This document shows positions 1-64,000 of a DNA stretch of 64,000 nucleotides, piece by piece. Both the position numbers and the translations under genes were made by a program. The number at the start of each line of letters is the position of its first letter. Within the stretch, counting starts at the first letter, position 1. Source of the DNA: Candidatus Scalindua sp. (lineage in GTDB: Bacteria; Planctomycetota; Brocadiia; Brocadiales; Scalinduaceae); assembly GCA_021776915.1 (NCBI GenBank), contig JAIQZU010000084.1, positions 147,709 through 211,708 of the forward strand, written 5' to 3'. The notes under the pieces were generated by a model that was not told where the DNA came from, did no database searches, and saw nothing but the letters and a program-made list of their open reading frames with translations.

Positions 1-779
1 AAGATACCTTCATATCTGACATAATTAAAACCAAAAATTATCAAAAGATAGATTACCAGGGGAAAAGCGAATATTGACAGATTGATAACCGTCTTACGAA
101 TATCTTTTTCCTTATACCCATACACAATAAATGTTAGTACGAAGCAGATAATGTAAATCAAATAATTCTTCTTAATAAACATTGAATACCCGGAAAACAA
201 ACCACTGTAAAATATATAACATAACGATCCGGTATTCAGGTATCTAAGGATAAAGTAGGCAGCAAAAAGAAAACAGAAGGTAACTGCGGGCTCTGAAAAG
301 CCGCAACGTGAATATGCAAAACTCATAGTGCAAAATGAAAAAATAAGAGATGATATAAAGGAAATTCTCATAGAATATTTTAATTCCGACAACAATAAAA
401 TAAATACTACAGATAACCCGGCACACATAATTGGATTTACAAAAGAGACAAATAGCTGGGTAACATACTCAGGATGAACGCCCTTAACAAAAAACGACAT
501 TACCGTGCCCAGGAAATAGAACGGAACCAGTAAAATAGGCATCCCGAGACCCTGGCCTGAATAGATTTTCCCTCCCCTGCCTATCTTGCCTCTTTTCTGG
601 TATTTCATTTCCTTAACGCCGAATTCCGTATCATGGATAGAAAGGTCACCATCGCTAACGATACTCTTAGCCACAAGATAATTTTCAAGACCATCTCCTC
701 CATAGTGGCCTGAGGAAAAGAATGCAAAGATAGCCAGAAAAAACAGAAAAAAAGTCACATAAATCTTTTTACTGTACAT
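1..779 (-). CDS. Membrane glycosyltransferase (PMT/ArnT-like), partial at left edge
   Basis: An open frame starts at the ATG at 777-779 and runs 259 codons to the window edge without a stop, so the C-terminus is missing. The N-terminus is a hydrophobic helix (about residues 6-22) followed by a loop with GGDGLEN and further hydrophobic segments from about residue 80 onward. This layout resembles GT-C/PMT-type enzymes, which use lipid-linked sugars at the membrane; the acidic first loop fits that fold. The start overlaps the end of the upstream GT4 gene by 11 bases, which indicates translational coupling in the same minus-strand operon. The family assignment is tentative; a polymerase or YfhO-like protein is also possible. 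Confidence 0.6.
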   Translation of the reverse strand, partial: MYSKKIYVTFFLFFLAIFAFFSSGHYGGDGLENYLVAKSIVSDGDLSIHDTEFGVKEMKYQKRGKIGRGGKIYSGQGLGMPILLVPFYFLGTVMSFFVKGVHPEYVTQLFVSFVNPIMCAGLSVVFILLLSELKYSMRISFISSLIFSFCTMSFAYSRCGFSEPAVTFCFLFAAYFILRYLNTGSLCYIFYSGLFSGYSMFIKKNYLIYIICFVLTFIVYGYKEKDIRKTVINLSIFAFPLVIYLLIIFGFNYVRYEGI

Positions 780-1992
780 TTGTTCTCTTTTCTATAGCAC
801 AATAATATTTTTCTGCTATGAGTAAATATGAATTATTTTTTGCTGTCTTTATGGCTTGTTTCCTAAAACCTTCAAGACTTTCTAAACTTATAACTTCTTC
901 CATCTTATTTGCTAACGATAACGCATCGGCAGGCTTGACAAGCCAACCGTTTTTCCCATTTTTCACGATATCAGGTATGCCGCTTATCTCACTTGCAAGC
1001 ACAGGTATGCCACAAGCCATAGACTCCTGTATTACAACCGGCATACCTTCAGTTTCACCCTTTCTATCAAAGACTGATGGCACAACTATAACATCACCTA
1101 AAGAATATATCTCAGGCAAGAGTTCATTCTTGGTCCATCCTAAAAACCTCACATTATCTGAAATACCATATGCTTCTACCAGTTTTGTTATATGATTATA
1201 TAAAGGCCCTCCTCCCACAAGAATAAGGTTAAATTTGTAACCCTTCTCTTGTAATATGGCAGAAGCCTTGATCAAAAACTCTATCCCCTTCTTCTCAGAA
1301 AACTTACCAACAAAAAGAAAAGTAAAAATATTGCTCAAGCTAAACTTAGCTCTTAAACTATCTTTTTCCACATTATATTTAAACTTATTTGTATCCACAC
1401 CCATAGGTATAATATGGCTTGTTATATCTTTATGGCTTACTTCTCTAACCTGCTCTTTAATGTAATTACTTACAGGGAGCATTATGTCTGTTCTCTCTAA
1501 GATAAGCCTGCAGATATGTGTGCCAAAAATACCACATCTCTTGAGCATGAAGATATCTGCGGCATGAACTGTCAGGACATGATTAAATTTTAAGAGCCTT
1601 CCAATTAATGCACAAATTAAACCTTGAGGCACGATCCAGTGAGTATTAACTACATCTATCTTGTTCTTTATTATTACATTGATTGTGGCCAAACATTGAA
1701 ACAATAAAAAAAAAGGGATTTGCAAGTATGCCAGGAGGCTACTCTTTAAATCACTTAAAATCCCTTCTCCACTCCCAAGAAGCTGAAGTCTTAAAGGTAA
1801 AAAATATATAAATCTATGTATTTTCAATCCCTCTGACTCTTCGTAACGCAACAAGCCGGTAGAGTGAGGCACCAGTACGTGCACCTCGTAGAAGCGACAT
1901 AACGCCTTTGCAAGGTCGAAGACAAATCGAGCGGAGACAGCGTCATCTTTGCTTTTAGGAAAAGTACTAGTTAAAATAAGTAGCTTCTTCAT
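769..1992 (-). CDS. Glycosyltransferase family 4 (GT-B fold)
   Basis: A 407-residue GT-B glycosyltransferase. The N-terminal acceptor domain opens with an ILTSTFP strand and a donor-binding C-terminal domain begins at about residue 220 (VGKFSEKKG). The E-x7-E motif of retaining GT4 enzymes is present (E315 to E323, in EGMPVVIQE), followed by ACGIPVLAS. It should transfer a sugar from a nucleotide donor to a lipid-linked glycan intermediate on the cytoplasmic side. It lies in the minus-strand polysaccharide cluster, 31 bases after a methyltransferase, and overlaps the next gene. Donor and acceptor cannot be told from sequence. Confidence 0.85.
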   Translation of the reverse strand: MKKLLILTSTFPKSKDDAVSARFVFDLAKALCRFYEVHVLVPHSTGLLRYEESEGLKIHRFIYFLPLRLQLLGSGEGILSDLKSSLLAYLQIPFFLLFQCLATINVIIKNKIDVVNTHWIVPQGLICALIGRLLKFNHVLTVHAADIFMLKRCGIFGTHICRLILERTDIMLPVSNYIKEQVREVSHKDITSHIIPMGVDTNKFKYNVEKDSLRAKFSLSNIFTFLFVGKFSEKKGIEFLIKASAILQEKGYKFNLILVGGGPLYNHITKLVEAYGISDNVRFLGWTKNELLPEIYSLGDVIVVPSVFDRKGETEGMPVVIQESMACGIPVLASEISGIPDIVKNGKNGWLVKPADALSLANKMEEVISLESLEGFRKQAIKTAKNNSYLLIAEKYYCAIEKRTNVQ

Positions 1993-2023
1993 TACGATCT
2001 GCCACCTTCACTCCTTTAATATA

Positions 2024-2824
2024 CTAACGCTTATTAGCTATTACCAGTATTGAACCTGCGCTTGTCCATCTTAAAATTTCTTCCAATAAATTCCCTGTAA
2101 AAACGGCCAGTTTATTCTCACCATCGTAGCTATCCTTATTTCTAAAAATACTGCAAAATTCCACAAGACTGAATACATGGTCCACCGGCATTATTTCTTC
2201 TATTAGAAACCCACTCTTTGATATTACATCTTCCAATTCCCTCACTTTGAAGTATCTCTGGTAATAGCAAACCCTGGGAGGTTTATTGAATATATTACGT
2301 ATAAACGAGTTGTGTTTTAAATAATCTAAAGGCTTTTTTATCTTCAAAAATATGTTTTTGTATGGAACAGTCAGTATCAACTTCCCTTCAGGCTTTAAAA
2401 CTCTATAGGCCTCATTCAACACACCGTCAGGGCCCTCTGCAAAATGTTCTATCACCCCCCAGGATAAATAGGTACTGAAATAGTTAGTCTCAAAGGGCAT
2501 ACTTCTTACATCAGCAGTATATACCTCCAGCGTAGCATCATAAGCCTTAATCTTATCTATACATTCCTGTTGATAATCTATCCCAACCATTTTATATCCC
2601 AACATGCTAAGCTTGATAACCCACGGCCCAAGGCCACAACCGGCTTCTAATATACGCCCATCTTTCGGAAGGTAATCAATAATAATATCTAAGAACTTTT
2701 TGACCCGAGGGTAGCTGAATACTTCCATGATAGTCTCGATATCAGTATTTATCCAGTTTTCACACCATGCCTCTTTTGTGACTCTATTAATACTGTCAAT
2801 GTCGCTGTCTTTCATTTTATCCAT
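2024..2824 (-). CDS. SAM-dependent class I methyltransferase
   Basis: 266 residues with a Rossmann methyltransferase core. Motif I is ILEAGCGLGPWV (about residue 58), the acidic end of strand 2 is VGIDYQ, and LSWGVIEHF is followed by the post-motif region EAYRVLKPEGKLILTVP. This pattern is typical of methyltransferases in glycan clusters that methylate sugars or terminal groups, but the substrate is unknown. An alternative start three codons downstream (MKDSD) is possible. It sits between a GT2 and a GT4 gene on the same strand. Confidence 0.85.
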   Translation of the reverse strand: MDKMKDSDIDSINRVTKEAWCENWINTDIETIMEVFSYPRVKKFLDIIIDYLPKDGRILEAGCGLGPWVIKLSMLGYKMVGIDYQQECIDKIKAYDATLEVYTADVRSMPFETNYFSTYLSWGVIEHFAEGPDGVLNEAYRVLKPEGKLILTVPYKNIFLKIKKPLDYLKHNSFIRNIFNKPPRVCYYQRYFKVRELEDVISKSGFLIEEIMPVDHVFSLVEFCSIFRNKDSYDGENKLAVFTGNLLEEILRWTSAGSILVIANKR

Positions 2825-2937
2825 AACCTACCCTGTAAAGAATATATCCATTACCCATATTTCCATTTGGAAGGATAACCCTGCATTTATTCATTTTATA
2901 AGAGAGTAGACTTTTATGGTATGTTATAATTTCAGCA

Positions 2938-3891
2938 TTAATTTGATTCAGTTTTATCAAAAGAGTCCTTCTTAAGTCTGTAGAGTATTTCTTCGTTAAG
3001 CTTCCTGTTTGCCGACATAATATCCCCTAACAGACCTATCATCATAATCAGAATACCTATGATTATGCCTACAGATGCTATAATCAATGATTGCACATGA
3101 CCTCCATGCATCCTGGTATAATGTGATATAAGAAATCTGATAATGAGAATAATGCTGAACGATATGGGAATCAGTCCTATCTTAAAGAAACTCCTCAGAG
3201 GTTCGTACATCAGATAGATACGAAGCAGCGTAGTTGTAGACCTCAAAACATATGAGGGAATACTCTTTATAAGCCTCGATTCCCTCAGCTTTTGGTTTGT
3301 TGATATTCCAATATAGTTGATTGGTATCTCTTTTCTGCCTGCCTGAATTATTGTCTCCAGGGTATACGTGTAGGTTGAAAACACATTAAGCCTTAATGCA
3401 GCATCCCTGCTATATGCCCTGAAGCCGCTTGTTGTATCAGGTATATCAGTGTCCGACAATCTTCGCACAACGTAACTGCCGACCTTCTGAAGTATTTTCT
3501 TCGTCAGAGAGAAATGCTTGATATTCAGAATATCACGACAGCCGATAACAATTTCAGCTTTTTTATCAAGTATCGGTTTGACTAGTTTTGTAATATCCGC
3601 GCCTCTGTATTGATTATCTCCGTCAGTGTTCACTATTATATCTGCACCCAGTTCAAGGGATCTTTCTATGCCTCTCCTGAATGCCTCTGCAAGGCCGCTT
3701 CTTACTGGAAGATCCAGAATGTGACCTACCCCTTCTTTCTTTGCCACCTCCACCGTAGAATCTGTTGAACCATCGTTTATCACGAGGGTTTTAATTTCAT
3801 CAATACCTTCTATTTCTTTAGGTAAATCCCTCAAAGTAACAGGCAAGGTCGCCTCCTCATTATGGCATGGAATCTGGATAATAAGTTTCAT
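2938..3891 (-). CDS. GT2 glycosyltransferase, polyprenyl-phosphate sugar synthase type
   Basis: 317 residues. The GT2 domain covers residues 1-220 (IPCHNEEATLP near the start, DxD-like NTDGDNQY near 95). Two C-terminal hydrophobic helices follow at about 240-262 and 270-292. This architecture is that of dolichyl/undecaprenyl-phosphate mannosyl- or glucosyltransferases, which load a sugar onto a polyprenyl phosphate carrier. A roughly 80% identical but truncated copy of the first 170 residues lies at 8753-9271, evidence of a local duplication. The loaded sugar could feed the PMT-type glycosyltransferases of the cluster. Confidence 0.85.
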   Translation of the reverse strand: MKLIIQIPCHNEEATLPVTLRDLPKEIEGIDEIKTLVINDGSTDSTVEVAKKEGVGHILDLPVRSGLAEAFRRGIERSLELGADIIVNTDGDNQYRGADITKLVKPILDKKAEIVIGCRDILNIKHFSLTKKILQKVGSYVVRRLSDTDIPDTTSGFRAYSRDAALRLNVFSTYTYTLETIIQAGRKEIPINYIGISTNQKLRESRLIKSIPSYVLRSTTTLLRIYLMYEPLRSFFKIGLIPISFSIILIIRFLISHYTRMHGGHVQSLIIASVGIIIGILIMMIGLLGDIMSANRKLNEEILYRLKKDSFDKTESN

Positions 3892-3951
3892 GTGATCTCT
3901 TTAATATACAACTGTTTAGAAAGTCAAAAATCTAAATGATGCTTTTATGGT

Positions 3952-5409
3952 TTATAATTTGCTGACATCAAAGCTTTTGCTATGTTTCGCAATTCTAGCC
4001 TGAATAGATTCAAGCAGTCCTTCTCTCAGGATCCCCTGCTTTATTGCTAAGGTAGCCCATGCGGGGCATAAAGGGTCTTCCCTTTGTTCACTATAGTTGT
4101 TCAACTCATCATTTTTTACAATTAATCCGGTATCATAATCTACTCTTGAATAAGCAGACCTGGTCGCACATCCACCCTGACACAAATCATTCTTATACAA
4201 ATCACAAACATCAGGAGAACATACGTACGTGCCATATCCTTTTGCAAATTCTGTTCTGTAATTAACTAGTTTCTTGCTATTTGCCAAACGCTTCAAAGAA
4301 AAATCATTCTCATAAATATTCCCAAATGTATATTCATCTGTAGCGTCTTTTCCGGGTGATTCAGAACATGCAGTAACGTCTCCATTCGCCCTTATATGTA
4401 ATCCAGATCTATTACGATTACATGTCTTGTTATATGTAAATGCCGACCATGGAGTCCAATCAATATTAAATATATCTTTGTCAATCATTGATATTAAGTC
4501 ATATAGTACCTTAACATGTAGTGATGTGATTCCAATTTCCTGATCTTCACCTTCAGCAGCTCCACAATAATGAACTGGTACTATCGAGTGATCAAATCCA
4601 TTCTCCATAACCCACATATGAAGGTCAAGCATCCCGTCGAATGTTGTATGGTCCAGAACAGAGTTTACGACTAGTCTCAGCGATGGATTCTTACCGTAAC
4701 CAACGTTTATCAGGTTCCGATAGCCATCCTGCATCTTCTTAAATGCACCGGTCTGGTTTGCTTTATAATCCTGGAGTTCTTCAATTAATGTGTCTCCTTT
4801 AGTACACAAACTTATTTCGTATGCAGCAAATTGTTCTGCAATTTCTGGAGTAATTAAGGCTACATCATCAAATGTCATTATCTTGGATTTTTTCCCTCTT
4901 TTGTTGTAGATATCATATATCATATTAACAACTTTAAAGAAATGCTCCGCTCTCTTTTTTTGTTTTCCTAATTTCGGATCTTTATATATTAAAGGTTCTC
5001 CGCCAGTTAGTATAAAAAGCATAACCCCTAAATCGAATGCTTCTTCAGTAATCTTCTTTAACTTGTCATAAGGCAGATATTCGTCTTTGGAAGGCCCTGA
5101 AGAGGCAAAACACCATGTACATTCAAAGTTGCATCCCCTTGTAATCATATAATCAAGAGATGTAATCTTAATTCCCTGCTTTATCATGCTTAACAGCTTA
5201 TCAGGAGTAACTCCGCCCATACCAGGATGCAAATCTACAACGCTTCCTCTAAGCCTTCTGATTTTATTAATTTCCTCTGAGGTTAACGAATACACTTTAT
5301 CCCCTTTCTCAGGCTTTTTCAAAGGTCTTGTGAAAGGTTTCTTTTCTGAGTTTAGTCCTGGACTTAGAAGCGCTTTTAACGTATCTGTCATTGGAACTTT
5401 ATTTTTCAT
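3952..5409 (-). CDS. Radical SAM protein with SPASM-like C-terminus
   Basis: 485 residues. A radical SAM core begins after an unusual N-terminal extension of about 85 residues, with the Cx3Cx2C cluster motif in RGCNFECTWC and the GGEP motif shortly after. The C-terminal third is cysteine-rich (CNRNRSG, VTACSES, CSPDVC, NDLCQGGC, DPLCPAW), as expected for a SPASM/twitch domain binding auxiliary Fe-S clusters. It directly follows the phosphonoacetaldehyde-reductase-like gene and the kinase-cytidylyltransferase fusion, with which it may share a pathway. The reaction is unknown. The start is ATG at 5407-5409, with no strong ribosome binding site. Confidence 0.8.
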   Translation of the reverse strand: MKNKVPMTDTLKALLSPGLNSEKKPFTRPLKKPEKGDKVYSLTSEEINKIRRLRGSVVDLHPGMGGVTPDKLLSMIKQGIKITSLDYMITRGCNFECTWCFASSGPSKDEYLPYDKLKKITEEAFDLGVMLFILTGGEPLIYKDPKLGKQKKRAEHFFKVVNMIYDIYNKRGKKSKIMTFDDVALITPEIAEQFAAYEISLCTKGDTLIEELQDYKANQTGAFKKMQDGYRNLINVGYGKNPSLRLVVNSVLDHTTFDGMLDLHMWVMENGFDHSIVPVHYCGAAEGEDQEIGITSLHVKVLYDLISMIDKDIFNIDWTPWSAFTYNKTCNRNRSGLHIRANGDVTACSESPGKDATDEYTFGNIYENDFSLKRLANSKKLVNYRTEFAKGYGTYVCSPDVCDLYKNDLCQGGCATRSAYSRVDYDTGLIVKNDELNNYSEQREDPLCPAWATLAIKQGILREGLLESIQARIAKHSKSFDVSKL

Positions 5410-5448
5410 TTTATCGCTGCTAAAAAGAAGGTTAATATGAATAAGGTA

Positions 5449-6570
5449 TTATAAAACGGCATGGTAGATATCTTTTACTTGCTTTAAAGATAAATTACAT
5501 AGCATATTGTTAAATCTGTCCGGGTGAAATGCATTATCAACTAGCCTCGGTATATCCGCTTGCCTAACTCCGTATTCACTTAATTTAGAAGGTACTTCAC
5601 AATCCTCTAGAAAGAGCTCATAGCAGTCATGAAAACTGGAATCTCTATTTCCATATCTGTTTTTAAAAATATCTAAAACTTCATTTAGCCCTGCATCATT
5701 TTTAGTTATATTATAATCAAAAATAGATCCCAAGGTAATACTGCATGCAAAACCATGAGGAATATCGTGAAATAAGGTTAATGGATATGACAAGGCGTGA
5801 GCTGCGGAAGTTCGCGTCTGTGAAAAAGCATATCCTGCAAGCAAACACGCTTTTGACATAGCGGTTCTATATTCTAAAGAATCTAATTTTTTTAAAAGTT
5901 TGGGTAATGCCTCAATGCAAAACCTGATTGAATCGAGTGCAAAGTTAATAGTGATAAAATTCCTTTTTTTATTCCAAATAGACTCTAATGCATGAGATAA
6001 TACATCCAGCCCTGTAAAAGCAGTAATTTCCTTTGGAGCGGAGAGGCTTAATCGAGGATCAACCAATGCCGTATCCGCATATAAAACTTCATTATCAACA
6101 GAAAACTTCTTTTTCTTCTCGAAATCCCAAAGTGTTCCCCATTTTGTAATTTCTGATGACGAACCAGAAGTTGTTGGAACAAGGATCAATTTATATTGTG
6201 CTCTTGCTGATTTAAAAGGGTCCAGAAGATGTGGATTCTCGACAAGTTTTTCCAAAGACATCAAATTATTCGAAATTAATTTTGCAAATAGCGCTTTTGT
6301 TATATCTAGCTTGCTGCCACCACCAATTCCAACTACCTGAGAACAAGATTCAGGAAATATTATTTTGTCAATAGTCTGTAAGACTGGATTACTTCCTGAT
6401 GTACTGTAAAGAAATGTATCTTCTGGAAAAAAGGAAGGAATTTCAGGCCTTAAGTTTAATAACGTTTCAGAAATAACTAATAATGTTTTTTTATGCAAAC
6501 TTATAAATGATGAAATTTCACTTAAGTTAAATTCTGAAAAAATGACGCGTGTTGGATTATAATTTTCCAT
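5449..6570 (-). CDS. Iron-containing alcohol dehydrogenase, phosphonoacetaldehyde-reductase-like
   Basis: 373 residues, a group III (Fe-type) alcohol dehydrogenase. The NAD(P)-binding GGGSKLD and substrate-side VPTTSGSSSEITKW segments are present, as are the metal-ligand motifs GLDVLSHALES, HDIPHG and AFHPDRF. The combination VPTTSGSxSExTKW plus SHALESIWN matches what I know of the hydroxyethylphosphonate dehydrogenase / phosphonoacetaldehyde reductase branch. It would reduce an aldehyde such as phosphonoacetaldehyde to the alcohol. No PEP mutase or decarboxylase gene is visible in the window, so the phosphonate substrate is inference. It lies 47 bases downstream of a kinase-cytidylyltransferase fusion that could activate its product. 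Confidence 0.7.
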   Translation of the reverse strand: MENYNPTRVIFSEFNLSEISSFISLHKKTLLVISETLLNLRPEIPSFFPEDTFLYSTSGSNPVLQTIDKIIFPESCSQVVGIGGGSKLDITKALFAKLISNNLMSLEKLVENPHLLDPFKSARAQYKLILVPTTSGSSSEITKWGTLWDFEKKKKFSVDNEVLYADTALVDPRLSLSAPKEITAFTGLDVLSHALESIWNKKRNFITINFALDSIRFCIEALPKLLKKLDSLEYRTAMSKACLLAGYAFSQTRTSAAHALSYPLTLFHDIPHGFACSITLGSIFDYNITKNDAGLNEVLDIFKNRYGNRDSSFHDCYELFLEDCEVPSKLSEYGVRQADIPRLVDNAFHPDRFNNMLCNLSLKQVKDIYHAVL

Positions 6571-6617
6571 AAATTATAGACTACATATAAAACTATGCAA
6601 CCAATTTGTAACAATCT

Positions 6618-7937
6618 TCATGAGGTTTTGCACTCCTTTTTTCCCCAAAACTGTTCGGACACTGTTAGATCTCTTGGTATATCGATCTCAGTCCAATTTC
6701 CCTTAATTTGCACAAGATCTACTGAATATCCTCTATTTATTATCTCTTGTAACATATCTGTTAAATAAGCTTTTTTAAAGGATTTCGCAGTATGGAAGGC
6801 TTGACCTGGATTCTCATAATAATATTGCAATAAGTCATTAAAAACATCTTTAAGTATTTCAGCTCCTTTCCTACTAAAATATGCAACTCCCAGAAATTCA
6901 CCAAAAGCATTTTTGGAATCTGCATCTTTTCTGATTAACGTTACAGTCTTCCTGTTTTCAGAGAATACCAGTTCTGCTTCTGATATCGGATGATCAACTC
7001 TATCTTCGTAATATTCAAGCCAGTTACAATCAACCGCTATTGCAATATCCGAATTTGTTTCGAGCATTTGACGAATAATAACTTCATCATAGATTATATC
7101 TGAGTATGAAAACAGAAATCCGGAATTCATAGCTTCTTCAGCGTAAAAAAGGGAATGGAGAATATTGTTATTCTCGTAATCAGGATTAACGTAACATTGA
7201 TACCGGTCATCATTAAAATACTCTTTCTTATAACCAACTACTATATTAATGCCTGTAATCCCGCAATTTAGAAGATTATCAATCAACCTGTCTAGTATTG
7301 TTTTTCCATTAACATTCAACATGCATTTTGGTTTTTCTTTCTTAAAATGATTCATGCGATTTCCCATTCCTGCTGCAACAATTATTGCGTTTAAAGGTTT
7401 TCTGCCCAAAAATCTGACGACTTCGCCTAATAATAATCTCTGACACTCCTCAATTGTTAAGGATTTCGTATTAATTACTAACTCTGGCGAATCCGATGTT
7501 TCATAAGATTCAGTAACACCTATAAAGTTTTCATACTCCCCATTCAGAGCCTTCTGATAATGGCCTTTGTAATCTCTCTCGATACATACTTCTAAAGGAC
7601 AGTTCAGGAAAACTTCCATAAAATTGGTTATTGTATCTCTTGCCTTTTGCCTTATGTCTCTCTTATGGGATATTGCAGTAACGATAACAATAATTCCATT
7701 TTCATTGTACTTACTAGCCATCTGTATAGTTTTTCCCAGTATTGCATTCCGCTCATCAGTCATATATCCATGGGTTTCTCCTAACTCTTCCCTGATAGCT
7801 TCTCCATCCAACAACTTAACATTATTTACACCAATTGCTTTCAAATCATTAAAAAGTTTTCCCCCTAACGTACTTTTTCCCGATGCGCTTACCCCTGTAA
7901 TCCAAATAGTCCCGGAAATTAATTCCTGATTTCTCAT
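6618..7937 (-). CDS. APS-kinase-like / nucleotidyltransferase fusion enzyme
   Basis: About 439 residues from ATG at 7935-7937; an in-frame TTG at 7946 overlapping the previous stop is less likely. The N-terminal 185 residues are a CysC-like P-loop kinase (GVSASGKST, LLDGEAIREELG, IERDYKGHYQKA). The rest is a MobA/LicC-like nucleotidyltransferase (AAGMGNRM, EKPKCML, FSYSDIIYD, YLTDMLQ). The same two folds occur as separate genes at 41967 and 46821, where they resemble the Campylobacter cytidine diphosphoramidate kinase and CTP:phosphoglutamine cytidylyltransferase. By analogy with PAPS synthase, I infer that it makes a CDP- or CMP-activated headgroup and phosphorylates the 3'-position. The substrate is unknown; the neighbouring reductase suggests a phosphonate-like compound. 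Confidence 0.8.
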   Translation of the reverse strand: MRNQELISGTIWITGVSASGKSTLGGKLFNDLKAIGVNNVKLLDGEAIREELGETHGYMTDERNAILGKTIQMASKYNENGIIVIVTAISHKRDIRQKARDTITNFMEVFLNCPLEVCIERDYKGHYQKALNGEYENFIGVTESYETSDSPELVINTKSLTIEECQRLLLGEVVRFLGRKPLNAIIVAAGMGNRMNHFKKEKPKCMLNVNGKTILDRLIDNLLNCGITGINIVVGYKKEYFNDDRYQCYVNPDYENNNILHSLFYAEEAMNSGFLFSYSDIIYDEVIIRQMLETNSDIAIAVDCNWLEYYEDRVDHPISEAELVFSENRKTVTLIRKDADSKNAFGEFLGVAYFSRKGAEILKDVFNDLLQYYYENPGQAFHTAKSFKKAYLTDMLQEIINRGYSVDLVQIKGNWTEIDIPRDLTVSEQFWGKKECKTS

Positions 7938-7942
7938 TATAT

Positions 7943-8752
7943 TCAAACCTTGATCTCCACTATATCCTTAACACCATGATAATTCAATGAATCCATAATA
8001 TGCTTATTAAGTATCTGTATTAAACCATGCTTTATGCCAGGCTCCGCTGTTGCGAAGACATTCTCTCGCTCTCCCGGATCTACCTCTAAATCGTATAACT
8101 CAAACTTCTCTTCATTCCTTGAAAAGTTTTTAAAAGATGTGCCGTTAAATCTGGTACGATAAATAAAGGTATTTCTTTTATTCCTGATAGAAACAGAATA
8201 GCGATCTATATACAAGTCTTCACTGATCACAACATCTTTGTGACTTGCAGGTTCATCTGTATTATTCAACAGGGTTTTTCCGTTGACCATGCATCCGGAC
8301 TGCAGGTTCAACATATCCAGTATAGTTGGCAGAATATCTATATTTGCCTCTACAAGTCCATGGTCTACACCTTGTCTATTAAGGCTCCTGGGAAACTTAA
8401 TTGCCATGCCTACATTAACAGATTCCTGATAAAGGTCAAATACATCAATAGGATTATGTTCATTAAAATTGCTTCCATGGTCTCCCATAATAACTACCAG
8501 GGAGTCATCATATACATTTCTATCCTTGAGATACGCCAGAAACTGGTCTATTTGATACATACAGTAATCAAGCTCAGCCCTATAAAGATCTTTAAAAAAT
8601 GTGATCTGATCCTTATCGAAATCAAGTGCACCCTTAATACTCCTATATTCCTTTACATCCCGGAAAACTTCTTTTTTAGAAACCCTGCTGTAAGCCCATT
8701 CAAAATCTCTGGGCGGCTAATATCTCCAATGTGTCCCTATAATAGATGCAGG
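7943..8752 (-). pseudogene. Truncated sulfatase-fold gene (C-terminal remnant)
   Basis: The frame encodes a sequence clearly paralogous to residues 461-731 of the complete sulfatase-fold gene at 11131-13326 (for example PPRDFEW, GALDF, FFKDLYRAE, GDHGSNF). The N-terminal membrane region and the catalytic Thr region are missing. A stop codon sits where the intact copy reads FHPPRDFEW (HWRY, stop, PPRDFEW), and a 2-base insertion shifts the frame just upstream of it. The longest intact ATG-started piece is 7943-8560 (205 residues). It is joined at 8752/8753 to a truncated GT2 gene, so a deletion has fused two genes. It cannot be catalytic. Confidence 0.8.
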
Positions 8753-9271
8753 AAAAAAAACATTAAGCCTTAATGCGGCATCCCTACTATACACCCTGAA
8801 TCTGCTTGTTGTATCCGAGATATCAGTATTTGACAACCTTCTTACAACGTAACTACCAACCTTCTGGAGTAGCTTCTTTGCCAAAGAAAAATATTCAATA
8901 TTTAAGATATCTCTACAACCAATAACAATCTCAGCTTTTTTATCAAGTATTGGTTTGACTAATTTTGATATATCTGCACCTCTGTATTGATTGTCTCCGT
9001 CAGTATTAACCACAATATCTGCGCCCAGTTTCAGCGATCTTTCTATACCCCTTCGGAATGCCCCTGCAAGGCCACTTTTTAAAGGAAGGTCCAGTAATAT
9101 ATGGCTAGCTCCTTCTTTCCTTGCCACCTTAACCGTAGAATCAGTATAGCCATCGTTTATGATAAGGGTTTCAACTTCATCAATACCTTCAATTTTCTTT
9201 GGTAAATTCCTTAAAGTAATAGGCAAGGTATCCTCCTCATTATGGCACGGAATCTGGATAGTGAGTTTCAT
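8753..9271 (-). pseudogene. Truncated GT2 glycosyltransferase (N-terminal remnant)
   Basis: The first 172 codons are about 80% identical in protein to the complete GT2 at 2938-3891, including IPCHNEE, NTDGDNQYRGAD and LRLNVF. The homology stops abruptly at LNVF in a run of eight A/T bases (8753-8760). After that the sequence matches the sulfatase-fold gene, and the frame ends 12 codons later. The C-terminal part of the GT domain and both membrane helices are lost, so the product is probably inactive. The upstream sequence is similar to that of the intact copy, so it may still be transcribed. Confidence 0.8.
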
Positions 9272-9407
9272 ATGACCTCATTAGTTTTTAACTGGTTGGA
9301 AAATAAATACCTAAACGACGCATTTATAGTATGAATTCTTATTCCTATAAAATAAACTTTTTGAGTTGTTTTGAATAATGGCAACCTAAATGCTTCAAAT
9401 AAGTTAT

Positions 9408-10931
9408 TCAAAGACAATCTTGATTATTCCTGATTCTAAATTTGTTTTTTATAATATTAATAATTATATTTACTACTCCCGTGCGTTTATTTATGTAAAA
9501 GACAATACCAAGTGAGCATATCATAAACAAAAGCAGCCTTATTAAACACTCTAACACCGGATTCGCAGAAACAATAAAACGTTCAATCAGAAATATCTCA
9601 AATATTACTAAGAATAACGGGGCAAACACAGAAACAAGAAACAAAAACAATCCTTTCAAATTCTCAAGGTAACGCATACCCAGGAAGGTAAATGCAATAA
9701 ACACAGAAAATGTGGTAAAGGCACTTGCCGCAGCCACACCCGTAATACCAAAATGCATTCTTATTGCGATAAAATCTAAAACGGTGTTTATAATTATTGC
9801 AGCCAGTGATATAAGCACAAGGACATTCTGCCGCTCTTTAACCACTAATAGATTCTGCCATTGACCATACATAATCAGAAAGAACGTATAAAAAAGCATT
9901 GCCTTCATCGCATTTATGCCAGGCTTAAACTTTGGCATTGTATAATCCACAAATACAGGAAAGGCGATGTACACACAGCCCAGAATAATAGCCATAACAC
10001 ATGCGATTATTTCAGTATACTTGATCACATATTTTTTTATATATAACATATCTCCTTCTTTTCCATAATCCTCTATAAAATATGGTGAAATAACAGATGC
10101 AAAGCTTTTTGACATCCCAATTGTGTATGACCGAGACATAACTGCTATTGAATAATAGCCTAATGGCACCATACCCAGCATCTTGGCTACCATGAGTCTG
10201 TCAACACTATAAAGTATGATATTGAGGAATGATGAAATAAATATAGGAAATCCAAAAACAATATATTCCTTAATCTTATCCAAAGGCAGCTTAAATTTGA
10301 GTATAAATTTAGCATTGCATTGAATATACCATATGTTAAAGATAACAAGCAGCACACTTGCTGCATACATACCGTATAGTCCGAACTTTTTTACCAGAAG
10401 GAAGATCAGCAGTAAATGTATTATGCTGTCAAGGATATAAGATTTACCCAGAAGTATGAACTTTCTATTGGCGCGCAGAAGCATGACAAAATATGTATAA
10501 AATCTCTGTCCAAAGAAAATCAGCGGGAATATGAGTAACCCGACAAAAAGCCCCTCTGCTATTTTGCCTTTTAATATAAATGCAGCAATCAGAATACAAA
10601 ATATGACCGGAATGCTTGTAACCAGCAAAAAGCTAAACACCACATTCTGGACGGTATCTGCCTCTTCCTTGTCACCCTTTCCATTATAAAGTGGAATCTT
10701 ATAATACAAGGCATTCGGAGTGCCAATATTGGTACAGAGTGAGTAATCTATAATGACCCTTACAATACTCCATGTCCCCATGTGAAATGGACCCAAATAC
10801 CTTCTTATAAAGACAGATACAAAAAAACCGATAATCTGGCTTACATATCCGCTGATCCCATACGCGACTATGTCTGTAAATATCTTTTTTTTACGCTCGT
10901 GAATATAGTCATTTTCCATTAACAAAACCAT
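9408..10931 (-). CDS. Oligosaccharide flippase, Wzx/MATE-like
   Basis: 507 residues, almost entirely hydrophobic, with about 12-14 predicted membrane helices. The N-terminus is typical of Wzx/PST exporters (IVAYGISGYVSQIIGFFVSVFIRRYLGP) and an FGFPIFISSFLN-like half-repeat begins at about residue 225. These proteins move undecaprenyl-linked repeat units across the inner membrane. It follows the sulfatase-fold gene in the minus-strand cluster. GGAG lies only 3 bases before the ATG at 10931; a second ATG four codons on (MENDYI) is also possible. No Wzy polymerase is recognised in the window. Confidence 0.85.
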   Translation of the reverse strand: MVLLMENDYIHERKKKIFTDIVAYGISGYVSQIIGFFVSVFIRRYLGPFHMGTWSIVRVIIDYSLCTNIGTPNALYYKIPLYNGKGDKEEADTVQNVVFSFLLVTSIPVIFCILIAAFILKGKIAEGLFVGLLIFPLIFFGQRFYTYFVMLLRANRKFILLGKSYILDSIIHLLLIFLLVKKFGLYGMYAASVLLVIFNIWYIQCNAKFILKFKLPLDKIKEYIVFGFPIFISSFLNIILYSVDRLMVAKMLGMVPLGYYSIAVMSRSYTIGMSKSFASVISPYFIEDYGKEGDMLYIKKYVIKYTEIIACVMAIILGCVYIAFPVFVDYTMPKFKPGINAMKAMLFYTFFLIMYGQWQNLLVVKERQNVLVLISLAAIIINTVLDFIAIRMHFGITGVAAASAFTTFSVFIAFTFLGMRYLENLKGLFLFLVSVFAPLFLVIFEIFLIERFIVSANPVLECLIRLLLFMICSLGIVFYINKRTGVVNIIINIIKNKFRIRNNQDCL

Positions 10932-11130
10932 TAACTCCTAATCGAATAAAGCCCTTGGCAGGAAGGTTACCTCTCATGATTTAAATCTCTTACTAACCAT
11001 TAACTTACAAGAACAGAATAAAACACCCAGTAACGATGTTTTAAGACCTGCCAGACTTTACAAGAAAAGAATTCTCAATGTCATCAGTAATCTTCGCCTT
11101 ACTAAATACAAATAATTGTGGTTTGGCTTG

Positions 11131-13326
11131 TCACTCGTGTATTTCAAATTTCGGATTTAACCCGTAATGGACTAAAGAATTTCTTACATGTGTATTCAGT
11201 AATGCAAAAAATTCATTTTTCACAGAAGAATTACCCTGAAAAAAGATGTTTTCTTTTTCTTGTGGATCATCCTCCCTATCATACAATTCAAAGGTTTCGC
11301 TGTTTCTTTCAAGCTTTGCAAAGGAGGGAGCCTTAAAATATGTCCTGTAAATAAATGTATACTTCTTATTTCTCAAGGCTATATAATACCTATTCACATA
11401 CAAATCTTCACTGATCACCACTTTTCCAAGACTATTCACCCATTTTTCTGTTATTTCATTCAGAAGGCTTCTTCCATTGAAAGGCCAATCTCCCTTCAAC
11501 GAAAGCATATCAACTATTGTGGGGGCTATATCAATGTTCGCACTCACCAGACCTGATTCTACCCCTTTCCTATTGAGAGCGAGTGGATACTTAGCCGTCA
11601 TGACTACATGTACAAATTCATCATATACGTCAAACGAACCGATTGTTATGTGTTCCCCGAAATTATTCCCGTGGTCTCCCATAAGCACAATAAGAGAGTC
11701 TTCGTACAAATCCCTGTCTTTCAGGTATGCAAGATATCTCTCAACTTCATACAAGCAACAGTCTATCTCTGCTCTATAAAGATCCTTAAAAAAAACGATC
11801 TGATCTTCATCAAAATCAAGAGCCCCTTTCTTCCCTCTGTGTTTCTTCACGTCCCTAATCACATCTATTTTCGATGTATGATTGTACATCCATTCAAAAT
11901 CCCTCGGTGGATGAAACGGCCAGTGTGCTTCCAGAAGATGCAGGTAATAGCACTGTCCGTTTCTGTATCCAGATTTTCGATCCTGTTGCCGTGCCCAGGA
12001 AAACACTTCTTCTGCTGTTGCTACACCATGTTCTTTATCACACATCTTATAGTAATATTTGTCAAATCCGCGAGAATACCCATAAATGGGAGATGTTCTT
12101 GGACCTGTACCATACCCAAAAGTAGTATACCCTTCTCGATGCAGGATTTCAGGGAGCAGGGTAATGTTCTCACTTATTGGTTTATATTCCCTTGGATGAT
12201 GCGTATCATGATAGGATAAATACTGTCCTGAAAGCAATGAGGCAAAGGTCGGTAGAGTCCAGGGGCCTTGGGTATATGCATTATCGTAAAGAACACTATC
12301 CTGTAAAAGCTGAGCAACGTGCATGTACCCACGTTCCTGTAGGACTGTTTGGGAGGGCAGATAATCTCTTCTCAGGCTGTCTATTACCAATATATAGATA
12401 TTACTTTTCCCCTGAGAGGAATGTGTTGCCGTAAACGGAAAACTTAGGTAAACAGACGAATCTTTCTTTGCACCTTCCAGAGTGTAGATAACTGAATCCG
12501 GATTTCCTTCTTGGGCAGAAGATGTTTCAATTAAGACATCGTTCCACACCCTGTCACGAAATTCAGTACTTGGTTCAAATACCTTATCAAACAACATACT
12601 TTTCTGTCCTGAGCACAAAGCTTTTTCTATCTTAAGCCGCATGGGAGAAGGGTTAATTGCCTTGGTACCAACCCCCAGACTGAGCACATCTGCTCCTTTA
12701 AGGTCAATTCGCACCGGTATCCCATTTTTCAATGCAAGACAGTTTCTTACCTCTCCAGAAATCTGAACCTTCTTCACGCTACAAGATGCAGCATCTTTAA
12801 TTGTAGAAATATCCACTGTTGCATCTACTGGAAGATCCACAACATAGGTTAAATCAGGCTGTTTCTTCTTCCAACGCCTTATTGTATAATCTGCAACGAA
12901 AATACCATTGAGAAAGAAAAATAAAATAGTAGATACTGATATCCCAAACGGTAAGAATCCAGATGCAACCACTGTTGATATAAAAAGCTGTAAAGAGGCA
13001 TCCCTTATACATACTCCATACTCAGTTCGGTACTTGCGAAAGTAGTAATCTGCCAACCCTTTCCAGCATGCAAAGATAGAAACAGAAGCTATCACAAAGG
13101 ATCCCACTGATATAAAGTAGGAGGGATGTATTATGGCACGCAGAAGAATGTATGCATAGACACAGAACAATGCATATGTAAGAATACAAATTGGGAAAAA
13201 CCATATCTTCTGCATTCTCTGCTCCTGCATCCCAATTCTGAGAAATCTCTCAAAGAAAATAATCAAACGCCCTGTTTTTTTCCATTGAGAAACATAAAAA
13301 CCAAAAACTTCAAAATAGTTATCCAT
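11131..13326 (-). CDS. Membrane-anchored sulfatase-fold protein with Thr at the nucleophile position
   Basis: 731 residues. Hydrophobic helices lie at about 41-65, 70-88 and 112-148, followed by a periplasmic region. The alkaline-phosphatase/sulfatase superfamily domain starts at about residue 308 (YILVIDSLRRDYL, D315 as metal ligand) and ends with the DHGNNFGEH block (D551, H552). Where sulfatases have C/S-x-P-S-R, this protein reads T357-L-P-T-F, so no formylglycine can form. A Thr nucleophile is known from phosphoethanolamine or phosphoglycerol transferases of the same superfamily. I therefore infer a phospho-group hydrolase or transferase acting on the exported glycan rather than a sulfatase. 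A truncated paralog lies at 7943-8752. Confidence 0.8.
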   Translation of the reverse strand: MDNYFEVFGFYVSQWKKTGRLIIFFERFLRIGMQEQRMQKIWFFPICILTYALFCVYAYILLRAIIHPSYFISVGSFVIASVSIFACWKGLADYYFRKYRTEYGVCIRDASLQLFISTVVASGFLPFGISVSTILFFFLNGIFVADYTIRRWKKKQPDLTYVVDLPVDATVDISTIKDAASCSVKKVQISGEVRNCLALKNGIPVRIDLKGADVLSLGVGTKAINPSPMRLKIEKALCSGQKSMLFDKVFEPSTEFRDRVWNDVLIETSSAQEGNPDSVIYTLEGAKKDSSVYLSFPFTATHSSQGKSNIYILVIDSLRRDYLPSQTVLQERGYMHVAQLLQDSVLYDNAYTQGPWTLPTFASLLSGQYLSYHDTHHPREYKPISENITLLPEILHREGYTTFGYGTGPRTSPIYGYSRGFDKYYYKMCDKEHGVATAEEVFSWARQQDRKSGYRNGQCYYLHLLEAHWPFHPPRDFEWMYNHTSKIDVIRDVKKHRGKKGALDFDEDQIVFFKDLYRAEIDCCLYEVERYLAYLKDRDLYEDSLIVLMGDHGNNFGEHITIGSFDVYDEFVHVVMTAKYPLALNRKGVESGLVSANIDIAPTIVDMLSLKGDWPFNGRSLLNEITEKWVNSLGKVVISEDLYVNRYYIALRNKKYTFIYRTYFKAPSFAKLERNSETFELYDREDDPQEKENIFFQGNSSVKNEFFALLNTHVRNSLVHYGLNPKFEIHE

Positions 13327-13358
13327 AAGTGATTTCTGTCCTGCTTTTCAATGCTCCC

Positions 13359-14387
13359 TTATACAGGCCTCAACTCAAAGTACGGTTTCGCAAGATAATT
13401 GGCATTGCAGTTTTTGCAAAGGGGTATCTTATCAAAGTCCCCATTTATATGGAGCTGTCTAAAGTGTTTCATTCTGGAATTATTCCACAACGCCTTTAGG
13501 CTGCCTTCTTTGAAAACGTTACCTATCTCGTTATCAACCTCATAATCCCAGCAACAAAGCTGTATGTTGCCATTTACTGAAACAATTATCATAAAATTCC
13601 ATATACGCCCACATGGTATTCGAAGCATTTTCGAGTCAAGATTCCCTGTATACTCTATATCCGTAAGGCCGGCATAGTTGGTAGCATGCAGAAATGCAAT
13701 ATCATCAACACCTGGAACCAGACGACTCTTCCAGGTGTTAAAATAATCATCCACTTCGTGCCTGTTTTTGTCGTATACAACCATTTGCATTCTCACCCTT
13801 AAATCAAAACGTTTGGCCTTTTTTCTTAGACGCAAGAATGTAAGAATATTGTTCTCAACTACATTGTAGTCCAATCCCCTGATTGACTTATAGGTATCTT
13901 TCTTCGCTCCATCTACAGAAAAGCTTATGGATTTCCAGGGGTACCCTAACAGCCTTTCTGAAGTTTCCTTGTCCAATAAACTTGCATTTGTCGTAATTGA
14001 ATAAAGCTCCATACCGCATCGAGCTGCATAATCCATTTTATCAACAATGCCATTATCTGCAAACGGCTCACCTAATTGCCCTAGATACAAGTGAGTAATA
14101 TCTTCTTTTATCGCTATATCTATTATCTTACAGTACTCCTCATACGGCATAATCGCCTTTGCACGTTTCATACTTTTGTGCGCACACATTGTACAAGAAG
14201 CGTTACATATGTTGGTATTCTCTATTGCGATATCAGTCAGATTAACAAACGAACTTCTGTTAGACCATAAAGCCTTATAGTACATTCTAACAGCAAACTT
14301 CACCGCCGGGTTATACAGCAAGAAAGGATGCCTACACATAGTAGATTTCATTGAATCTTTTAAACTCTTAAAGATATTGTTGTTCAC
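13359..14387 (-). CDS. Radical SAM protein with SPASM domain
   Basis: 342 residues. The radical SAM motif Cx3Cx2C is in NICNASCTMC (about residue 58-66), followed by LGQLGEP in place of the usual GGEP. The C-terminus has SPASM-type cysteines: IPCGRIW, IQLCCWD and CKNCN. Family members mature peptides or modify small molecules; proteins of this type are frequent in glycan clusters with unknown substrates. It lies between HisH and the sulfatase-fold gene, transcribed in the same direction. Function cannot be narrowed further. Confidence 0.8.
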   Translation of the reverse strand: MNNNIFKSLKDSMKSTMCRHPFLLYNPAVKFAVRMYYKALWSNRSSFVNLTDIAIENTNICNASCTMCAHKSMKRAKAIMPYEEYCKIIDIAIKEDITHLYLGQLGEPFADNGIVDKMDYAARCGMELYSITTNASLLDKETSERLLGYPWKSISFSVDGAKKDTYKSIRGLDYNVVENNILTFLRLRKKAKRFDLRVRMQMVVYDKNRHEVDDYFNTWKSRLVPGVDDIAFLHATNYAGLTDIEYTGNLDSKMLRIPCGRIWNFMIIVSVNGNIQLCCWDYEVDNEIGNVFKEGSLKALWNNSRMKHFRQLHINGDFDKIPLCKNCNANYLAKPYFELRPV

Positions 14388-14477
14388 CTTTCCAATTTTA
14401 TTGCCCGGATAATAAATTATGTTGCCATTCGTTGGATTTTACTGTCAACCTCTTATTAATAATATGTTAACCTGTTA

Positions 14478-15113
14478 TCAAAGCTTCAAGAAATTTTCTA
14501 TAATCTTCAGGCCTGTCTTACCACTCTTTTCCGGATGGAACTGACATCCGTAAACGTTATCCTTTCTTGTACTTGAACAGAACCAGTCGGAACCATATGG
14601 TGTACGGCTTAACCAGTACTTATCCTTTTCCGGATAAGGAGCATACGAATGCACAAAATACATATCTTTTCCAGGAGAAATTCCTCTTAAAATCGAGTCG
14701 CCCCAGAAAGCATGATCCCTCCCTTCGGGGATATCAATCGAATTCCATCCTATGTTTGGTATCTTTGTACCAGGTTGCTCTATTAATCTCTTTACTGTAC
14801 CCGGTATTATATTCAGGCCTTTATGAACACCAAACTCTTCGCTGCATGTAAACAGAAGCTGCATCCCAAGGCAAATACCCAGGAATGGCTTTCCTTTTTT
14901 TATGAAATCAAGTGCTGGCATGATGAGATTCTGCTCTTGTAATCGCCTGATTCCTTCTCCAAATGCTCCAACCCCCGGCAAAACAATGTAGTCGGCATCC
15001 TTAAATTCATCGGGACAATTGCCGATCGTAACGTTACATCCAAAATACTCAAATGCCTTAGCCACGCTGAATATATTTCCATAAAAATAATTAATAATCT
15101 TGACTTGTTTCAT
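14478..15113 (-). CDS. hisH: HisH-like glutaminase for sugar amidation
   Basis: 211 residues, class I glutamine amidotransferase of the HisH family. The nucleophile is C81 in FLGICLGMQ and the dyad is H193/E195 in CQFHPEK. It hydrolyses glutamine and passes ammonia to its HisF partner. Its ATG overlaps the HisF stop by one base (TGATG). No other histidine gene is near, while an N-acetyl sugar amidotransferase is encoded 6 kb upstream in the same operon. Its likely job is to feed ammonia to that enzyme, as HisH2/HisF2 do in LPS loci, rather than to make histidine. Confidence 0.85.
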   Translation of the reverse strand: MKQVKIINYFYGNIFSVAKAFEYFGCNVTIGNCPDEFKDADYIVLPGVGAFGEGIRRLQEQNLIMPALDFIKKGKPFLGICLGMQLLFTCSEEFGVHKGLNIIPGTVKRLIEQPGTKIPNIGWNSIDIPEGRDHAFWGDSILRGISPGKDMYFVHSYAPYPEKDKYWLSRTPYGSDWFCSSTRKDNVYGCQFHPEKSGKTGLKIIENFLKL

Positions 15114-15874
15114 CAGTGTCTGACAGCTGCAATACTATTTCTCCCCAGTATCTCTTTTATCTCAGCAATAGTGAATCTTCCATAGTGCAGCATCGAAGCG
15201 ACAGCCACTGCATCCACACCAGCATCGCGTATCACGCCTCCTATGTCCTCAGGTGTTTTTGCACCACCACTTGCAATCACAGGAATAGAAACAGACTCAA
15301 CAACTTTCCTGATAAGTTCAGTCTCGAACCCCTCACCCGTTCCGTCCATATCAACCGAGGTCACCAATATCTCACCCGCACCTAAATCTTCAACCTTCTT
15401 TACCCAGTAGAGTACATCAATGCCTGTCTTCTCACGTCCACAATCTATGTATATTTCCCATTTTCCGCCGGACATACGCTTAACCTGCAACGACACTACC
15501 ACAGCCTGCGAACCGAGTGCAGTGGCAATCTCGGTAATAAGTTCAGGTCTTTTTACGGCTGCAGTGTTAATTGCTACCTTATCTGCACCGCTGTGCAAAA
15601 GCTTTTGCGCATCCTCCACACTGCGTATACCCCCGCCTACTGTCATAGGTATGAAAATATGCGTTGCAGCTTTTCTAACTATATCAGTCAGATTATTTCT
15701 TTCGTATAGACTCGCAACGGTATCGATATAAAGAACTTCGTCTGCTCCCTGTTCGTAATATATACCCGCCATTTCATCCGGCTTTCCCATAACCCTCAAG
15801 CCATCGTAACGAATACCTTTTATTACGTTTGGACCTTTTATATCTAGCCGGGCAATAATTCTAATTTTGTCCAT
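15113..15874 (-). CDS. hisF: HisF-like cyclase subunit (ammonia-conducting paralog)
   Basis: 253 residues, a beta/alpha-barrel of the HisF family, with MTVGGGIRSVEDA and VIASGGAKTPEDI phosphate-binding loops. Asp11 is kept (ARLDIKG) but the second catalytic acid, Asp130 of canonical HisF, is Gln here (VVSLQVKR, Q130), and the preceding C9 position is Arg. Loss of the cyclase acid supports a role as ammonia conduit for a sugar amidotransferase. It is translationally coupled to HisH, downstream of two asparagine-synthase genes. Confidence 0.85.
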   Translation of the reverse strand: MDKIRIIARLDIKGPNVIKGIRYDGLRVMGKPDEMAGIYYEQGADEVLYIDTVASLYERNNLTDIVRKAATHIFIPMTVGGGIRSVEDAQKLLHSGADKVAINTAAVKRPELITEIATALGSQAVVVSLQVKRMSGGKWEIYIDCGREKTGIDVLYWVKKVEDLGAGEILVTSVDMDGTGEGFETELIRKVVESVSIPVIASGGAKTPEDIGGVIRDAGVDAVAVASMLHYGRFTIAEIKEILGRNSIAAVRH

Positions 15875-15907
15875 TCCTGTTCCAAATGTACAAACTATAA
15901 CTAAACC

Positions 15908-17677
15908 TCACGCTACTGTTGTATCTAACGATTTCTCAAAAAAGAAAGAGAGATTGATAAGCTGCCATATATAAAAAGAATTACTCATGTCATTACTGTT
16001 ATAGAAATTGTCGAATACACGAAAATAAGTTTCAGGCAGGAAATTCGACCGTTTCAGTATATGTATTCGTTCAAATGCCCAATCCTTAAGCCTGCCCCGC
16101 AGCCATACGGTTTGAGGTGTAACCACTGACCTTTTCGGCACCGAATAAACTTGTTTCATGTGCCTTTTTATTATCATGCGCAAAGGATATTTACTAAGCC
16201 CTTCTCTGTATTTCAATGAGTGGTCGAACGCCAGTCCATACGCCAGGACATTGTGGTCAAGCAAAGGAAACCTCACTTCCCTGCCGCACGCCATCGAGGC
16301 TCGGTCGTGAAATCTTAAAGTACGGGGAATCTTATTCTGCAGTATGTCATAAACCTGAATAGTCCTTAACCAGTCCATGAACATCGTTACAGGCTTCTCC
16401 GCTTTACTTCTAAGATCAGTAAGGTCTGTATGCGAGCTGAATCCTGACCGGGTCAATTTCTCCGAGACTTTTATAACCTTATCCAGCGTTGTACTTGTAA
16501 CGTCTAACAACTTTTCCAACAGTGAATGATGTTTTCCTAAACGGTGAAGGTCATACATTGCCATGTATATATGATAGAGATAACCTCCAAAGGTTTCATC
16601 TCCTCCCTGCCCTTCGATGGAGACAATATAGTCACTCTTACGTTCCTGCATGTTTAATTTATAATATGCTATCACAGGAATTCCAGCGTAGGGCTCATCT
16701 TCAAAATTGTGCAGAACCCTTGCATACTCTGGCACCTCTTCAGGAGAAAGAAAGACTTTCCGGTTCTCTACGCCTACATAACTGCAATATTCTTCAGTCA
16801 AACGTGATTCATCAAACTCTTCCTCGCAATATCCCATGGTATAAGCTACGATAGGATAATCCCACCCCCAAACCTCCTTTATTTTTAATAAGAGTGCTGT
16901 GCTGTCAGTCCCGCCACTATAATGTATTGATATAGGCACATCACTCCTTAACCTTATCCTTATCGATTCGGAGAGAAGGGATTCATACTCCTCAACCGAA
17001 AGCTTTCTCTCTGCAAGATGCATACACTCTTTTTTCAGGTCATAATATATATTCTCTTTCACTTCCTCGTCCCTGTATTGCACCCATGTACCAGGCTCAA
17101 CCTGGACAATACCGCGATAGAAGGTTTCTTTTCCAAAAGGATATATACCCATATCGAGATAGTCTGTAACTTTCTCTCTATCCAACTTCAAATCAGTCAT
17201 TCCCCTGAAACATTTTATCTCAGAAGCGAAATACAAAGAATTTCCAGACTTCAGATAATACAAAGGCTTTATACCGAATCTGTCTCGTATAAGAGATAGA
17301 GACCTCTCTTGCTTATTATAAATAACCATAGCGAACATACCGTTAAGCATATCCAGCTTATCCAGGCTATATTTTGATAGAAATTCCACCAAAACGCGGG
17401 TATCCCCGTTGGAAGCCAGATCAGGTTCATCCAGAAACTCTGCAATTTCCCGATAATTATAAATCTCCCCATTAAAAACAACTACAATGCTGCCGTCTCT
17501 TGAAACCATCGGCTGTCTGGCATATTTCTCTTCGCCAAGTATTGCCAACCTGAAATGTTTCAGGTACAACTCGTCGTCTCTGTATTCGCCCTCTGAATCA
17601 GGCCCACGGTGCCGGATGTTAAAAGCCCCGGCGATCCGGGCAGGATCTGCATTTACCAAACCAAAGAATCCGCACAT
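15908..17677 (-). CDS. Asparagine synthase (glutamine-hydrolysing) paralog
   Basis: 589 residues. The N-terminal class II glutaminase domain starts with MCGFFG, so Cys2 is the nucleophile after removal of Met, and contains RHRGPDSEG and FNGEIYNY. The C-terminal synthetase domain carries the ATP pyrophosphatase loop HYSGGTDST (consensus SGGxDS). In polysaccharide loci such enzymes often amidate uronic acid carboxyls or other acids rather than aspartate. It follows a second, divergent asparagine-synthase gene after only 7 bases. The substrate is unknown. Confidence 0.85.
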   Translation of the reverse strand: MCGFFGLVNADPARIAGAFNIRHRGPDSEGEYRDDELYLKHFRLAILGEEKYARQPMVSRDGSIVVVFNGEIYNYREIAEFLDEPDLASNGDTRVLVEFLSKYSLDKLDMLNGMFAMVIYNKQERSLSLIRDRFGIKPLYYLKSGNSLYFASEIKCFRGMTDLKLDREKVTDYLDMGIYPFGKETFYRGIVQVEPGTWVQYRDEEVKENIYYDLKKECMHLAERKLSVEEYESLLSESIRIRLRSDVPISIHYSGGTDSTALLLKIKEVWGWDYPIVAYTMGYCEEEFDESRLTEEYCSYVGVENRKVFLSPEEVPEYARVLHNFEDEPYAGIPVIAYYKLNMQERKSDYIVSIEGQGGDETFGGYLYHIYMAMYDLHRLGKHHSLLEKLLDVTSTTLDKVIKVSEKLTRSGFSSHTDLTDLRSKAEKPVTMFMDWLRTIQVYDILQNKIPRTLRFHDRASMACGREVRFPLLDHNVLAYGLAFDHSLKYREGLSKYPLRMIIKRHMKQVYSVPKRSVVTPQTVWLRGRLKDWAFERIHILKRSNFLPETYFRVFDNFYNSNDMSNSFYIWQLINLSFFFEKSLDTTVA

Positions 17678-17684
17678 AGCTTAC

Positions 17685-19541
17685 TCACTGTAAAGTACAT
17701 TCTGAAAACCATTTCATAAATACGTATATCCTAAACCACTTCTCAGCACTAAGATGATCATAGTTATTTCTGTCCAGTTGGAATGCATCCTCACAATCGG
17801 ATTTCAATATGGACCCCTTCCTGAACTTACCGGAATGTAACAAATCCAACATTTCATCACCTAAAATCTTGTAGATAAAATGAGCGTTGTTTCCCGGACG
17901 GGGACTCTTTGTCTTGCGCTGTACGACCTCAAGTGGAAGATACTTCTCCATGGCCTTGCGAAGCATGGCTTTATTCCTGCCATTCTCCATGAATTCAACA
18001 TATTTGTATTTAAATACCGTCTCCAACAATTTATGGTCTAAGAACGGAACGCGGGCTTCTATGCTAAAGGCCATAGAATTTCTATCTTCCATCCTGAGCA
18101 CATACGGGAGGTCTCTCTCGAAAAGATGCTGCCTGGTGTGAGCAAAAAAATAGTTACCGCAATTATCTGAGATTTGTGGATAATGAGATCTTTCAACGAT
18201 ATCCGTGTGGGCATTAATAAACTCAGATGCAAGAGTATTATAAGCAGTAATATTCTCCTGTCCGCTCAACCTCGATAAAACTATTTCTTCGTATGAATTC
18301 AGGCCCTTCCTGATACTCTCCTCGGTCACCTCCATGAAATCTACTGCACCCTTTATGGCGCGGCTATATTCATCGATCTTCTCTTCCTTCAGCAACATAA
18401 ATAAAAATGGATACAACATCCGCCTGTAACCACCGAAAACTTCATCTCCACCCTCCCCAACGAGCAAAACCTTTATTTTCTCTTTTGAGATAGCCCTCCT
18501 TAACAAATACTGATAAATACAACTACTTGACTGGAAAGGCTCATCATGTGCGTTAAGCACATCACTAACTACCTGAGGAATATTTTTGAAATCCAGCCCC
18601 AGATAAGAGTGCTTCACACCGGTATACTCAACTGTCCTTTCTATCCAGGACGATTCATCAAGTGTTTCCGGAGGTATCACACTAAATGCCTGGAGTGTGT
18701 ATGGAGAATCATTTACTGAATTAGCTACCGCTGTCACTGAGGAAGAGTCCATGCCTCCGCTTAATGTCGTAGCTACCGGTACGTCAGAACGCAGATGCAA
18801 AGACATGGCCTCAAGAAAGATGTGGTTGAATTCGTCTATGTTGAAATCTCTATCTCCTTCGCAGGAAAGAGACCAGTACTTCTGCCTGATAACGCTATCT
18901 TCGGCAATCCTAATATAAGTGGCAGGAGGTACTGAGCTTATATACCTGAAAAATGTTGCATCCGAATCATCCAACCATCCCTTTGCAAGATACTTAAAGA
19001 CTGTGTTCTCATCAACAGCCCTGCTGTGAGGAACATATTCGAGAATGCATTTGATCTCCGAGGATATCGCATAAAAGTTTTTGTCTTCATAAATGTATAG
19101 CGGTTTTATCCCTAAGCGATCCCTGTAAATATGCAGTTCCTGTCGCTTCGTATCCCATACGGTAAAGGCAAACATACCCCTGAGATGCTCTGTACAGGAA
19201 GAACCAAAATGCTCAAAACTCTTCAGTAATACCTCAGTATCCGAATTGGTTCGGAAAGAATACCCCTTCTTTACCAAATAATCCCGCAGTTCTGTGTAGT
19301 TGTATATCTCACCGTTAAAAGCGATAACAAACCTTTTATCGTCGGATAACATGGGCTGATGTCCCATATCTGAAGTGTCTATGATACTGAGACGTCGGAA
19401 ATAGACTCCCCACCGTTCGTCAACATACACTCCCTCATCATCAGGCCCGCGATGAAGCAGTTTCTTGCCAACTTCCATAATTCTGGCCTTTTTGCCAGAC
19501 AGATTTTCTGTCTTACTTAAAACTCCAAAAAATCCACACAC
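17685..19541 (-). CDS. Asparagine synthase (glutamine-hydrolysing) paralog
   Basis: 618 residues. The start is GTG at 19539-19541, placing Cys2 after the initiator (MCGFFG). The glutaminase domain contains LLHRGPDDEGV and FNGEIYNYTEL; the synthetase domain contains TLSGGMDSSSV and EGGDEVFGGY. It is a typical AsnB-type enzyme found in capsule and exopolysaccharide clusters, probably amidating a sugar acid. The start abuts the stop of the upstream methyltransferase (TAA GTG). It differs clearly in sequence from the neighbouring asparagine synthase, so the pair is old or was acquired separately. Confidence 0.87.
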   Translation of the reverse strand: MCGFFGVLSKTENLSGKKARIMEVGKKLLHRGPDDEGVYVDERWGVYFRRLSIIDTSDMGHQPMLSDDKRFVIAFNGEIYNYTELRDYLVKKGYSFRTNSDTEVLLKSFEHFGSSCTEHLRGMFAFTVWDTKRQELHIYRDRLGIKPLYIYEDKNFYAISSEIKCILEYVPHSRAVDENTVFKYLAKGWLDDSDATFFRYISSVPPATYIRIAEDSVIRQKYWSLSCEGDRDFNIDEFNHIFLEAMSLHLRSDVPVATTLSGGMDSSSVTAVANSVNDSPYTLQAFSVIPPETLDESSWIERTVEYTGVKHSYLGLDFKNIPQVVSDVLNAHDEPFQSSSCIYQYLLRRAISKEKIKVLLVGEGGDEVFGGYRRMLYPFLFMLLKEEKIDEYSRAIKGAVDFMEVTEESIRKGLNSYEEIVLSRLSGQENITAYNTLASEFINAHTDIVERSHYPQISDNCGNYFFAHTRQHLFERDLPYVLRMEDRNSMAFSIEARVPFLDHKLLETVFKYKYVEFMENGRNKAMLRKAMEKYLPLEVVQRKTKSPRPGNNAHFIYKILGDEMLDLLHSGKFRKGSILKSDCEDAFQLDRNNYDHLSAEKWFRIYVFMKWFSECTLQ

Positions 19542-20471
19542 TTATTCGTCTCTCTTAATACTGTCCAACCGGTCGAACCTGGCCAAAGTTTCATCTATAG
19601 AATCCCGCTTGCCGGCATCTATGATACTAAAAAAACGTTTCTCATCAGGAATATCTGATACCCTACCCATACAAAAGATGCCACCGGGCCGCGTCGGCCC
19701 ACAGATAGGATCGTCTGTAGTAAGCACAGGTTCCCAGCCATGCTTAATCATCATTAGTTCCATGGAAGTAAATGTAAAATACCTATGGTGATTGTGATTG
19801 AAATAGACTTTTGACTCGCCCTGAGGATGGCCCCTGCCTTCGAGAAGAAGATACCCGTCAGGCGCCGACGCCTTCCTGCAAATCTCAAGTACTCTATTCG
19901 GTGCATACACATGCTCAAGAGAACCCAGGATTATGGTAAATGCATATTTTCCGTTTTCCAGTTTCATATCTTCAGCACTCATCGCCTCAACCGGAAGGCC
20001 AAGTTTTTCTTTACCGTACTTGACAAACCCGGCATCAGGATCAGTGCCGTATGCTTCCCATCCGGCTTTCATAAAAGGGATAAGCATTGTCCCAACCGAA
20101 CAACCAACATCAAGCACAGCCCCTGATCCGTTGAAATATCCTTTTACTGCCTCGTATAAAAGGTCACCGCGCCTTTTCTGGTCATCAATAAACTTCTGGT
20201 CAGGCACTGAATTACCTTTAACTATATTGCGGTAAAACTTAGTATAATAATCATCATAAAACTTCCGGTTGAAACGCGGACTCTGGTAAAGAAACCCACA
20301 CCTGTTACACGCTACCACAGGTAATTTACCAAAGGTATCCTTTCCGATTGATATTATTTCTCGGACAACCGTTGTCTCTGCACACCCACAAACTTCACAA
20401 GGGACATCTTCAGCGCTGTACTCCCCCTCCATGCCAAGATGTGCGAGATAATCCCCCAAATATTTTTCCAT
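19542..20471 (-). CDS. Zinc-binding class I methyltransferase
   Basis: 309 residues. The N-terminus has a Cys4 zinc-binding module (CEVCGC ... CNRCGF, about residues 23-62), followed by LYQSPRF and a Rossmann methyltransferase core (AVLDVGCSVGTML, EAYGTDPD, ILGSLEHVY). This arrangement is common for C-methyl- or O-methyltransferases in deoxysugar and glycan clusters. It ends exactly where the next gene, an asparagine synthase, begins. The substrate is unknown. Confidence 0.82.
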   Translation of the reverse strand: MEKYLGDYLAHLGMEGEYSAEDVPCEVCGCAETTVVREIISIGKDTFGKLPVVACNRCGFLYQSPRFNRKFYDDYYTKFYRNIVKGNSVPDQKFIDDQKRRGDLLYEAVKGYFNGSGAVLDVGCSVGTMLIPFMKAGWEAYGTDPDAGFVKYGKEKLGLPVEAMSAEDMKLENGKYAFTIILGSLEHVYAPNRVLEICRKASAPDGYLLLEGRGHPQGESKVYFNHNHHRYFTFTSMELMMIKHGWEPVLTTDDPICGPTRPGGIFCMGRVSDIPDEKRFFSIIDAGKRDSIDETLARFDRLDSIKRDE

Positions 20472-20483
20472 GCGTTATCTCCT

Positions 20484-21212
20484 TTATTTAATACAGAGGA
20501 ACCCTTCAAAACATATATACTTAAACACAGTCACAACATCTACAAACCCCGCCCTCTTAAGAAGATCAATATTTCCTTGGGTGGAAAAAGGTTCTAATAT
20601 TCCTTTTAGGCTTCTGGATTTGGCAATTATCTCCTCAGAACTGTAACTTTGCTTTAATTTATAATCAGTGTACAGGCTTGTCATCATATCCTGAAACCTG
20701 GCGTCAGGGCCTCTAACCTTTTCGAACATAAGAAAAGCCCCTCCCCAGTTTAAAGTTTTATATATCTTATTTAACAACTCTTGTCTTAATCTTGGAGGAA
20801 CAAACTGGAGGGTGTAATAAGAGACAATGAAATCGCTGGGACTATAACCATAAAGGCTGATATCATCAACCACTAAGTCTACATTGTCTAGTCTTTCTTT
20901 CTCCTTGCCCAATTCCTTTTGGGCCTGCTCAATCATCACAGGTTCAATATCGATGCCTATCCACCTTACGGAAGGCTTATGCCTTTTAGCAAGCAGCTTG
21001 ATCAACGTAGCAGTAGATGCTCCCAGTTCATAGCAAGTAGAATCAGGCTTAACAAAGAAATCACTGATTTCAACGACTAACTCGTGTCCTGCATCGTAGA
21101 ATGGCACTGATCTTCTGACATGTTCATCAAAATTCTTCGGTGTATTATCTCCAAAAGTCCATGAAGCATTACCCGCGTTAATGCCCTCGCCAACTCCATT
21201 TAAATTATCCAT
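20484..21212 (-). CDS. Class I methyltransferase, CmoA-like
   Basis: 242 residues. The N-terminal FDEHVRRSVPFYDAGHELV and core CYELGASTATL and WIGIDIEPVMIEQAQ resemble the CmoA family (carboxy-SAM synthase) and its relatives. Its place between a sugar amidotransferase and another methyltransferase argues for a role in glycan or cofactor modification rather than tRNA. CmoA relatives can make carboxy-SAM, so a carboxymethyl donor is a possibility; this is speculative. Confidence 0.75.
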   Translation of the reverse strand: MDNLNGVGEGINAGNASWTFGDNTPKNFDEHVRRSVPFYDAGHELVVEISDFFVKPDSTCYELGASTATLIKLLAKRHKPSVRWIGIDIEPVMIEQAQKELGKEKERLDNVDLVVDDISLYGYSPSDFIVSYYTLQFVPPRLRQELLNKIYKTLNWGGAFLMFEKVRGPDARFQDMMTSLYTDYKLKQSYSSEEIIAKSRSLKGILEPFSTQGNIDLLKRAGFVDVVTVFKYICFEGFLCIK

Positions 21213-21228
21213 AACGCCCTCCTTTCAT

Positions 21229-22470
21229 TCACTGATCTTCGTAGAAGACAGCATGTCTTAACTTCCACACTCCTCCCTCCTTTTTCCAGAGGTGAGGAGA
21301 TCTGGCCTGGTCTATCAACTCCCAGAAATACTCCTCGTCTATATCCATATACTCAAGGATTTCTTTAAAGTACTTCTGAGGAAACTCGCCATCATATTTC
21401 TTAACAAGCGCAGCCCCTTCCGCTCTGACAATCTTGTGATTTCGTATTTCCTGGGCAGCATCCATGGTAGCTCTACCAAGACCGAATTTTATAAAACTTG
21501 TATAATAATGGAAGCCGTCTATTCTGTCATCGAGGCTGGCATATTTTGAATATGTCCCTTCCGTTCTTTCCGGATTGGCCTCGAATCCCGTATTTTCGAC
21601 AGCGTGATAATATACCTCCTGGGGGTCCCATCTTAGATAATAGCCAAGGAAATGATATTCCAGAGGGAAATCCTTCAATTCTTTTTCAATAAGAGGCAGA
21701 TATAACTGCAGATCATTAAGATCGATGTCAAATTCCTTGATCAGTTCATTCACATTCACTCCTCCCAGATATATCGATTCGTGATTGGAATCTGAATAAA
21801 AATATTTCTTCCTGAAACCCCTTTCTTCCGTTTCATTCATAGTAGAACATCCATACTCAAAAGGGCTCTCCCCATGAAAGACAAGAGGTATATTAAATTT
21901 CAGCGCCATCCTGAGACCGGCAAGCCTTTGTCCAAAGACAAAAGGCTGGAACGGATGCAAGAGGTTTATGAAGGCAAGTCTTGTCAATAGCCGGTGCACC
22001 CTGCCGTTCGGAGTTATCAGGATATTATCAAAACCGGAATGTATCCAGCTTTGGAAATTCTTCCAGCCGATATCCGTATATTTATGGGGCGCCCAGGTCA
22101 CTGTCAGGGGGTGCATCCCGTATTTATCTTTCAAGGTATGTGCAGTAAAGCCGCTGTCCTTGCCGCCGCTTCCGGGAATAATACAATCATAACTGCCGTC
22201 ATCAGACCGGAAACGATCACACAGTTCTATCAATTCTTTCTCGCGCTCCTCCCAGTCGATCACGTTATCCTTCATTTCTGCGTATCTGCAGGCAGAACAA
22301 ACCCCTTCTTCATCAAAGAAGGTCGTCTCTTTTACGGAGTCTTTTGTGAATCCAGCTTCATTGGTAGGCTGGGGACGCTGATTTGACAGAACGCACTTTT
22401 TGCAGAATTTAACCTCTGCGGGGAGGCCATATTTGACCTCAAGCTCGTTGTTTGTAGTAATCTGGCCCAT
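21229..22470 (-). CDS. N-acetyl sugar amidotransferase (PseA/WbpG-like)
   Basis: 413 residues. N-terminal zinc-type cysteines (CKKCVLSNQRP, then CSACRYAE) precede a PP-loop ATP pyrophosphatase motif (IIPGSGGKDSGF, about residue 100). This is the layout of enzymes that convert an N-acetyl group on a sugar to an acetamidino group, with ammonia from a HisH/HisF pair; both partners lie downstream in this operon. It directly follows the CMP-sugar synthetase gene, so the amidinated sugar is probably the nonulosonic acid made by neuB/neuC/neuA or its precursor. Confidence 0.87.
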   Translation of the reverse strand: MGQITTNNELEVKYGLPAEVKFCKKCVLSNQRPQPTNEAGFTKDSVKETTFFDEEGVCSACRYAEMKDNVIDWEEREKELIELCDRFRSDDGSYDCIIPGSGGKDSGFTAHTLKDKYGMHPLTVTWAPHKYTDIGWKNFQSWIHSGFDNILITPNGRVHRLLTRLAFINLLHPFQPFVFGQRLAGLRMALKFNIPLVFHGESPFEYGCSTMNETEERGFRKKYFYSDSNHESIYLGGVNVNELIKEFDIDLNDLQLYLPLIEKELKDFPLEYHFLGYYLRWDPQEVYYHAVENTGFEANPERTEGTYSKYASLDDRIDGFHYYTSFIKFGLGRATMDAAQEIRNHKIVRAEGAALVKKYDGEFPQKYFKEILEYMDIDEEYFWELIDQARSPHLWKKEGGVWKLRHAVFYEDQ

Positions 22471-22476
22471 AATAAT

Positions 22477-23202
22477 TTATCCTCCGCATTTTTTCTTGAT
22501 AAAACTTTCGGCTATCAACCAATCGTTTGCATCATCTATATTTATTGAAAACTCTTCAGACATGACATACGCCAGTACCTTGCCGCCGTAAATAGAGCCA
22601 GTCTCTTGAAAAATAGTTTTTCTGAATGCATATACCGCACCGTTTCTGGTATATGTCGGTTGGAGTTGTTGCCTCCGTGATATGATGGAGTTCCATTCAT
22701 CTCCTGTGAAAATCGACAGTTCATTGTGCTCGTTAATCAATAACTGCCAACCCGGATGGTATTTGGAAGGCAACATTGAGACGCTAACGATAGAATCAGC
22801 ACCGGAAGCAACAAGAGTGTCAATACACTCATCTATGTCCTTCGGAGATCTAAAAGGAGTCGTAGGTTGCAATAAAACTATTATTTGAGGCTCATACCTC
22901 TCTTCATCTTTCAGATAATTCAATGCATGTAAAACATAGTCTATTGCGGGAGAATCATCCTGTGAAATTCCAGGTGGCCTTAAAAATGGAACTTCTATCT
23001 CTGCAAGCCTTCCTATTCCAGCTATCTCCGGGCTGTCCGTACTCAAAATAATACGGGTAAGACGTCTACTCTGTTTTGCCGAATCAAAAGTGTATTCTAT
23101 TAAAGGTTTGTCGCCGAGCATTTTAATATTTTTCTTCTCTATACCCTTTGAGCCACCTCTAGCAGGTATAATCCCCAGAATATCTAATTTGTTGTTTCCC
23201 AC
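22477..23202 (-). CDS. neuA: CMP-nonulosonic acid synthetase
   Basis: 241 residues, acylneuraminate cytidylyltransferase family. The N-terminus reads IIPARGGSKGIEKKNIKMLGDKPLI, with the nucleotide-binding signature, and LLQPTTPFRSPKDI and YTRNGAVYA follow. It activates the nine-carbon sugar acid with CTP for transfer. It sits 12 bases after neuC, completing a neuB-neuC-neuA set. Whether the product is CMP-sialic, CMP-legionaminic or a related acid cannot be decided; a PseF or LegF role is possible. Confidence 0.87.
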   Translation of the reverse strand: MGNNKLDILGIIPARGGSKGIEKKNIKMLGDKPLIEYTFDSAKQSRRLTRIILSTDSPEIAGIGRLAEIEVPFLRPPGISQDDSPAIDYVLHALNYLKDEERYEPQIIVLLQPTTPFRSPKDIDECIDTLVASGADSIVSVSMLPSKYHPGWQLLINEHNELSIFTGDEWNSIISRRQQLQPTYTRNGAVYAFRKTIFQETGSIYGGKVLAYVMSEEFSINIDDANDWLIAESFIKKKCGG

Positions 23203-23214
23203 TCTAAATAATTG

Positions 23215-24378
23215 TCAGTAAGTAAACTTCTTATTCAGGTTCAGAGGCACTTTTTCAAGATGCCTGGCGATTTTTTCACCAGCGCTTCCGTCCCCAAAAA
23301 TAGTCTCTTGCGAATATCGTCCGTGTTCAAGCTGGTACTGAATCTTTTGTATTATATCTTCCCTGTCGTAGCCTGCGAAAACCACGTTCTTTCCGTGCTC
23401 CCGCCCTTCCTGTCTGTCACCGATAATAACAGCCGGAACCCCAAGAAACGACCCTTCTCTGATAAAAGAGCTGCTATTACCAATAAGACATTTGGCATTG
23501 GCCAGGAGACTAACAAAAATTTCAGGAGGAAAATTTATGTGAAATGAAAAGTCCGCTTCTGTCCTTGCTTCATGAAATTCCCGTATAGCCTTGGAGACAT
23601 CATCACTTCCGGCATCCGGATTAGGCCACAGTACTAATTTTGTCATAGGCATATCTTTAACTGCGGAAAGAGTAGTTTTCATTTGAACTGCCCCTTCTCC
23701 AAACGATGTAGTTACAGGATGCTGGAGGATTAACATGTAATCTTTACCCGGATCAAATGGGTTTCCGGTGCCTCTATTTATAAAATATTCTTTTGAAGGC
23801 GGAGTTTTATCTATATTATGAACAACATCCATAGCCGGACAACCTGCAAAGAAAACCCTGTCCGGATCCTCCCCCATCCTGATAATACGATCGGCACTTT
23901 CTCTGGTAGCAGGAAAATGTAAATGCGACAATTTGGTCACAGCATGTCTGACAGAGTTATCAATATTTCCGGATATTTCTCCACCCTGTACATGTGCCAG
24001 AGGAATGTTTAAATACGTTGATGCTATTGCGGTAGCCATAGTCTCATATCTGTCAGCAACGGTAACTACCACATCCGGCTTTAATTCCTGAAAAGCTGTG
24101 GACAACTCAATAATACCCATCCCTGTGGATTTAGCCTGAGTGGTTAAATTTTCACCCTCTACCAGATAGTGTATCTTCCAATCTGGTTCAAATCCGTCTT
24201 CCGCCATCACATCAACTGCGCGACCATATTTATAAAGCAATGCTGATGCGCCCACAATCAGCTGAAGCTCAAGATTATTGCTCTCTTTTACTGCTTTCAA
24301 AAGATATTTGATGCGGCCGTAGTTCGCCCGGCTCGCCACAACTACACATATTTTTCTCTTATACTCTCTATTTGACAT
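23215..24378 (-). CDS. neuC: Hydrolysing UDP-HexNAc 2-epimerase (NeuC/LegG type)
   Basis: 387 residues, GT-B-fold UDP-N-acetylglucosamine 2-epimerase family. Visible features are ASRANYGRIKYLL at the start, VADRYETMATA, AHVQGGEISG and NSSSFIREGSFLGVPAV near the end. It releases a ManNAc-type sugar for neuB. The start overlaps the end of neuB by 11 bases. The Arg-Ala-Asn-Tyr-Gly opening is the NeuC/LegG branch rather than WecB. Specificity for a 4-acetamido (legionaminic) substrate is possible. Confidence 0.87.
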   Translation of the reverse strand: MSNREYKRKICVVVASRANYGRIKYLLKAVKESNNLELQLIVGASALLYKYGRAVDVMAEDGFEPDWKIHYLVEGENLTTQAKSTGMGIIELSTAFQELKPDVVVTVADRYETMATAIASTYLNIPLAHVQGGEISGNIDNSVRHAVTKLSHLHFPATRESADRIIRMGEDPDRVFFAGCPAMDVVHNIDKTPPSKEYFINRGTGNPFDPGKDYMLILQHPVTTSFGEGAVQMKTTLSAVKDMPMTKLVLWPNPDAGSDDVSKAIREFHEARTEADFSFHINFPPEIFVSLLANAKCLIGNSSSFIREGSFLGVPAVIIGDRQEGREHGKNVVFAGYDREDIIQKIQYQLEHGRYSQETIFGDGSAGEKIARHLEKVPLNLNKKFTY

Positions 24379-25390
24379 CTTCCTCCCTTATGAAACTGTT
24401 TTTCTTTATATCTACTTTTAATATTTTCCCGATGACTTTCTGGTAATGTTTTGTGGGAATTCCAAGAGTGCGTGGCTTTCTGTCTTCAAGGTCATTTTGT
24501 GTTATTTTTTGACCTTGCCTAAGATCCTTGTTAACAACCAGCGATTTACCAAACATGGCTTTGAGCTTTTGGAATTTGGAAGCATCACCTTTATCAACAG
24601 GATGCTTGAGCATACCTTCTATAAACCTGATCCCTTTTACCAAAAGCTTAAATTCATCAATACTCAACGATGATGGTGAATCAGGGCCGAACATCCTTTT
24701 GTCAAAGACAGCATGACACTCTATAAACACAGCTCCCAGAGATACCGCCGCTAATGAAGGAAAAATCTCCCCGGAATGGTCTGAAAGCCCAACTTTCACA
24801 CCAAATCGCTTAGAAAGTTCAGGGATTACATTTAAGCCTACTTCTTGAGGTTTCGTCGGGTAACTAGTGGTGCATTGAAATAATGCAATCCTGCTTTCTG
24901 GATATTTAAAGAATCTGATTGTTTCCTCAATTTCCGTAAATGTACTCATTCCCGTTGAGATTAATACCTCCTTACCGGTTTTCTTTATTCTGTCCAACAT
25001 CAGAAAGTTATCGATTTCACCGGAAGCAATCTTATAACGTTTCACTCCTAAATCTTCCAAAAGTTCAACTGCAGAAAGAGAAAATGGTGAGGCTAGAAAC
25101 TCAACTCCTTTCTCATCGCAATGATGCTTGACGCCTATCCATTGCTCCCTTGTAAATTCCATCCGCTTCCAATAATCAAAACGAGTTTTGTCTACATAGC
25201 TGAAAGGCACACGAAACTTTTCATACTTAGAACTTTCCTTTTCCGCAATATGAACCTGAAATTTAATGATATCTACACCAACCGTCGCCAAGGCATCGAT
25301 ATATGAGTGAAGTATACCTAAACTCCCCTCATACGCCTGTGCTAACTCGGCTATAATCTTTACGTTGTAATCACTATCCATTGATTCCAT
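24368..25390 (-). CDS. neuB: N-acetylneuraminate/legionaminate synthase
   Basis: 340 residues. A TIM-barrel NeuB domain (residues about 8-275: IAELAQAYEGS, KFQVH, FLASPF, YKIASGEI, LISTGMST, LSDHSG) is followed by a C-terminal SAF domain (about 285-340, SLVVNKDLRQGQKI and LEDRKPRTLGIPT). It condenses phosphoenolpyruvate with an N-acetylated hexosamine to give a nonulosonic acid. It is the first gene of the neuB-neuC-neuA-amidotransferase run, 42 bases downstream of the YfhO-like gene. Confidence 0.88.
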   Translation of the reverse strand: MESMDSDYNVKIIAELAQAYEGSLGILHSYIDALATVGVDIIKFQVHIAEKESSKYEKFRVPFSYVDKTRFDYWKRMEFTREQWIGVKHHCDEKGVEFLASPFSLSAVELLEDLGVKRYKIASGEIDNFLMLDRIKKTGKEVLISTGMSTFTEIEETIRFFKYPESRIALFQCTTSYPTKPQEVGLNVIPELSKRFGVKVGLSDHSGEIFPSLAAVSLGAVFIECHAVFDKRMFGPDSPSSLSIDEFKLLVKGIRFIEGMLKHPVDKGDASKFQKLKAMFGKSLVVNKDLRQGQKITQNDLEDRKPRTLGIPTKHYQKVIGKILKVDIKKNSFIREEDVK

Positions 25391-25432
25391 TATGCGCTCA
25401 ATGTGGAATTTCTAATTACCAAAACATTATAA

Positions 25433-27841
25433 TCAAATTCTTTTCAACACAGGTGTTCTAGATACAAATAATAAGATTGGTATGCCGATAAGGGTGCAAA
25501 GACCAAACCTTAAACCGATATTAAAAGGCCTTGGATTGTAAACAAATTTTATCATATGTTTACCTTCAGGGACAACAACCGCCCTCAAGACAGTATTTGC
25601 CTTCATGATTTTTGTTTCTTCCCCATCAACAGAAGCTTTCCAGCCAGGATAGAACAAATCACTGAGAATCAAAATACCACTTGATGGAGTGGTTACATCT
25701 AAAATAATCTTTTGCGGTGAATATTTTCTGATCTCAATAATAGCATTGTCCTGTGTATCAGATGATTTACTTTCCAACCCAGAGGGTTCTTCATCAAGCA
25801 CTACAATATCCTGTGGATGGAAATTTTTGCTTTTCAAGAATCCGAGCGATTGTTCTTCATTATTAATTACTTTGTAATTTGAAACAAAGAATGCGCGAGG
25901 CAATGATTCTTCATTCTTATATACATTGATCTGCTCATCTTGATATACCAACTCTAACCGGCTGTCATCTATATCCTTCCTGGCCAGGATATACTTCACA
26001 TTTAACAGACTCAACAGATTAAAACTCTCATCTAACGAATCCAAAGACGGCTCTAATCTCCCTACTGAATCATCAACGCACCCCAAGTCACCCAGGAGCT
26101 TATAGTAACTGTTCAGTACAAGGGGGCTGTAAGCGCTGATATCAGAAAGCTGGTAGAACATATTATAATTAGGTATATACCTTGAATGTCTGCCTTGCAA
26201 CGCCTTCGGTATATAACAATAGACTCTATGCAAACCTGTGTCTTTCTTTAGAAACTCTACCGCCTCCGGCGTTTTTAAAGTTTCATTGATTGGAGCCCTG
26301 TCCCCTCTAAAACTATTCGGAAAAAAACTGAATACATACAGGTCGATGGTAATAACGACAACACATGCAATCTTAAAATCCCTTAACGAAACCACTCTTC
26401 TCATATAGAGAATAATGAATATTGAGATTATAAGTATGATTATTGATAGTATGTTAAATGTATCGAATATGTAAGTTTTTGATACTAACATCTGATACAC
26501 GTTATCAACCTTCGCGTAATATGTATCCAGTGTTTTCCTGTGAAAAGGCTGTCCATAGACTTTCTTATCTACATAATTTCTACCATAATTTATTAAGAAC
26601 TCCTTACCATAATACAAAATTGTATTTGTAATAATCAAAACTGTGACTGCACCGGCAGAAAGACAATATATTATCCTCTTGAATCTTGTGTATTGTTTCT
26701 CTTCTGCGGGAAACGAGCAAAATCTATCAAAACCATAGCCTGCCAGGACTGCAAGTGCAAAAGCCGTAAAGAACAAAAGCTTTGAGGGAATCCTTAACCC
26801 ATAAAACCCGATAGCCTTGATAAGCCCGACATACAAAGGGTTATACTTTCCAAATGCCAAAAGTAGTGAAAGAAATGCGAGAAAAATGAAGAATTTACCA
26901 AATCTGTCCTTTTTACAGAAAATCAAAACAAGGCAAAGAAAGAAAGGAATGATCCCTACATATAACTCTTCTCCAGAGTAATTAGTACATCGCGGGAAAA
27001 CCAACTGAATCAATCCTAACGGGATGTAAGAACCTAACATGCTGAATCCAATTCCGCTGCCCAAACGACCTGAAAATTTAGCTAGTTCTATGGAGGCAAA
27101 TAATTGTGCAGCAGAAAGGCCAAATGCAGCAATTGCCCCTATCAGGTAGTACAGGGAGACGACAATACTTCTTTTTAAACCCTTACCCTTTAAAAAATAG
27201 AAAATCAAGTGTGTAAAAAAATAAATGGTTGAGATTATAATTGAGTACAATGCTATCTGAAGATACCCTGCCAGAACCTGGAAACTCAGGAAAATTCCTA
27301 TCAGGATTCCATAAGATAAATTCTCCTTTTCAAACAGTTTTTCCGTAAAGAAGAGAATAAGCGGAAACCAAACCAGCACCTTCATCGACATCATACCATA
27401 AAAGCATCCTCCATAACCGCTGCCAAAGAGAAAAACCACTACACTAATAGTGGCTCCTACCTTGCTCATATTAATTTGCCTTGTATAAATATACATAAAG
27501 ACGCCGGCAAGGACAAAATGTAGAATTATGTTATAGGTATATGCAGCTTCAAAGGGAAACAGAAAGTACAAGGCAATATTTGGTGGGTAAAATGCACCAA
27601 TCTGTCCTTCCGCCAGAATAGGAAAGCCACTGTGCATATAAGATGTCCAGAGAGGAAAAGAAAAGTCTTTAAGCGAATCATCAAGGAATTTAGCCCACGG
27701 AACATGCTGTACACTATAGTCGCCCAGAAGGAATGACTCCTGTAAGATTATAAACCTCCAGAAGAAAATAAAAATCACAAATACAAATGTAACTGCAAAC
27801 ACATTTTCTTCTAAAAATAAAGTAACCTTTTCTCTATTCAC
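25433..27841 (-). CDS. YfhO-like multipass membrane protein
   Basis: 802 residues. About 12 hydrophobic helices fill the first two thirds, with a GT-C-like first loop (DYSVQHVPWAKFL, then FPLWTSYMHSGFP). A C-terminal soluble domain ends with GWKASVDGEE and PEGKHMIKFVYNPRPF, the hallmark of the YfhO family. Known members glycosylate cell-wall polymers from lipid-linked donors. The start is GTG at 27839-27841. It probably works outside the membrane with the polyprenyl-phosphate sugar synthases at 29256 and 30145. Confidence 0.83.
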   Translation of the reverse strand: MNREKVTLFLEENVFAVTFVFVIFIFFWRFIILQESFLLGDYSVQHVPWAKFLDDSLKDFSFPLWTSYMHSGFPILAEGQIGAFYPPNIALYFLFPFEAAYTYNIILHFVLAGVFMYIYTRQINMSKVGATISVVVFLFGSGYGGCFYGMMSMKVLVWFPLILFFTEKLFEKENLSYGILIGIFLSFQVLAGYLQIALYSIIISTIYFFTHLIFYFLKGKGLKRSIVVSLYYLIGAIAAFGLSAAQLFASIELAKFSGRLGSGIGFSMLGSYIPLGLIQLVFPRCTNYSGEELYVGIIPFFLCLVLIFCKKDRFGKFFIFLAFLSLLLAFGKYNPLYVGLIKAIGFYGLRIPSKLLFFTAFALAVLAGYGFDRFCSFPAEEKQYTRFKRIIYCLSAGAVTVLIITNTILYYGKEFLINYGRNYVDKKVYGQPFHRKTLDTYYAKVDNVYQMLVSKTYIFDTFNILSIIILIISIFIILYMRRVVSLRDFKIACVVVITIDLYVFSFFPNSFRGDRAPINETLKTPEAVEFLKKDTGLHRVYCYIPKALQGRHSRYIPNYNMFYQLSDISAYSPLVLNSYYKLLGDLGCVDDSVGRLEPSLDSLDESFNLLSLLNVKYILARKDIDDSRLELVYQDEQINVYKNEESLPRAFFVSNYKVINNEEQSLGFLKSKNFHPQDIVVLDEEPSGLESKSSDTQDNAIIEIRKYSPQKIILDVTTPSSGILILSDLFYPGWKASVDGEETKIMKANTVLRAVVVPEGKHMIKFVYNPRPFNIGLRFGLCTLIGIPILLFVSRTPVLKRI

Positions 27842-27850
27842 CCTATTCTG

Positions 27851-29275
27851 TTAAGTACTAAACAAATTTGCCCAGGCCCTCTTTACAATAAACCTTAACT
27901 GAGAAATAGATTTTATTTCCCTGAGAAGTTTGTAAAAAATTGTCGGCCTCAGATAAAATTTCAGATTAGCAGACCTCTGAAGCTCCTTTAACTGGTCAGC
28001 CTTCATCCCATCCGGTACGTATGGGACATCACATTGAGACATCCTTGTCCAGTCTAAACCGTTTATTTTATGACCTTCAAGCAGATCTTCATAAACACTT
28101 GTACCAGGAAGCGGCAGAAAATTGTAAAAGGCAGCCCTGGACAGGTCTAACTCTCTGGCAAAATCTATAGTCTGTTTGATCTCCTCTATGGTTTCACCTG
28201 GATATCCCAGTATGAAGAAACCATTAACATCCAGGCCGACACTCCTGACCATGTCAACCTGTCTTTTAATCTCTGAGAGTTTTAGTTTCTTCTTCATCAT
28301 GTCTAGTATTCTTTGACTGCCTGACTCTATACCAATCGAAATATAGTAACAACCCGCTTTGCGCATTAATATCAGTATATCCCTGTCAAGGCTATCCAGC
28401 CTCAAACCGTTTGGACAACACCAGCTGATGTCAAGTTTTCGACGTATCAGTTCTTCACAGAACCTGCGGGCAAACTCCTTATCTAACGTAAAATTATCAT
28501 CTAATATGTGTATCTCCCTGACACTATACTTATGATAAAGAAGCTCGATTTCCTTCATCACATTTTCAATAGTCCTGAATCTCAGTTTTCTTCCAGTTAT
28601 ATTATAACCTGCACAAAACGTGCAAAGAAAAGGACATCCGCGTGTTATAATCATGGGTGCGACTGGCTGTTTCTTAAAGATAACACCTTGTGGAGCAGAC
28701 TGATAATCTTTCAAATCAATCAGATCCCATGATGGAAAGTCAATAGTATCCAGGTCATTCGAAAAAGCCTGGTCATTGCAGTAAACATTGCCATTATCCC
28801 TCCATATCAACCCTTGAACATTTTGTAGCTGACTTTCGTCCAACGAACTCCAATTCCATGGTTCATTAATACCTGATAGATACTTTACTATTTCCGGAAA
28901 TCCAGTCTCGCCTTCTCCCCTGAAACCATAGTCCACGCTGGGAAAGTCGTCCCAGATGTTTTCTGGTCTGGCAGATGGATGTGGTCCGCCAACAAAAGTT
29001 ACTATCTTACTACTCACTTCCTTTACAAGTCTTATACTCTGCTCAATAGAAGGAACATCGTGTGAAAAGGAAGTGAATCCAACAATATCAGGATTATATC
29101 CTTTGACAAAATCAGTAAATTGAGAATAACCATACTTTCGCTGAACACAATCCAGAATGTCAACGATAATACCACTATTCTTGAGGGAGGACGCCAGATA
29201 TCCCAGGCCCATTGGAGGAACCACATTCAGTACAACCCTTTCAGGAGTTACGGGTCTAACCAGCAGTACTTTCAT
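27851..29275 (-). CDS. B12-binding radical SAM protein
   Basis: 474 residues. The N-terminal cobalamin-binding domain (residues 1-140, VVPPMGLGYLASSL and FVGGPHPSARP) is followed by a radical SAM core with Cx3Cx2C in RGCPFLCTFC (about residue 217). This is the BchE/P-methylase-like class, whose members methylate unactivated carbons or act on lipids and natural products. It overlaps the upstream GT2 gene by 20 bases. A homolog with the same architecture lies at 30873-32321. Substrate unknown. Confidence 0.83.
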   Translation of the reverse strand: MKVLLVRPVTPERVVLNVVPPMGLGYLASSLKNSGIIVDILDCVQRKYGYSQFTDFVKGYNPDIVGFTSFSHDVPSIEQSIRLVKEVSSKIVTFVGGPHPSARPENIWDDFPSVDYGFRGEGETGFPEIVKYLSGINEPWNWSSLDESQLQNVQGLIWRDNGNVYCNDQAFSNDLDTIDFPSWDLIDLKDYQSAPQGVIFKKQPVAPMIITRGCPFLCTFCAGYNITGRKLRFRTIENVMKEIELLYHKYSVREIHILDDNFTLDKEFARRFCEELIRRKLDISWCCPNGLRLDSLDRDILILMRKAGCYYISIGIESGSQRILDMMKKKLKLSEIKRQVDMVRSVGLDVNGFFILGYPGETIEEIKQTIDFARELDLSRAAFYNFLPLPGTSVYEDLLEGHKINGLDWTRMSQCDVPYVPDGMKADQLKELQRSANLKFYLRPTIFYKLLREIKSISQLRFIVKRAWANLFST

Positions 29276-29978
29276 TTATCTTCAGCTTCTTGATTTCTTT
29301 GTTAATCCTGTACAATTCTATTAAAGTCAAAGGAATGTGCCTTAGTGTGACAGTTGTCTTACCTGCCGTTCTTGGAAAATGAGGAACTCCAACCTCGAGA
29401 ACATTGTATCCAAAGTACCTTGCCTTTGCTAAGATTTCCGTATTAACAAAGAAGTTCTTTGATTCAATGTCTATCTTAGAAAATATATCTTTGCGAAATA
29501 TTTTAAACGCACAGTCTATGTCCTTGACATTCAGATCAAACAAATATCCAACAAGGCTGTTATACCCCCAGGATAAAAACCGTCTAATGAAAGGATCTTG
29601 CCGTTTGAGTCTATAGCCTATTATTATCTCTACTGCATCTGTCCTTATTAAGGGTAGTAAAATATCCAGGCCCTTGACATCAAACTGCCTGTCTGAATCA
29701 GTGAAGAAAACATACTTATATTTACTGATACCAAACCCTTTTTTAAGTGCACTGCCGTATCCCTTATTTACCGGGTGATTAACAACCCTAACAGCCCGAT
29801 TTTCACCAGCTACTTTTTCAGCAATTTCGCCGGTACGGTCAGTAGAGCCATCATTTATTACAATCACCTCATACTTCTCATCTCCGGAATCGAAGTATGT
29901 TAAAATATCATGTATCGCAGCCTTGATGTTTCCTTCTTCATTCAGAGCAGGAAGAATAATAGATATGCCGTCTATCAT
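29256..29978 (-). CDS. GT2 glycosyltransferase, polyprenyl-phosphate sugar synthase type
   Basis: 240 residues. The GT2 motifs are IILPALNEEGNI at the start and FFTDSDRQFD (DxD-like) near residue 95, with KDIDCAFKIFRKDIF later. There are no strong C-terminal membrane helices. It resembles dolichyl-phosphate mannose synthases and would load a sugar onto a polyprenyl phosphate. Its end overlaps the following radical SAM gene, showing coupling. Confidence 0.83.
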   Translation of the reverse strand: MIDGISIILPALNEEGNIKAAIHDILTYFDSGDEKYEVIVINDGSTDRTGEIAEKVAGENRAVRVVNHPVNKGYGSALKKGFGISKYKYVFFTDSDRQFDVKGLDILLPLIRTDAVEIIIGYRLKRQDPFIRRFLSWGYNSLVGYLFDLNVKDIDCAFKIFRKDIFSKIDIESKNFFVNTEILAKARYFGYNVLEVGVPHFPRTAGKTTVTLRHIPLTLIELYRINKEIKKLKINESTAG

Positions 29979-30144
29979 AAATTAGTATCTGACATGAGTG
30001 AGCGAAAGCTTCATTGTGCTAAAAGGAGTTGGGGAATTCAAACAATTCAATGCAGATTGCAGGATGAACAAAGTTCTATAACCTTAGAAGCTTGTTCTAA
30101 TATGTGTTTTAATAATATTTCTGTTTATAAGAACATAGGCCGTC

Positions 30145-30861
30145 TTATTTTCCGGGTTTGACATAACCAAACCTGATTTGCAGAACATCCCAAAACATCT
30201 TTGATGAATCTCGTATCAACCTGACTTTACTTCCAGCTGAGTTATACCAGCAAATCGGGACTTCTTTTACCTTTAGTCCCAGATGTTTGGCAATATACAA
30301 GGCTTCCACATCGAAAGAGAATCGACAGGACTTTAAACCCTTAAATACTTCCAATGCGGCATCTCTCTGAAAACACTTAAATCCACATTGAGTATCATAA
30401 TAATCTAAATTGAGAACCAGTTGAATAATCTTATTAAATGACTTTCCCATGAGTTGACGATACCATGCCTGATATATCTTAATCTGTGAATCAGGCATGG
30501 CTCTTGAACCTATTGCTATTTGATAGCCATTATTCAACCAATAAATTAATTTGTCAATTTCTTCAATTGGAGTAGAGAAATCCGCATCGGTAAATAAAAC
30601 AACTTCCCCCTTACTTTTAAGAATACCTCTTTTTACGGAATATCCTTTTCCACGATTATTTTCATTTTCCAAGATTATAAGGTTAGTGATCTTCTGTGAA
30701 TATTTTCTCAATAAATCTAATGTTTTATCACTGCTGCCATCATCAACCACGATTATCTCAAAATCAAATCCACGTTTCTTCAGGTAATCATATGTTTTTA
30801 TCAATGAATCCCCAATTCTTTCCTCTTCATTATAAGCCGCTATCACTACTGATAAATACAT
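30145..30861 (-). CDS. GT2 glycosyltransferase, dolichyl-phosphate glucosyltransferase-like
   Basis: 238 residues. Motifs are VVIAAYNEEERI, VVDDGSSDKTLDLL, NRGKGYSVKRGIL and FTDADFSTP, which match the ALG5-like branch of GT2, followed by DTQCGFKCF. It should make a polyprenyl-phosphate hexose for the GT-C enzymes of this cluster. It lies 11 bases after a B12-binding radical SAM gene. The 166 bases downstream (29979-30144) show no gene. Confidence 0.84.
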   Translation of the reverse strand: MYLSVVIAAYNEEERIGDSLIKTYDYLKKRGFDFEIIVVDDGSSDKTLDLLRKYSQKITNLIILENENNRGKGYSVKRGILKSKGEVVLFTDADFSTPIEEIDKLIYWLNNGYQIAIGSRAMPDSQIKIYQAWYRQLMGKSFNKIIQLVLNLDYYDTQCGFKCFQRDAALEVFKGLKSCRFSFDVEALYIAKHLGLKVKEVPICWYNSAGSKVRLIRDSSKMFWDVLQIRFGYVKPGK

Positions 30862-30872
30862 AAGTCTACCAA

Positions 30873-32321
30873 TTAAGTTGTAAATCCGATAGCCATTTTG
30901 AAGCCATTAATATATCTTTTAATATCTTCAAAAGAACGTATACGTTTGATTTTTTCGTAAATAAATCTAAACCGAAAATAGAATTTCCTCATAGCCATTT
31001 TCTCCATGGCCAGTATTTGTTCTTCATCCTTATAGCCATATGGCACGTACACGACTTCCCACATATTATATTTTGAGAAATCATCGCGTAATTTTCCTGA
31101 CTGCTTTGCTGTGTCATAAAGTTTGGTACCAGGATAAGGAGTAGTGATGCTGAACTGAGCGTACTCAGGTTCAAGCTCAATGGCAAAATCTATAGTTTTC
31201 TTTGCCATTTCCGGGGTTTCACCGGGTAGTGCTATCATAAAGGAAGCCCTGACCTCTATACCGGCTTCCTTTGTCCATTTATTCGCATTTCTTATCTGCT
31301 CCAATGTAATTCCCTTATTGATATTATCCAGCAGCTGCTGGTTACCGGACTCATAACCATAAAAGATATTCCAACACCCGGCCTTCTTCATAAGTTTCAG
31401 GATTTCAAGATTAACAGTATCAACCCTTGAATAACATGTCCATGTCACATTAACTTTATTCTCAATTAAGCAATTACAAAACCTCTCCAACCATTTCCTG
31501 TTAACAGTCATCGTATCATCCCAGAATGAGATTTCTTTGATATTGTACTCAGATTTGACATACTTTATGTCTTCTACCACTTTTTCAGGAGATCTTGCCC
31601 TGATCTTTCTTCCAAAGACCGAGTTATTGGAACAGAAACCGCAATCGAACGGACAGCCGCGAATAGATACCATATGAATTACAGGCTTGTTTAAATATTG
31701 ATTCGGTAATGGTAAATATCTTTCTACAGACAACAAATCCCATGCAGGACTGGGCAAACTGTCTAGATCCTCAATCTGCCTTCTGGGTTTATTAATTTTA
31801 ACATTGTTATCGTCGTCACGAAAAGCAATCCCATCAATAGCCCTTAAACTCTCAGTACCTTTTAAAAACTCTTCTTTATCACCGCCATTTTCTCTATATT
31901 TATTCAATACTTCGAGAAAAGTCTCCTCACCTTCCCCATAGACAAGGATATCCAGGCCATTATTCTCTTTGAGGGTCTTATCAGGCATAATAGACGCATG
32001 GTGTCCTCCTATTACAGTCAGAATCTCAGGAAAGTTTTTAGAGATATCTTTAGCAATCTGTACCGTTCTTTGAAATTGTGGGGTCATTGCAGTAATCCCG
32101 ATTACCTTTGGCTGGTGTTTTCCAATGTAATCCAACACCTGCACTGATTCCATATTCTCAGCCAGAGCGTCTATAATACTAACAGAAAAGGAGTACTCCC
32201 TTATATAAGAAGCGATACATGCAAGCCCAAAAGGCGGCAAATGCCCCCCGACATCTCCAAGCTTTCGATTGCCATACCTTTCTTCTACTGATAGCGGTGG
32301 GAATAATAAGAGAATGTCCAT
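30873..32321 (-). CDS. B12-binding radical SAM protein
   Basis: 482 residues. Cobalamin-binding domain at residues 1-150 (LPPFGLACIASYI, VIGGHHASIMP), then a radical SAM core with Cx3Cx2C in RGCPFDCGFC (about residue 219). The middle segment FWDDTMTVNRKWLERFC parallels the homolog at 27851, which reads HILDDNFTLDKEF. Two such enzymes interleaved with GT2 genes suggest an unusual carbon methylation or lipid-carrier modification. Substrate unknown. Confidence 0.83.
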   Translation of the reverse strand: MDILLLFPPLSVEERYGNRKLGDVGGHLPPFGLACIASYIREYSFSVSIIDALAENMESVQVLDYIGKHQPKVIGITAMTPQFQRTVQIAKDISKNFPEILTVIGGHHASIMPDKTLKENNGLDILVYGEGEETFLEVLNKYRENGGDKEEFLKGTESLRAIDGIAFRDDDNNVKINKPRRQIEDLDSLPSPAWDLLSVERYLPLPNQYLNKPVIHMVSIRGCPFDCGFCSNNSVFGRKIRARSPEKVVEDIKYVKSEYNIKEISFWDDTMTVNRKWLERFCNCLIENKVNVTWTCYSRVDTVNLEILKLMKKAGCWNIFYGYESGNQQLLDNINKGITLEQIRNANKWTKEAGIEVRASFMIALPGETPEMAKKTIDFAIELEPEYAQFSITTPYPGTKLYDTAKQSGKLRDDFSKYNMWEVVYVPYGYKDEEQILAMEKMAMRKFYFRFRFIYEKIKRIRSFEDIKRYINGFKMAIGFTT

Positions 32322-32463
32322 GACACAAACAAAAACTCAAACGCTTTTAAAATAAATACCCCAGGTTATATAAAGAAAGCTACTTGATTCCAGACAAGGT
32401 GCTTCTGCATAGTAATGTCATATTAAACTTAAATAAACAGATAACATACTTACTACTAAAAGC

Positions 32464-32487
32464 GTTGTTTCGTTGTTTCGTTGTTTC
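32464..32487. repeat. Tandem octamer repeat, GTTGTTTC x3
   Basis: Three perfect copies of an 8-base unit lie at the 3' end of the PMT gene; the last copy reaches into its stop codon (32486-32488). The gap to the next gene (32322-32485) holds nothing else recognisable. Such units arise by slippage and could vary in number between strains. Confidence 0.7.
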
Positions 32488-34279
32488 AATTTCTAGAGTT
32501 CAATTTATATATATAAATTATTTCTCCGTTTCGTTCCCGCGCATAAAGTTCTTCGCTTTTCAATGGCCCACCTGTTTTCGTTACATTGCTTACAGAGAAC
32601 TTTCTTTCTTTATCTTTATATGGTGTAAACATCGCAACAACTTTTCCATTTTTCTTCAAATCTAAGAACAATTTTTCATTATTTCTGGATATTCCTTCGT
32701 TGGTCACTATCACATATTCAATGCCATTATCTTGCAAGTAATCGTATTCAAAGGGGATAACAGGACGGGCAAATAAGAACTCACTACTGGGATCAGTGCC
32801 TTCTTTGGTTGGGAAATATAGGTTATAATTAGGCTTTCTTTCAACTATATTAAGCAGCAATCGAATTCCTTTTTCTTGAGCAGGACTTAGCCTCTTTTCC
32901 AGAATTTGTTTGCCAAATATATTTACTATCTTTATCTTCGAAACATAATTTAATTTATCCTCAAGCTGTTCTTTACTTTGGTATAACTTAGGAGCATGAA
33001 AAGGGTGATCAATAGCAATCTTCGTCCCATAAGGAATTTTATCCTCTATCCATTCCTTTGCTAATATTCTTGTATCTTTCTTAGAAAAGACATAATCCGA
33101 ATAAACAGACTTAAAACCTGATGGCAAAATCACCATTATAGAAACTGCCGTAATCAATATTTTTGCTTTCGTGTTTAATACACCTCCTCTAGATATTATT
33201 GATTCCAAAAACCATGCAGCAAGAACCAACATAAATGGAACCAATGGAAGAACATACCTGGCATGCTGTTGACTAAAAATCACGATAGATAAGAAATACA
33301 CAAGAGGAAAGGAAACAAAAACGATTAATTTTCTGGAATTTTTATAAAAAGAGTAAAAGAAACCAATAAGACATAATACAGATAAAGGTACACCTAATCC
33401 CTGAAACAAAGAGTGTCTCAAATGATATAAAAACCCTTGTGGGGTTTGTGAATGAGCTTGACTAAGAAAAGAATTTAGAAAAAATTTTATGTCGATTATA
33501 CAGAAAGGATTAAGTACAATAAAAGTCAATACCATAAATACTAAAGACAAAACAATTTTTGAATTAACTACTTTAATTTTACCAGAACTTTTGTTTTTTA
33601 ATTTTAAACAGTACACCAAGTGTCCTGTCATGAGGGATGCTAGGACTAAAGCAGCATTGTACTTAACTGCTACTGCGATCCCGGCAAAGCATCCTGCCAG
33701 GATATAATCCTTTCTCAAACCTGTCTCAAGAAATTTATAAATATAAATATATGTTAGGATTAGAAACAAAACCATAGTTATATCGAAATATATGTAATGT
33801 GAATTCCGTACATGCAGGAAAGCTAAAGAAAGGAAGAGTGCGCTTATAATACCAACAGTTTTAGAAAAGACATTTTTGCCCAAGATATAGACAAAAAAAA
33901 CAGAAGCTGTACCTGTTATAGCACCAACAGTTATCCTACCAATTAAATAAAATGACGTAGGATCTTCAAAAAAGAGAGTTTGGAAATCAACAATAGAACC
34001 GAAGAATCCGAAAACCCTACCTATCAAATAGAAAACGCCGTACTCAAAGAATAAAAAATATGAAACCAACGGTGGAACCTGAAAATAATGAGGATTAAGA
34101 TCCCACGTACTGTATGCTATTGCGTGATTAACAACAATAGTTTCATCGGCATGATAGAGCCCGGGCAGACCAAATTGAATACCGTAAAGCCTGATCCCAA
34201 GGGCTAAGACCAGGATTGCGTAAAGCACCGGGTTATCTTTCAAATGTTTAAGAAAAATTTTTGTTTGACATGGCTTCAT
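32486..34279 (-). CDS. PMT/ArnT-family glycosyltransferase (GT39/GT83-like)
   Basis: 597 residues with about 10-12 hydrophobic helices. The first periplasmic loop carries YHADETIVVNHAI, the acidic motif typical of PMT/ArnT enzymes. HVRNSHYIYFDITMV and ARYVLPLVPFM follow, with a soluble C-terminal domain of about 200 residues. These enzymes transfer a sugar from a polyprenyl-phosphate donor at the outer face of the membrane. The first structural gene after the regulator, it may be at the head of the minus-strand cluster transcript. Confidence 0.82.
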   Translation of the reverse strand: MKPCQTKIFLKHLKDNPVLYAILVLALGIRLYGIQFGLPGLYHADETIVVNHAIAYSTWDLNPHYFQVPPLVSYFLFFEYGVFYLIGRVFGFFGSIVDFQTLFFEDPTSFYLIGRITVGAITGTASVFFVYILGKNVFSKTVGIISALFLSLAFLHVRNSHYIYFDITMVLFLILTYIYIYKFLETGLRKDYILAGCFAGIAVAVKYNAALVLASLMTGHLVYCLKLKNKSSGKIKVVNSKIVLSLVFMVLTFIVLNPFCIIDIKFFLNSFLSQAHSQTPQGFLYHLRHSLFQGLGVPLSVLCLIGFFYSFYKNSRKLIVFVSFPLVYFLSIVIFSQQHARYVLPLVPFMLVLAAWFLESIISRGGVLNTKAKILITAVSIMVILPSGFKSVYSDYVFSKKDTRILAKEWIEDKIPYGTKIAIDHPFHAPKLYQSKEQLEDKLNYVSKIKIVNIFGKQILEKRLSPAQEKGIRLLLNIVERKPNYNLYFPTKEGTDPSSEFLFARPVIPFEYDYLQDNGIEYVIVTNEGISRNNEKLFLDLKKNGKVVAMFTPYKDKERKFSVSNVTKTGGPLKSEELYARERNGEIIYIYKLNSRN

Positions 34280-34416
34280 TTTGTTTTAGATTCTTTCTCT
34301 GTACAGACCAGTTCCCTCTCAGCTACACACAAAAATGCATATAACCGCATAAACAACAAACACTTAAGCCAATTTGCAATGAATATACATAGCCTTCTCA
34401 AAGACCATCCTTATGC

Positions 34417-35010
34417 CTACTCTCTAAGCGCTACAAGCTTTACATCTTCCCGCTCTTTACAAAAACCGTCTATCTCATCTTTATCAAAAGAGGCGAGTAT
34501 TAATATATTAGAATTTGATTTAAGATTAACAAACTCATCAATACCTATCACCTTATAACCGAACCACTCTTTCCCTTTCCTATTTTCATCTACCACAAAC
34601 TCCAACTCCAATCCTAATTCTCTTAGTACTATATATAGAACCTCTGAAATGTGATTTATACCATATATTGAAACTTTTTCAACACCTTCATTTTTTAAAT
34701 GCATTACCTTATATTTGATTACCCTTTTTGCCTCCAAATAGAAATGAATCGTGCTTTCTACCCTTTTATACAATAAGCTCGACTTCTCCCTGGCACCTTC
34801 TGGAGTAATTAAATATCTTATACGCTTAGCATCAACGTTCTTTATATTGATCCAGCCCTTTCGAACCATCTTTTTCAGGAGATGGTTTACCAAGCCTAAT
34901 GCTATCCCAACCTCTTTAGATAGATCCCTCTGTGTTAGATGTCCGTTATTTTCTAACTTTTCTAAAATTTCTAATTCTCTAATATCCAGTTTGGCAGATT
35001 TTTCTTTCAT
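34417..35010 (-). CDS. Winged-helix regulator of the polysaccharide cluster (EPS-type MarR-like)
   Basis: 197 residues. A winged helix-turn-helix occupies residues about 8-72 (LTQRDLSKEVGIALGLVNHLLKKMVRKGWI, then a wing ending in YLITPEG). This resembles the MarR-like regulators found at exopolysaccharide loci. The C-terminal 100 residues form an alpha/beta domain (KVSIYGINHISEVLYIVL, FGYKVIGIDEF, ILILASF) that may sense a ligand. The gene is the most upstream in the minus-strand cluster. Two identical palindromes 70 and 147 bases upstream of its start look like its operators. Confidence 0.8.
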   Translation of the reverse strand: MKEKSAKLDIRELEILEKLENNGHLTQRDLSKEVGIALGLVNHLLKKMVRKGWINIKNVDAKRIRYLITPEGAREKSSLLYKRVESTIHFYLEAKRVIKYKVMHLKNEGVEKVSIYGINHISEVLYIVLRELGLELEFVVDENRKGKEWFGYKVIGIDEFVNLKSNSNILILASFDKDEIDGFCKEREDVKLVALRE

Positions 35011-35079
35011 CTCATATCACTATAAAATTTTTAAACATCTTTAAAACTTCTATACAGAAAGATTTTCCTTATATTTGTC

Positions 35080-35094
35080 GTTCATACAATGAAC
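35080..35094. promoter_or_regulatory. Candidate operator 1 (GTTCAT-N3-ATGAAC)
   Basis: A perfect 6+6 palindrome with a 3-base spacer (ACA), 70 bases upstream of the regulator start. The same arms recur at 35157-35171 with a different spacer, centre-to-centre distance 77 bases. A conserved dyad with a variable centre is what a dimeric winged-helix protein binds. Autoregulation of the adjacent regulator is inferred. Confidence 0.6.
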
Positions 35095-35156
35095 ACACTT
35101 TATAAAAAAATTTCAAAACACAGTAAAACCAATCAAGACTTAAACTTGCAACTATT

Positions 35157-35171
35157 GTTCATCTTATGAAC
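35157..35171. promoter_or_regulatory. Candidate operator 2 (GTTCAT-N3-ATGAAC)
   Basis: Second copy of the dyad, spacer CTT, in the 343-base gap between the regulator and the nitroreductase. The distance of 77 bases is near seven helical turns, so two bound dimers would lie on about the same DNA face and could interact. Apart from the two dyads, no gene is seen in 35011-35353. Confidence 0.6.
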
Positions 35172-35353
35172 GCTAATTCTAAAAAAAACCCTTCTCTTGT
35201 CAACAGTTTTTTAAGGGATAACGAAAACGATACCTTCGTCTTACATCGTAAGATATTGCCAAATAATAGCTTATCTGCATAACAGTACCCGTGTTTTTCT
35301 TTTTCAATTATCATAATACCCAAATGCATTCCCTTGGAATTTTACCATCCAAA

Positions 35354-35986
35354 TTATTCGATTCTTCCTTGATTGTACTTTTCCCAATAAGTTATTTTAT
35401 CAATATCAAATCTTGGCCTTGGGGCAGGATCCTCATCAGGAATGCCAACTGGCAAAAGTGCCATTACCTCAATGTGATCAGGAATATCAAGGATTTCTTT
35501 TACCTTATTATCTTTGTACCATCTTACCCAACAGGTGCCAAGGCCAATTTCCACTGCCTGCAAAACAATATGTTCTACTGCTATAGCTACATTTGCCGCT
35601 GCAGCAACCATAAGAGCGTCCTTTGTAACAGTATCCATGCCTTTCTTAAGGAATGGAACAAATACTTCCTTTGTTCCTTCCGGAAGTGCACCAGATTCAA
35701 TAAGCTCATCCACTCTTTCCGGAAATTCCTTGAATGCTTTTAAATCTGCACAGCAGGCAATTATTACTGGAGCACGTCCTATATGTCTTTGATTATGTGC
35801 CGCTCCCTGTAACTTCTTTTTAGTATCATCATCTTTAACTACTATAAACCTCCAAGGCTGCGTATTTGTCCCTGATGGCGCCAACCTGGCACTCTCAAGT
35901 AAAAGACTGATTTTCTCTTCAGGAATAGAATCCGGTTTAAATTTCCTTATACTCCTTCGTTTCTTTATTGCTTCACTTACATCCAT
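35354..35986 (-). CDS. Nitroreductase-family flavoprotein
   Basis: 210 residues. The FMN-binding KKRRSIRKFKPDSIPEE, LAPSGTNTQPWRFIVV and GLGTCWVRWY segments mark the nitroreductase family. These are NAD(P)H-dependent FMN enzymes reducing nitro compounds, quinones or similar acceptors in the cytoplasm. The length is normal. It stands alone between the polysaccharide regulator and a divergent aroDE gene, with no functional link visible. Confidence 0.87.
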   Translation of the reverse strand: MDVSEAIKKRRSIRKFKPDSIPEEKISLLLESARLAPSGTNTQPWRFIVVKDDDTKKKLQGAAHNQRHIGRAPVIIACCADLKAFKEFPERVDELIESGALPEGTKEVFVPFLKKGMDTVTKDALMVAAAANVAIAVEHIVLQAVEIGLGTCWVRWYKDNKVKEILDIPDHIEVMALLPVGIPDEDPAPRPRFDIDKITYWEKYNQGRIE

Positions 35987-36030
35987 TACATCTCCCCCAA
36001 CCCGGTCGAGCCAGAACCAAACAGGAATTA

Positions 36031-36172
36031 ATAAAATAAATTACAAAACTCAAATCACAAATTACAAACAAATATCAAATTACAATGTCCGAATGCCCAA
36101 AATCAGTTTTTTGGAATTTCAGATTTCTTGATTGGAATTTGTTTGTGATTTGGAATTTATTATTTGGTGCTT
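36031..36172. repeat. AT-rich inverted repeat, MITE-like (copy 1)
   Basis: The 339-base gap 35987-36325 contains two long imperfect inverted arms, roughly 36031-36085 and 36130-36172. Both are built from variants of AAATCACAAATTACAAAC and its complement. A similar arm composition recurs at 51271-51447. The structure would form a long AT-rich hairpin and has no coding content. It resembles small non-autonomous palindromic elements dispersed in some bacterial genomes. Confidence 0.5.
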
Positions 36173-36325
36173 AACAGGCAACCTGAAAAACTCTATCAAT
36201 AGATATTTTACCAAAAATGGTCAATAAACTTTCATTAAGCGCCTAAATGAAAATACATAAGATTGACTATTTTAAAGTATACAATATAATAATCAACTAA
36301 TTCTTACAAACGCCCTATTATAAAC

Positions 36326-37792
36326 ATGATTTGCATTCCAATTACGGCCAGAAGCACTGAAGATACTATTTCGGAAATGTCATCGGCTTCCAAATGTGCT
36401 GACATAATTGAACTACGTATTGATTACATTCCTGAATTACAAGATGCAGAAAGATGCATTGAAGAATCATTAAAGAGCAAGACTAAGCCAGTAATAGTCA
36501 CAAACAGGCCGGAAAGAGAAGGTGGCAAATTCAGTGGCAACGAACAGGATAGATTACGTCTGCTACAAAAGGCTATCGACCTGGGAGCAGATTACGTTGA
36601 CGTTGAATATGATTCGATTAAGCAGATTGTCAGACAAACGAACAGCAAAGTAATTATTTCTTATCATAATTTTAAAGAGACACCTCAAGGCTTAAGCAAA
36701 ATATATAACGATATTTGTCAACATAAACCTGACATTGTAAAGATCGTAACACACGCAAATGACATTACTGATAATATCAGGATATTTGATCTTTTAAATA
36801 CCGCAAACATACCCATTATATCTTTCTGCATGGGAGAATTGGGCCACATAAGCAGGATTCTTACAAGAAAGTTTGGGGGGTTACTGACATTCGCTTCTCT
36901 CGAAAGTGGTAAAGAATCGGCGCCCGGGCAACTAACCGTTGACGAACTTTACAAAACATATCACTTTAAGAATATAAACAAAGAAACAAAGCTTTATGGT
37001 ATTATTGGAAATCCGGTTTATCATAGTATGAGTCCAGCTATCCACAATGCCTCCTTTATGGAAAAAGGGCTGAATAACGTCTATGTCCCACTGAAAGTAT
37101 CGAACATAAGCACCTTCATTAAAGAATACAGGAAAATGGATTTCCAGGGTTTCAGTGTTACCATTCCACATAAAGAAAGTGTTTTACCGTTCCTGGATGA
37201 CATTGAGCACACAGCTAAGAAAATTGGCGCCATTAATACCATTGTAAGACAGGATGGAAAATTAACAGGTTACAACACCGACTGCATGGCAGCCATAACC
37301 GGTCTGGAATGCGGCATGCGCAAAAACGGAGACACATTAAATAATAAGAAAATATCCATTATAGGAGCAGGTGGTGCAGCACGGGCAATTGCCTTTGGAT
37401 TAAAAGAGAAAGGTTGCGACATAACAATTTATAATCGCACCATTGAGCGGGCAGAAAAACTGGCTAGTGACGTTAAATGTAGATTTGAAAGATTTGAAGA
37501 AATCAACAAACTTGATTCTGACATCCTCATAAATACTACACCTATCGGTATGTTTCCAAAGACTGATGAAACGCCTGTTCCAAAAAAAGTACTGAAGGAA
37601 GGTATGATAGTCTTTGATGCTGTATACAATCCGATTGATACAAGGCTTCTCCGTGAAGCAAGTGAGGTAGGATGCCATACGGTTAATGGGATCACTATGT
37701 TCATTAATCAGGCAGCAGAGCAATTCAGGCTCTGGACAAATATTGATCCACCGGTAGAATTAATGAGTAATGTAGTAAGGGAAATGTTATGA
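36326..37792 (+). CDS. aroDE: Bifunctional 3-dehydroquinate dehydratase / shikimate dehydrogenase
   Basis: 488 residues. Residues 1-215 are a type I dehydroquinate dehydratase (MICIPITA, IIELRIDYI, Schiff-base Lys in DIVKIVTHA, then LTFASLESGKESAPGQL). Residues about 220-488 are shikimate dehydrogenase (YGIIGNPVYHSMSPAIHN, VTIPHKE, GAINTIV, GYNTDC, IGAGGAARAI). The two domains catalyse successive steps of the shikimate pathway. This fusion order is known from plants, chlamydiae and some planctomycetes. The stop overlaps the aroK start (ATGA). Confidence 0.92.
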   Translation: MICIPITARSTEDTISEMSSASKCADIIELRIDYIPELQDAERCIEESLKSKTKPVIVTNRPEREGGKFSGNEQDRLRLLQKAIDLGADYVDVEYDSIKQIVRQTNSKVIISYHNFKETPQGLSKIYNDICQHKPDIVKIVTHANDITDNIRIFDLLNTANIPIISFCMGELGHISRILTRKFGGLLTFASLESGKESAPGQLTVDELYKTYHFKNINKETKLYGIIGNPVYHSMSPAIHNASFMEKGLNNVYVPLKVSNISTFIKEYRKMDFQGFSVTIPHKESVLPFLDDIEHTAKKIGAINTIVRQDGKLTGYNTDCMAAITGLECGMRKNGDTLNNKKISIIGAGGAARAIAFGLKEKGCDITIYNRTIERAEKLASDVKCRFERFEEINKLDSDILINTTPIGMFPKTDETPVPKKVLKEGMIVFDAVYNPIDTRLLREASEVGCHTVNGITMFINQAAEQFRLWTNIDPPVELMSNVVREML

Positions 37793-38313
37793 ACATAGTT
37801 TTAATCGGTTTTAGAGGAACTGGGAAAAGTACAGTTGGCAAACTCTTAGCGAATCGTTTAGAAAAGGATTTTATTGATTCAGACAAATACGTCGAAGATT
37901 CTACCGGAAAAACTATTAAGCATATATTCGAAGGAGATGGTGAGGAGGGCTTTCGTAAGATAGAAGCGGATGTTATTGCAAAATTAAGCAGGATGGACAA
38001 CAAGATAGTAGCAGTAGGAGGAGGAGCTATCCTCAGAGAAGACAACGTAAGAAATTTAAAGGATAACGGATTCCTCGTCCTCCTGGAAGCTACTCCGGAA
38101 ATAATCCATAACCGCATAACACAAGATGAAAAAACAACACAACAAAGACCTTCATTAACAGACAAAGAGCCCCTGGACGAAATCAAACATTTGTTAAAAC
38201 AGAGGGAGATACCTTACAAAGATGCGGCCGACTACACAATAAACACATCCTACGTTGCATGTAAAGATATTGTTAATGAAATAATTACAGCAATAAACAA
38301 ACAGTCAAAATAA
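37789..38313 (+). CDS. aroK: Shikimate kinase
   Basis: 174 residues. P-loop GFRGTGKSTVG (about residues 6-16), FIDSDKYVE, FRKIEADVI and VAVGGGAIL are diagnostic. It phosphorylates shikimate at the 3-position with ATP, the step after AroE. It overlaps the aroDE stop by four bases, so the two are translationally coupled. The length is typical. Confidence 0.92.
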   Translation: MNIVLIGFRGTGKSTVGKLLANRLEKDFIDSDKYVEDSTGKTIKHIFEGDGEEGFRKIEADVIAKLSRMDNKIVAVGGGAILREDNVRNLKDNGFLVLLEATPEIIHNRITQDEKTTQQRPSLTDKEPLDEIKHLLKQREIPYKDAADYTINTSYVACKDIVNEIITAINKQSK

Positions 38314-38403
38314 AGACAAAACCACAGATTACGCAGATTTCACTGATTGTATTCAAAAAAAATAGACCGCACATAAATTTATGTATAAGAATTTCAATGT
38401 TTT

Positions 38404-38453
38404 GGTAGGAGCCAACTCCCGTTGGCGATCGCCGTCAGGAGACAGCTCCTACC
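38404..38453. repeat. REP-like palindromic element
   Basis: The arms GGTAGGAGC (38404-38412) and GCTCCTACC (38445-38453) enclose an inner partial palindrome around GGCGATCGCC. It lies between aroK and a small secreted protein gene. Upstream, 38321-38349 carries an ACCACAGATTACGCAGATT-type sequence that also has the look of a dispersed repeat. It is too long a palindrome for an ordinary operator and has no T-run for a terminator. Confidence 0.65.
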
Positions 38454-38500
38454 GTGTCAAAAGTCGCCGAAGGCTTAATTTATTGAAGGAGGTTTTAAGG

Positions 38501-38854
38501 ATGAAGTACATTAAGACGCTATTATTAGTTTTTTCAATATTTTACTGTTCAACAACTTTCGCACAAAATAGAGATGTTTCTGTCAAGCTTAGACATGGCC
38601 TTCCAAATGTGTTAAAAGTAACAAACGTAAGAGTGTATTCAGACAGTTCTACATCAGCAAAAATAAGCATTTGGATAGCTGTTAAGAAGGGAAAAGTAGT
38701 AAGCGTAAGCCGAGGAAAGGGAGACTGGATAATTACAATAAGGACACGCGGTCAGGTTTCAACCTATGTTGTTTCAGAAAAATCCTTCAAGATCGTCGGT
38801 GAAGAATCCAAGGCTGTACAAATAAGAGCCTTACATTTCACAGAAGGTGGTTGA
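38501..38854 (+). CDS. Small secreted protein, SH3-like
   Basis: 117 residues from ATG at 38501, preceded by AGGAGGT at 38487-38493. A longer in-frame start at 38381 would translate through the REP-like palindrome and is rejected. Residues 1-21 are a Sec signal peptide (TLLLVFSIFYCSTTFA, cleavage before QN). The mature part has KVTNVRVYSDSST and GDWIITIRTRG, which suggests a small beta-barrel of SH3 type, but this is weak. It may bind the cell wall or other envelope partners. Function unknown. Confidence 0.7.
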   Translation: MKYIKTLLLVFSIFYCSTTFAQNRDVSVKLRHGLPNVLKVTNVRVYSDSSTSAKISIWIAVKKGKVVSVSRGKGDWIITIRTRGQVSTYVVSEKSFKIVGEESKAVQIRALHFTEGG

Positions 38855-38977
38855 TACCTCACATAACGAGTGGAAAAGCTACAAAGAATGGTCATTTTAG
38901 AGCATTCACCAAAAAATAGATAAAAAGTTGGTAAATAGTTCGCCTTTGGGGCAGGACGAAAATATAATTGGGAATTT

Positions 38978-40840
38978 ATGATGAAGCTAGTAATTTTATC
39001 TAACTATGATCAATATAAAAAATTAGTTGAATATTGTCCAAACATTGAAGACATTCAGGTAGTTTGCGACAGTTTGTCATTTCAACATTTTCTGAAAAAG
39101 AAGAAGATTAATTTTTTGCTTCTAGAGGAGGGAATCTTAAAAGAAGATTGGAACAAGATAAATATCTGGGGTTGTGATAAAGCATTGAATTGGGGTGATT
39201 TTCTGAAGGAGCAATTGCTCTTTCAAGACATTGAACTCAATAATGCAATATACGTATTTTTTTCCTGTTTCCTGATTGAGTTCTTAAAAAACTATCTTTA
39301 TGTAAGATATATTTGTGAAAAATATAACCCGAAAGAGCTGATTGTTTTTGAGGGCTATAATTCAAAGTCATTCCCTGTCTCTAACGGTAACATTATTTTG
39401 AATACAATTTTACTAAAAATGAAAGATAAATATGAATATGATTTGCACGTCCTAGAGATTAAGAATAAAAAAAACAGGGACGAACAACAATCTATAAAGA
39501 ATAGAATCCGAAAACAACTTCAAAAATATTATTCATCTTTTCAAAACATAGAATGGTCAAGGGAGGCCTTCCTGGCCTGTGGATCATTAAGACATTTAGG
39601 GCTCGTATTGGAAGAAATAAAAAAAAGAGATTGTCACGTTTTTGTGTATGATTTCGAATTTCATTTAGAACAATATAAATTTTGCAGGAAGAATAAATTT
39701 AATTATATTCTTCCTGATTATTTTCTTTCTCAAGCTCCAAAAGACTCAGGTTTTGCTGAATATCAAGAAGATTTCATGAAATTGCTTGATACATTTGAGC
39801 ACGAGTCCTGGTTTGAGTATTATGGTGAAAATCTGAGTGTGATGATATGCGAGGCAATAAGAGATTCATATGAAAATTACATTAGTACAATTACATCCGA
39901 TACCGCAATTTATAAACAGATTCTGAATATATTAAAGATAAAGGCCTTAATAGTTGATGAAGATTGGGGTGTAAAACGCGGTTTCATGACTGCTTTCTTC
40001 AAGTCCAGAGGTATCAAGACATTTTGTATTTCGCATGGATACGGAGCTCAAAGGTTTTCTGTTGATATAGAGAAGAGAAACTTTTCCTTATCTGAAACCC
40101 TGGTTAATTCAAAATTTGAGAGATCATTATACGGTGCCAGAGGATGGGATGAAAAACATATACATGTTACAGGAATCCCAAAACATGATAATCTTGTCGA
40201 AAAGATTAAGAAAGGAAAAAAGAAGGGTAATAGGCCTGTCTTTTTCTTCTGTGGAACATCTTTACATGAATATGAACTTTCTCAAGCCTCGTATATTGGA
40301 TTAACTCAGTTTGAAAGGGGCATTTACATGAAAGAGCATCTGAGGCAGGTTATAAAGGCTATCAGTGAATATGATGTAAAACTCATGGTTCGTCCCCATC
40401 CTTCTGATATAGCAAGGTACATGGACGAAAAGCGGCTTTGGAAAGAAGAAATAAATCGTGCTGATAAAGGCAAAAGTGATATTGTCTTTTGTGATGAAAA
40501 GTATGATTTCTACGATATATTAAGTAATTGTGATGCAATGGTTATTGGTTATTGGACGCCAGCTATAGTTGAAGCATTAATTTCTGATGTTCCAACTTTG
40601 GTATTAAACTTTTCTGAACTCAAAGATGGGTTTCCTTTTGCTGAAGAAGGTTTATGTGAGGTTACCAGAGATATAACAGGACTTAGGGATTTTGTGAAAC
40701 GTATATGCGATAATTATCCTGACAATATGGTTTTTGGTAACAGGAATATAAGCCCGGAGCAAAAGTATTTTTATCTGGGGAGAAAGGATACAAAGAATAC
40801 CTTAAGAGCAGTGGATAAGATATTTGAAATAATGTCTTAG
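38978..40840 (+). CDS. GT-B-like transferase of the phosphoramidate locus, unknown specificity
   Basis: 620 residues, no membrane helix. The C-terminal half looks like the GT-B fold shared by CDP-glycerol glycerophosphotransferases and KDO-type transferases: ISHGYGAQRF near 350, VTGIPKHDN near 395, MVRPHPSD near 470, then CDAMVIGYWTPAIVEALISDVP. The N-terminal half is not recognised. It opens the plus-strand cluster that encodes the phosphoramidate-type enzymes, so it could transfer a sugar or a CDP-activated headgroup. The call rests on motif pattern only. The start is ATG at 38978; ATG at 38981 is equally possible. Confidence 0.6.
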   Translation: MMKLVILSNYDQYKKLVEYCPNIEDIQVVCDSLSFQHFLKKKKINFLLLEEGILKEDWNKINIWGCDKALNWGDFLKEQLLFQDIELNNAIYVFFSCFLIEFLKNYLYVRYICEKYNPKELIVFEGYNSKSFPVSNGNIILNTILLKMKDKYEYDLHVLEIKNKKNRDEQQSIKNRIRKQLQKYYSSFQNIEWSREAFLACGSLRHLGLVLEEIKKRDCHVFVYDFEFHLEQYKFCRKNKFNYILPDYFLSQAPKDSGFAEYQEDFMKLLDTFEHESWFEYYGENLSVMICEAIRDSYENYISTITSDTAIYKQILNILKIKALIVDEDWGVKRGFMTAFFKSRGIKTFCISHGYGAQRFSVDIEKRNFSLSETLVNSKFERSLYGARGWDEKHIHVTGIPKHDNLVEKIKKGKKKGNRPVFFFCGTSLHEYELSQASYIGLTQFERGIYMKEHLRQVIKAISEYDVKLMVRPHPSDIARYMDEKRLWKEEINRADKGKSDIVFCDEKYDFYDILSNCDAMVIGYWTPAIVEALISDVPTLVLNFSELKDGFPFAEEGLCEVTRDITGLRDFVKRICDNYPDNMVFGNRNISPEQKYFYLGRKDTKNTLRAVDKIFEIMS

Positions 40841-41083
40841 AATCCGAAAATAAAAACCATGATTTCTATTGTGTTACGATTAAATTTGCTAACGGAGAAT
40901 TTGTTGTGCAATATTTTAATTGTTCGATTGATAAGTTAAATAATCAATTAAAGACAGGCAAATTTAATAGAGAGTCAAAACAGAGAAATATTATAACTCA
41001 AAGGCTCCATCAATTACTGAAGAAGAAATATTGCCGTGTATAAAGGATATTTTATTAAGTTAAATCTTACAAATACGTAAAAA
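40841..41083 (+). other. Possible gene remnant without a start codon
   Basis: The frame from about 40833 to 41042 is open for about 69 codons and reads like protein (FYCVTIKFANGEFVVQYF, then KLNNQLKTGKF and RLHQLLKKKYC, ending at TAA). It has no ATG, GTG or TTG at a sensible position and begins inside the end of the previous gene. It may be a decayed 3' gene fragment. No similarity is recognised. Confidence 0.25.
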
Positions 41084-41905
41084 ATGAGAATTACTTATCG
41101 ACGGGAAAATAATAAGGAATACTGGGCTAAACGCTGGGATAACATTCCATCCGATTATTCTATGGAAAATCCAAATGTTTATCCTCTCAAATTTGCTCAG
41201 CTTACAGTTCAATCTAAAGAAGGAAAGATTCTGGAAGCCGGATGTGGAGCAGGACGTATACTTCGTTATTATGCAAACAAGGGGTATAATATTGTTGGAA
41301 TAGACTTTATTGGAAATACTGTTAAAAAACTGAAGAAAACAGACCAGACATTAAAGGTAGAAGCCGGAGATATAACTGATTTAACATACAATGACAAATC
41401 TTTTAAGTATGTATTGGCATTTGGATTGTATCATAATCTACATCATGATTTAGACAAGGCTATAAAAGAAACATATCGTGTTTTAGAAACAGGCGGAAAA
41501 GTTTGTGCATCCTTTCGGGCAGACAACCTCCAAACATCACTAACGGACTGGCTAATTGAACACAGAGCGCGCAAAGACGGGATAAACACTCATCCGGAAG
41601 AATTTCATAAAAGAAACCTTACACAATCTGAATTTGTCAGTTTATTTAAAGACGCAGGGTTTGAAGTAGAAGCGGTGTATCCTGTTGAAAATATGCCTAT
41701 TTTCTATAAATTCTCTTTCTTCAGGTCTAGAAAGCACAAAATTTTTAATGAACAGATAGGAAGAAAAGACGGCTATGAACTATCAACTTTAGGCAGTTTT
41801 ATCCAAAGAAATCTTATGAGATTTTTTCCAAGACAATTTTGCAATATCTTTGTCTTGATTGCACGTAAACCTGACACAATAAAACATGCAGCAAAGAAAT
41901 TCTGA
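41084..41905 (+). CDS. SAM-dependent methyltransferase of the phosphoramidate locus
   Basis: 273 residues. The class I methyltransferase core shows ILEAGCGAGRILRYY, VGIDFIG, VLAFGLYHNLHHDLDKA and TYRVLETGGKV. It lies 61 bases before the CDP-amidate-kinase-like gene. In the Campylobacter O-methyl phosphoramidate locus, two methyltransferases (Cj1419, Cj1420) accompany the core enzymes, so this one is a candidate to methylate the phosphoramidate group. That role is inferred from position only; sugar methylation is an alternative. Confidence 0.78.
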   Translation: MRITYRRENNKEYWAKRWDNIPSDYSMENPNVYPLKFAQLTVQSKEGKILEAGCGAGRILRYYANKGYNIVGIDFIGNTVKKLKKTDQTLKVEAGDITDLTYNDKSFKYVLAFGLYHNLHHDLDKAIKETYRVLETGGKVCASFRADNLQTSLTDWLIEHRARKDGINTHPEEFHKRNLTQSEFVSLFKDAGFEVEAVYPVENMPIFYKFSFFRSRKHKIFNEQIGRKDGYELSTLGSFIQRNLMRFFPRQFCNIFVLIARKPDTIKHAAKKF

Positions 41906-41966
41906 ACAGAGAGATACAAAATTTACAACAATTTTTAACTAAAGAAGAGGGGTAGGAGTTTAAATT

Positions 41967-42485
41967 ATGGTTTTATGGATTATAGGGATGTCTGGTTCAG
42001 GAAAAACTACTTTGGGCAAACATATATACAACAAACTTAAACCAGAGTGTAATAATCTGCTGTTTATGGACGGAGATATACTGAGGGAAATCATGGGTAA
42101 TGATCTAGGCCATACGCTAGAAGACAGGAAAAAGAATGCTGACCGTATCAACAGGCTTTGCAAATATCTTGATTCTAACGGAATAAATGTAATCTTTGCC
42201 TTACTATCCCTGTTTCATGATGCCCAAAAATGGATGAGGGATAATATAGATAATTATTACGAAGTTTATATCAATGCAGATCATAACAGTTTAATAATGA
42301 GAGACGCTAAAGGAATTTATAAAAAGGCGATGAACAGTGAAATAAATAATGTTGTAGGAGTAGATATTCCGTTTACACCTCCTCCGAACCCGGATATTAC
42401 AGTAAGAAATAATAATGGGCTAGAAGATTTATATAAGGAAGGTGATAAAATAATAGAATCTATCAGGCCGTTGTTAGGACAATAA
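41967..42485 (+). CDS. APS-kinase-like cytidine diphosphoramidate kinase candidate
   Basis: 172 residues, CysC fold. P-loop GMSGSGKTT (residues 7-15), MDGDILRE (D35-G-D37) and MRDAKGIYKKAM followed by VVGVDIPFTPPPNPD match the APS kinase family. No sulfate-activation genes are nearby. In C. jejuni the homologous Cj1415 phosphorylates the 3'-hydroxyl of cytidine diphosphoramidate, and the genes for the three preceding enzymes of that pathway lie just downstream here. A TAGGAG ribosome binding site precedes the ATG. True APS kinase activity is the alternative. Confidence 0.75.
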   Translation: MVLWIIGMSGSGKTTLGKHIYNKLKPECNNLLFMDGDILREIMGNDLGHTLEDRKKNADRINRLCKYLDSNGINVIFALLSLFHDAQKWMRDNIDNYYEVYINADHNSLIMRDAKGIYKKAMNSEINNVVGVDIPFTPPPNPDITVRNNNGLEDLYKEGDKIIESIRPLLGQ

Positions 42486-42486
42486 T

Positions 42487-43746
42487 ATGTATTTACTTAT
42501 TGAGATTGCAACTGTAATAATCATTCTGGAGTTGTTAATAATGTTTATTGTAAAGAACCTGAGAACACAGTTTCAGTGGCTTATTACAGCGGAAGATGAA
42601 CTGCCTGAGCTGGACCCGGATGGATTAAAAAAATTCATAAAACACGGATACGATCCTGAATTAGGATGGGTCAGGAAACCTGACACCCAACATCCGGAAA
42701 AAGGCAAGCACGGAGAAACGAGCTACCATATTGATAAAATCGGATCGAGGTGCAGTCCAGGGCACGAGCACCTTGAACCTCAGATATCCTGTTTTGGGGA
42801 TTCTTTTAGTTTTTGCAGACAGGTAAACGATAACGAAACATGGCAGTGGTATCTATCTGAAATATCCGGAGTTGGTGTATTAAACTTTGCAGTTGGCAAC
42901 TACGGCATTGATCAGGGATACCTTCGCATGGCAAGAGAAATAGACAAGGTAAAAACAGATATCGTCATCTTAGGAGTTGTGCCATCAACTATAGTGCGAA
43001 TATTATGTGTTTGGAAACATTATAATGAATTTGGAAATACATTTGGTTTTAAACCCAGGTTCGACATAAAAGATGGGAAACTGATCTTAATAAAAAATAT
43101 TATAGATAAAGAAAGTAAATTTAATGAATATGAGAACTATCTTGGCGACATCCAGGACAATGATTATTTTTATTTAACAAAATTTCGTGATGAAATGATC
43201 AGGTTTCCTTGCCTTTTTCACACCTTAAAGAAACCATCCAGAAATTTACCGTTGATAGGCATTTTACTTTTCTCCAAACTGTTTGACAAAGACGGTGTTA
43301 TGAATGAACGAATAAGGAATTACTGTCTTATGAAAATAATGAATATTAATAAAACTTTAAGATATAGATTATTTCAAGACAAATACGCAAAAGATATATT
43401 TCTGGGGATCATAGACAAATTTGTAGAACTCTCAAAGATGAAGAATTTCAAACCGGTATTCCTGTTTACACCCCAAAAAGATGACATTTTACTTATCAAG
43501 CAGAAAGGGAATTACTACAACCATCTTATCGAAAAAATAAAGGAAAAAGTATTTACCATTGATATAACTGAACAGTTATTGTCAGCCAAAAATCTTGATC
43601 GACTATATTCTGATGACAATGTTTATGGTGGGCATTACAGTAAAGAGGGTAATAAGCTGGTAGCGAATTTTATATACAACGCCTTCAGAGAAAACCAGTA
43701 TTTAAACCGGAAAATTGAAGAAGGGGCAAATCTCAATAAAATATAG
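42487..43746 (+). CDS. Membrane-anchored SGNH/GDSL-family protein
   Basis: 419 residues. An N-terminal hydrophobic helix (about residues 3-22) is followed by an SGNH domain: block I CFGDSFSF (D105-S106), block III-like VGNYGIDQGY, and a C-terminal D377-N-V-Y-G-G-H383 catalytic-type motif. Such proteins are esterases or acyltransferases of surface glycans. It begins one base after the kinase stop and lies between two steps of the phosphoramidate pathway. It therefore probably belongs to the pathway, perhaps in transfer or acylation at the membrane. The Campylobacter locus has no recognised counterpart. Confidence 0.75.
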   Translation: MYLLIEIATVIIILELLIMFIVKNLRTQFQWLITAEDELPELDPDGLKKFIKHGYDPELGWVRKPDTQHPEKGKHGETSYHIDKIGSRCSPGHEHLEPQISCFGDSFSFCRQVNDNETWQWYLSEISGVGVLNFAVGNYGIDQGYLRMAREIDKVKTDIVILGVVPSTIVRILCVWKHYNEFGNTFGFKPRFDIKDGKLILIKNIIDKESKFNEYENYLGDIQDNDYFYLTKFRDEMIRFPCLFHTLKKPSRNLPLIGILLFSKLFDKDGVMNERIRNYCLMKIMNINKTLRYRLFQDKYAKDIFLGIIDKFVELSKMKNFKPVFLFTPQKDDILLIKQKGNYYNHLIEKIKEKVFTIDITEQLLSAKNLDRLYSDDNVYGGHYSKEGNKLVANFIYNAFRENQYLNRKIEEGANLNKI

Positions 43747-43758
43747 AAAGCAATTATC

Positions 43759-46161
43759 ATGAAAAAAAATATGTCAAAGGCTGATATATTGATGGAGCTT
43801 AAACTCAGGTTAAAAAGCTCCTATGTCGAGGATATTCATGTCTTTACTGTAGAGGATTGGAGAAAAAGACGCGTAGAGTTGTTGGAAATATTGGTAAGTT
43901 CTTTTTCTCCTTTACCGGTAGTTGTCAGGAGCTCTTCTCAGAATGAAGACACTGAAAAATATTCTCAGGCAGGATGCTTTCACAGCGAAATCGGCATTAA
44001 TTCTACTGACTCAGGAGAACTTTCGAATGCTATAGAAAAGGTCATAAGCTCATACAATGATAAAGATGCAGTGTCTATGAATGATCAGGTTATAGTTCAA
44101 ACCCAAACACAATCTGTAGATACAAGCGGGGTAGTTTTTACAAGAACTCTTGGGGCGAATTCCCCATATTACGTTATTAATTACGATGATGTTTCCGGCA
44201 AAACAAATACTGTAACTGGTGGTATTGCCAGCTCTATGGTATGTATTTTTCGTAAATCACCTGTTTCTTCAGCAGGCAGGTGGAGCAAACTCTTGGAAGC
44301 CGTTAAAGAAATTGAAGGTCATTTTCCGGATATTCCTCTTGATATTGAATTTGCCCTGACTACTGACGATAAAGTTGTAATGTTTCAAACCAGACCTCTT
44401 TCTGCAAATATTGGTGTGAAAAAACCTGATGAAAAGCAAGTTAGTATCCTTATCGAAAGTATGAAGACAAAGTTTTTACGGGTTTCACGGCTAATACCAC
44501 ACCTGGGAGGGGAAAGGACCATCTTTGGAGATATGCCAGATTGGAATCCGGCAGAGATGATAGGAAGTCGGCCTAATACTTTGGATTATTCCTTGTATAG
44601 TTTTCTTATCACTGATTCTGTCTGGCATGAAGCAAGGTCTACGCTGGGATACAAGGATGTTTATCCAGGAGAGCTGATGATTTCCTTCGGCAAAAGACCG
44701 TACATTGATACCAGAGTGAGTTTCAATTCGCTTGTGCCAGAAGATGTTTCCGAAGAATTGTGTAACAAACTAGTAAATTACTATCTGGATGAGCTGGAAA
44801 AACATCCCGAGAAGCAGGATAAGATTGAGTTTGAAATTGTCTGGTCATGTTTCACTTTCTCACTGGATAACCAACTGACAAATCTAACAAAGAAGGAATT
44901 CTCAAATGAAGAAATAAGTGAATTGAGAACATCTTTATTAAATTTTACTAACACAATAATAGAGGATGCCAACAATCTCTTTAAAAGAGACGTAGGTCTC
45001 GTTTCATATCTGACAGAACGGAAGAAAAAGATCTTATCTCATAGAGACCCTGATGATCTTTCACCGTGGACGTTATTTAACATAGCTTATAATTTGCTGC
45101 AGAATTGCAAGAAATTCGGCATACTACCTTTTTCCAGACTTGCAAGAATGGCATTTATTGGTAAAAGTATATTGATAAGCCTTAGAGATGAAGGGATTAT
45201 ATCAAATACCACATATCACAATTTTTTAAATTCAATTCAAACTGTAGCATCTGTGTTTAGTAAAGATTTAAGAAAATTCCAAACCGGAGAAAAAACCAAG
45301 CAAGAGTTCTTTGATTCATACGGGCACTTAAGGCCTGGAACATATGATATAACTGCTTTAAGATATTGTGATATGGATAAAAATATTTTTATGCAAAATA
45401 ATCCACATCAGAAGGGATCTGGTATCCATGAGAAAGAGTGTAAAATTTCACAGGAGGAAACGAGCGCTATAGACAAGATTATGCGTAAAAACAAGCTATC
45501 AGGAAACAGTAAAACCTTATTAGATTTTATTGCAAGGACAATTGAATATAGAGAAGTTGCGAAGCTTGAGTTTACCCGCACACTCAGTGAAGCTCTTGAA
45601 TTTATCTCTTTAGCAGGTGAGAAACTGGGTTTCTCCAGAGATGATCTTAGCCAGGTTGACTTAACTACCTTAATGAAATTCCGTAATCCTGAATATTCGG
45701 ATGTCGAATATTCAAAAGATGTCATCAGGCAGTCAATTGAAAGACACAGGAAAGAGAGAAAATGGTCTGATTTCCTTATACTCCCTCCAGTAATAATAAA
45801 TGAAAAAGATTTTGAGATTGTATCGTTTTACAAAGCAAGACCTAATTTTATCACCGAGAAAATGGTCCAGGGACCAGTTCTTGAATACGACAGGGATAAA
45901 TTTTTTAAAATAGAAGATATGAGTAAATTCATCATCTTCTTAGAAAATGCAGACCCCGGATATGACTGGATTTTTACACGAAATCCTATGGGAATAGTTA
46001 CGAAATATGGTGGAGTTGCTTCACATATGGCCATCCGGTGTGCGGAGTTTGGGATTCCGGCTGCAATAGGATGTGAATCAACTATTTACAATAATCTGGT
46101 TAAATCAAATTTTGTTGTTATTGATGGAGCAAAACAAACATTAGAACATTTAGAGGGGTAG
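43759..46161 (+). CDS. PEP-synthase-like L-glutamine kinase candidate
   Basis: 800 residues. The N-terminal ATP-grasp domain of the PEP synthase/pyruvate-phosphate dikinase family is clear (PVVVRSSSQNEDTE, VVFTRTLG, DIEFALTTDDKVVMFQTRPL). A long middle part follows, and a C-terminal phosphohistidine swivel domain with GGVASHMAIRCAEFGIPAAIG, H756 being the transferred-phosphate residue. The PEP/pyruvate-binding barrel is absent, so it is not a PEP synthase. This architecture and the neighbours match C. jejuni Cj1418, which phosphorylates the amide nitrogen of L-glutamine. Rifampicin-phosphotransferase-type enzymes share the layout and are the alternative. Confidence 0.75.
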   Translation: MKKNMSKADILMELKLRLKSSYVEDIHVFTVEDWRKRRVELLEILVSSFSPLPVVVRSSSQNEDTEKYSQAGCFHSEIGINSTDSGELSNAIEKVISSYNDKDAVSMNDQVIVQTQTQSVDTSGVVFTRTLGANSPYYVINYDDVSGKTNTVTGGIASSMVCIFRKSPVSSAGRWSKLLEAVKEIEGHFPDIPLDIEFALTTDDKVVMFQTRPLSANIGVKKPDEKQVSILIESMKTKFLRVSRLIPHLGGERTIFGDMPDWNPAEMIGSRPNTLDYSLYSFLITDSVWHEARSTLGYKDVYPGELMISFGKRPYIDTRVSFNSLVPEDVSEELCNKLVNYYLDELEKHPEKQDKIEFEIVWSCFTFSLDNQLTNLTKKEFSNEEISELRTSLLNFTNTIIEDANNLFKRDVGLVSYLTERKKKILSHRDPDDLSPWTLFNIAYNLLQNCKKFGILPFSRLARMAFIGKSILISLRDEGIISNTTYHNFLNSIQTVASVFSKDLRKFQTGEKTKQEFFDSYGHLRPGTYDITALRYCDMDKNIFMQNNPHQKGSGIHEKECKISQEETSAIDKIMRKNKLSGNSKTLLDFIARTIEYREVAKLEFTRTLSEALEFISLAGEKLGFSRDDLSQVDLTTLMKFRNPEYSDVEYSKDVIRQSIERHRKERKWSDFLILPPVIINEKDFEIVSFYKARPNFITEKMVQGPVLEYDRDKFFKIEDMSKFIIFLENADPGYDWIFTRNPMGIVTKYGGVASHMAIRCAEFGIPAAIGCESTIYNNLVKSNFVVIDGAKQTLEHLEG

Positions 46162-46164
46162 AAA

Positions 46165-46824
46165 GTGTTGTTTGCCATTTCCTGCAATATAAAAAGATAT
46201 CATAATAGTCCTGGAGACTTCTTATACAGTGACTATATACAGTTTTTTGAGGAAAAAGGTATAAATATCCTACCTGTTTCAAATGCATCAAAAAGCATAG
46301 AGTTTTGTTTCAATAGATCTAAGATTGAAGGACTTATTCTCTCAGGAGGCAATGATTTGGGAAGTGAGCCAGTTAGAGATTCACAGGAAGAACTGCTTTT
46401 AAGCCTTGCAATAGAACTCAAGCTCCCTGTTCTTGGTATCTGTAGGGGAATGCAGTTTATAAATTATTATTTTGGCGGAGGATTTCCTATAGATATTGCA
46501 ACAACTGATAAAAACATTGAAGACCATGTTGTATCCAGCCATGAGATAAAGATTGTAGATTCAAAATGGAAAGATTTGATTGGTAAGGATAGAGTAAATA
46601 CAAATTCTTTTCACAGGCAGGGTTTAAATATGGATCAAATATCTAAAGAACTCGAAGTATTAGCAATATCTGAAAGTAGTGGGTTAGTTGAAGCTTTGTG
46701 TCATAAGGAATATCCTATTGTTGGTATTCAGTGGCATCCAGAAAGAAAAAGTCCGGATAACCAGGTAAATGATATAATACTGAAATCATTAAAATATCAG
46801 ACATGTTACTGGAGTGCAAAATGA
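46165..46824 (+). CDS. Class I amidotransferase-fold hydrolase, gamma-glutamyl-CDP-amidate hydrolase candidate
   Basis: 219 residues from GTG at 46165. Catalytic C93 is in LGICRGMQF and the H191/E193 pair in WHPERK; LILSGGNDLG forms the oxyanion region. It belongs to the PuuD-like (gamma-glutamyl) branch. In C. jejuni Cj1417 cleaves CDP-glutamine to glutamate and cytidine diphosphoramidate, and the order kinase/hydrolase/cytidylyltransferase around it fits. It starts 4 bases after the glutamine-kinase candidate and its stop overlaps the next ATG (ATGA). A PuuD role in putrescine breakdown is the alternative. Confidence 0.77.
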   Translation: MLFAISCNIKRYHNSPGDFLYSDYIQFFEEKGINILPVSNASKSIEFCFNRSKIEGLILSGGNDLGSEPVRDSQEELLLSLAIELKLPVLGICRGMQFINYYFGGGFPIDIATTDKNIEDHVVSSHEIKIVDSKWKDLIGKDRVNTNSFHRQGLNMDQISKELEVLAISESSGLVEALCHKEYPIVGIQWHPERKSPDNQVNDIILKSLKYQTCYWSAK

Positions 46825-47609
46825 AAGCCATAATTTTAGCTGCTGGAAAAGGAACACGTATGGGTGATCTCACAAAGGAAAAACCTAAATGTACATTAAG
46901 TTTCAGAGGAAAGACTTTGATTGAAAGACAGATAAAGACAATAAAAGGAGCAGGTATAGACGATATTATAATAGTTGTGGGATATATGCCTGATAAAATA
47001 GAATGCCCCGGATGTATAAAGATTGAAAACAAGGACTATGACAAAACCAATATGATAGAATCGCTATTTTGTACCAGAAATCATTGGGATGATGGAATTA
47101 TAGTCTCTTATGGAGACATTATATACGAGGTAAAAGTACTGAAGCAATTAATGGATTCGAATAATGCTATAAATGTAGTTGTTGACCTGAATGGAGCTTC
47201 ATATTTTAAAGACCGTTTTGGTGACGATTTTCTTTCAGAAACAGAATCATTGATTATGGATAAAAAAAGGTACATCGTAGATATCGGAGAATCCAATCCA
47301 GAAATCTCCAGGATTCAGGGACAATACATCGGCCTTATGAAATTTAATAAAGAAGGGCTGGATACAGTTTCAAAGGTGTACGATAGAGACAAGAAAGATT
47401 ATTGGAACAAACCATGGTTAAGATCACAGAACTTTCAGAATGGTTATATGACTGATATGCTACAAAGAATGATTGATCTTGGTAATAGAGTAAAAGCGGT
47501 TTGTGTTACAGGCGGATGGTTGGAATTTGATACTGACAAGGATTATTACAAATATTTATCCTGGGACGAGCAAAAGAAACTTAATAAATATTATACACCT
47601 GACGAATAA
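46821..47609 (+). CDS. Nucleotidyltransferase, CTP:phosphoglutamine cytidylyltransferase candidate
   Basis: 262 residues from ATG at 46821, with GGAG at 46811-46814; an in-frame upstream start at 46803 is less likely. The MobA/LicC-like signature AAGKGTRMG (residues 7-15), EKPKC and VSYGDIIYE (D99, metal ligand) are present, with GYMTDMLQRM near the C-terminus. The C-terminal halves of this protein and of the fusion at 6618-7937 align well (TDMLQ, then W-x-E-x-D). By family and location it matches C. jejuni Cj1416, which joins CMP from CTP to phosphoglutamine. A phosphocholine or phosphonate cytidylyltransferase is the alternative. Confidence 0.76.
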   Translation: MKAIILAAGKGTRMGDLTKEKPKCTLSFRGKTLIERQIKTIKGAGIDDIIIVVGYMPDKIECPGCIKIENKDYDKTNMIESLFCTRNHWDDGIIVSYGDIIYEVKVLKQLMDSNNAINVVVDLNGASYFKDRFGDDFLSETESLIMDKKRYIVDIGESNPEISRIQGQYIGLMKFNKEGLDTVSKVYDRDKKDYWNKPWLRSQNFQNGYMTDMLQRMIDLGNRVKAVCVTGGWLEFDTDKDYYKYLSWDEQKKLNKYYTPDE

Positions 47610-47625
47610 TAATTGGAGAAATTAT

Positions 47626-48453
47626 ATGGTATCAATTCAAGAATTAAAGAAGATATGCCAGGAAATAAGACGGGAAACCGACGACTGGTACATGTGGCAC
47701 GTTCTGAGGAAAATATCAATACGTGTTACATGGTTATTACTGCACACTCCAATAAATGCAAACGGAGTAACATTCTTATTTATTATTAATGGCATACTTA
47801 TATGCATAATCTTCATTTTTGGTACAAAATTGGCGCTCTTTATCGGATCTCTCATGCTACAGTTCTGGTTTGTCCTGGATATGGTAGACGGAGAAATCGC
47901 ACGGTATAGGAAACAATCAGTTGCAACCGGAAGATTTTTTGATTACATGGCCCACTATATAGTCCATCCGTTTTTCTTTATTTCGATAGGGTACGGCCTT
48001 TCCAGTAAATATGAAGATTCCAGCATCTTTCTTTATTCAATTCTTGCGGGATATTCAGTTCATCTGGTAGATGTACTTTTAGATGTTTCTTACAGCGTTT
48101 TGTACAGAAGGGTAAAGAGTAAATTACTGAATCCTGACAAGGAAATTGTTTTCAAACGATTGGACAATAACAGCGTGGGTAATGGCAGTGGCAAGAATAG
48201 CTCTGTGCAGAAGAAGGTATTCAGTTTCATGCACAGGGTTTCTACATTTCCACCGATAATACATATTATGCTATGTCTTTCAATTGTTAATCTGTTTGTA
48301 AAGACTGAATTATTCTTTTACTGGGTCTATTTCTATGCGTTTACCGCCACATTAGTCTGGGTCTCCAGGGTTGCCGCGGTCATAATGAAGAAGAAGATAG
48401 ATATTGAATACACACAAATGGATAATATCTTGAGTTCATGGAGAAATAAGTAA
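47626..48453 (+). CDS. CDP-alcohol phosphatidyltransferase homolog with altered motif
   Basis: 275 residues from ATG at 47626 (GGAGA at 47615-47619); a longer frame from 47503 overlaps the previous gene and is rejected. It has about six membrane helices. The family motif D-x2-DG-x2-AR-x8-G-x3-D-x3-D reads D85, D88-G89, A92-R93, G102, D106, but the last Asp is His110 (FFDYMAH). Family members transfer a phospho-alcohol from a CDP donor to an acceptor, releasing CMP. Directly after the cytidylyltransferase, it could use a CDP-activated headgroup made by this cluster. The His substitution may mark a subfamily with a different substrate. Confidence 0.75.
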   Translation: MVSIQELKKICQEIRRETDDWYMWHVLRKISIRVTWLLLHTPINANGVTFLFIINGILICIIFIFGTKLALFIGSLMLQFWFVLDMVDGEIARYRKQSVATGRFFDYMAHYIVHPFFFISIGYGLSSKYEDSSIFLYSILAGYSVHLVDVLLDVSYSVLYRRVKSKLLNPDKEIVFKRLDNNSVGNGSGKNSSVQKKVFSFMHRVSTFPPIIHIMLCLSIVNLFVKTELFFYWVYFYAFTATLVWVSRVAAVIMKKKIDIEYTQMDNILSSWRNK

Positions 48454-48542
48454 AACTGCAATCTGAGTACAGTTAATAATACGAAATACATTTATGAATA
48501 ACAGCAAAAGTGTATATCCATACAGGGTTTAAGGAACCGTAA

Positions 48543-49139
48543 ATGCTTGGTATTATCTTGCTTGGCTTCTTCATCACCGACATAATAGCGGTACTCTTTC
48601 TTCATTATAAAGTACACCTTTTTCTATCTAAACAGACCTTTAATTCAACGGCCGATGCAGGAGTAGTATTTTATGTAAGCGACACAAAGCGGATGCTATA
48701 CCACGCTATCCGCCTTTACAGGACAAGGAAAATAAAACATATAATTTGCGTAGGAGGCTCAAGAGTTAATAAAGAGTTTTCCGGTTCTCAGGAAATGCGG
48801 AGTTATCTGATAAAACACGGCATTAATGCCGATAATGTCTTACATGATACACTTTCTTACGATACCAGGACAAATTGGTATGAAGCATTAAAGATCATCG
48901 ACAGGCATCATTTCAATAAGATAGTAATCATCAGTTCTCCTTTACATGTTTACAGAATTTCCAGGATAGTAGACAGAGACAATGTTTATTATTCATCATA
49001 CACCCATGAGGAACAGACAATCCTTGATTATTTAATCATTTATAAAAATATTCATTATTACTGGACAACACTTATATTAGCTAAAATACTTTCGAAAAAA
49101 AACTATCTGAGAATCTTATATTGGTATAGAAACAGGTGA
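48543..49139 (+). CDS. YdcF/SanA-like DUF218 protein
   Basis: 198 residues with an N-terminal membrane helix (about residues 2-22). The DUF218 pattern is present: GVVFYVSDTKRMLYHAIRLY, IICVGGSRVN, a DTRTNWYEAL motif and VIISSPLHVYR. Family members (ElyC, SanA, YdcF) act in envelope integrity or lipid-carrier metabolism. It is 89 bases after the CDP-alcohol phosphatidyltransferase homolog, the last gene of this plus-strand run. Role in the pathway unknown. Confidence 0.78.
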   Translation: MLGIILLGFFITDIIAVLFLHYKVHLFLSKQTFNSTADAGVVFYVSDTKRMLYHAIRLYRTRKIKHIICVGGSRVNKEFSGSQEMRSYLIKHGINADNVLHDTLSYDTRTNWYEALKIIDRHHFNKIVIISSPLHVYRISRIVDRDNVYYSSYTHEEQTILDYLIIYKNIHYYWTTLILAKILSKKNYLRILYWYRNR

Positions 49140-49167
49140 TATATAAACAATACAGGTTAAAAAGAAG

Positions 49168-49275
49168 ATGCCACAGTGTAAAGATTGGATATATTGTCTA
49201 TGGAAGTCCAAGTGTATAATGTGTGATATGAATACTATATGCCTGTATAAGAATCCTTGGTTCTATAGTAACTAA
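49168..49275 (+). CDS. Possible 35-residue cysteine-rich small protein
   Basis: In the 382-base gap 49140-49521, the ATG at 49168, preceded by AAGAAG, opens 35 codons ending at TAA 49273-49275. Five cysteines (residues 4, 10, 16, 19, 25) lie among aromatic residues, with a C-x2-C pair. This density is unusual for chance translation. No family is recognised, and it may be spurious. The rest of the gap shows nothing. Confidence 0.3.
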   Translation: MPQCKDWIYCLWKSKCIMCDMNTICLYKNPWFYSN

Positions 49276-49521
49276 CTGGTATGAATTCTATTGCCATCAA
49301 ATGATGTATTGAGTGTCTGTTATGAAATGTGGTAATTTGTATTTATCTGGTGAATAACAGTAAAACCAGAAACCAAAATCAAGTAAAAACAGTAGTGCGG
49401 AAATAACGTTTCAGGTCTACCATCCAATTAAATTTATACGTAAACACAAATCACCAAAACGTATCATCTCTTTGTGTGACAAGCAAGGAAGCATCTGGAT
49501 TTTCCTGACAAAAACAAAAAG

Positions 49522-50253
49522 CTACAATACCTTTACAAGGCGAAATCCAATGTCTTTATCACTGTAATCAGGAGGGGTGCTGGCGCGGCGAAATGTACGA
49601 AAGTTTTTTGGTTCGTTGGGCCAGCTACCTCCAAGACGAACACGACGGGAACCATTCGATGGGCCCTTCGGGTTGCAACCGGGGCTTATTTTATAGTACT
49701 CTTTATGATACCAGTCTGAACACCACTCCCATACATTACCTGACATATCATAAATACCAAGTCCATTTGGCATCTTTTGACCTACAAGCTTGTGCCCTTC
49801 CTCCCAGCTACGGTTATACCAAGCGTATGACTCAAGCTCTGATTCATTACTAGTGCCAGCCCATTTCTCCCTCTTACCACCACTCCTGGCAGCATATTCC
49901 CACTCTGCCTCTGACGGCAGACGATAGTTCTGACCTGCCTTCTGATTCAATTTTGTTATAAACTCTTGCACATCATTCCAGCTTATACTCTCTACAGGAT
50001 GATTGCGGCCTTTCTTTAAAACAGATGGATTACTTCCCATCACATCTTCCCACTGCCCCTGTGTCACCTCATACTTCCCTATACAGAAATCATCCACACA
50101 CACCTCGTGCACAGGGTTTACATCATCATACCCATCACCAAATATACCACCCATGTCAAAACAATCACCTTTTACTAACACAAATTCTATCCCTGTTACA
50201 CTATCTGTACAGACGAAATGTTTTTCTTCTTCCGCTTGAATAATTGAGAACAC
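49522..50253 (-). CDS. SUMF1/formylglycine-enzyme-domain protein without catalytic cysteines
   Basis: 243 residues from GTG at 50253. The domain shows FVLVKGDCFDMG, GKYEVTQGQWEDVMG, RLPSEAEWEYAAR, GNVWEWCSDWY and RLGGSWP...DIGFRLV. The two catalytic cysteines of true formylglycine enzymes are absent near the C-terminus, so it is a generic C-type-lectin-like SUMF1 protein. The frame stays open upstream for about 40 codons and encodes a good signal peptide (YTLSISFVFLVFSIIQA), but no ATG, GTG or TTG starts it. An ATT near 50308 or a lost ATG is possible. Confidence 0.72.
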   Translation of the reverse strand: MFSIIQAEEEKHFVCTDSVTGIEFVLVKGDCFDMGGIFGDGYDDVNPVHEVCVDDFCIGKYEVTQGQWEDVMGSNPSVLKKGRNHPVESISWNDVQEFITKLNQKAGQNYRLPSEAEWEYAARSGGKREKWAGTSNESELESYAWYNRSWEEGHKLVGQKMPNGLGIYDMSGNVWEWCSDWYHKEYYKISPGCNPKGPSNGSRRVRLGGSWPNEPKNFRTFRRASTPPDYSDKDIGFRLVKVL

Positions 50254-50469
50254 AAGAAATACAAATGATATGCTTAAGGTATATAGTACTGTTGATTCTT
50301 TATTAATGCGTTCAGGCTGAATGGTTAGAGTAATTATGAAGTGATATGTAAGATAAATTGTAAATACAAGAGAGAATTAGGCAAGTGGTTTTTAGCTCAG
50401 ATTTCCCACCTAATTGGGCATTGTACATTGTTGCCCAACACTATGTTTGTTATAAAGGATCTTGTACAA

Positions 50470-50504
50470 TAAATTTAACAAGCCCGCTAAACTGATAAGC
50501 GGGC
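50470..50504 (-). terminator. Rho-independent terminator after clpP
   Basis: On the minus strand, GCCCGCTTA and TAGCGGGC form an 8-9 base-pair stem with a short loop, starting 1-2 bases after the clpP stop. It is followed by TTGTTAAATTTATT, a moderately T-rich tail. It should end the tig-clpP transcript. Confidence 0.7.
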
Positions 50505-50505
50505 C

Positions 50506-51177
50506 TTACTCCTTTTTCTTGTCATCCAACGACTCAATAACTTCGTCAACTATTCCATAGTCTTTGGCCTCTTGCGCAGACATGTAGAAATCCCTGTCAA
50601 AGTCTTTTTCTATTTTCTCCATTGGCTGATTACTGTGTTTTACCAGTATTTCATTAAGACTTTTCTTCATAAACATTATCTCTTCTGCCTGTATACTTAT
50701 ATCAGTCGCCGTTCCCGTAGTACCACCCCATGGCTGATGCAGCATTATCCTTGTATGTGGCAGACTGAACCTCTTACCCTTTGCCCCTGCGGCCATAAGC
50801 ACTGCACCCATACTGTAGGCAGAACCAATACAAAAGGTAGCAACATCACAATGTACGAACTGCATTGTATCATATATCGCAAGGCCTGCCGTAATAGAGC
50901 CTCCGGGAGAGTTTATATAAACATTGATGTCCTGATTCTTGTTATCATTTTGTAAAAATAACATCTGTGCAATTACAATGTTTGAGACATTGTCATCTAT
51001 CGGGCTTCCAATAAAAATGATCCGGTCTTTAAGTAACCTTGAGAAGATGTCATAATGCCTTTCCCCATACCCTGTTTTCTCCACAACGGATGGCACATAG
51101 ATATTTCCATAGTTCATGTTAGATACATAATCAAACCCCTTACGTGTGTGGCTGTTCATATTAGCGTCATTAGTCAC
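50506..51177 (-). CDS. clpP: ATP-dependent Clp protease proteolytic subunit
   Basis: 223 residues. The serine protease triad is visible: Ser in GSAYSMGAV, His in [10 protein letters not shown] and Asp in FDRDFYMSA. The start is GTG at 51175-51177, supported by a strong AGGAGGAGGAG ribosome binding site at 51181-51191. ClpP forms the tetradecameric chamber of Clp proteases with ClpX or ClpA; no clpX follows here. It lies 321 bases after tig on the same strand, a common arrangement for protein quality control. The N-terminal 25 residues are longer than usual and may be a processed propeptide. Confidence 0.93.
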
Positions 51178-51270
51178 CTGCTCCTCCTCCTTACTAAAAA
51201 AACTTTCTGAAATTCTACAAAGCTGAGCTTAGCTCTGTAACTTATCGTATTAAAGATATCTATCTTTTAT

Positions 51271-51447
51271 GCAGATTCCAATACACAATCTACAAATCCC
51301 AAACAAAGCCCAATTACCAAAATCTCAATGACCAAAAACATTGAATTTTGCTGTCCCGTTAGATACCAAAAATATAACGAGTTGAATAATTCTGGTTATT
51401 TGATATTGTAATTTGTTTGTAATCCGGGATTTGTTATTTGTGATTTA
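51271..51447. repeat. AT-rich inverted repeat, MITE-like (copy 2)
   Basis: Between tig and clpP (gap 51178-51498), imperfect arms at about 51271-51315 and 51393-51447 are complementary. They share TTGTAATTTGTTTGTAAT and ATTTGTTATTTGTGATTT units with the element at 36031-36172. No coding content. Its place inside the tig-clpP unit means any transcript passing through would carry the hairpin. Confidence 0.5.
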
Positions 51448-51462
51448 ACAACCCGATTGTGA

Positions 51463-51481
51463 GCCCCGCCAAGCGGGGTGC
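51463..51481 (-). terminator. GC hairpin after tig, possible attenuator
   Basis: A short strong stem (CCCCGC, TTG, GCGGGG on the minus strand) lies about 20 bases after the tig stop. It lacks a T-run, so full termination is doubtful. It could protect the 3' end of a tig transcript or reduce read-through into clpP. Confidence 0.4.
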
Positions 51482-51498
51482 GCTGAGCGAACTAAGTT

Positions 51499-52809
51499 CT
51501 ATTTAGTTTCTTCTTTCGTTTCTTCTTTAACCTCTTCTATAGTCGCTTCCTTCATTAAAAAATCAAGCGTTTTATGCTCCTTCAATTGATGTCTCAAGTT
51601 TGACATACCATTTATCTTCTCAAGCTGCTTTTTCATGGCAGCAGGCTCGATACCATACATTCCTGCTAATCCGTTTATCCTTTGATTAACATCATTTTCT
51701 GTTACAAATATTTTTTCCTTTTCTGCTATACGGTCAGTAACCAAGGATAACTTAAAATCCTTAACAACGGATTCTTCAAAAGCATTTTTTAAATCATCTA
51801 TGTTCTTCTCCATCTCTTCCAATGGAGTACCTTTATTTATAAGTTCCATCTGGTATCTGTGCAGTCTTTCATTTGATTGGTGGGCAATCATATCTCCGGG
51901 CAGGTCAAAATCCGCCATTTCTATAAGCTTGCTATAGATTTGTTCATGCATTTCACCTTCTACCTGATTTTTCTTCTCCACCTCCAGCCTCTTAGATAAA
52001 AACTCCCTTAATTCGTCAAGTGTATCGTAACCAACCTGTTTTGCCAACTCATCATTTATATCAGGACCGGCAGGTCTTTTAATCTCTTTTATAGATATTT
52101 CCATCCTGGCAGACTTATTTCTGTGTTGTTCTACAGAAAAGTTGTCTCCTAATTCGACATCCATAGTAAGCTTGTCTCCGGATTTCGCGCCTACAAGATT
52201 AGTCTTCAGATCAGGTACGTTAATATCAGCCACGCTGGAGCCAGAAACCATAACTTCCAATTCTTCGTCATTCCAGATTATCTCACCACTAATACCAACT
52301 TCACAATCACATATAATATAGTCTCCGTCTGTTACTTCCCCTTTGTCCACAACGGCAAGTTGGGTTTTCTGCCTGCTTATAGCATTCAAAGCTTTATCTA
52401 TATCTTCATCAGTAACTGATACAGGCTTCTTCTTCAGATGCATTCCTTTGTACTCTCCCAACTCAAATGTTGGTAAAACCTCCAACGTAATCTCAAATTT
52501 TAACGGCTTGCCCAACTCAAGGTCAATATCTCCAACATCAGGGTCACCGATAGGTGATAATTTGTTCCCTTCCAGTGCTTGCTGGTATGACTCACTGACA
52601 ACTGCCCGCTTGACCTCTTCTATAATTTTATCACTAAACTTCTTCTCAAGAAGCTTTTTGGGAGCTTTACCTTTTCTGAAACCTGGTAAGTTGGCCATCC
52701 TGGATACTTCGTTTAGTTGCTTTTGCCACTCATCTTCTATTCTTACCTTTGGTATCTCAATCTTAAGTAATTTTTTACATGGCCCTACTTCTTCTATCTC
52801 TATATTCAT
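51499..52809 (-). CDS. tig: Trigger factor, ribosome-associated chaperone
   Basis: About 436 residues from ATG at 52807-52809; a TTG four codons upstream at 52821 is possible but weak. The ribosome-binding signature is LPGFRKGKAPKKLLEKKF (about residues 43-60). A peptidyl-prolyl isomerase domain spans about 150-245 (DGDYIICDCE, AGPDINDELAKQVGY after it) and the chaperone domain follows. It binds nascent chains at the ribosome exit. The C-terminus ends in a Lys/Glu-rich tail (KEETKEETK). Confidence 0.93.
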   Translation of the reverse strand: MNIEIEEVGPCKKLLKIEIPKVRIEDEWQKQLNEVSRMANLPGFRKGKAPKKLLEKKFSDKIIEEVKRAVVSESYQQALEGNKLSPIGDPDVGDIDLELGKPLKFEITLEVLPTFELGEYKGMHLKKKPVSVTDEDIDKALNAISRQKTQLAVVDKGEVTDGDYIICDCEVGISGEIIWNDEELEVMVSGSSVADINVPDLKTNLVGAKSGDKLTMDVELGDNFSVEQHRNKSARMEISIKEIKRPAGPDINDELAKQVGYDTLDELREFLSKRLEVEKKNQVEGEMHEQIYSKLIEMADFDLPGDMIAHQSNERLHRYQMELINKGTPLEEMEKNIDDLKNAFEESVVKDFKLSLVTDRIAEKEKIFVTENDVNQRINGLAGMYGIEPAAMKKQLEKINGMSNLRHQLKEHKTLDFLMKEATIEEVKEETKEETK

Positions 52810-52893
52810 AGTTTTATTCAAACCGTCTATGCAGATTTCCTTTTAGTCTTCAAGTTAAGCATCATGCCTGATTTTACAGCAATGCCAATAAAA

Positions 52894-52968
52894 TGGAGCG
52901 GGTGATGGGATTCGAACCCACGACATTCACGTTGGCAACGTGATGCTCTACCACTGAGCTACACCCGC
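52894..52968 (-). tRNA. tRNA-Gly (GCC)
   Basis: On the minus strand the gene begins GCGGGTGTAGCTCAGTGGT. It has a 7-bp acceptor stem GCGGGTG/CACCCGC, discriminator U and an encoded CCA (52894-52896). The anticodon loop reads TTGCCAA, giving anticodon GCC (complement of 52934-52936). The T-arm has GGGTTCGAATCCC. It lies 85 bases upstream of the tig start, same strand. Confidence 0.96.
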
Positions 52969-53017
52969 TTATGGCTAATTATAATTAACCAATAAGGATT
53001 TACAATATATTTTTATC

Positions 53018-53102
53018 TGGTGCGAGAGGGGGGAGTCGAACCCCCATACCTTGCGATACTAGATCCTAAGTCTAGCGCGTCTGCCAATTCCGCCACCCTC
53101 GC
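53018..53102 (-). tRNA. tRNA-Leu (UAG)
   Basis: On the minus strand GCGAGGGTGGCGGAATTGG starts an 85-base class II tRNA with a long variable arm. The acceptor GCGAGGG pairs with CTCTCGC, discriminator A and encoded CCA (53018-53020). The anticodon loop CTTAGGA gives UAG, for CUA/CUG leucine codons. The neighbour 49 bases downstream is tRNA-Gly. Confidence 0.95.
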
Positions 53103-53395
53103 TCACAACAGTTTATTAAAGATTCAGAAATCCCTGAATTATTTTCCCCACCTGCCAATTTGTCTGTTAACTAACCAATGCTACCATCTTTTGCCACATC
53201 TATACCGAAATATTCACTTAGATAGCTTTTACCAATTTTCAAGTTTCGTTTCAAGTACTATATTTTGCAATCATTTAATAATCACAGATAATTCTAAAAT
53301 CACTTGCGCTGCAAAAGCCTATATGATAGGATTTTCACGAACATTTGAAACTATTCCTGAATCATGCTTTATCACTTAGACAGAAAGGATAAATA

Positions 53396-54130
53396 ATGAA
53401 AGGTGTTGTTCTTGCCGGTGGCCTAGGTACTCGATTATTGCCTTTAACGAGAATTACCAACAAGCATCTATTGCCTATTTTCGACAAACCAATGATTTAC
53501 TATCCATTGCAAACCTTAATAAATGCCGGAATTGATGATATTATGATTGTTACCGGAGGTAATAATGCAGGTGATTTCCTCAAGCTTTTAGGCAATGGGA
53601 GGCAATTTGGCTTGAAGGACATAAGCTACACATACCAGGAAGGAGAAGGCGGAATCGCAGAAGCCCTGGCCCTGACCAGGAACTTCGCAGACGATGAAAA
53701 GGTTTTGATTGTCCTGGGAGACAATATTATTGAAAAGAACATAATCAAAGAAAAGGAGGAATTTGAGAAACAAAAGGAAGGCGCCAAGATATTAATAAAG
53801 AAAGTCCCGCATCCATCAAGTTTTGGTGTTCCAGTACTTGATGGGAATAAAGTGATTGGCATTGAAGAGAAACCTGAAAACCCTAAAACAGACTATGCCG
53901 TCATAGGTATTTATATGTACGATAGTCGTGTATTTGATATCATCAAAACACTTGAAAGGTCAGACAGGGGAGAACTAGAGATTACTGACGTTAATAACGC
54001 TTACATAAAAGATGGAACGATGACATGTTCAGATTTAGACGGTTGGTGGATAGATGCGGGCAGCTCACCGGAGAATTTAGCAGAGGCAACACAGCTTGTT
54101 ATCAAAACAGGCGCTAACAATTTAACATAG
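53396..54130 (+). CDS. Sugar-1-phosphate thymidylyl/nucleotidyltransferase, short RmlA type
   Basis: 244 residues. The signature GVVLAGGLGTRLLPLTRITNKHLLPI, then KPMIYYPLQTL, VLGDNI and GVPVLDGNKVIGIEEKP are those of glucose-1-phosphate thymidylyltransferases. At 244 residues it is about 45 shorter than classical RmlA and ends with DLDGWWIDAGSSPENL, so it belongs to the short form. It should make dTDP-glucose (or UDP-glucose) for deoxysugars. No rmlB, C or D gene is in the window. The preceding gap 53103-53395 holds no gene. Confidence 0.82.
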   Translation: MKGVVLAGGLGTRLLPLTRITNKHLLPIFDKPMIYYPLQTLINAGIDDIMIVTGGNNAGDFLKLLGNGRQFGLKDISYTYQEGEGGIAEALALTRNFADDEKVLIVLGDNIIEKNIIKEKEEFEKQKEGAKILIKKVPHPSSFGVPVLDGNKVIGIEEKPENPKTDYAVIGIYMYDSRVFDIIKTLERSDRGELEITDVNNAYIKDGTMTCSDLDGWWIDAGSSPENLAEATQLVIKTGANNLT

Positions 54131-54147
54131 TGCGGCAACGCCGCAAC

Positions 54148-54295
54148 CAAGTTTGAAGTGTCTAAAGTGAACTAAAGTGCCTAAAGCTAAAAAAATATTT
54201 TTCCACCTGTCTGCGTGCGACGCACAGGCAGGCAACTTTAGCTCACCTCAAACTTCCTGCCCGAACTGATTGGCAGGCGGGTAGGCACTTTTAAC
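54148..54295. repeat. Nested palindromic intergenic element
   Basis: Between the RmlA-like gene and rsmD. Outer arms AAGTTTGAAGTG / CACCTCAAACTT are inverted. Inside lie a strong stem CCTGTCTGCGTGCG / CGCACAGGCAGG (54210-54238) and CCTGCCCG...CAGGCGGGTAGG near 54261-54286. No frame is open through it. It resembles REP-type composite palindromes and may act as a weak bidirectional terminator. Confidence 0.55.
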
Positions 54296-54404
54296 TTTTT
54301 ATGACACGAAAAAAACTTTCTAAGGCTTTGTCCTCATATAAACATGTCCTCATGAAAATGGGGATGGGGAAAAGAAGGTTTTACAGAGTAATAGTATAAG
54401 TTCT

Positions 54405-55004
54405 ATGCGCATTATTTCAGGTAAATCAAAAGGTGTACGGCTATCAGCATTAAATAGTAAACGAACCAGGCCAATACTGGATAGAGCAAAGGAATCCTTG
54501 TTCAATATTTTAGATGACTCTTTGCCTGATAGCGTTGTTCTGGATTTGTTTGCAGGTACCGGATCATTAGGAATAGAAGCTCTCAGTCGCGGTGCAAAAA
54601 GGTGTTTATTTATAGACAATAGTACAAACGCAATTCGGGTGATTAAGAAAAATCTCCAGGATGCAGGATTTACAGAAAGATCTGTTGTTTTAAAAATAAA
54701 TGTATTTAGATTATTAGGAATCTTAAAAAATAAACAAGTAAAACTCGACCTTATGCTGGTAGCTCCTCCATATAAATTATTGGATCTAGATTGCAGAGAT
54801 AGAAAAAGAATCTTTTCTATGCTGGATGAATGTGCTTCCAGAGAAATAATAAATGAAACAGGAGTCATTGTACTTCAACATCATAAAAAGCAAATGGTTT
54901 GCAAGGAAAGCTTCAAAAAGTTGAAGGTGGTTGATGAAAGGCGGTATGGTACTACACAGTTTACTTTTCTGGGAATAAACCCAGTCTCAAGCCCTGAGAT
55001 GTAA
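54405..55004 (+). CDS. rsmD: 16S rRNA guanine-966 N2-methyltransferase with altered catalytic motif
   Basis: 199 residues. The RsmD signature is clear: MRIISGKSKGVRL, RPILDRAKESLFNIL, VLDLFAGTGSLGIEALSRGA. The catalytic motif of this family is normally D/N-PPY; here it is A120-PPY (VAPPYKL), codon GCT at 54762-54764, one base from Asp GAT. Loss of this side chain, which contacts the target amine, could reduce or abolish activity. Otherwise the gene is intact and of normal length. A sequencing error is possible. Confidence 0.85.
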   Translation: MRIISGKSKGVRLSALNSKRTRPILDRAKESLFNILDDSLPDSVVLDLFAGTGSLGIEALSRGAKRCLFIDNSTNAIRVIKKNLQDAGFTERSVVLKINVFRLLGILKNKQVKLDLMLVAPPYKLLDLDCRDRKRIFSMLDECASREIINETGVIVLQHHKKQMVCKESFKKLKVVDERRYGTTQFTFLGINPVSSPEM

Positions 55005-55125
55005 AAGTTCTCAGAAACTTCCAACCTGAACCAATCTACAATACAAAATTTCCTGTATGGGTTTATGTTTGGGGAAGAATGGTTTTACTTTTATACATTA
55101 TTCTGGATCAATATTATTTAGTTTT

Positions 55126-56010
55126 GTGAATAAAATCAATTGTGAAATAAATGGAATTAGCCTTAAGGCGCCTGCCAAGATAAATCTTTTCCTGGAAATC
55201 TTAGGAAAAAGAGATGATGGTTATCACGAAATCGAAACAGTAATGCAGGAAATCGATCTTGTGGATAACCTGCAGTTTGAAGAAATCCAGGAAGGTGTGA
55301 GGCTTAAATGCAATGACAAGAATATTCCTACAGATGAAAACAACCTTGTATGTAAAGCTGCAAATCTTATCCTAAATGAGTGCGGAATCAAAAATGGAGT
55401 ATTGATAAGTTTAGAAAAAAACATACCTGTGGGAGCCGGCCTGGGTGGTGGGAGTAGTGATGCGGCGGCTACACTCAAGGCATTGAATTTACTTTGGAAG
55501 ATCGGACTTAACGATGCAGAACTAATGGAATTTGCTGCAAGGCTGGGGTCTGATATTCCTTTTTTTATAAAGGGTAATACTTCGCTATGTAGTGGGAGGG
55601 GAGAAAAGATTGCTCCGATTGAAGTGACAAGCGAAATGAATTATGTTATCATTTTTCCGCATATCAACATTAGTACAACGACGATATACAGAAACCTTAA
55701 AATTGACTTGACAAAAAAAAGAAAAGATGTAAGCTTTTTTTTGAATGCACTAAAACATCATAAACTTACTGATATCAGTAAGTTGCTATTTAACCGTTTA
55801 GAAGAAGTAATTTTCACTACATACCCTGATTTGTTAGATGTAAAAAGGGCTTTAGACCATTTTGGTTTTTGCGGTTTGTCAGTTTCCGGTAGTGGCTCTG
55901 CCTTCTTCGGTCTGTGTAACGATAGACGACAGGCGGAAGCTATCAAAAGCAAAATAGAGCTAAGCAACATGGGAAATGTATATGCGGTAACAAATGTTAT
56001 AACACCATAG
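55126..56010 (+). CDS. ispE: 4-diphosphocytidyl-2-C-methylerythritol kinase
   Basis: 294 residues from GTG at 55126; an ATG at 55057 would add 23 atypical residues. The GHMP-kinase motifs are [44 protein letters not shown] (ATP loop) and [12 protein letters not shown]. It phosphorylates CDP-methylerythritol in the non-mevalonate isoprenoid pathway. It is followed 31 bases later by spoVG, a pairing (ispE-spoVG) also known in other bacteria. Confidence 0.88.
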
Positions 56011-56041
56011 ACAACGAGACTGGAAGGAGAACTTAACTACT

Positions 56042-56515
56042 ATGAATATTACTGAAGTCAGAGTGAAACTAACTGAGGCAAACAAGAATCGTTTACAGGC
56101 TTTCTGCAGCATTACAATTGATAACGACTTTGTAGTAAGAGACCTGAAAATTATAGAAGGATATAAAGGGGCTTTTGTTGCCATGCCGAGCAGAAAACTC
56201 GCAGATAAATGCCCTAAATGTGCCAGTAAAAATCACCTTCGCGCACGATTTTGTAATGATTGTGGCGCAAAACTAGATGACAAACGCGCAGTAGGTGAAT
56301 CCAGAGGTGAAGCGAGGGACGAATCCAAAGGGAAATTCAAGTTATACGCTGACACCGCTCACCCAATAAATTCTAAATGCCGAGATGAAATTGAGCAAAA
56401 GGTACTTGCTGCATACAAAGAAGAAACTGAAAAGGCCAAACAACCAGGCTATAAACCACCCGTGATGGATGAACCTGATACAAATACAGATGATTACGAC
56501 CCTGAAAACTGTTAA
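56042..56515 (+). CDS. spoVG: SpoVG-family RNA-binding protein with zinc ribbon
   Basis: 157 residues, longer than the usual 85-100. The N-terminus [10 protein letters not shown] and [21 protein letters not shown] and VAMPSRK are classic SpoVG. A four-cysteine zinc ribbon is inserted (C57, C60, C71, C74), then the SpoVG end [25 protein letters not shown] resumes. The C-terminal tail is acidic. SpoVG binds RNA and DNA and affects development or virulence genes. The AAGGAG site upstream is well placed. Confidence 0.88.
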
Positions 56516-56664
56516 TTAATTTCTAGAGGATCATCCATAGCAAAAGGAGCGTAGGTACATCCTTTATATCAATTCAATTAACCGATCATGTAATTGACAT
56601 ATCTTAAAATACACGCTATACTTCCTCTAAGAAAATAATTCTTTGATATTATGATACATAAAAT

Positions 56665-56719
56665 GTAAGGGCGTAAAGTCCTCGGCGCAGTTTGTCCGGG
56701 GATTGCCATACGCCCCTAC
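56665..56719. repeat. REP-like palindrome
   Basis: In the 347-base gap 56516-56862, the arms GTAAGGGCGTA (56665-56675) and TACGCCCCTAC (56709-56719) flank a short GC-rich centre with CCTCGG/CCGGGG. No other feature and no open frame are seen in the gap. Confidence 0.6.
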
Positions 56720-56862
56720 TTTGTGGCAACTTTGGTTTATTCTCTAGATCGTTAAAAGAGAACTCTCTGTATTTCTATTTCTTCAGGCTGGCTAACTGAA
56801 AGATTTTCAATTTGTCAGCATAAAAATAATCTAAAACTTCCAGAAAACCTGGTTTAACAAAA

Positions 56863-58542
56863 ATGGAAAAAACTGGTTCACATATTTTACTTGACGCTTT
56901 AAAAAAAGAAAATGTTGAATACATTTTTGGCCTACCTGGCGGTGTAGTCATACCACTCTTTGATACACTGTTTGACGATACAGACTTAAAGTTCATCCTG
57001 ACGCGTCACGAACAGGCGGCAGGCCATGCGGCTGATGGTTACGCCAGGGCTACAGGAAAAGTAGGTGTTTGTATCGTTACCTCCGGCCCGGGCGCAACAA
57101 ACTTAACAACCGCTATTGCTACAGCCTATATGGACTCTGTACCAATGGTAGCCATAACCGGACAGGTTAAAACACATCTTATAGGCAGTGATGCATTCCA
57201 GGAAGCGGATGTAACCGGCATAACCCGTCCTATATCAAAATATAATTATCTCGTTAAAAACATAAAAGAACTGAGAAAGGTAATTAAAGAGGCGTTTTAT
57301 ATAGCTTCAACAGGCAGGCCAGGCCCAGTTGTTATTGACCTCCCTGTAGACGTAACCACAGATAAATGGGATGGAGATATTGACGAAAAAATAAACCTTC
57401 CCGGGTATAAACCATCATACGAAGGTAATATGCGGCAGATAAAAATAGCAGCAGACTCAATAAACAGGTCAAAAAGGCCGGTAGTTTATGCAGGCGGTGG
57501 AGTTATATCATCAAATAGCTCAGAACAGCTTATCGAGCTTGCAGAAAAAGCCAATTTACCTGTGAACACAACACTGATGGCGCTGGGAGTGTTTCCTGAA
57601 GACAACGAAAAGGCGCTGGGAATGATAGGAATGCATGGAACGGTTCCTGCCAACTATGCAGTTCATGAAGCAGATTTGTTAATTGCAATTGGAGCGAGAT
57701 TTGATGACAGGATTACCGGTAAGATTAATGAGTTTGCTCCCTGTGCAAAGATTATTCATATAGATATAGACCCAACTTCTATAAGTAAGAATATCAGGGT
57801 TGATATTCCGGTTGTCGGTGACGCCAATAATATTCTTACTGAATTGATAAAACACGTAAGTTATGTTGAAAGAAAAGAGTGGTTTGAGAAGATTGCTGAA
57901 TGGAAGAAAAAATATCGCTTGTCTTATGATAATACCAGTGACAAAGTAAAACCACAATACGTGGTTGAACAAATCTGCCAGGCCACCAAAGGCAAAGCAA
58001 TTATCACTACTGAAGTCGGCCAGAACCAGATGTGGGCTGCCCAATATTATACCTATACAAATCCCAGAAGTTTTTTGTCTTCCGGCGGCCTTGGTACCAT
58101 GGGATTCGGTTTTCCTGCCGCAATAGGCGCACAGCTTGGATGTCCTGACAAAATTGTTATTGACATTGCAGGTGACGGTAGTATTCAAATGAATATTCAG
58201 GAACTCAGTACTGTTGTTAAATATAAACTGCCAGTTAAGATTGCTATTTTGAACAATGGCTATCTTGGGATGGTAAGACAGTGGCAGGAACTGTTTCATG
58301 ACAAAAGATATGCACATACACTACTTGATGGTAATCCTGACTTTGTGCAGGTAGCAAAGGCCTATGGCGTTGATGGTTTTCTGGTTGAAAAAAAGGAAGA
58401 CGTCAGGCCCGTAATCGAGAAAGCAATTTCAATAGACGGCCCTGTCGTAATAGATTTCAAAATAGACCCGGAAGAGAACGTATTTCCAATGATCCCTGCA
58501 GGCCAGGCCGTTAGTCAGATCAAGGGAATTGAATTGATCTGA
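56863..58542 (+). CDS. ilvB: Acetolactate synthase large subunit
   Basis: 559 residues. The three ThDP-enzyme domains are present: the N-terminal [35 protein letters not shown] and [11 protein letters not shown]; the central FDDRITGK domain; and the C-terminal ThDP-binding [12 protein letters not shown] ... [12 protein letters not shown]. It makes acetolactate for branched-chain amino acids. No small subunit (ilvN) follows; the next gene is rsmE. The regulatory subunit may lie elsewhere. Confidence 0.92.
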
Positions 58543-58673
58543 GAAATGGCATGAGTACCTTTTAGTTTTTTCAGAAGATCACGTCTCTTAGAAAACCTGC
58601 ATTTCAAATATATCAAACCATAAACAAGAGTAACTTTGTTAATTTTTCTATTATAAGGGCCAAAGAATTAAGT

Positions 58674-59402
58674 ATGAATCGTTTTTATGCTCCATTTCAG
58701 GCTGGGTTGAAAAATATATGGATTGATAGTTCAGAGAGCCATCACATTTTACATGTTAAAAGATCAAAAACCGGTGACAAGATCGTCATGTTTAATGGAA
58801 TGGGGGTTGAATGCAGTGCCGAGATTGTAGAAATAAGTGGAAATAAAGTCAGAGTAGAAGTTGGTGAGTACAGGACTATCAACAAAGAAAATAACGTAGG
58901 AATAGACATTGCATTTGCCATTCCCAAGGGAAAACGTTCTCACTTTCTAATACAAAAATGTACTGAATTGGGAGTTCGCAAATTAATTCCAATAAATTAT
59001 GAACGCAGTGTGGTAAAGCTTAAGGCCGAATCTTCCGGGAAAATTGAGAAGTGGCACAAAATTGCGATTGAGGCGTCAAAACAGTGCGGCCGTAATACTA
59101 TTACAGAAATTGGTGATGTTGTGGACTTTTGCAATATCATCGAAAATTTAGATAGTTACGACCTATCTCTATTTGCCTGCAACCGGCCTGATTCAAATAA
59201 TCTAAAAAATACGTTGCAAGAACACCTGAAACCAAATAATATAATCAGTTTTATCGGCCCGGAAGGAGGATTTACATCAAATGAGATAGAGATGGCAAAG
59301 AATGCCGGGTGTAAGCTTATTGACCTGGGGCAACTGACCCTTCGAGTGGAAACGGCCGCAATTGCAGTGTCTGCAATTCTTTCGTACCATTATTCAAACT
59401 AA
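58674..59402 (+). CDS. rsmE: 16S rRNA uridine-1498 N3-methyltransferase
   Basis: 242 residues, SPOUT family. N-terminal NRFYAPF...HILHVKRSKTGDKI is the PUA-like domain. The knot region has FIGPEGGFTSNEIEMA and LGQLTLRVETAAIAVSAIL, diagnostic of RsmE. It methylates U1498 of 16S rRNA in the decoding centre. The length is typical, and the intergenic gap to manC is 19 bases. Confidence 0.9.
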   Translation: MNRFYAPFQAGLKNIWIDSSESHHILHVKRSKTGDKIVMFNGMGVECSAEIVEISGNKVRVEVGEYRTINKENNVGIDIAFAIPKGKRSHFLIQKCTELGVRKLIPINYERSVVKLKAESSGKIEKWHKIAIEASKQCGRNTITEIGDVVDFCNIIENLDSYDLSLFACNRPDSNNLKNTLQEHLKPNNIISFIGPEGGFTSNEIEMAKNAGCKLIDLGQLTLRVETAAIAVSAILSYHYSN

Positions 59403-59421
59403 CTAATTACCGAGGTTATTA

Positions 59422-60498
59422 ATGTTATACGCCGTAATTATGGCAGGTGGTTCCGGTACCAGGTTTTGGCCGTGGAGCCGAAAGAAAACACCAAAACAAC
59501 TCTTGAAGATTACCGGACAAGATACTATGATTAAGCAGACCGTTGATCGTATTATTGGTGAAATACCTTCAGAGAATATTTATGTTGTAACAACGGCTTC
59601 TCTGGCTGACAGTATTAAGGGGGAACTCTCACAGTTACCGGCAAAGAATATTATATCAGAACCATTTGGCAGAAACACGGCCGCATGTATTGGTCTTGCA
59701 GCAACCATAATTTCTAATAGAGATACGGAGGCCATCATGGCCGTGATGACGGCGGATCATTTAATTGATCCCTCTTATCTCTTTTTGAAAGCATTAAAAT
59801 GTGCAGAGTCACTCGCAGCAGAAACAAACGCACTTATTACTTTCGGAATTAAACCAAATGAACCATCTGTAAATTACGGATATATACAACGAAGCGAAGA
59901 CGTGGTTAGTCTTCACGATTTTCAGATTTATGATGTAAAATGTTTTACAGAGAAACCCGACCGAGCGACAGCCGAAGGCTTTCTGCAGAGTGGTAAATAT
60001 TACTGGAACAGTGGCATCTTTGTCTGGTCTGTAAATACAATACTTGAAAACATAAATACTCTCATGCCTGAATTGTATAAGGGCCTGTCCAGGATTGGAG
60101 AATCAGTGGATACACCTGACGAGCAGAATGTTATCTACAACGAATATGAAAAGTTTGATAATATATCAATCGATTATGGAGTAATGGAAAAGGCTTCAAA
60201 TGTAAAAATAATAGAAGCTGATTTTGAATGGGACGACGTTGGCTCATGGCTTGCTATAGAAAGATTGAACAAGTCTGATCAGAATAACAATACCATATTA
60301 GGTGAACATTGCGGACTTGACACCCAGGGAAACATAATAATCGGAGACAAAGGACACCTGATAACAACTATCAACGTGTCAGACATGATTATAGTAAGCA
60401 CAAAAGATGTTACCCTGGTTTGCAACAAAAACAGTGCTGAAGATATTAAAAAATTAACTGACCTCTTGAAAGAGAGAGGTTATGATGGCTATCTATGA
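59422..60498 (+). CDS. manC: Mannose-1-phosphate guanylyltransferase
   Basis: 358 residues. AVIMAGGSGTRFWPWSRKKTPKQLL is the nucleotidyltransferase signature of the type II guanylyltransferases, and FTEKPDRATAEGFL and YYWNSGIFVW confirm. It lacks the C-terminal isomerase domain, so it is the single-function short form. It makes GDP-mannose for mannose, fucose or rhamnose-type glycans and could supply the polysaccharide clusters in this window. Confidence 0.88.
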   Translation: MLYAVIMAGGSGTRFWPWSRKKTPKQLLKITGQDTMIKQTVDRIIGEIPSENIYVVTTASLADSIKGELSQLPAKNIISEPFGRNTAACIGLAATIISNRDTEAIMAVMTADHLIDPSYLFLKALKCAESLAAETNALITFGIKPNEPSVNYGYIQRSEDVVSLHDFQIYDVKCFTEKPDRATAEGFLQSGKYYWNSGIFVWSVNTILENINTLMPELYKGLSRIGESVDTPDEQNVIYNEYEKFDNISIDYGVMEKASNVKIIEADFEWDDVGSWLAIERLNKSDQNNNTILGEHCGLDTQGNIIIGDKGHLITTINVSDMIIVSTKDVTLVCNKNSAEDIKKLTDLLKERGYDGYL

Positions 60499-60612
60499 TT
60501 TTCTGATTATTTAATATAAGGAATTTTACAAATTAATTTATTTATAAAATCCAATGAATTGCAGATAATTTTTATCTCGCATCCATGAGAGGGGGTTGAA
60601 ACAAAAAGCACT

Positions 60613-62349
60613 ATGGAAATTAATAGAAATACGATAATTAAAAATCTGGTCAAGAAACACCCGGAAACCCTGTCAGTATTCAGGAAATATAATCTTGTTG
60701 TAGCCGGAGGTGTAAGAGGTCCTAATGAACCTCTGGCATTTTTCGCAAAGGCACATGAGGTAGACTACGACGAAATCCTCAAGGAACTGAAAGCAGCTAT
60801 TGAAAGGGGTGTAGACGAAAACACTGAAACTGTAGAGCTGGTAGAAGACAAAGTTTATGAAAAATTCTTTAAGACAGCTATCTTAATGGCACTGACAATA
60901 GGTGTGACAGTTGGCGCAATAGTATTAACTTACATAGGCAAAAACCAGAATTTCCATTATGTACTTCATAAGCTTGTCCAGACACATGGACATGCTCAAT
61001 TGTTTGGATGGGTAGGCCTTTGTATCATCGGTTTTGCATACTATATCGTCCCCCGGGTTAAAAACGTAGAACTCAAATATCGTGAATTAACAACCACAAG
61101 CTTCTGGCTGGTAGTCACAGGAACTGTTATAAGGATATTTGCCCAACCTTACGCAAATGAATTAACGAACATCCTGCTGCCGATATCAGGATTATTGGAA
61201 TTTATGGCAGTTGCTTTATTTGCCTTCATTATTTTCAGCACCGTCCTTGCAAGCCAGGAAAAGAAAGAACCCTACGACAAATTTATAATGGCAGGAGTAA
61301 TATGGTTTCTGGTTTGCGGTTTTATGAACTTTATTATGGATGTTTATATGTTTGCCACAGATACAAACGAAATCCCAAGAACATTTTACAGCCCTTTTGT
61401 ACACGTATTTCTCCTCGGCTTTGTTTTCATGTTCATATTTGCCGTAAATATACGGACGGTCTACGCCTTCCTTGATGTTGGAACAGCAAGGGTTCGTGCC
61501 GTAAATACTACATTCTGGCTGCTGAATCTAACTATTCCCGTATATTTTATTTCACATACTTTTAACTATAACTCTCCCTTTTTGTTGAAAGTTTCATACC
61601 TTACGATTTACCTGGCAGCATTCAGCATCTTACTATTTGTTTACGGTATAAGGGTCTTTGAAAAGTCTACAAAGGAACTCGACGATGTTGTAATGGATAG
61701 AAGCTATTCAAAAACTATCAGGGCCGCTTATGTCTGGTTGATAATCGGTGTGCTTATACTTGGGGCAAAACCTTTTTTTAATGCATTTTCAGAATCTCAG
61801 TATCTGTTTCATGGCGCAGCCAATCATGCCATTGCCGTTGGATTTGTAACTTTGATGATTATAGGATACGCATCAAAGATGGTTCCAACCTTTAAGGGTG
61901 TTGGCATGTACAGCATAAAGCTTGCTGATTTATCATTTTATCTCATAAACATAGGCTGCTTTCTCAGGGTTTCTACTCAGATAATGATTGGACTATCAAA
62001 GGATTCTTACTATTCTCTTATCGGATTCTCAGGCTGGATCGAGCTGATAGCAATCGGAATCTTCGGGTACAACGTATGGAAGACAATGAATGCTGAGGAT
62101 GAAGATGATATTGAAGAACCACAGGAAACTTTAACTGAGATTACAGAAGACACAAATATTGCTAAGGCAATTGATCAATACCCTGAGATGCTGGACGTGT
62201 TTCTGGAGTTTGGGTTTAAGCAACTTAGTAATCCTGCTGCAAGGAAGACAGTTGCAAAAATGTTTACTATTAAACAGGCAACAAAAATACATCCGGTTGA
62301 GATAGACGCCCTACTTAAAGCCCTGAATAAAAAAATTAAAAAACCATGA
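60613..62349 (+). CDS. NnrS-like membrane protein flanked by DUF1858-like domains
   Basis: 578 residues. Residues 1-65 (NLVKKHPETLSVFRKYNL, then a VDYDEILKELKAAIE helix) and about 515-578 (IDQYPEMLDVFLEFGF, KIHPVEIDALL) resemble DUF1858/DUF542-type domains. Between them, residues about 90-495 form roughly 12 helices with histidines in HGHAQLFGW, HVFLLGF and HGAANHAIAVGFVTLMIIGY, the pattern of NnrS-like haem/copper proteins linked to nitric oxide. The sandwich suggests an NO- or redox-related membrane protein. The stop overlaps the next ATG. Confidence 0.75.
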   Translation: MEINRNTIIKNLVKKHPETLSVFRKYNLVVAGGVRGPNEPLAFFAKAHEVDYDEILKELKAAIERGVDENTETVELVEDKVYEKFFKTAILMALTIGVTVGAIVLTYIGKNQNFHYVLHKLVQTHGHAQLFGWVGLCIIGFAYYIVPRVKNVELKYRELTTTSFWLVVTGTVIRIFAQPYANELTNILLPISGLLEFMAVALFAFIIFSTVLASQEKKEPYDKFIMAGVIWFLVCGFMNFIMDVYMFATDTNEIPRTFYSPFVHVFLLGFVFMFIFAVNIRTVYAFLDVGTARVRAVNTTFWLLNLTIPVYFISHTFNYNSPFLLKVSYLTIYLAAFSILLFVYGIRVFEKSTKELDDVVMDRSYSKTIRAAYVWLIIGVLILGAKPFFNAFSESQYLFHGAANHAIAVGFVTLMIIGYASKMVPTFKGVGMYSIKLADLSFYLINIGCFLRVSTQIMIGLSKDSYYSLIGFSGWIELIAIGIFGYNVWKTMNAEDEDDIEEPQETLTEITEDTNIAKAIDQYPEMLDVFLEFGFKQLSNPAARKTVAKMFTIKQATKIHPVEIDALLKALNKKIKKP

Positions 62350-63602
62350 AAATATTAAAGAGAACCATATTTCTTATAATATTAAGTTTGTTGTTATCTG
62401 ATATTTGCATCGCTCAAGAGGCAGAAGATCATTTTAAAAAAGGAGTCGGTTATTTTGAAACAAGGCTCATAGACAAGGCGATCGCTGAATTCAAAAAGGC
62501 TCTGCCTTTATTTAAAGAAGACCAGAAACAGATGAAGGCTGAAACATATGTGACACTCGCAAATGCATACAACAGAAAAGGTATACACAAAGCGGCAATT
62601 ACTGCGTGTAAAAAAGCAATAGAGATCAATCCTGACCTCGCCAATGCGCATTATAATCTGGGATTTGCTTATAGAGAAGAAGGAAAAGACAAACTGGCAA
62701 ATCAGGAATTTGCGCATTATGACGAACTATTAAAACAAGAGGGTGAATATATCGAAATCCCTGAGAAACCAACCTCAAATGATATTGATAAATCTATTAC
62801 CCTTGGTGATAATTATCTTAAAGAAGGCAGGTTTGATGAAGCGATTGCTGAATACAAGAAAGCCCTGGAAATAAAACCCCGGGATGACATTCTTAATAAA
62901 CTTGGACAGGCACATCAACAGAAAAGATTAGCAGGCAAATCTGAAGGCCAGCCTGCGAAAATAGATACATTTACAGGCAAAAAGACATTGGACGAAATGC
63001 CGGGGTTAACAGCGCCAGATGAGACAGGACAGGACATCTCAATAGAAGATCTCGCAGAAAGGGGAATCTCATATTACGACCAGGGAATGATTAACAAAGC
63101 AATCGAAGAATTTAAAGAAGTACTTGAGCTTGATCCGGAGGATGTAGAAACGCATTATCATCTTGGTAATGCATACGCAGACAATGAAATGTCTGATGAG
63201 GCCATACAGGCATTTAAAAAGGCAATAGAACTAAAACCTGATTTTATAGATGCATATTTAAGTCTGAGTACGCTGTATCTAGATACGGACTTGATCGATG
63301 AAGCAATTTCACTATGCAAACAAGCCATAAGCGCAAACCCGGATGATTCATTCTTATGTTTTCACCTTGGGGAAGCATACAGCCGGAATAAGCAATACAA
63401 AGAAGCCATAAATGCGTTTAACAATGCCATTTCCATAAACCCTATGGATCCGGAAACACAATACCGGTTAGCGGAGTCTTATTATCAAACCAAACAATAT
63501 GACATGGCGTTAAAGCACGCAACGCAAGCTGAGGAACTGGGATACATCCCTGATCCGGCATTTATGATTGATTTGAAGAAAAATGCCGTTACTGAAGAGT
63601 AA
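62346..63602 (+). CDS. Secreted tetratricopeptide-repeat protein
   Basis: 418 residues. A signal peptide covers residues 1-23 (IFLIILSLLLSDICIA, then QEAEDHF). About eight TPR units follow (for example LANAYNRKGIHKAAITACKKAIEINP and HLGNAYADNEMSDEAIQAFKKAIEL), with a gap near 200-230. It probably acts as a scaffold in the periplasm or outer envelope. Its ATG overlaps the stop of the NnrS-like gene by four bases, so the two products may work together. Confidence 0.85.
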   Translation: MKILKRTIFLIILSLLLSDICIAQEAEDHFKKGVGYFETRLIDKAIAEFKKALPLFKEDQKQMKAETYVTLANAYNRKGIHKAAITACKKAIEINPDLANAHYNLGFAYREEGKDKLANQEFAHYDELLKQEGEYIEIPEKPTSNDIDKSITLGDNYLKEGRFDEAIAEYKKALEIKPRDDILNKLGQAHQQKRLAGKSEGQPAKIDTFTGKKTLDEMPGLTAPDETGQDISIEDLAERGISYYDQGMINKAIEEFKEVLELDPEDVETHYHLGNAYADNEMSDEAIQAFKKAIELKPDFIDAYLSLSTLYLDTDLIDEAISLCKQAISANPDDSFLCFHLGEAYSRNKQYKEAINAFNNAISINPMDPETQYRLAESYYQTKQYDMALKHATQAEELGYIPDPAFMIDLKKNAVTEE

Positions 63603-63781
63603 AACGTCTAAACAAGAAGACATCTACATTAATCTTCGCATTATTTAGAATATTATTCCCATATTTTGCAGGAAAATAATTCCGTGTGCAAGGGTTAACA
63701 ATTTATGATTCTGGCTAAAGTTTTAATTATATTAACCGATGATAGTATCATTAAAGTTCTTTCAACCCTCAAAAATATAAA

Positions 63782-64000
63782 ATGGAATACGAAATATCAC
63801 CGGATTATCTACCGATCAGCCCAAGTAGTTTAAGAACTAATACAACGGTTGGTTGCGACATCTATCTACTTGCAAAGACAACGGCTGAGGTTCGGTTTGT
63901 ATTATATTGCAGGGGAGATGCGGTCTTTGACGAAGCCAAGAAGAACATGCTTGTGGCACAGAAGATCAAAAGCCTTTTTATAAAGAAAGATGAACAGCAG
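63782..64000 (+). CDS. HD-GYP-type protein, N-terminal part only (cut by right edge)
   Basis: The ATG at 63782 opens 73 codons to the window end without a stop. The start EYEISPDYLPISPSSLRTNT and the later VLYCRGDAVFDEAKKNML and IKSLFIKKDEQQ match the N-terminal domain that precedes HD-GYP or HD phosphohydrolase domains in many c-di-GMP-related proteins. The catalytic domain is outside the window, so the call is provisional. Confidence 0.5.
   Translation, partial: MEYEISPDYLPISPSSLRTNTTVGCDIYLLAKTTAEVRFVLYCRGDAVFDEAKKNMLVAQKIKSLFIKKDEQQ

What the first reader, a model, noticed from the sequence alone, without database searches (positions are those of the whole stretch)
41084..48453. A phosphoramidate (MeOPN-like) headgroup pathway outside Campylobacter
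Four adjacent or near-adjacent genes carry exactly the four folds of the C. jejuni Cj1415-Cj1418 pathway: APS-kinase-like kinase (41967), PEP-synthase-like enzyme lacking the PEP barrel but with swivel His756 (43759), PuuD-like hydrolase with C93/H191/E193 (46165), and MobA/LicC-like nucleotidyltransferase (46821). In Campylobacter these make phosphoglutamine, CDP-glutamine, CDP-amidate and its 3'-phosphate in turn. A methyltransferase lies upstream. That no sulfate, gluconeogenic or putrescine genes accompany them makes the alternatives less likely. If right, this organism decorates its surface glycan or lipid with a phosphoramidate, with extra genes (SGNH, CDP-alcohol transferase) not in the known locus.
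Basis: partly seen in the sequence, partly recalled or inferred. Interest (0 to 1): 0.95.

Follow-up and report, generated by a model that had tools for sequence, protein, structure and literature searches.

The report
Phosphoramidate sugar-tag operon outside Campylobacter
An uncultured bacterium (likely Omnitrophota) carries relatives of all four enzymes with which Campylobacter jejuni makes the activated form of a rare phosphorus-nitrogen tag for its surface sugars, and it likely makes the same compound; because most of this gene set recurs in dozens of distant bacteria and archaea, a chemistry described as Campylobacter-specific is probably widespread.

Summary
Window 41084-48453 is a tight seven-gene run: methyltransferase, APS-kinase-like kinase, SGNH protein, PEP-synthase-like kinase, class-I amidohydrolase, MobA-like nucleotidyltransferase, CDP-alcohol-phosphotransferase-like protein. 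Both kinases pass the NCBIfam models to which a MeOPN-locus reference belongs; the hydrolase's best model is gamma-glutamyl-CDP-amidate hydrolase, but far below cut-off; catalytic residues are kept. The small kinase groups with kinases of other such loci and of Campylobacterales, apart from true APS kinases; the genome has its own CysD-CysNC elsewhere. Of 80 named loci with the large kinase, 61 (21 named phyla, 16 archaeal loci) also hold hydrolase and nucleotidyltransferase, 32 all four. A Campylobacter-type finish is not supported: the known MeOPN transferase family was not found in the window or the 80 loci, nor Cj1419/1420-type methyltransferases here. Instead an APSK-SGNH-methyltransferase module and a membrane CDP-alcohol-transferase-like protein accompany the core. 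In the nearest named relative the cassette lies among glycan genes, favouring surface-glycan decoration. Substrate, terminal transferase and product are inferred. New variant of a known kind.

The parts
38978..40840 (+). 620-aa protein, surface-glycan transferase-like by its place (inferred); upstream partner shared with L018
   Evidence: No Pfam match at 1e-3; 50% identical protein about 7 kb upstream of the kinase in L018; C-terminal half matches a ~600-aa family found near the kinase in four other loci (hhalign 97%)
41084..41905 (+). SAM methyltransferase; candidate methylase of the phosphoramidate or of the glycan (inferred)
   Evidence: Methyltransf_11; same family (150 bits or more) in 9 of 80 kinase loci, 8 of these also with APSK, none with Cj1419/1420-type methyltransferases; 2 of 216 Omnitrophota genomes, both kinase genomes
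41967..42485 (+). APS-kinase-like kinase, predicted CDP-amidate 3'-kinase (Cj1415-like)
   Evidence: NF004041 166.9 bits over cut-off 127, TIGR00455 (true APS kinase) 119.7 under 138.7; in the 38-row branch with Campylobacterales references
42487..43746 (+). SGNH-fold protein with one N-terminal hydrophobic helix; role unknown (esterase or transferase)
   Evidence: AF2 mean pLDDT 93; Foldseek CgnD, GDSL protein 4rsh, PatB; GDS Ser106 and His383 invariant in 51 rows; 10 of 80 kinase loci
43759..46161 (+). PEP-synthase-like kinase without PEP barrel, predicted glutamine kinase (Cj1418-like)
   Evidence: NF004508 808.7 bits over 501 (reference 1096); 35% over 730 aa to reference; His756
46165..46824 (+). 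class-I amidohydrolase, predicted gamma-glutamyl-CDP-amidate hydrolase (Cj1417-like)
   Evidence: best NCBIfam NF045546 6e-25, 88.5 bits, under cut-off 250; C93/H191/E193
46821..47609 (+). MobA/LicC-like nucleotidyltransferase, predicted CTP:phosphoglutamine cytidylyltransferase (Cj1416-like)
   Evidence: NTP_transf_3; tree groups it with kinase-linked members; G15, G17, R19, K29, N76, D105 in 78 of 78 rows
47626..48453 (+). membrane CDP-alcohol-phosphotransferase-like protein with His in place of the fourth Asp; candidate terminal transferase (inferred)
   Evidence: PF01066; His108 in 34 of 34 rows; fold nearest AF2299; directly after the nucleotidyltransferase also in L018
48543..49139 (+). 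DUF218 protein, 89 nt downstream; may or may not belong
   Evidence: PF02698

Best explanation
This operon encodes relatives of all four enzymes that make 3'-phospho-CDP-amidate in Campylobacter jejuni, and it likely makes the same activated phosphoramidate, which would then be placed on a surface glycan. Predicted steps: 43759 phosphorylates the amide of L-glutamine; 46821 joins the product to CMP from CTP; 46165 removes glutamate, leaving CDP-amidate; 41967 phosphorylates its 3'-hydroxyl. The order and chemistry are those reported for the Campylobacter enzymes; for this organism each step is inferred from kinship, conserved residues and gene order. The end of the pathway differs: the Campylobacter transferase family was not found, and an APSK-SGNH-methyltransferase module plus a membrane CDP-alcohol-phosphotransferase-like protein stand in its place. 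I take the latter as the likeliest terminal transferase, because its fold family moves groups between CDP-linked donors and hydroxyls at the membrane (inferred, about 1 in 3), and 41084 as a likely methylase of the tag or of its sugar (inferred).
For: Family models. Small-kinase tree: 38 of 41 phosphoramidate-linked rows, window and 4 Campylobacterales references included, in one branch (SH-aLRT 96), with 25 true-type APS kinases outside. The genome's own CysNC shows the mirror image (TIGR00455 232 bits, met; NF004041 110.7, not met) beside a CysD over its cut-off. Core recurs: of 80 named loci with the large kinase, hydrolase in 66, nucleotidyltransferase in 69, both in 61, all four in 32, small kinase in 39; hydrolase directly downstream in 49 of 79 and hydrolase + nucleotidyltransferase as the next two in 35 of 79. 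11 of 12 such genomes searched whole hold an NF045546 match at 1e-20 or better (12 of 12 at 1e-6, but at 1e-6 9 of 14 control genomes match too; at 1e-20 1 of 14). Reference L130 also holds NF058596, O-methyl phosphoramidate transferase, over its cut-off, so it is a MeOPN locus. Fusions of the large kinase with PF01467 and in two listed clusters with PF01583. Glycan setting of the cassette in L018. SGNH in 2 of 392 and kinase in 8 of 392 Omnitrophota genomes, both SGNH genomes among the 8. Pathway in C. jejuni: PMC11800397 (passages).
Against: The hydrolase misses the cut-off of NF045546 by far (88.5 of 250; also 0 of 12 genomes of other kinase loci pass). The nucleotidyltransferase scores higher with the APSK-NTP fusion of its own genome than with the reference. 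Three of 41 phosphoramidate-linked small kinases fall outside the main branch. 6 of 30 kinase positions read, mostly invariant among near relatives, differ in all six references (R129, N141, D258, N273, D276, C761). No relative of the MeOPN transferase by phmmer in 80 loci or 57 window ORFs. The window's relatives of L018's flanking glycan genes lie 26-40 kb away on the other strand. His at the fourth-Asp position is also seen in other CDP-alcohol-transferase-like proteins of the phylum not known to be linked to such loci, so it is no mark of this pathway. No biochemistry.
Confidence: 0.78

Rival explanations
1. The large kinase and hydrolase act on another amide or amine, so that the locus makes a different N-phosphoryl compound, or a soluble P-N metabolite, rather than a glycan tag.
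For: Only 30-36% identity to the reference enzymes; 6 of 30 kinase positions read differ in all six references, e.g. D276 (Ala) and N273 (Lys); many loci carry other partners, e.g. a formyltransferase-like gene.
Against: Hydrolase and nucleotidyltransferase travel with the kinase in 61 of 80 loci, often in the same order, and the hydrolase's best model is the gamma-glutamyl one; glycan genes surround the cassette in L018.
Confidence: 0.14
2. The nucleotidyltransferase and the CDP-alcohol transferase form their own pair (as in the archaeal IPCT-DIPPS enzyme) that makes a CDP-alcohol and a phosphodiester headgroup; kinase and hydrolase serve something else.
For: Adjacent genes in window and L018; weak match of both to NF041135, the fused inositol-phosphate enzyme; nearest folds AF2299 and IPCT-DIPPS.
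Against: Nucleotidyltransferase and hydrolase are both present in 61 of 80 kinase loci, while a CDP-alcohol transferase at 45 bits or more is in 3 of 80; the four-Asp motif is not complete.
Confidence: 0.1
3. Four unrelated housekeeping enzymes (APS kinase, PEP synthase, gamma-glutamyl-GABA hydrolase, MobA-like) lie together by chance.
For: Each fold is common; generic Pfam names.
Against: Tree and family scores, recurrence of the set, separate CysD-CysNC.
Confidence: 0.02

Closest known systems
Campylobacter jejuni MeOPN capsule pathway (Cj1415-Cj1418, transferases Cj1421/Cj1422)
   Same: Relatives of all four enzymes of CDP-amidate-3'-phosphate synthesis, in one operon; core order kinase-hydrolase-nucleotidyltransferase as in reference L130
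   Different: Small kinase lies upstream beside SGNH and a different methyltransferase; no NF058596/DUF2972 transferase found and no Cj1419/1420-cluster methyltransferase; extra SGNH and CDP-alcohol-transferase-like genes
True sulfate-assimilation APS kinase (CysC/CysNC)
   Same: P-loop fold, PF01583
   Different: Misses TIGR00455 cut-off, separate branch; the genome has its own CysNC
PEP synthase / rifampin phosphotransferase
   Same: ATP-binding and swivelling-His domains; solved-structure matches named PEP synthase
   Different: No PEP barrel model; long region shared with the reference kinase but not with PpsA
CDP-alcohol phosphotransferases (AF2299, IPCT-DIPPS, PIP synthase)
   Same: Fold, DxxDGxxAR...GxxxD
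   Different: Fourth Asp replaced by His in 34 of 34 rows
SGNH/GDSL hydrolases (CgnD, PatB)
   Same: Fold, GDS serine and late His
   Different: Own family without Pfam match in the window protein, N-terminal helix; 10-14% identity in the seven best structure matches

Membership tests
C. jejuni CDP-amidate pathway (core) | glutamine-kinase-type protein (NF004508, to which the MeOPN-locus reference belongs) | tested here: met
   808.7 bits, cut-off 501; reference 1096. NCBI names the model 'hypothetical protein'
C. jejuni CDP-amidate pathway (core) | gamma-glutamyl-CDP-amidate hydrolase NF045546 at its cut-off | tested here: not met
   best model, but 88.5 of 250 bits; reference 324.8. So not filed as this equivalog, only as likely to work like it
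C. jejuni CDP-amidate pathway (core) | catalytic Cys-His-Glu of the hydrolase | tested here: met
   C93/H191/E193 in 77 of 77 rows; shared with class-I amidotransferases in general
C. jejuni CDP-amidate pathway (core) | Cj1415-type small kinase, not a true APS kinase | tested here: met
   NF004041 met, TIGR00455 not met; own CysNC the reverse; tree
C. jejuni CDP-amidate pathway (core) | Cj1416-type cytidylyltransferase | tested here: inconclusive
   No dedicated model seen; tree places it with kinase-linked members (support 89), BLAST prefers the own-genome fusion
C. jejuni CDP-amidate pathway (core) | ATP:glutamine N-phosphorylation and the later reactions | not testable with these tools
   needs purified proteins
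MeOPN decoration system | MeOPN transferase (NF058596, DUF2972) | tested here: not met
   phmmer with the reference transferase: 0 of 57 window ORFs, 0 of 80 loci; hhalign of 38978 to DUF2972 0.6%. The rest of the genome was not searched for it
MeOPN decoration system | Cj1419/Cj1420-type methyltransferases | tested here: not met
   window 41084 clusters apart from them; best window match 17.3 bits; no locus of 80 has both types
CDP-alcohol phosphotransferases | D-x2-D-G-x2-A-R-x8-G-x3-D-x3-D (motif recalled) | tested here: not met
   fourth Asp is His108
SGNH hydrolases | fold with GDS Ser and late His | tested here: met
   AF2 model and Foldseek; G104-D105-S106 and H383 invariant in 51 rows

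The most novel reading that the evidence does not exclude
Phosphoramidate surface chemistry is an old, widely shared trait of bacteria and archaea, built on one conserved kinase-hydrolase-cytidylyltransferase core with interchangeable finishing modules; in this lineage the finish is membrane-bound: the His-type CDP-alcohol-transferase-like protein, helped by the SGNH protein, moves NH2-PO2 from CDP-amidate or its 3'-phosphate to a lipid or lipid-linked glycan, giving a new class of phosphoramidate lipids or glycans.
Probability: 0.25. Interest if true: 0.92.

Novelty: new variant of a known kind. Interest (0 to 1): 0.78.

Why it matters
A 2022 review calls the glutamine kinase C. [quoted passage not shown] a 2019 review says the modification had so far been identified only in Campylobacter sp. 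(PMC6429109, passages). Here 61 named loci of 21 named phyla hold kinase, hydrolase and nucleotidyltransferase together, from a scan that kept the best 80 of 555 relatives. If the enzymes do what their relatives do, biological P-N bonds are far more common than thought, the tag may be a widespread recognition site for phages (shown for C. jejuni, PMC9561416), and the terminal transferases outside Campylobacter, none of them known to me, become a concrete search target (SGNH, CDP-alcohol-transferase-like, the f8/f5 pair).

Tried and rejected
Considered and rejected: sulfate assimilation (own CysD-CysNC elsewhere); PEP synthesis (no barrel model; only 81 aa match to PpsA); putrescine degradation (hydrolase outside PuuD in the tree, support moderate and branches long). 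The idea that His for the fourth Asp marks phosphoramidate loci was dropped: other CDP-alcohol-transferase-like proteins of the phylum show it (the regex of that script shifts in several rows, so its tallies by letter are unreliable and were not used as counts). The idea that 38978 is a distant DUF2972 transferase found no support (hhalign 0.6%). A link of the CDP-alcohol gene to the kinase by equal longest-contig lengths gave only 2 of 33 (shifted control mean 0.09, max 1; 3 of 33 with SGNH, no control run): suggestive only. Solved structures gave nothing useful for 38978. The phylum search for the CDP-alcohol gene found no second close member (605 bits, next 66). Papers: searches for phosphoramidate or the glutamine kinase in other organisms listed no title or abstract start that reports the pathway outside Campylobacterales; only listings were seen for most, passages for the papers named in the report, and the library holds open-licence papers only.


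Full report
WHAT IS THERE. The run 41084-48453 holds seven + strand genes with gaps of 61, 1, 12, 3, -4 and 16 nt: methyltransferase (MT), APS-kinase-like (APSK), SGNH, PEP-synthase-like kinase (KIN), class-I amidohydrolase (C26), MobA-like nucleotidyltransferase (NTP) and CDP-alcohol-transferase-like (CDPOH). A 620-aa protein lies just upstream. The genome is 3.8 Mb in 89 contigs; the best named relatives are Omnitrophota, so I call it likely Omnitrophota.

FAMILY TESTS. NCBIfam: KIN passes NF004508 (808.7, cut-off 501); APSK passes NF004041 (166.9, cut-off 127) and fails the APS-kinase model TIGR00455 (119.7, cut-off 138.7); C26 has NF045546, gamma-glutamyl-CDP-amidate hydrolase, as best model but at 88.5 of 250 bits. 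To learn what these models hold I looked for NF045546 in 298 genomes of the order of a Sulfuricurvum genome (Campylobacterales, recalled): 19 match at 1e-20, 11 over the cut-off; at that threshold 1 of 14 control genomes matches. Six of the 11 over-cut-off places were fetched (L128-L133), plus the Sulfuricurvum (L134) and a same-order relative of the window (L135). In L130 the same four genes lie with two methyltransferases, a Capsule_synth gene and a protein that passes NF058596, 'O-methyl phosphoramidate transferase' (750, cut-off 600); its KIN, C26 and APSK score 1096, 324.8 and 272 in the same models. It is therefore a MeOPN locus, though its species is not told.

IDENTITY. Against L130 the window proteins show 35% over 730 aa (KIN), 30% over 184 (C26), 34% over 252 (NTP) and 36% over 165 (APSK); each beats the E. 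coli relatives tried (PpsA 81 aa only; PuuD 58 against 80.5 bits; CysC 84 against 122; GlmU 40 against 128), but NTP scores higher (147 bits) with an APSK-NTP fusion of the same window.

TREES. APSK: 67 rows; 38 of 41 phosphoramidate-linked rows, including the window and 4 references, share a branch (SH-aLRT 96); L040, L023 and L181 fall outside; E. coli CysC, the genome's own CysNC and 23 kinases of relatives are all outside (quick method). C26: the 74 kinase-linked rows stay apart from PuuD, GuaA and TrpD (support 83 and 90, long branches, so moderate). NTP: the window joins 19 kinase-linked rows (89); the own-genome fusion falls in a neighbouring branch. No KIN tree was built; the pairwise result above stands for it.

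RESIDUES. Hydrolase triad C93, H191, E193: 77 of 77 rows, E. coli amidotransferases included. KIN position 756: His in all 88 kinase-type rows, in none of 8 PEP-synthase-type rows, whose alignment there is unsure. Of 30 kinase positions read, chosen mostly from those invariant among near relatives, 6 differ in all six references (R129, N141, D258, N273, D276, C761).

RECURRENCE. They fall in 22 named phyla, 9 loci without a named phylum. In the DNA held around them (up to 10 kb each side, score thresholds mine, several contigs short): C26 66, NTP 69, both 61, all four 32, APSK 39, SGNH 10, window-type MT 9, Cj1419/1420-type MT 21, DUF2972 transferase 0, CDPOH 3, all of 80. The 61 fall in 21 named phyla (43 bacterial, 16 archaeal, 2 without a named domain), the 32 in 13. 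C26 is the next gene in 49 of 79 and C26-NTP the next two in 35 of 79 (L045's kinase was not called as such). Of 12 such genomes searched whole, 12 have an NF045546 match at 1e-6 (where 9 of 14 control genomes match too), 11 at 1e-20, none over the cut-off. Public proteins fuse KIN with PF01467 (cytidylyltransferase-like, name recalled) and, in two listed clusters, PF01583. Three of the 120 listed relatives are already named glutamine kinase by JGI, so the assignment is not wholly unseen by pipelines.

SULFATE. The genome has five APS-kinase-type matches (window gene, the fusion, and three on contigs 22, 60 and 66) and two PAPS_reduct-family genes. The one on contig 66 is a 655-aa CysNC over its cut-off (NF004035 887.5; TIGR00455 232, met; NF004041 110.7, not met) beside a CysD over its cut-off, so 41967 is not needed for sulfate.

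THE OTHER GENES. SGNH: predicted with pLDDT 93; best folds CgnD (an SGNH-family leader peptidase of crocagin biosynthesis; PMC10885120, passage), 4rsh, PatB; Ser106 and His383 invariant in 51 rows. Relatives with two hydrophobic helices and basic residues after the second suggest a cytoplasmic domain (my reading, untested). It occurs in 2 of 392 Omnitrophota genomes (E 1e-20), both among the 8 of 392 with KIN (1e-40) (chance about 4 in 10,000 by hand, kinship ignored). Of 119 SGNH and 119 KIN relatives, 19 longest-contig lengths coincide (shifted control mean 0.33, max 3). In G436 APSK, SGNH and MT are three neighbours on another contig than KIN-C26-NTP, and the window-type MT (1e-30) is in 2 of 216 genomes, the same two. 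So APSK-SGNH-MT looks like a second module of the pathway; but only 2 of the 10 SGNH loci also hold APSK at my threshold, so in archaea SGNH goes mostly without it. The two MT types never share a locus (0 of 9 with 21 of 80; Fisher 0.10, not significant); the f8 family and the Cj-type MT also exclude each other (0 of 16; 0.008).

CDPOH. Relatives are few (33 proteins); all 34 rows have His at the fourth catalytic Asp; fold nearest AF2299 (pLDDT 90). The same change is seen in other CDP-alcohol-transferase-like proteins of the phylum. Among the loci mapped it follows NTP on the same strand in the window and L018 only. Its role as terminal transferase is a guess from chemistry.

SETTING. L018 (Omnitrophota, JADGBR010000002) has HisH-like, 620-aa, radical-SAM, flippase-like, sulfatase-like, MT, APSK, SGNH, KIN, C26, NTP, CDPOH, methyltransferase and glycosyltransferase genes in one run; the window's relatives of most non-core genes lie at 0.8-15 kb on the minus strand, in a cluster with glycosyltransferases, a flippase-like gene, HisH/HisF-like, asparagine-synthase-like and PF02348 cytidylyltransferase genes. 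This looks like a glycan locus, and it makes surface-glycan decoration the likeliest use.

KNOWN WORK. In C. jejuni Cj1415-Cj1418 make CDP-phosphoramidate 3'-phosphate from glutamine, ATP and CTP; it is called the likely donor; no function is assigned to Cj1419 and Cj1420 (PMC11800397, passages). The phosphoramidate also occurs without methyl, and the kinase is called C. jejuni-specific (PMC9561416, passages). Enterohepatic Helicobacter hold cj1419-1422 relatives (PMC6247508, passage). The listings show no title or abstract start that reports the pathway elsewhere; the library holds open-licence papers only. I recall, without a call, reports of phosphoramidate in Xanthomonas lipopolysaccharide.

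VERDICT. Core pathway: strong by kinship and context, unproven by assay. End of the pathway: different from Campylobacter and open.

Noticed in passing
window 6618-7946 (-): 442-aa fusion of APS_kinase (PF01583) and NTP_transf_3 in the glycan cluster; nearest own-genome relative of the window's NTP. May activate another alcohol or acid.
   Followed up: partly
P0049-P0119, L020-L030: Many large kinases of about 950-1140 aa, mostly from archaeal or unnamed sources, carry an extra PF01467 domain although a separate NTP gene lies nearby in the loci read; why two is unclear.
   Followed up: no
L081:15134-16449, L092, L040, L043 and others: A ~200-aa family without Pfam match and a formyltransferase-like gene often sit beside the small kinase; both present in 12 of 80 loci. 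Possibly another finishing module.
   Followed up: partly
window 11131-13326 (-) and 7943-8560 (-): Sulfatase-superfamily protein with N-terminal hydrophobic region and Thr at the likely nucleophile place; relatives lie near the kinase in several loci. Could be an extracytoplasmic phospho-group transferase.
   Followed up: partly
L193, L207, window 47626-48453: His instead of the fourth catalytic Asp in CDP-alcohol-transferase-like proteins of Omnitrophota, inside and outside phosphoramidate loci.
   Followed up: partly
L040:6331-8154: 607-aa protein with sulfatase-like and weak methyltransferase-like matches directly upstream of APSK in a Cohnella kinase locus.
   Followed up: no
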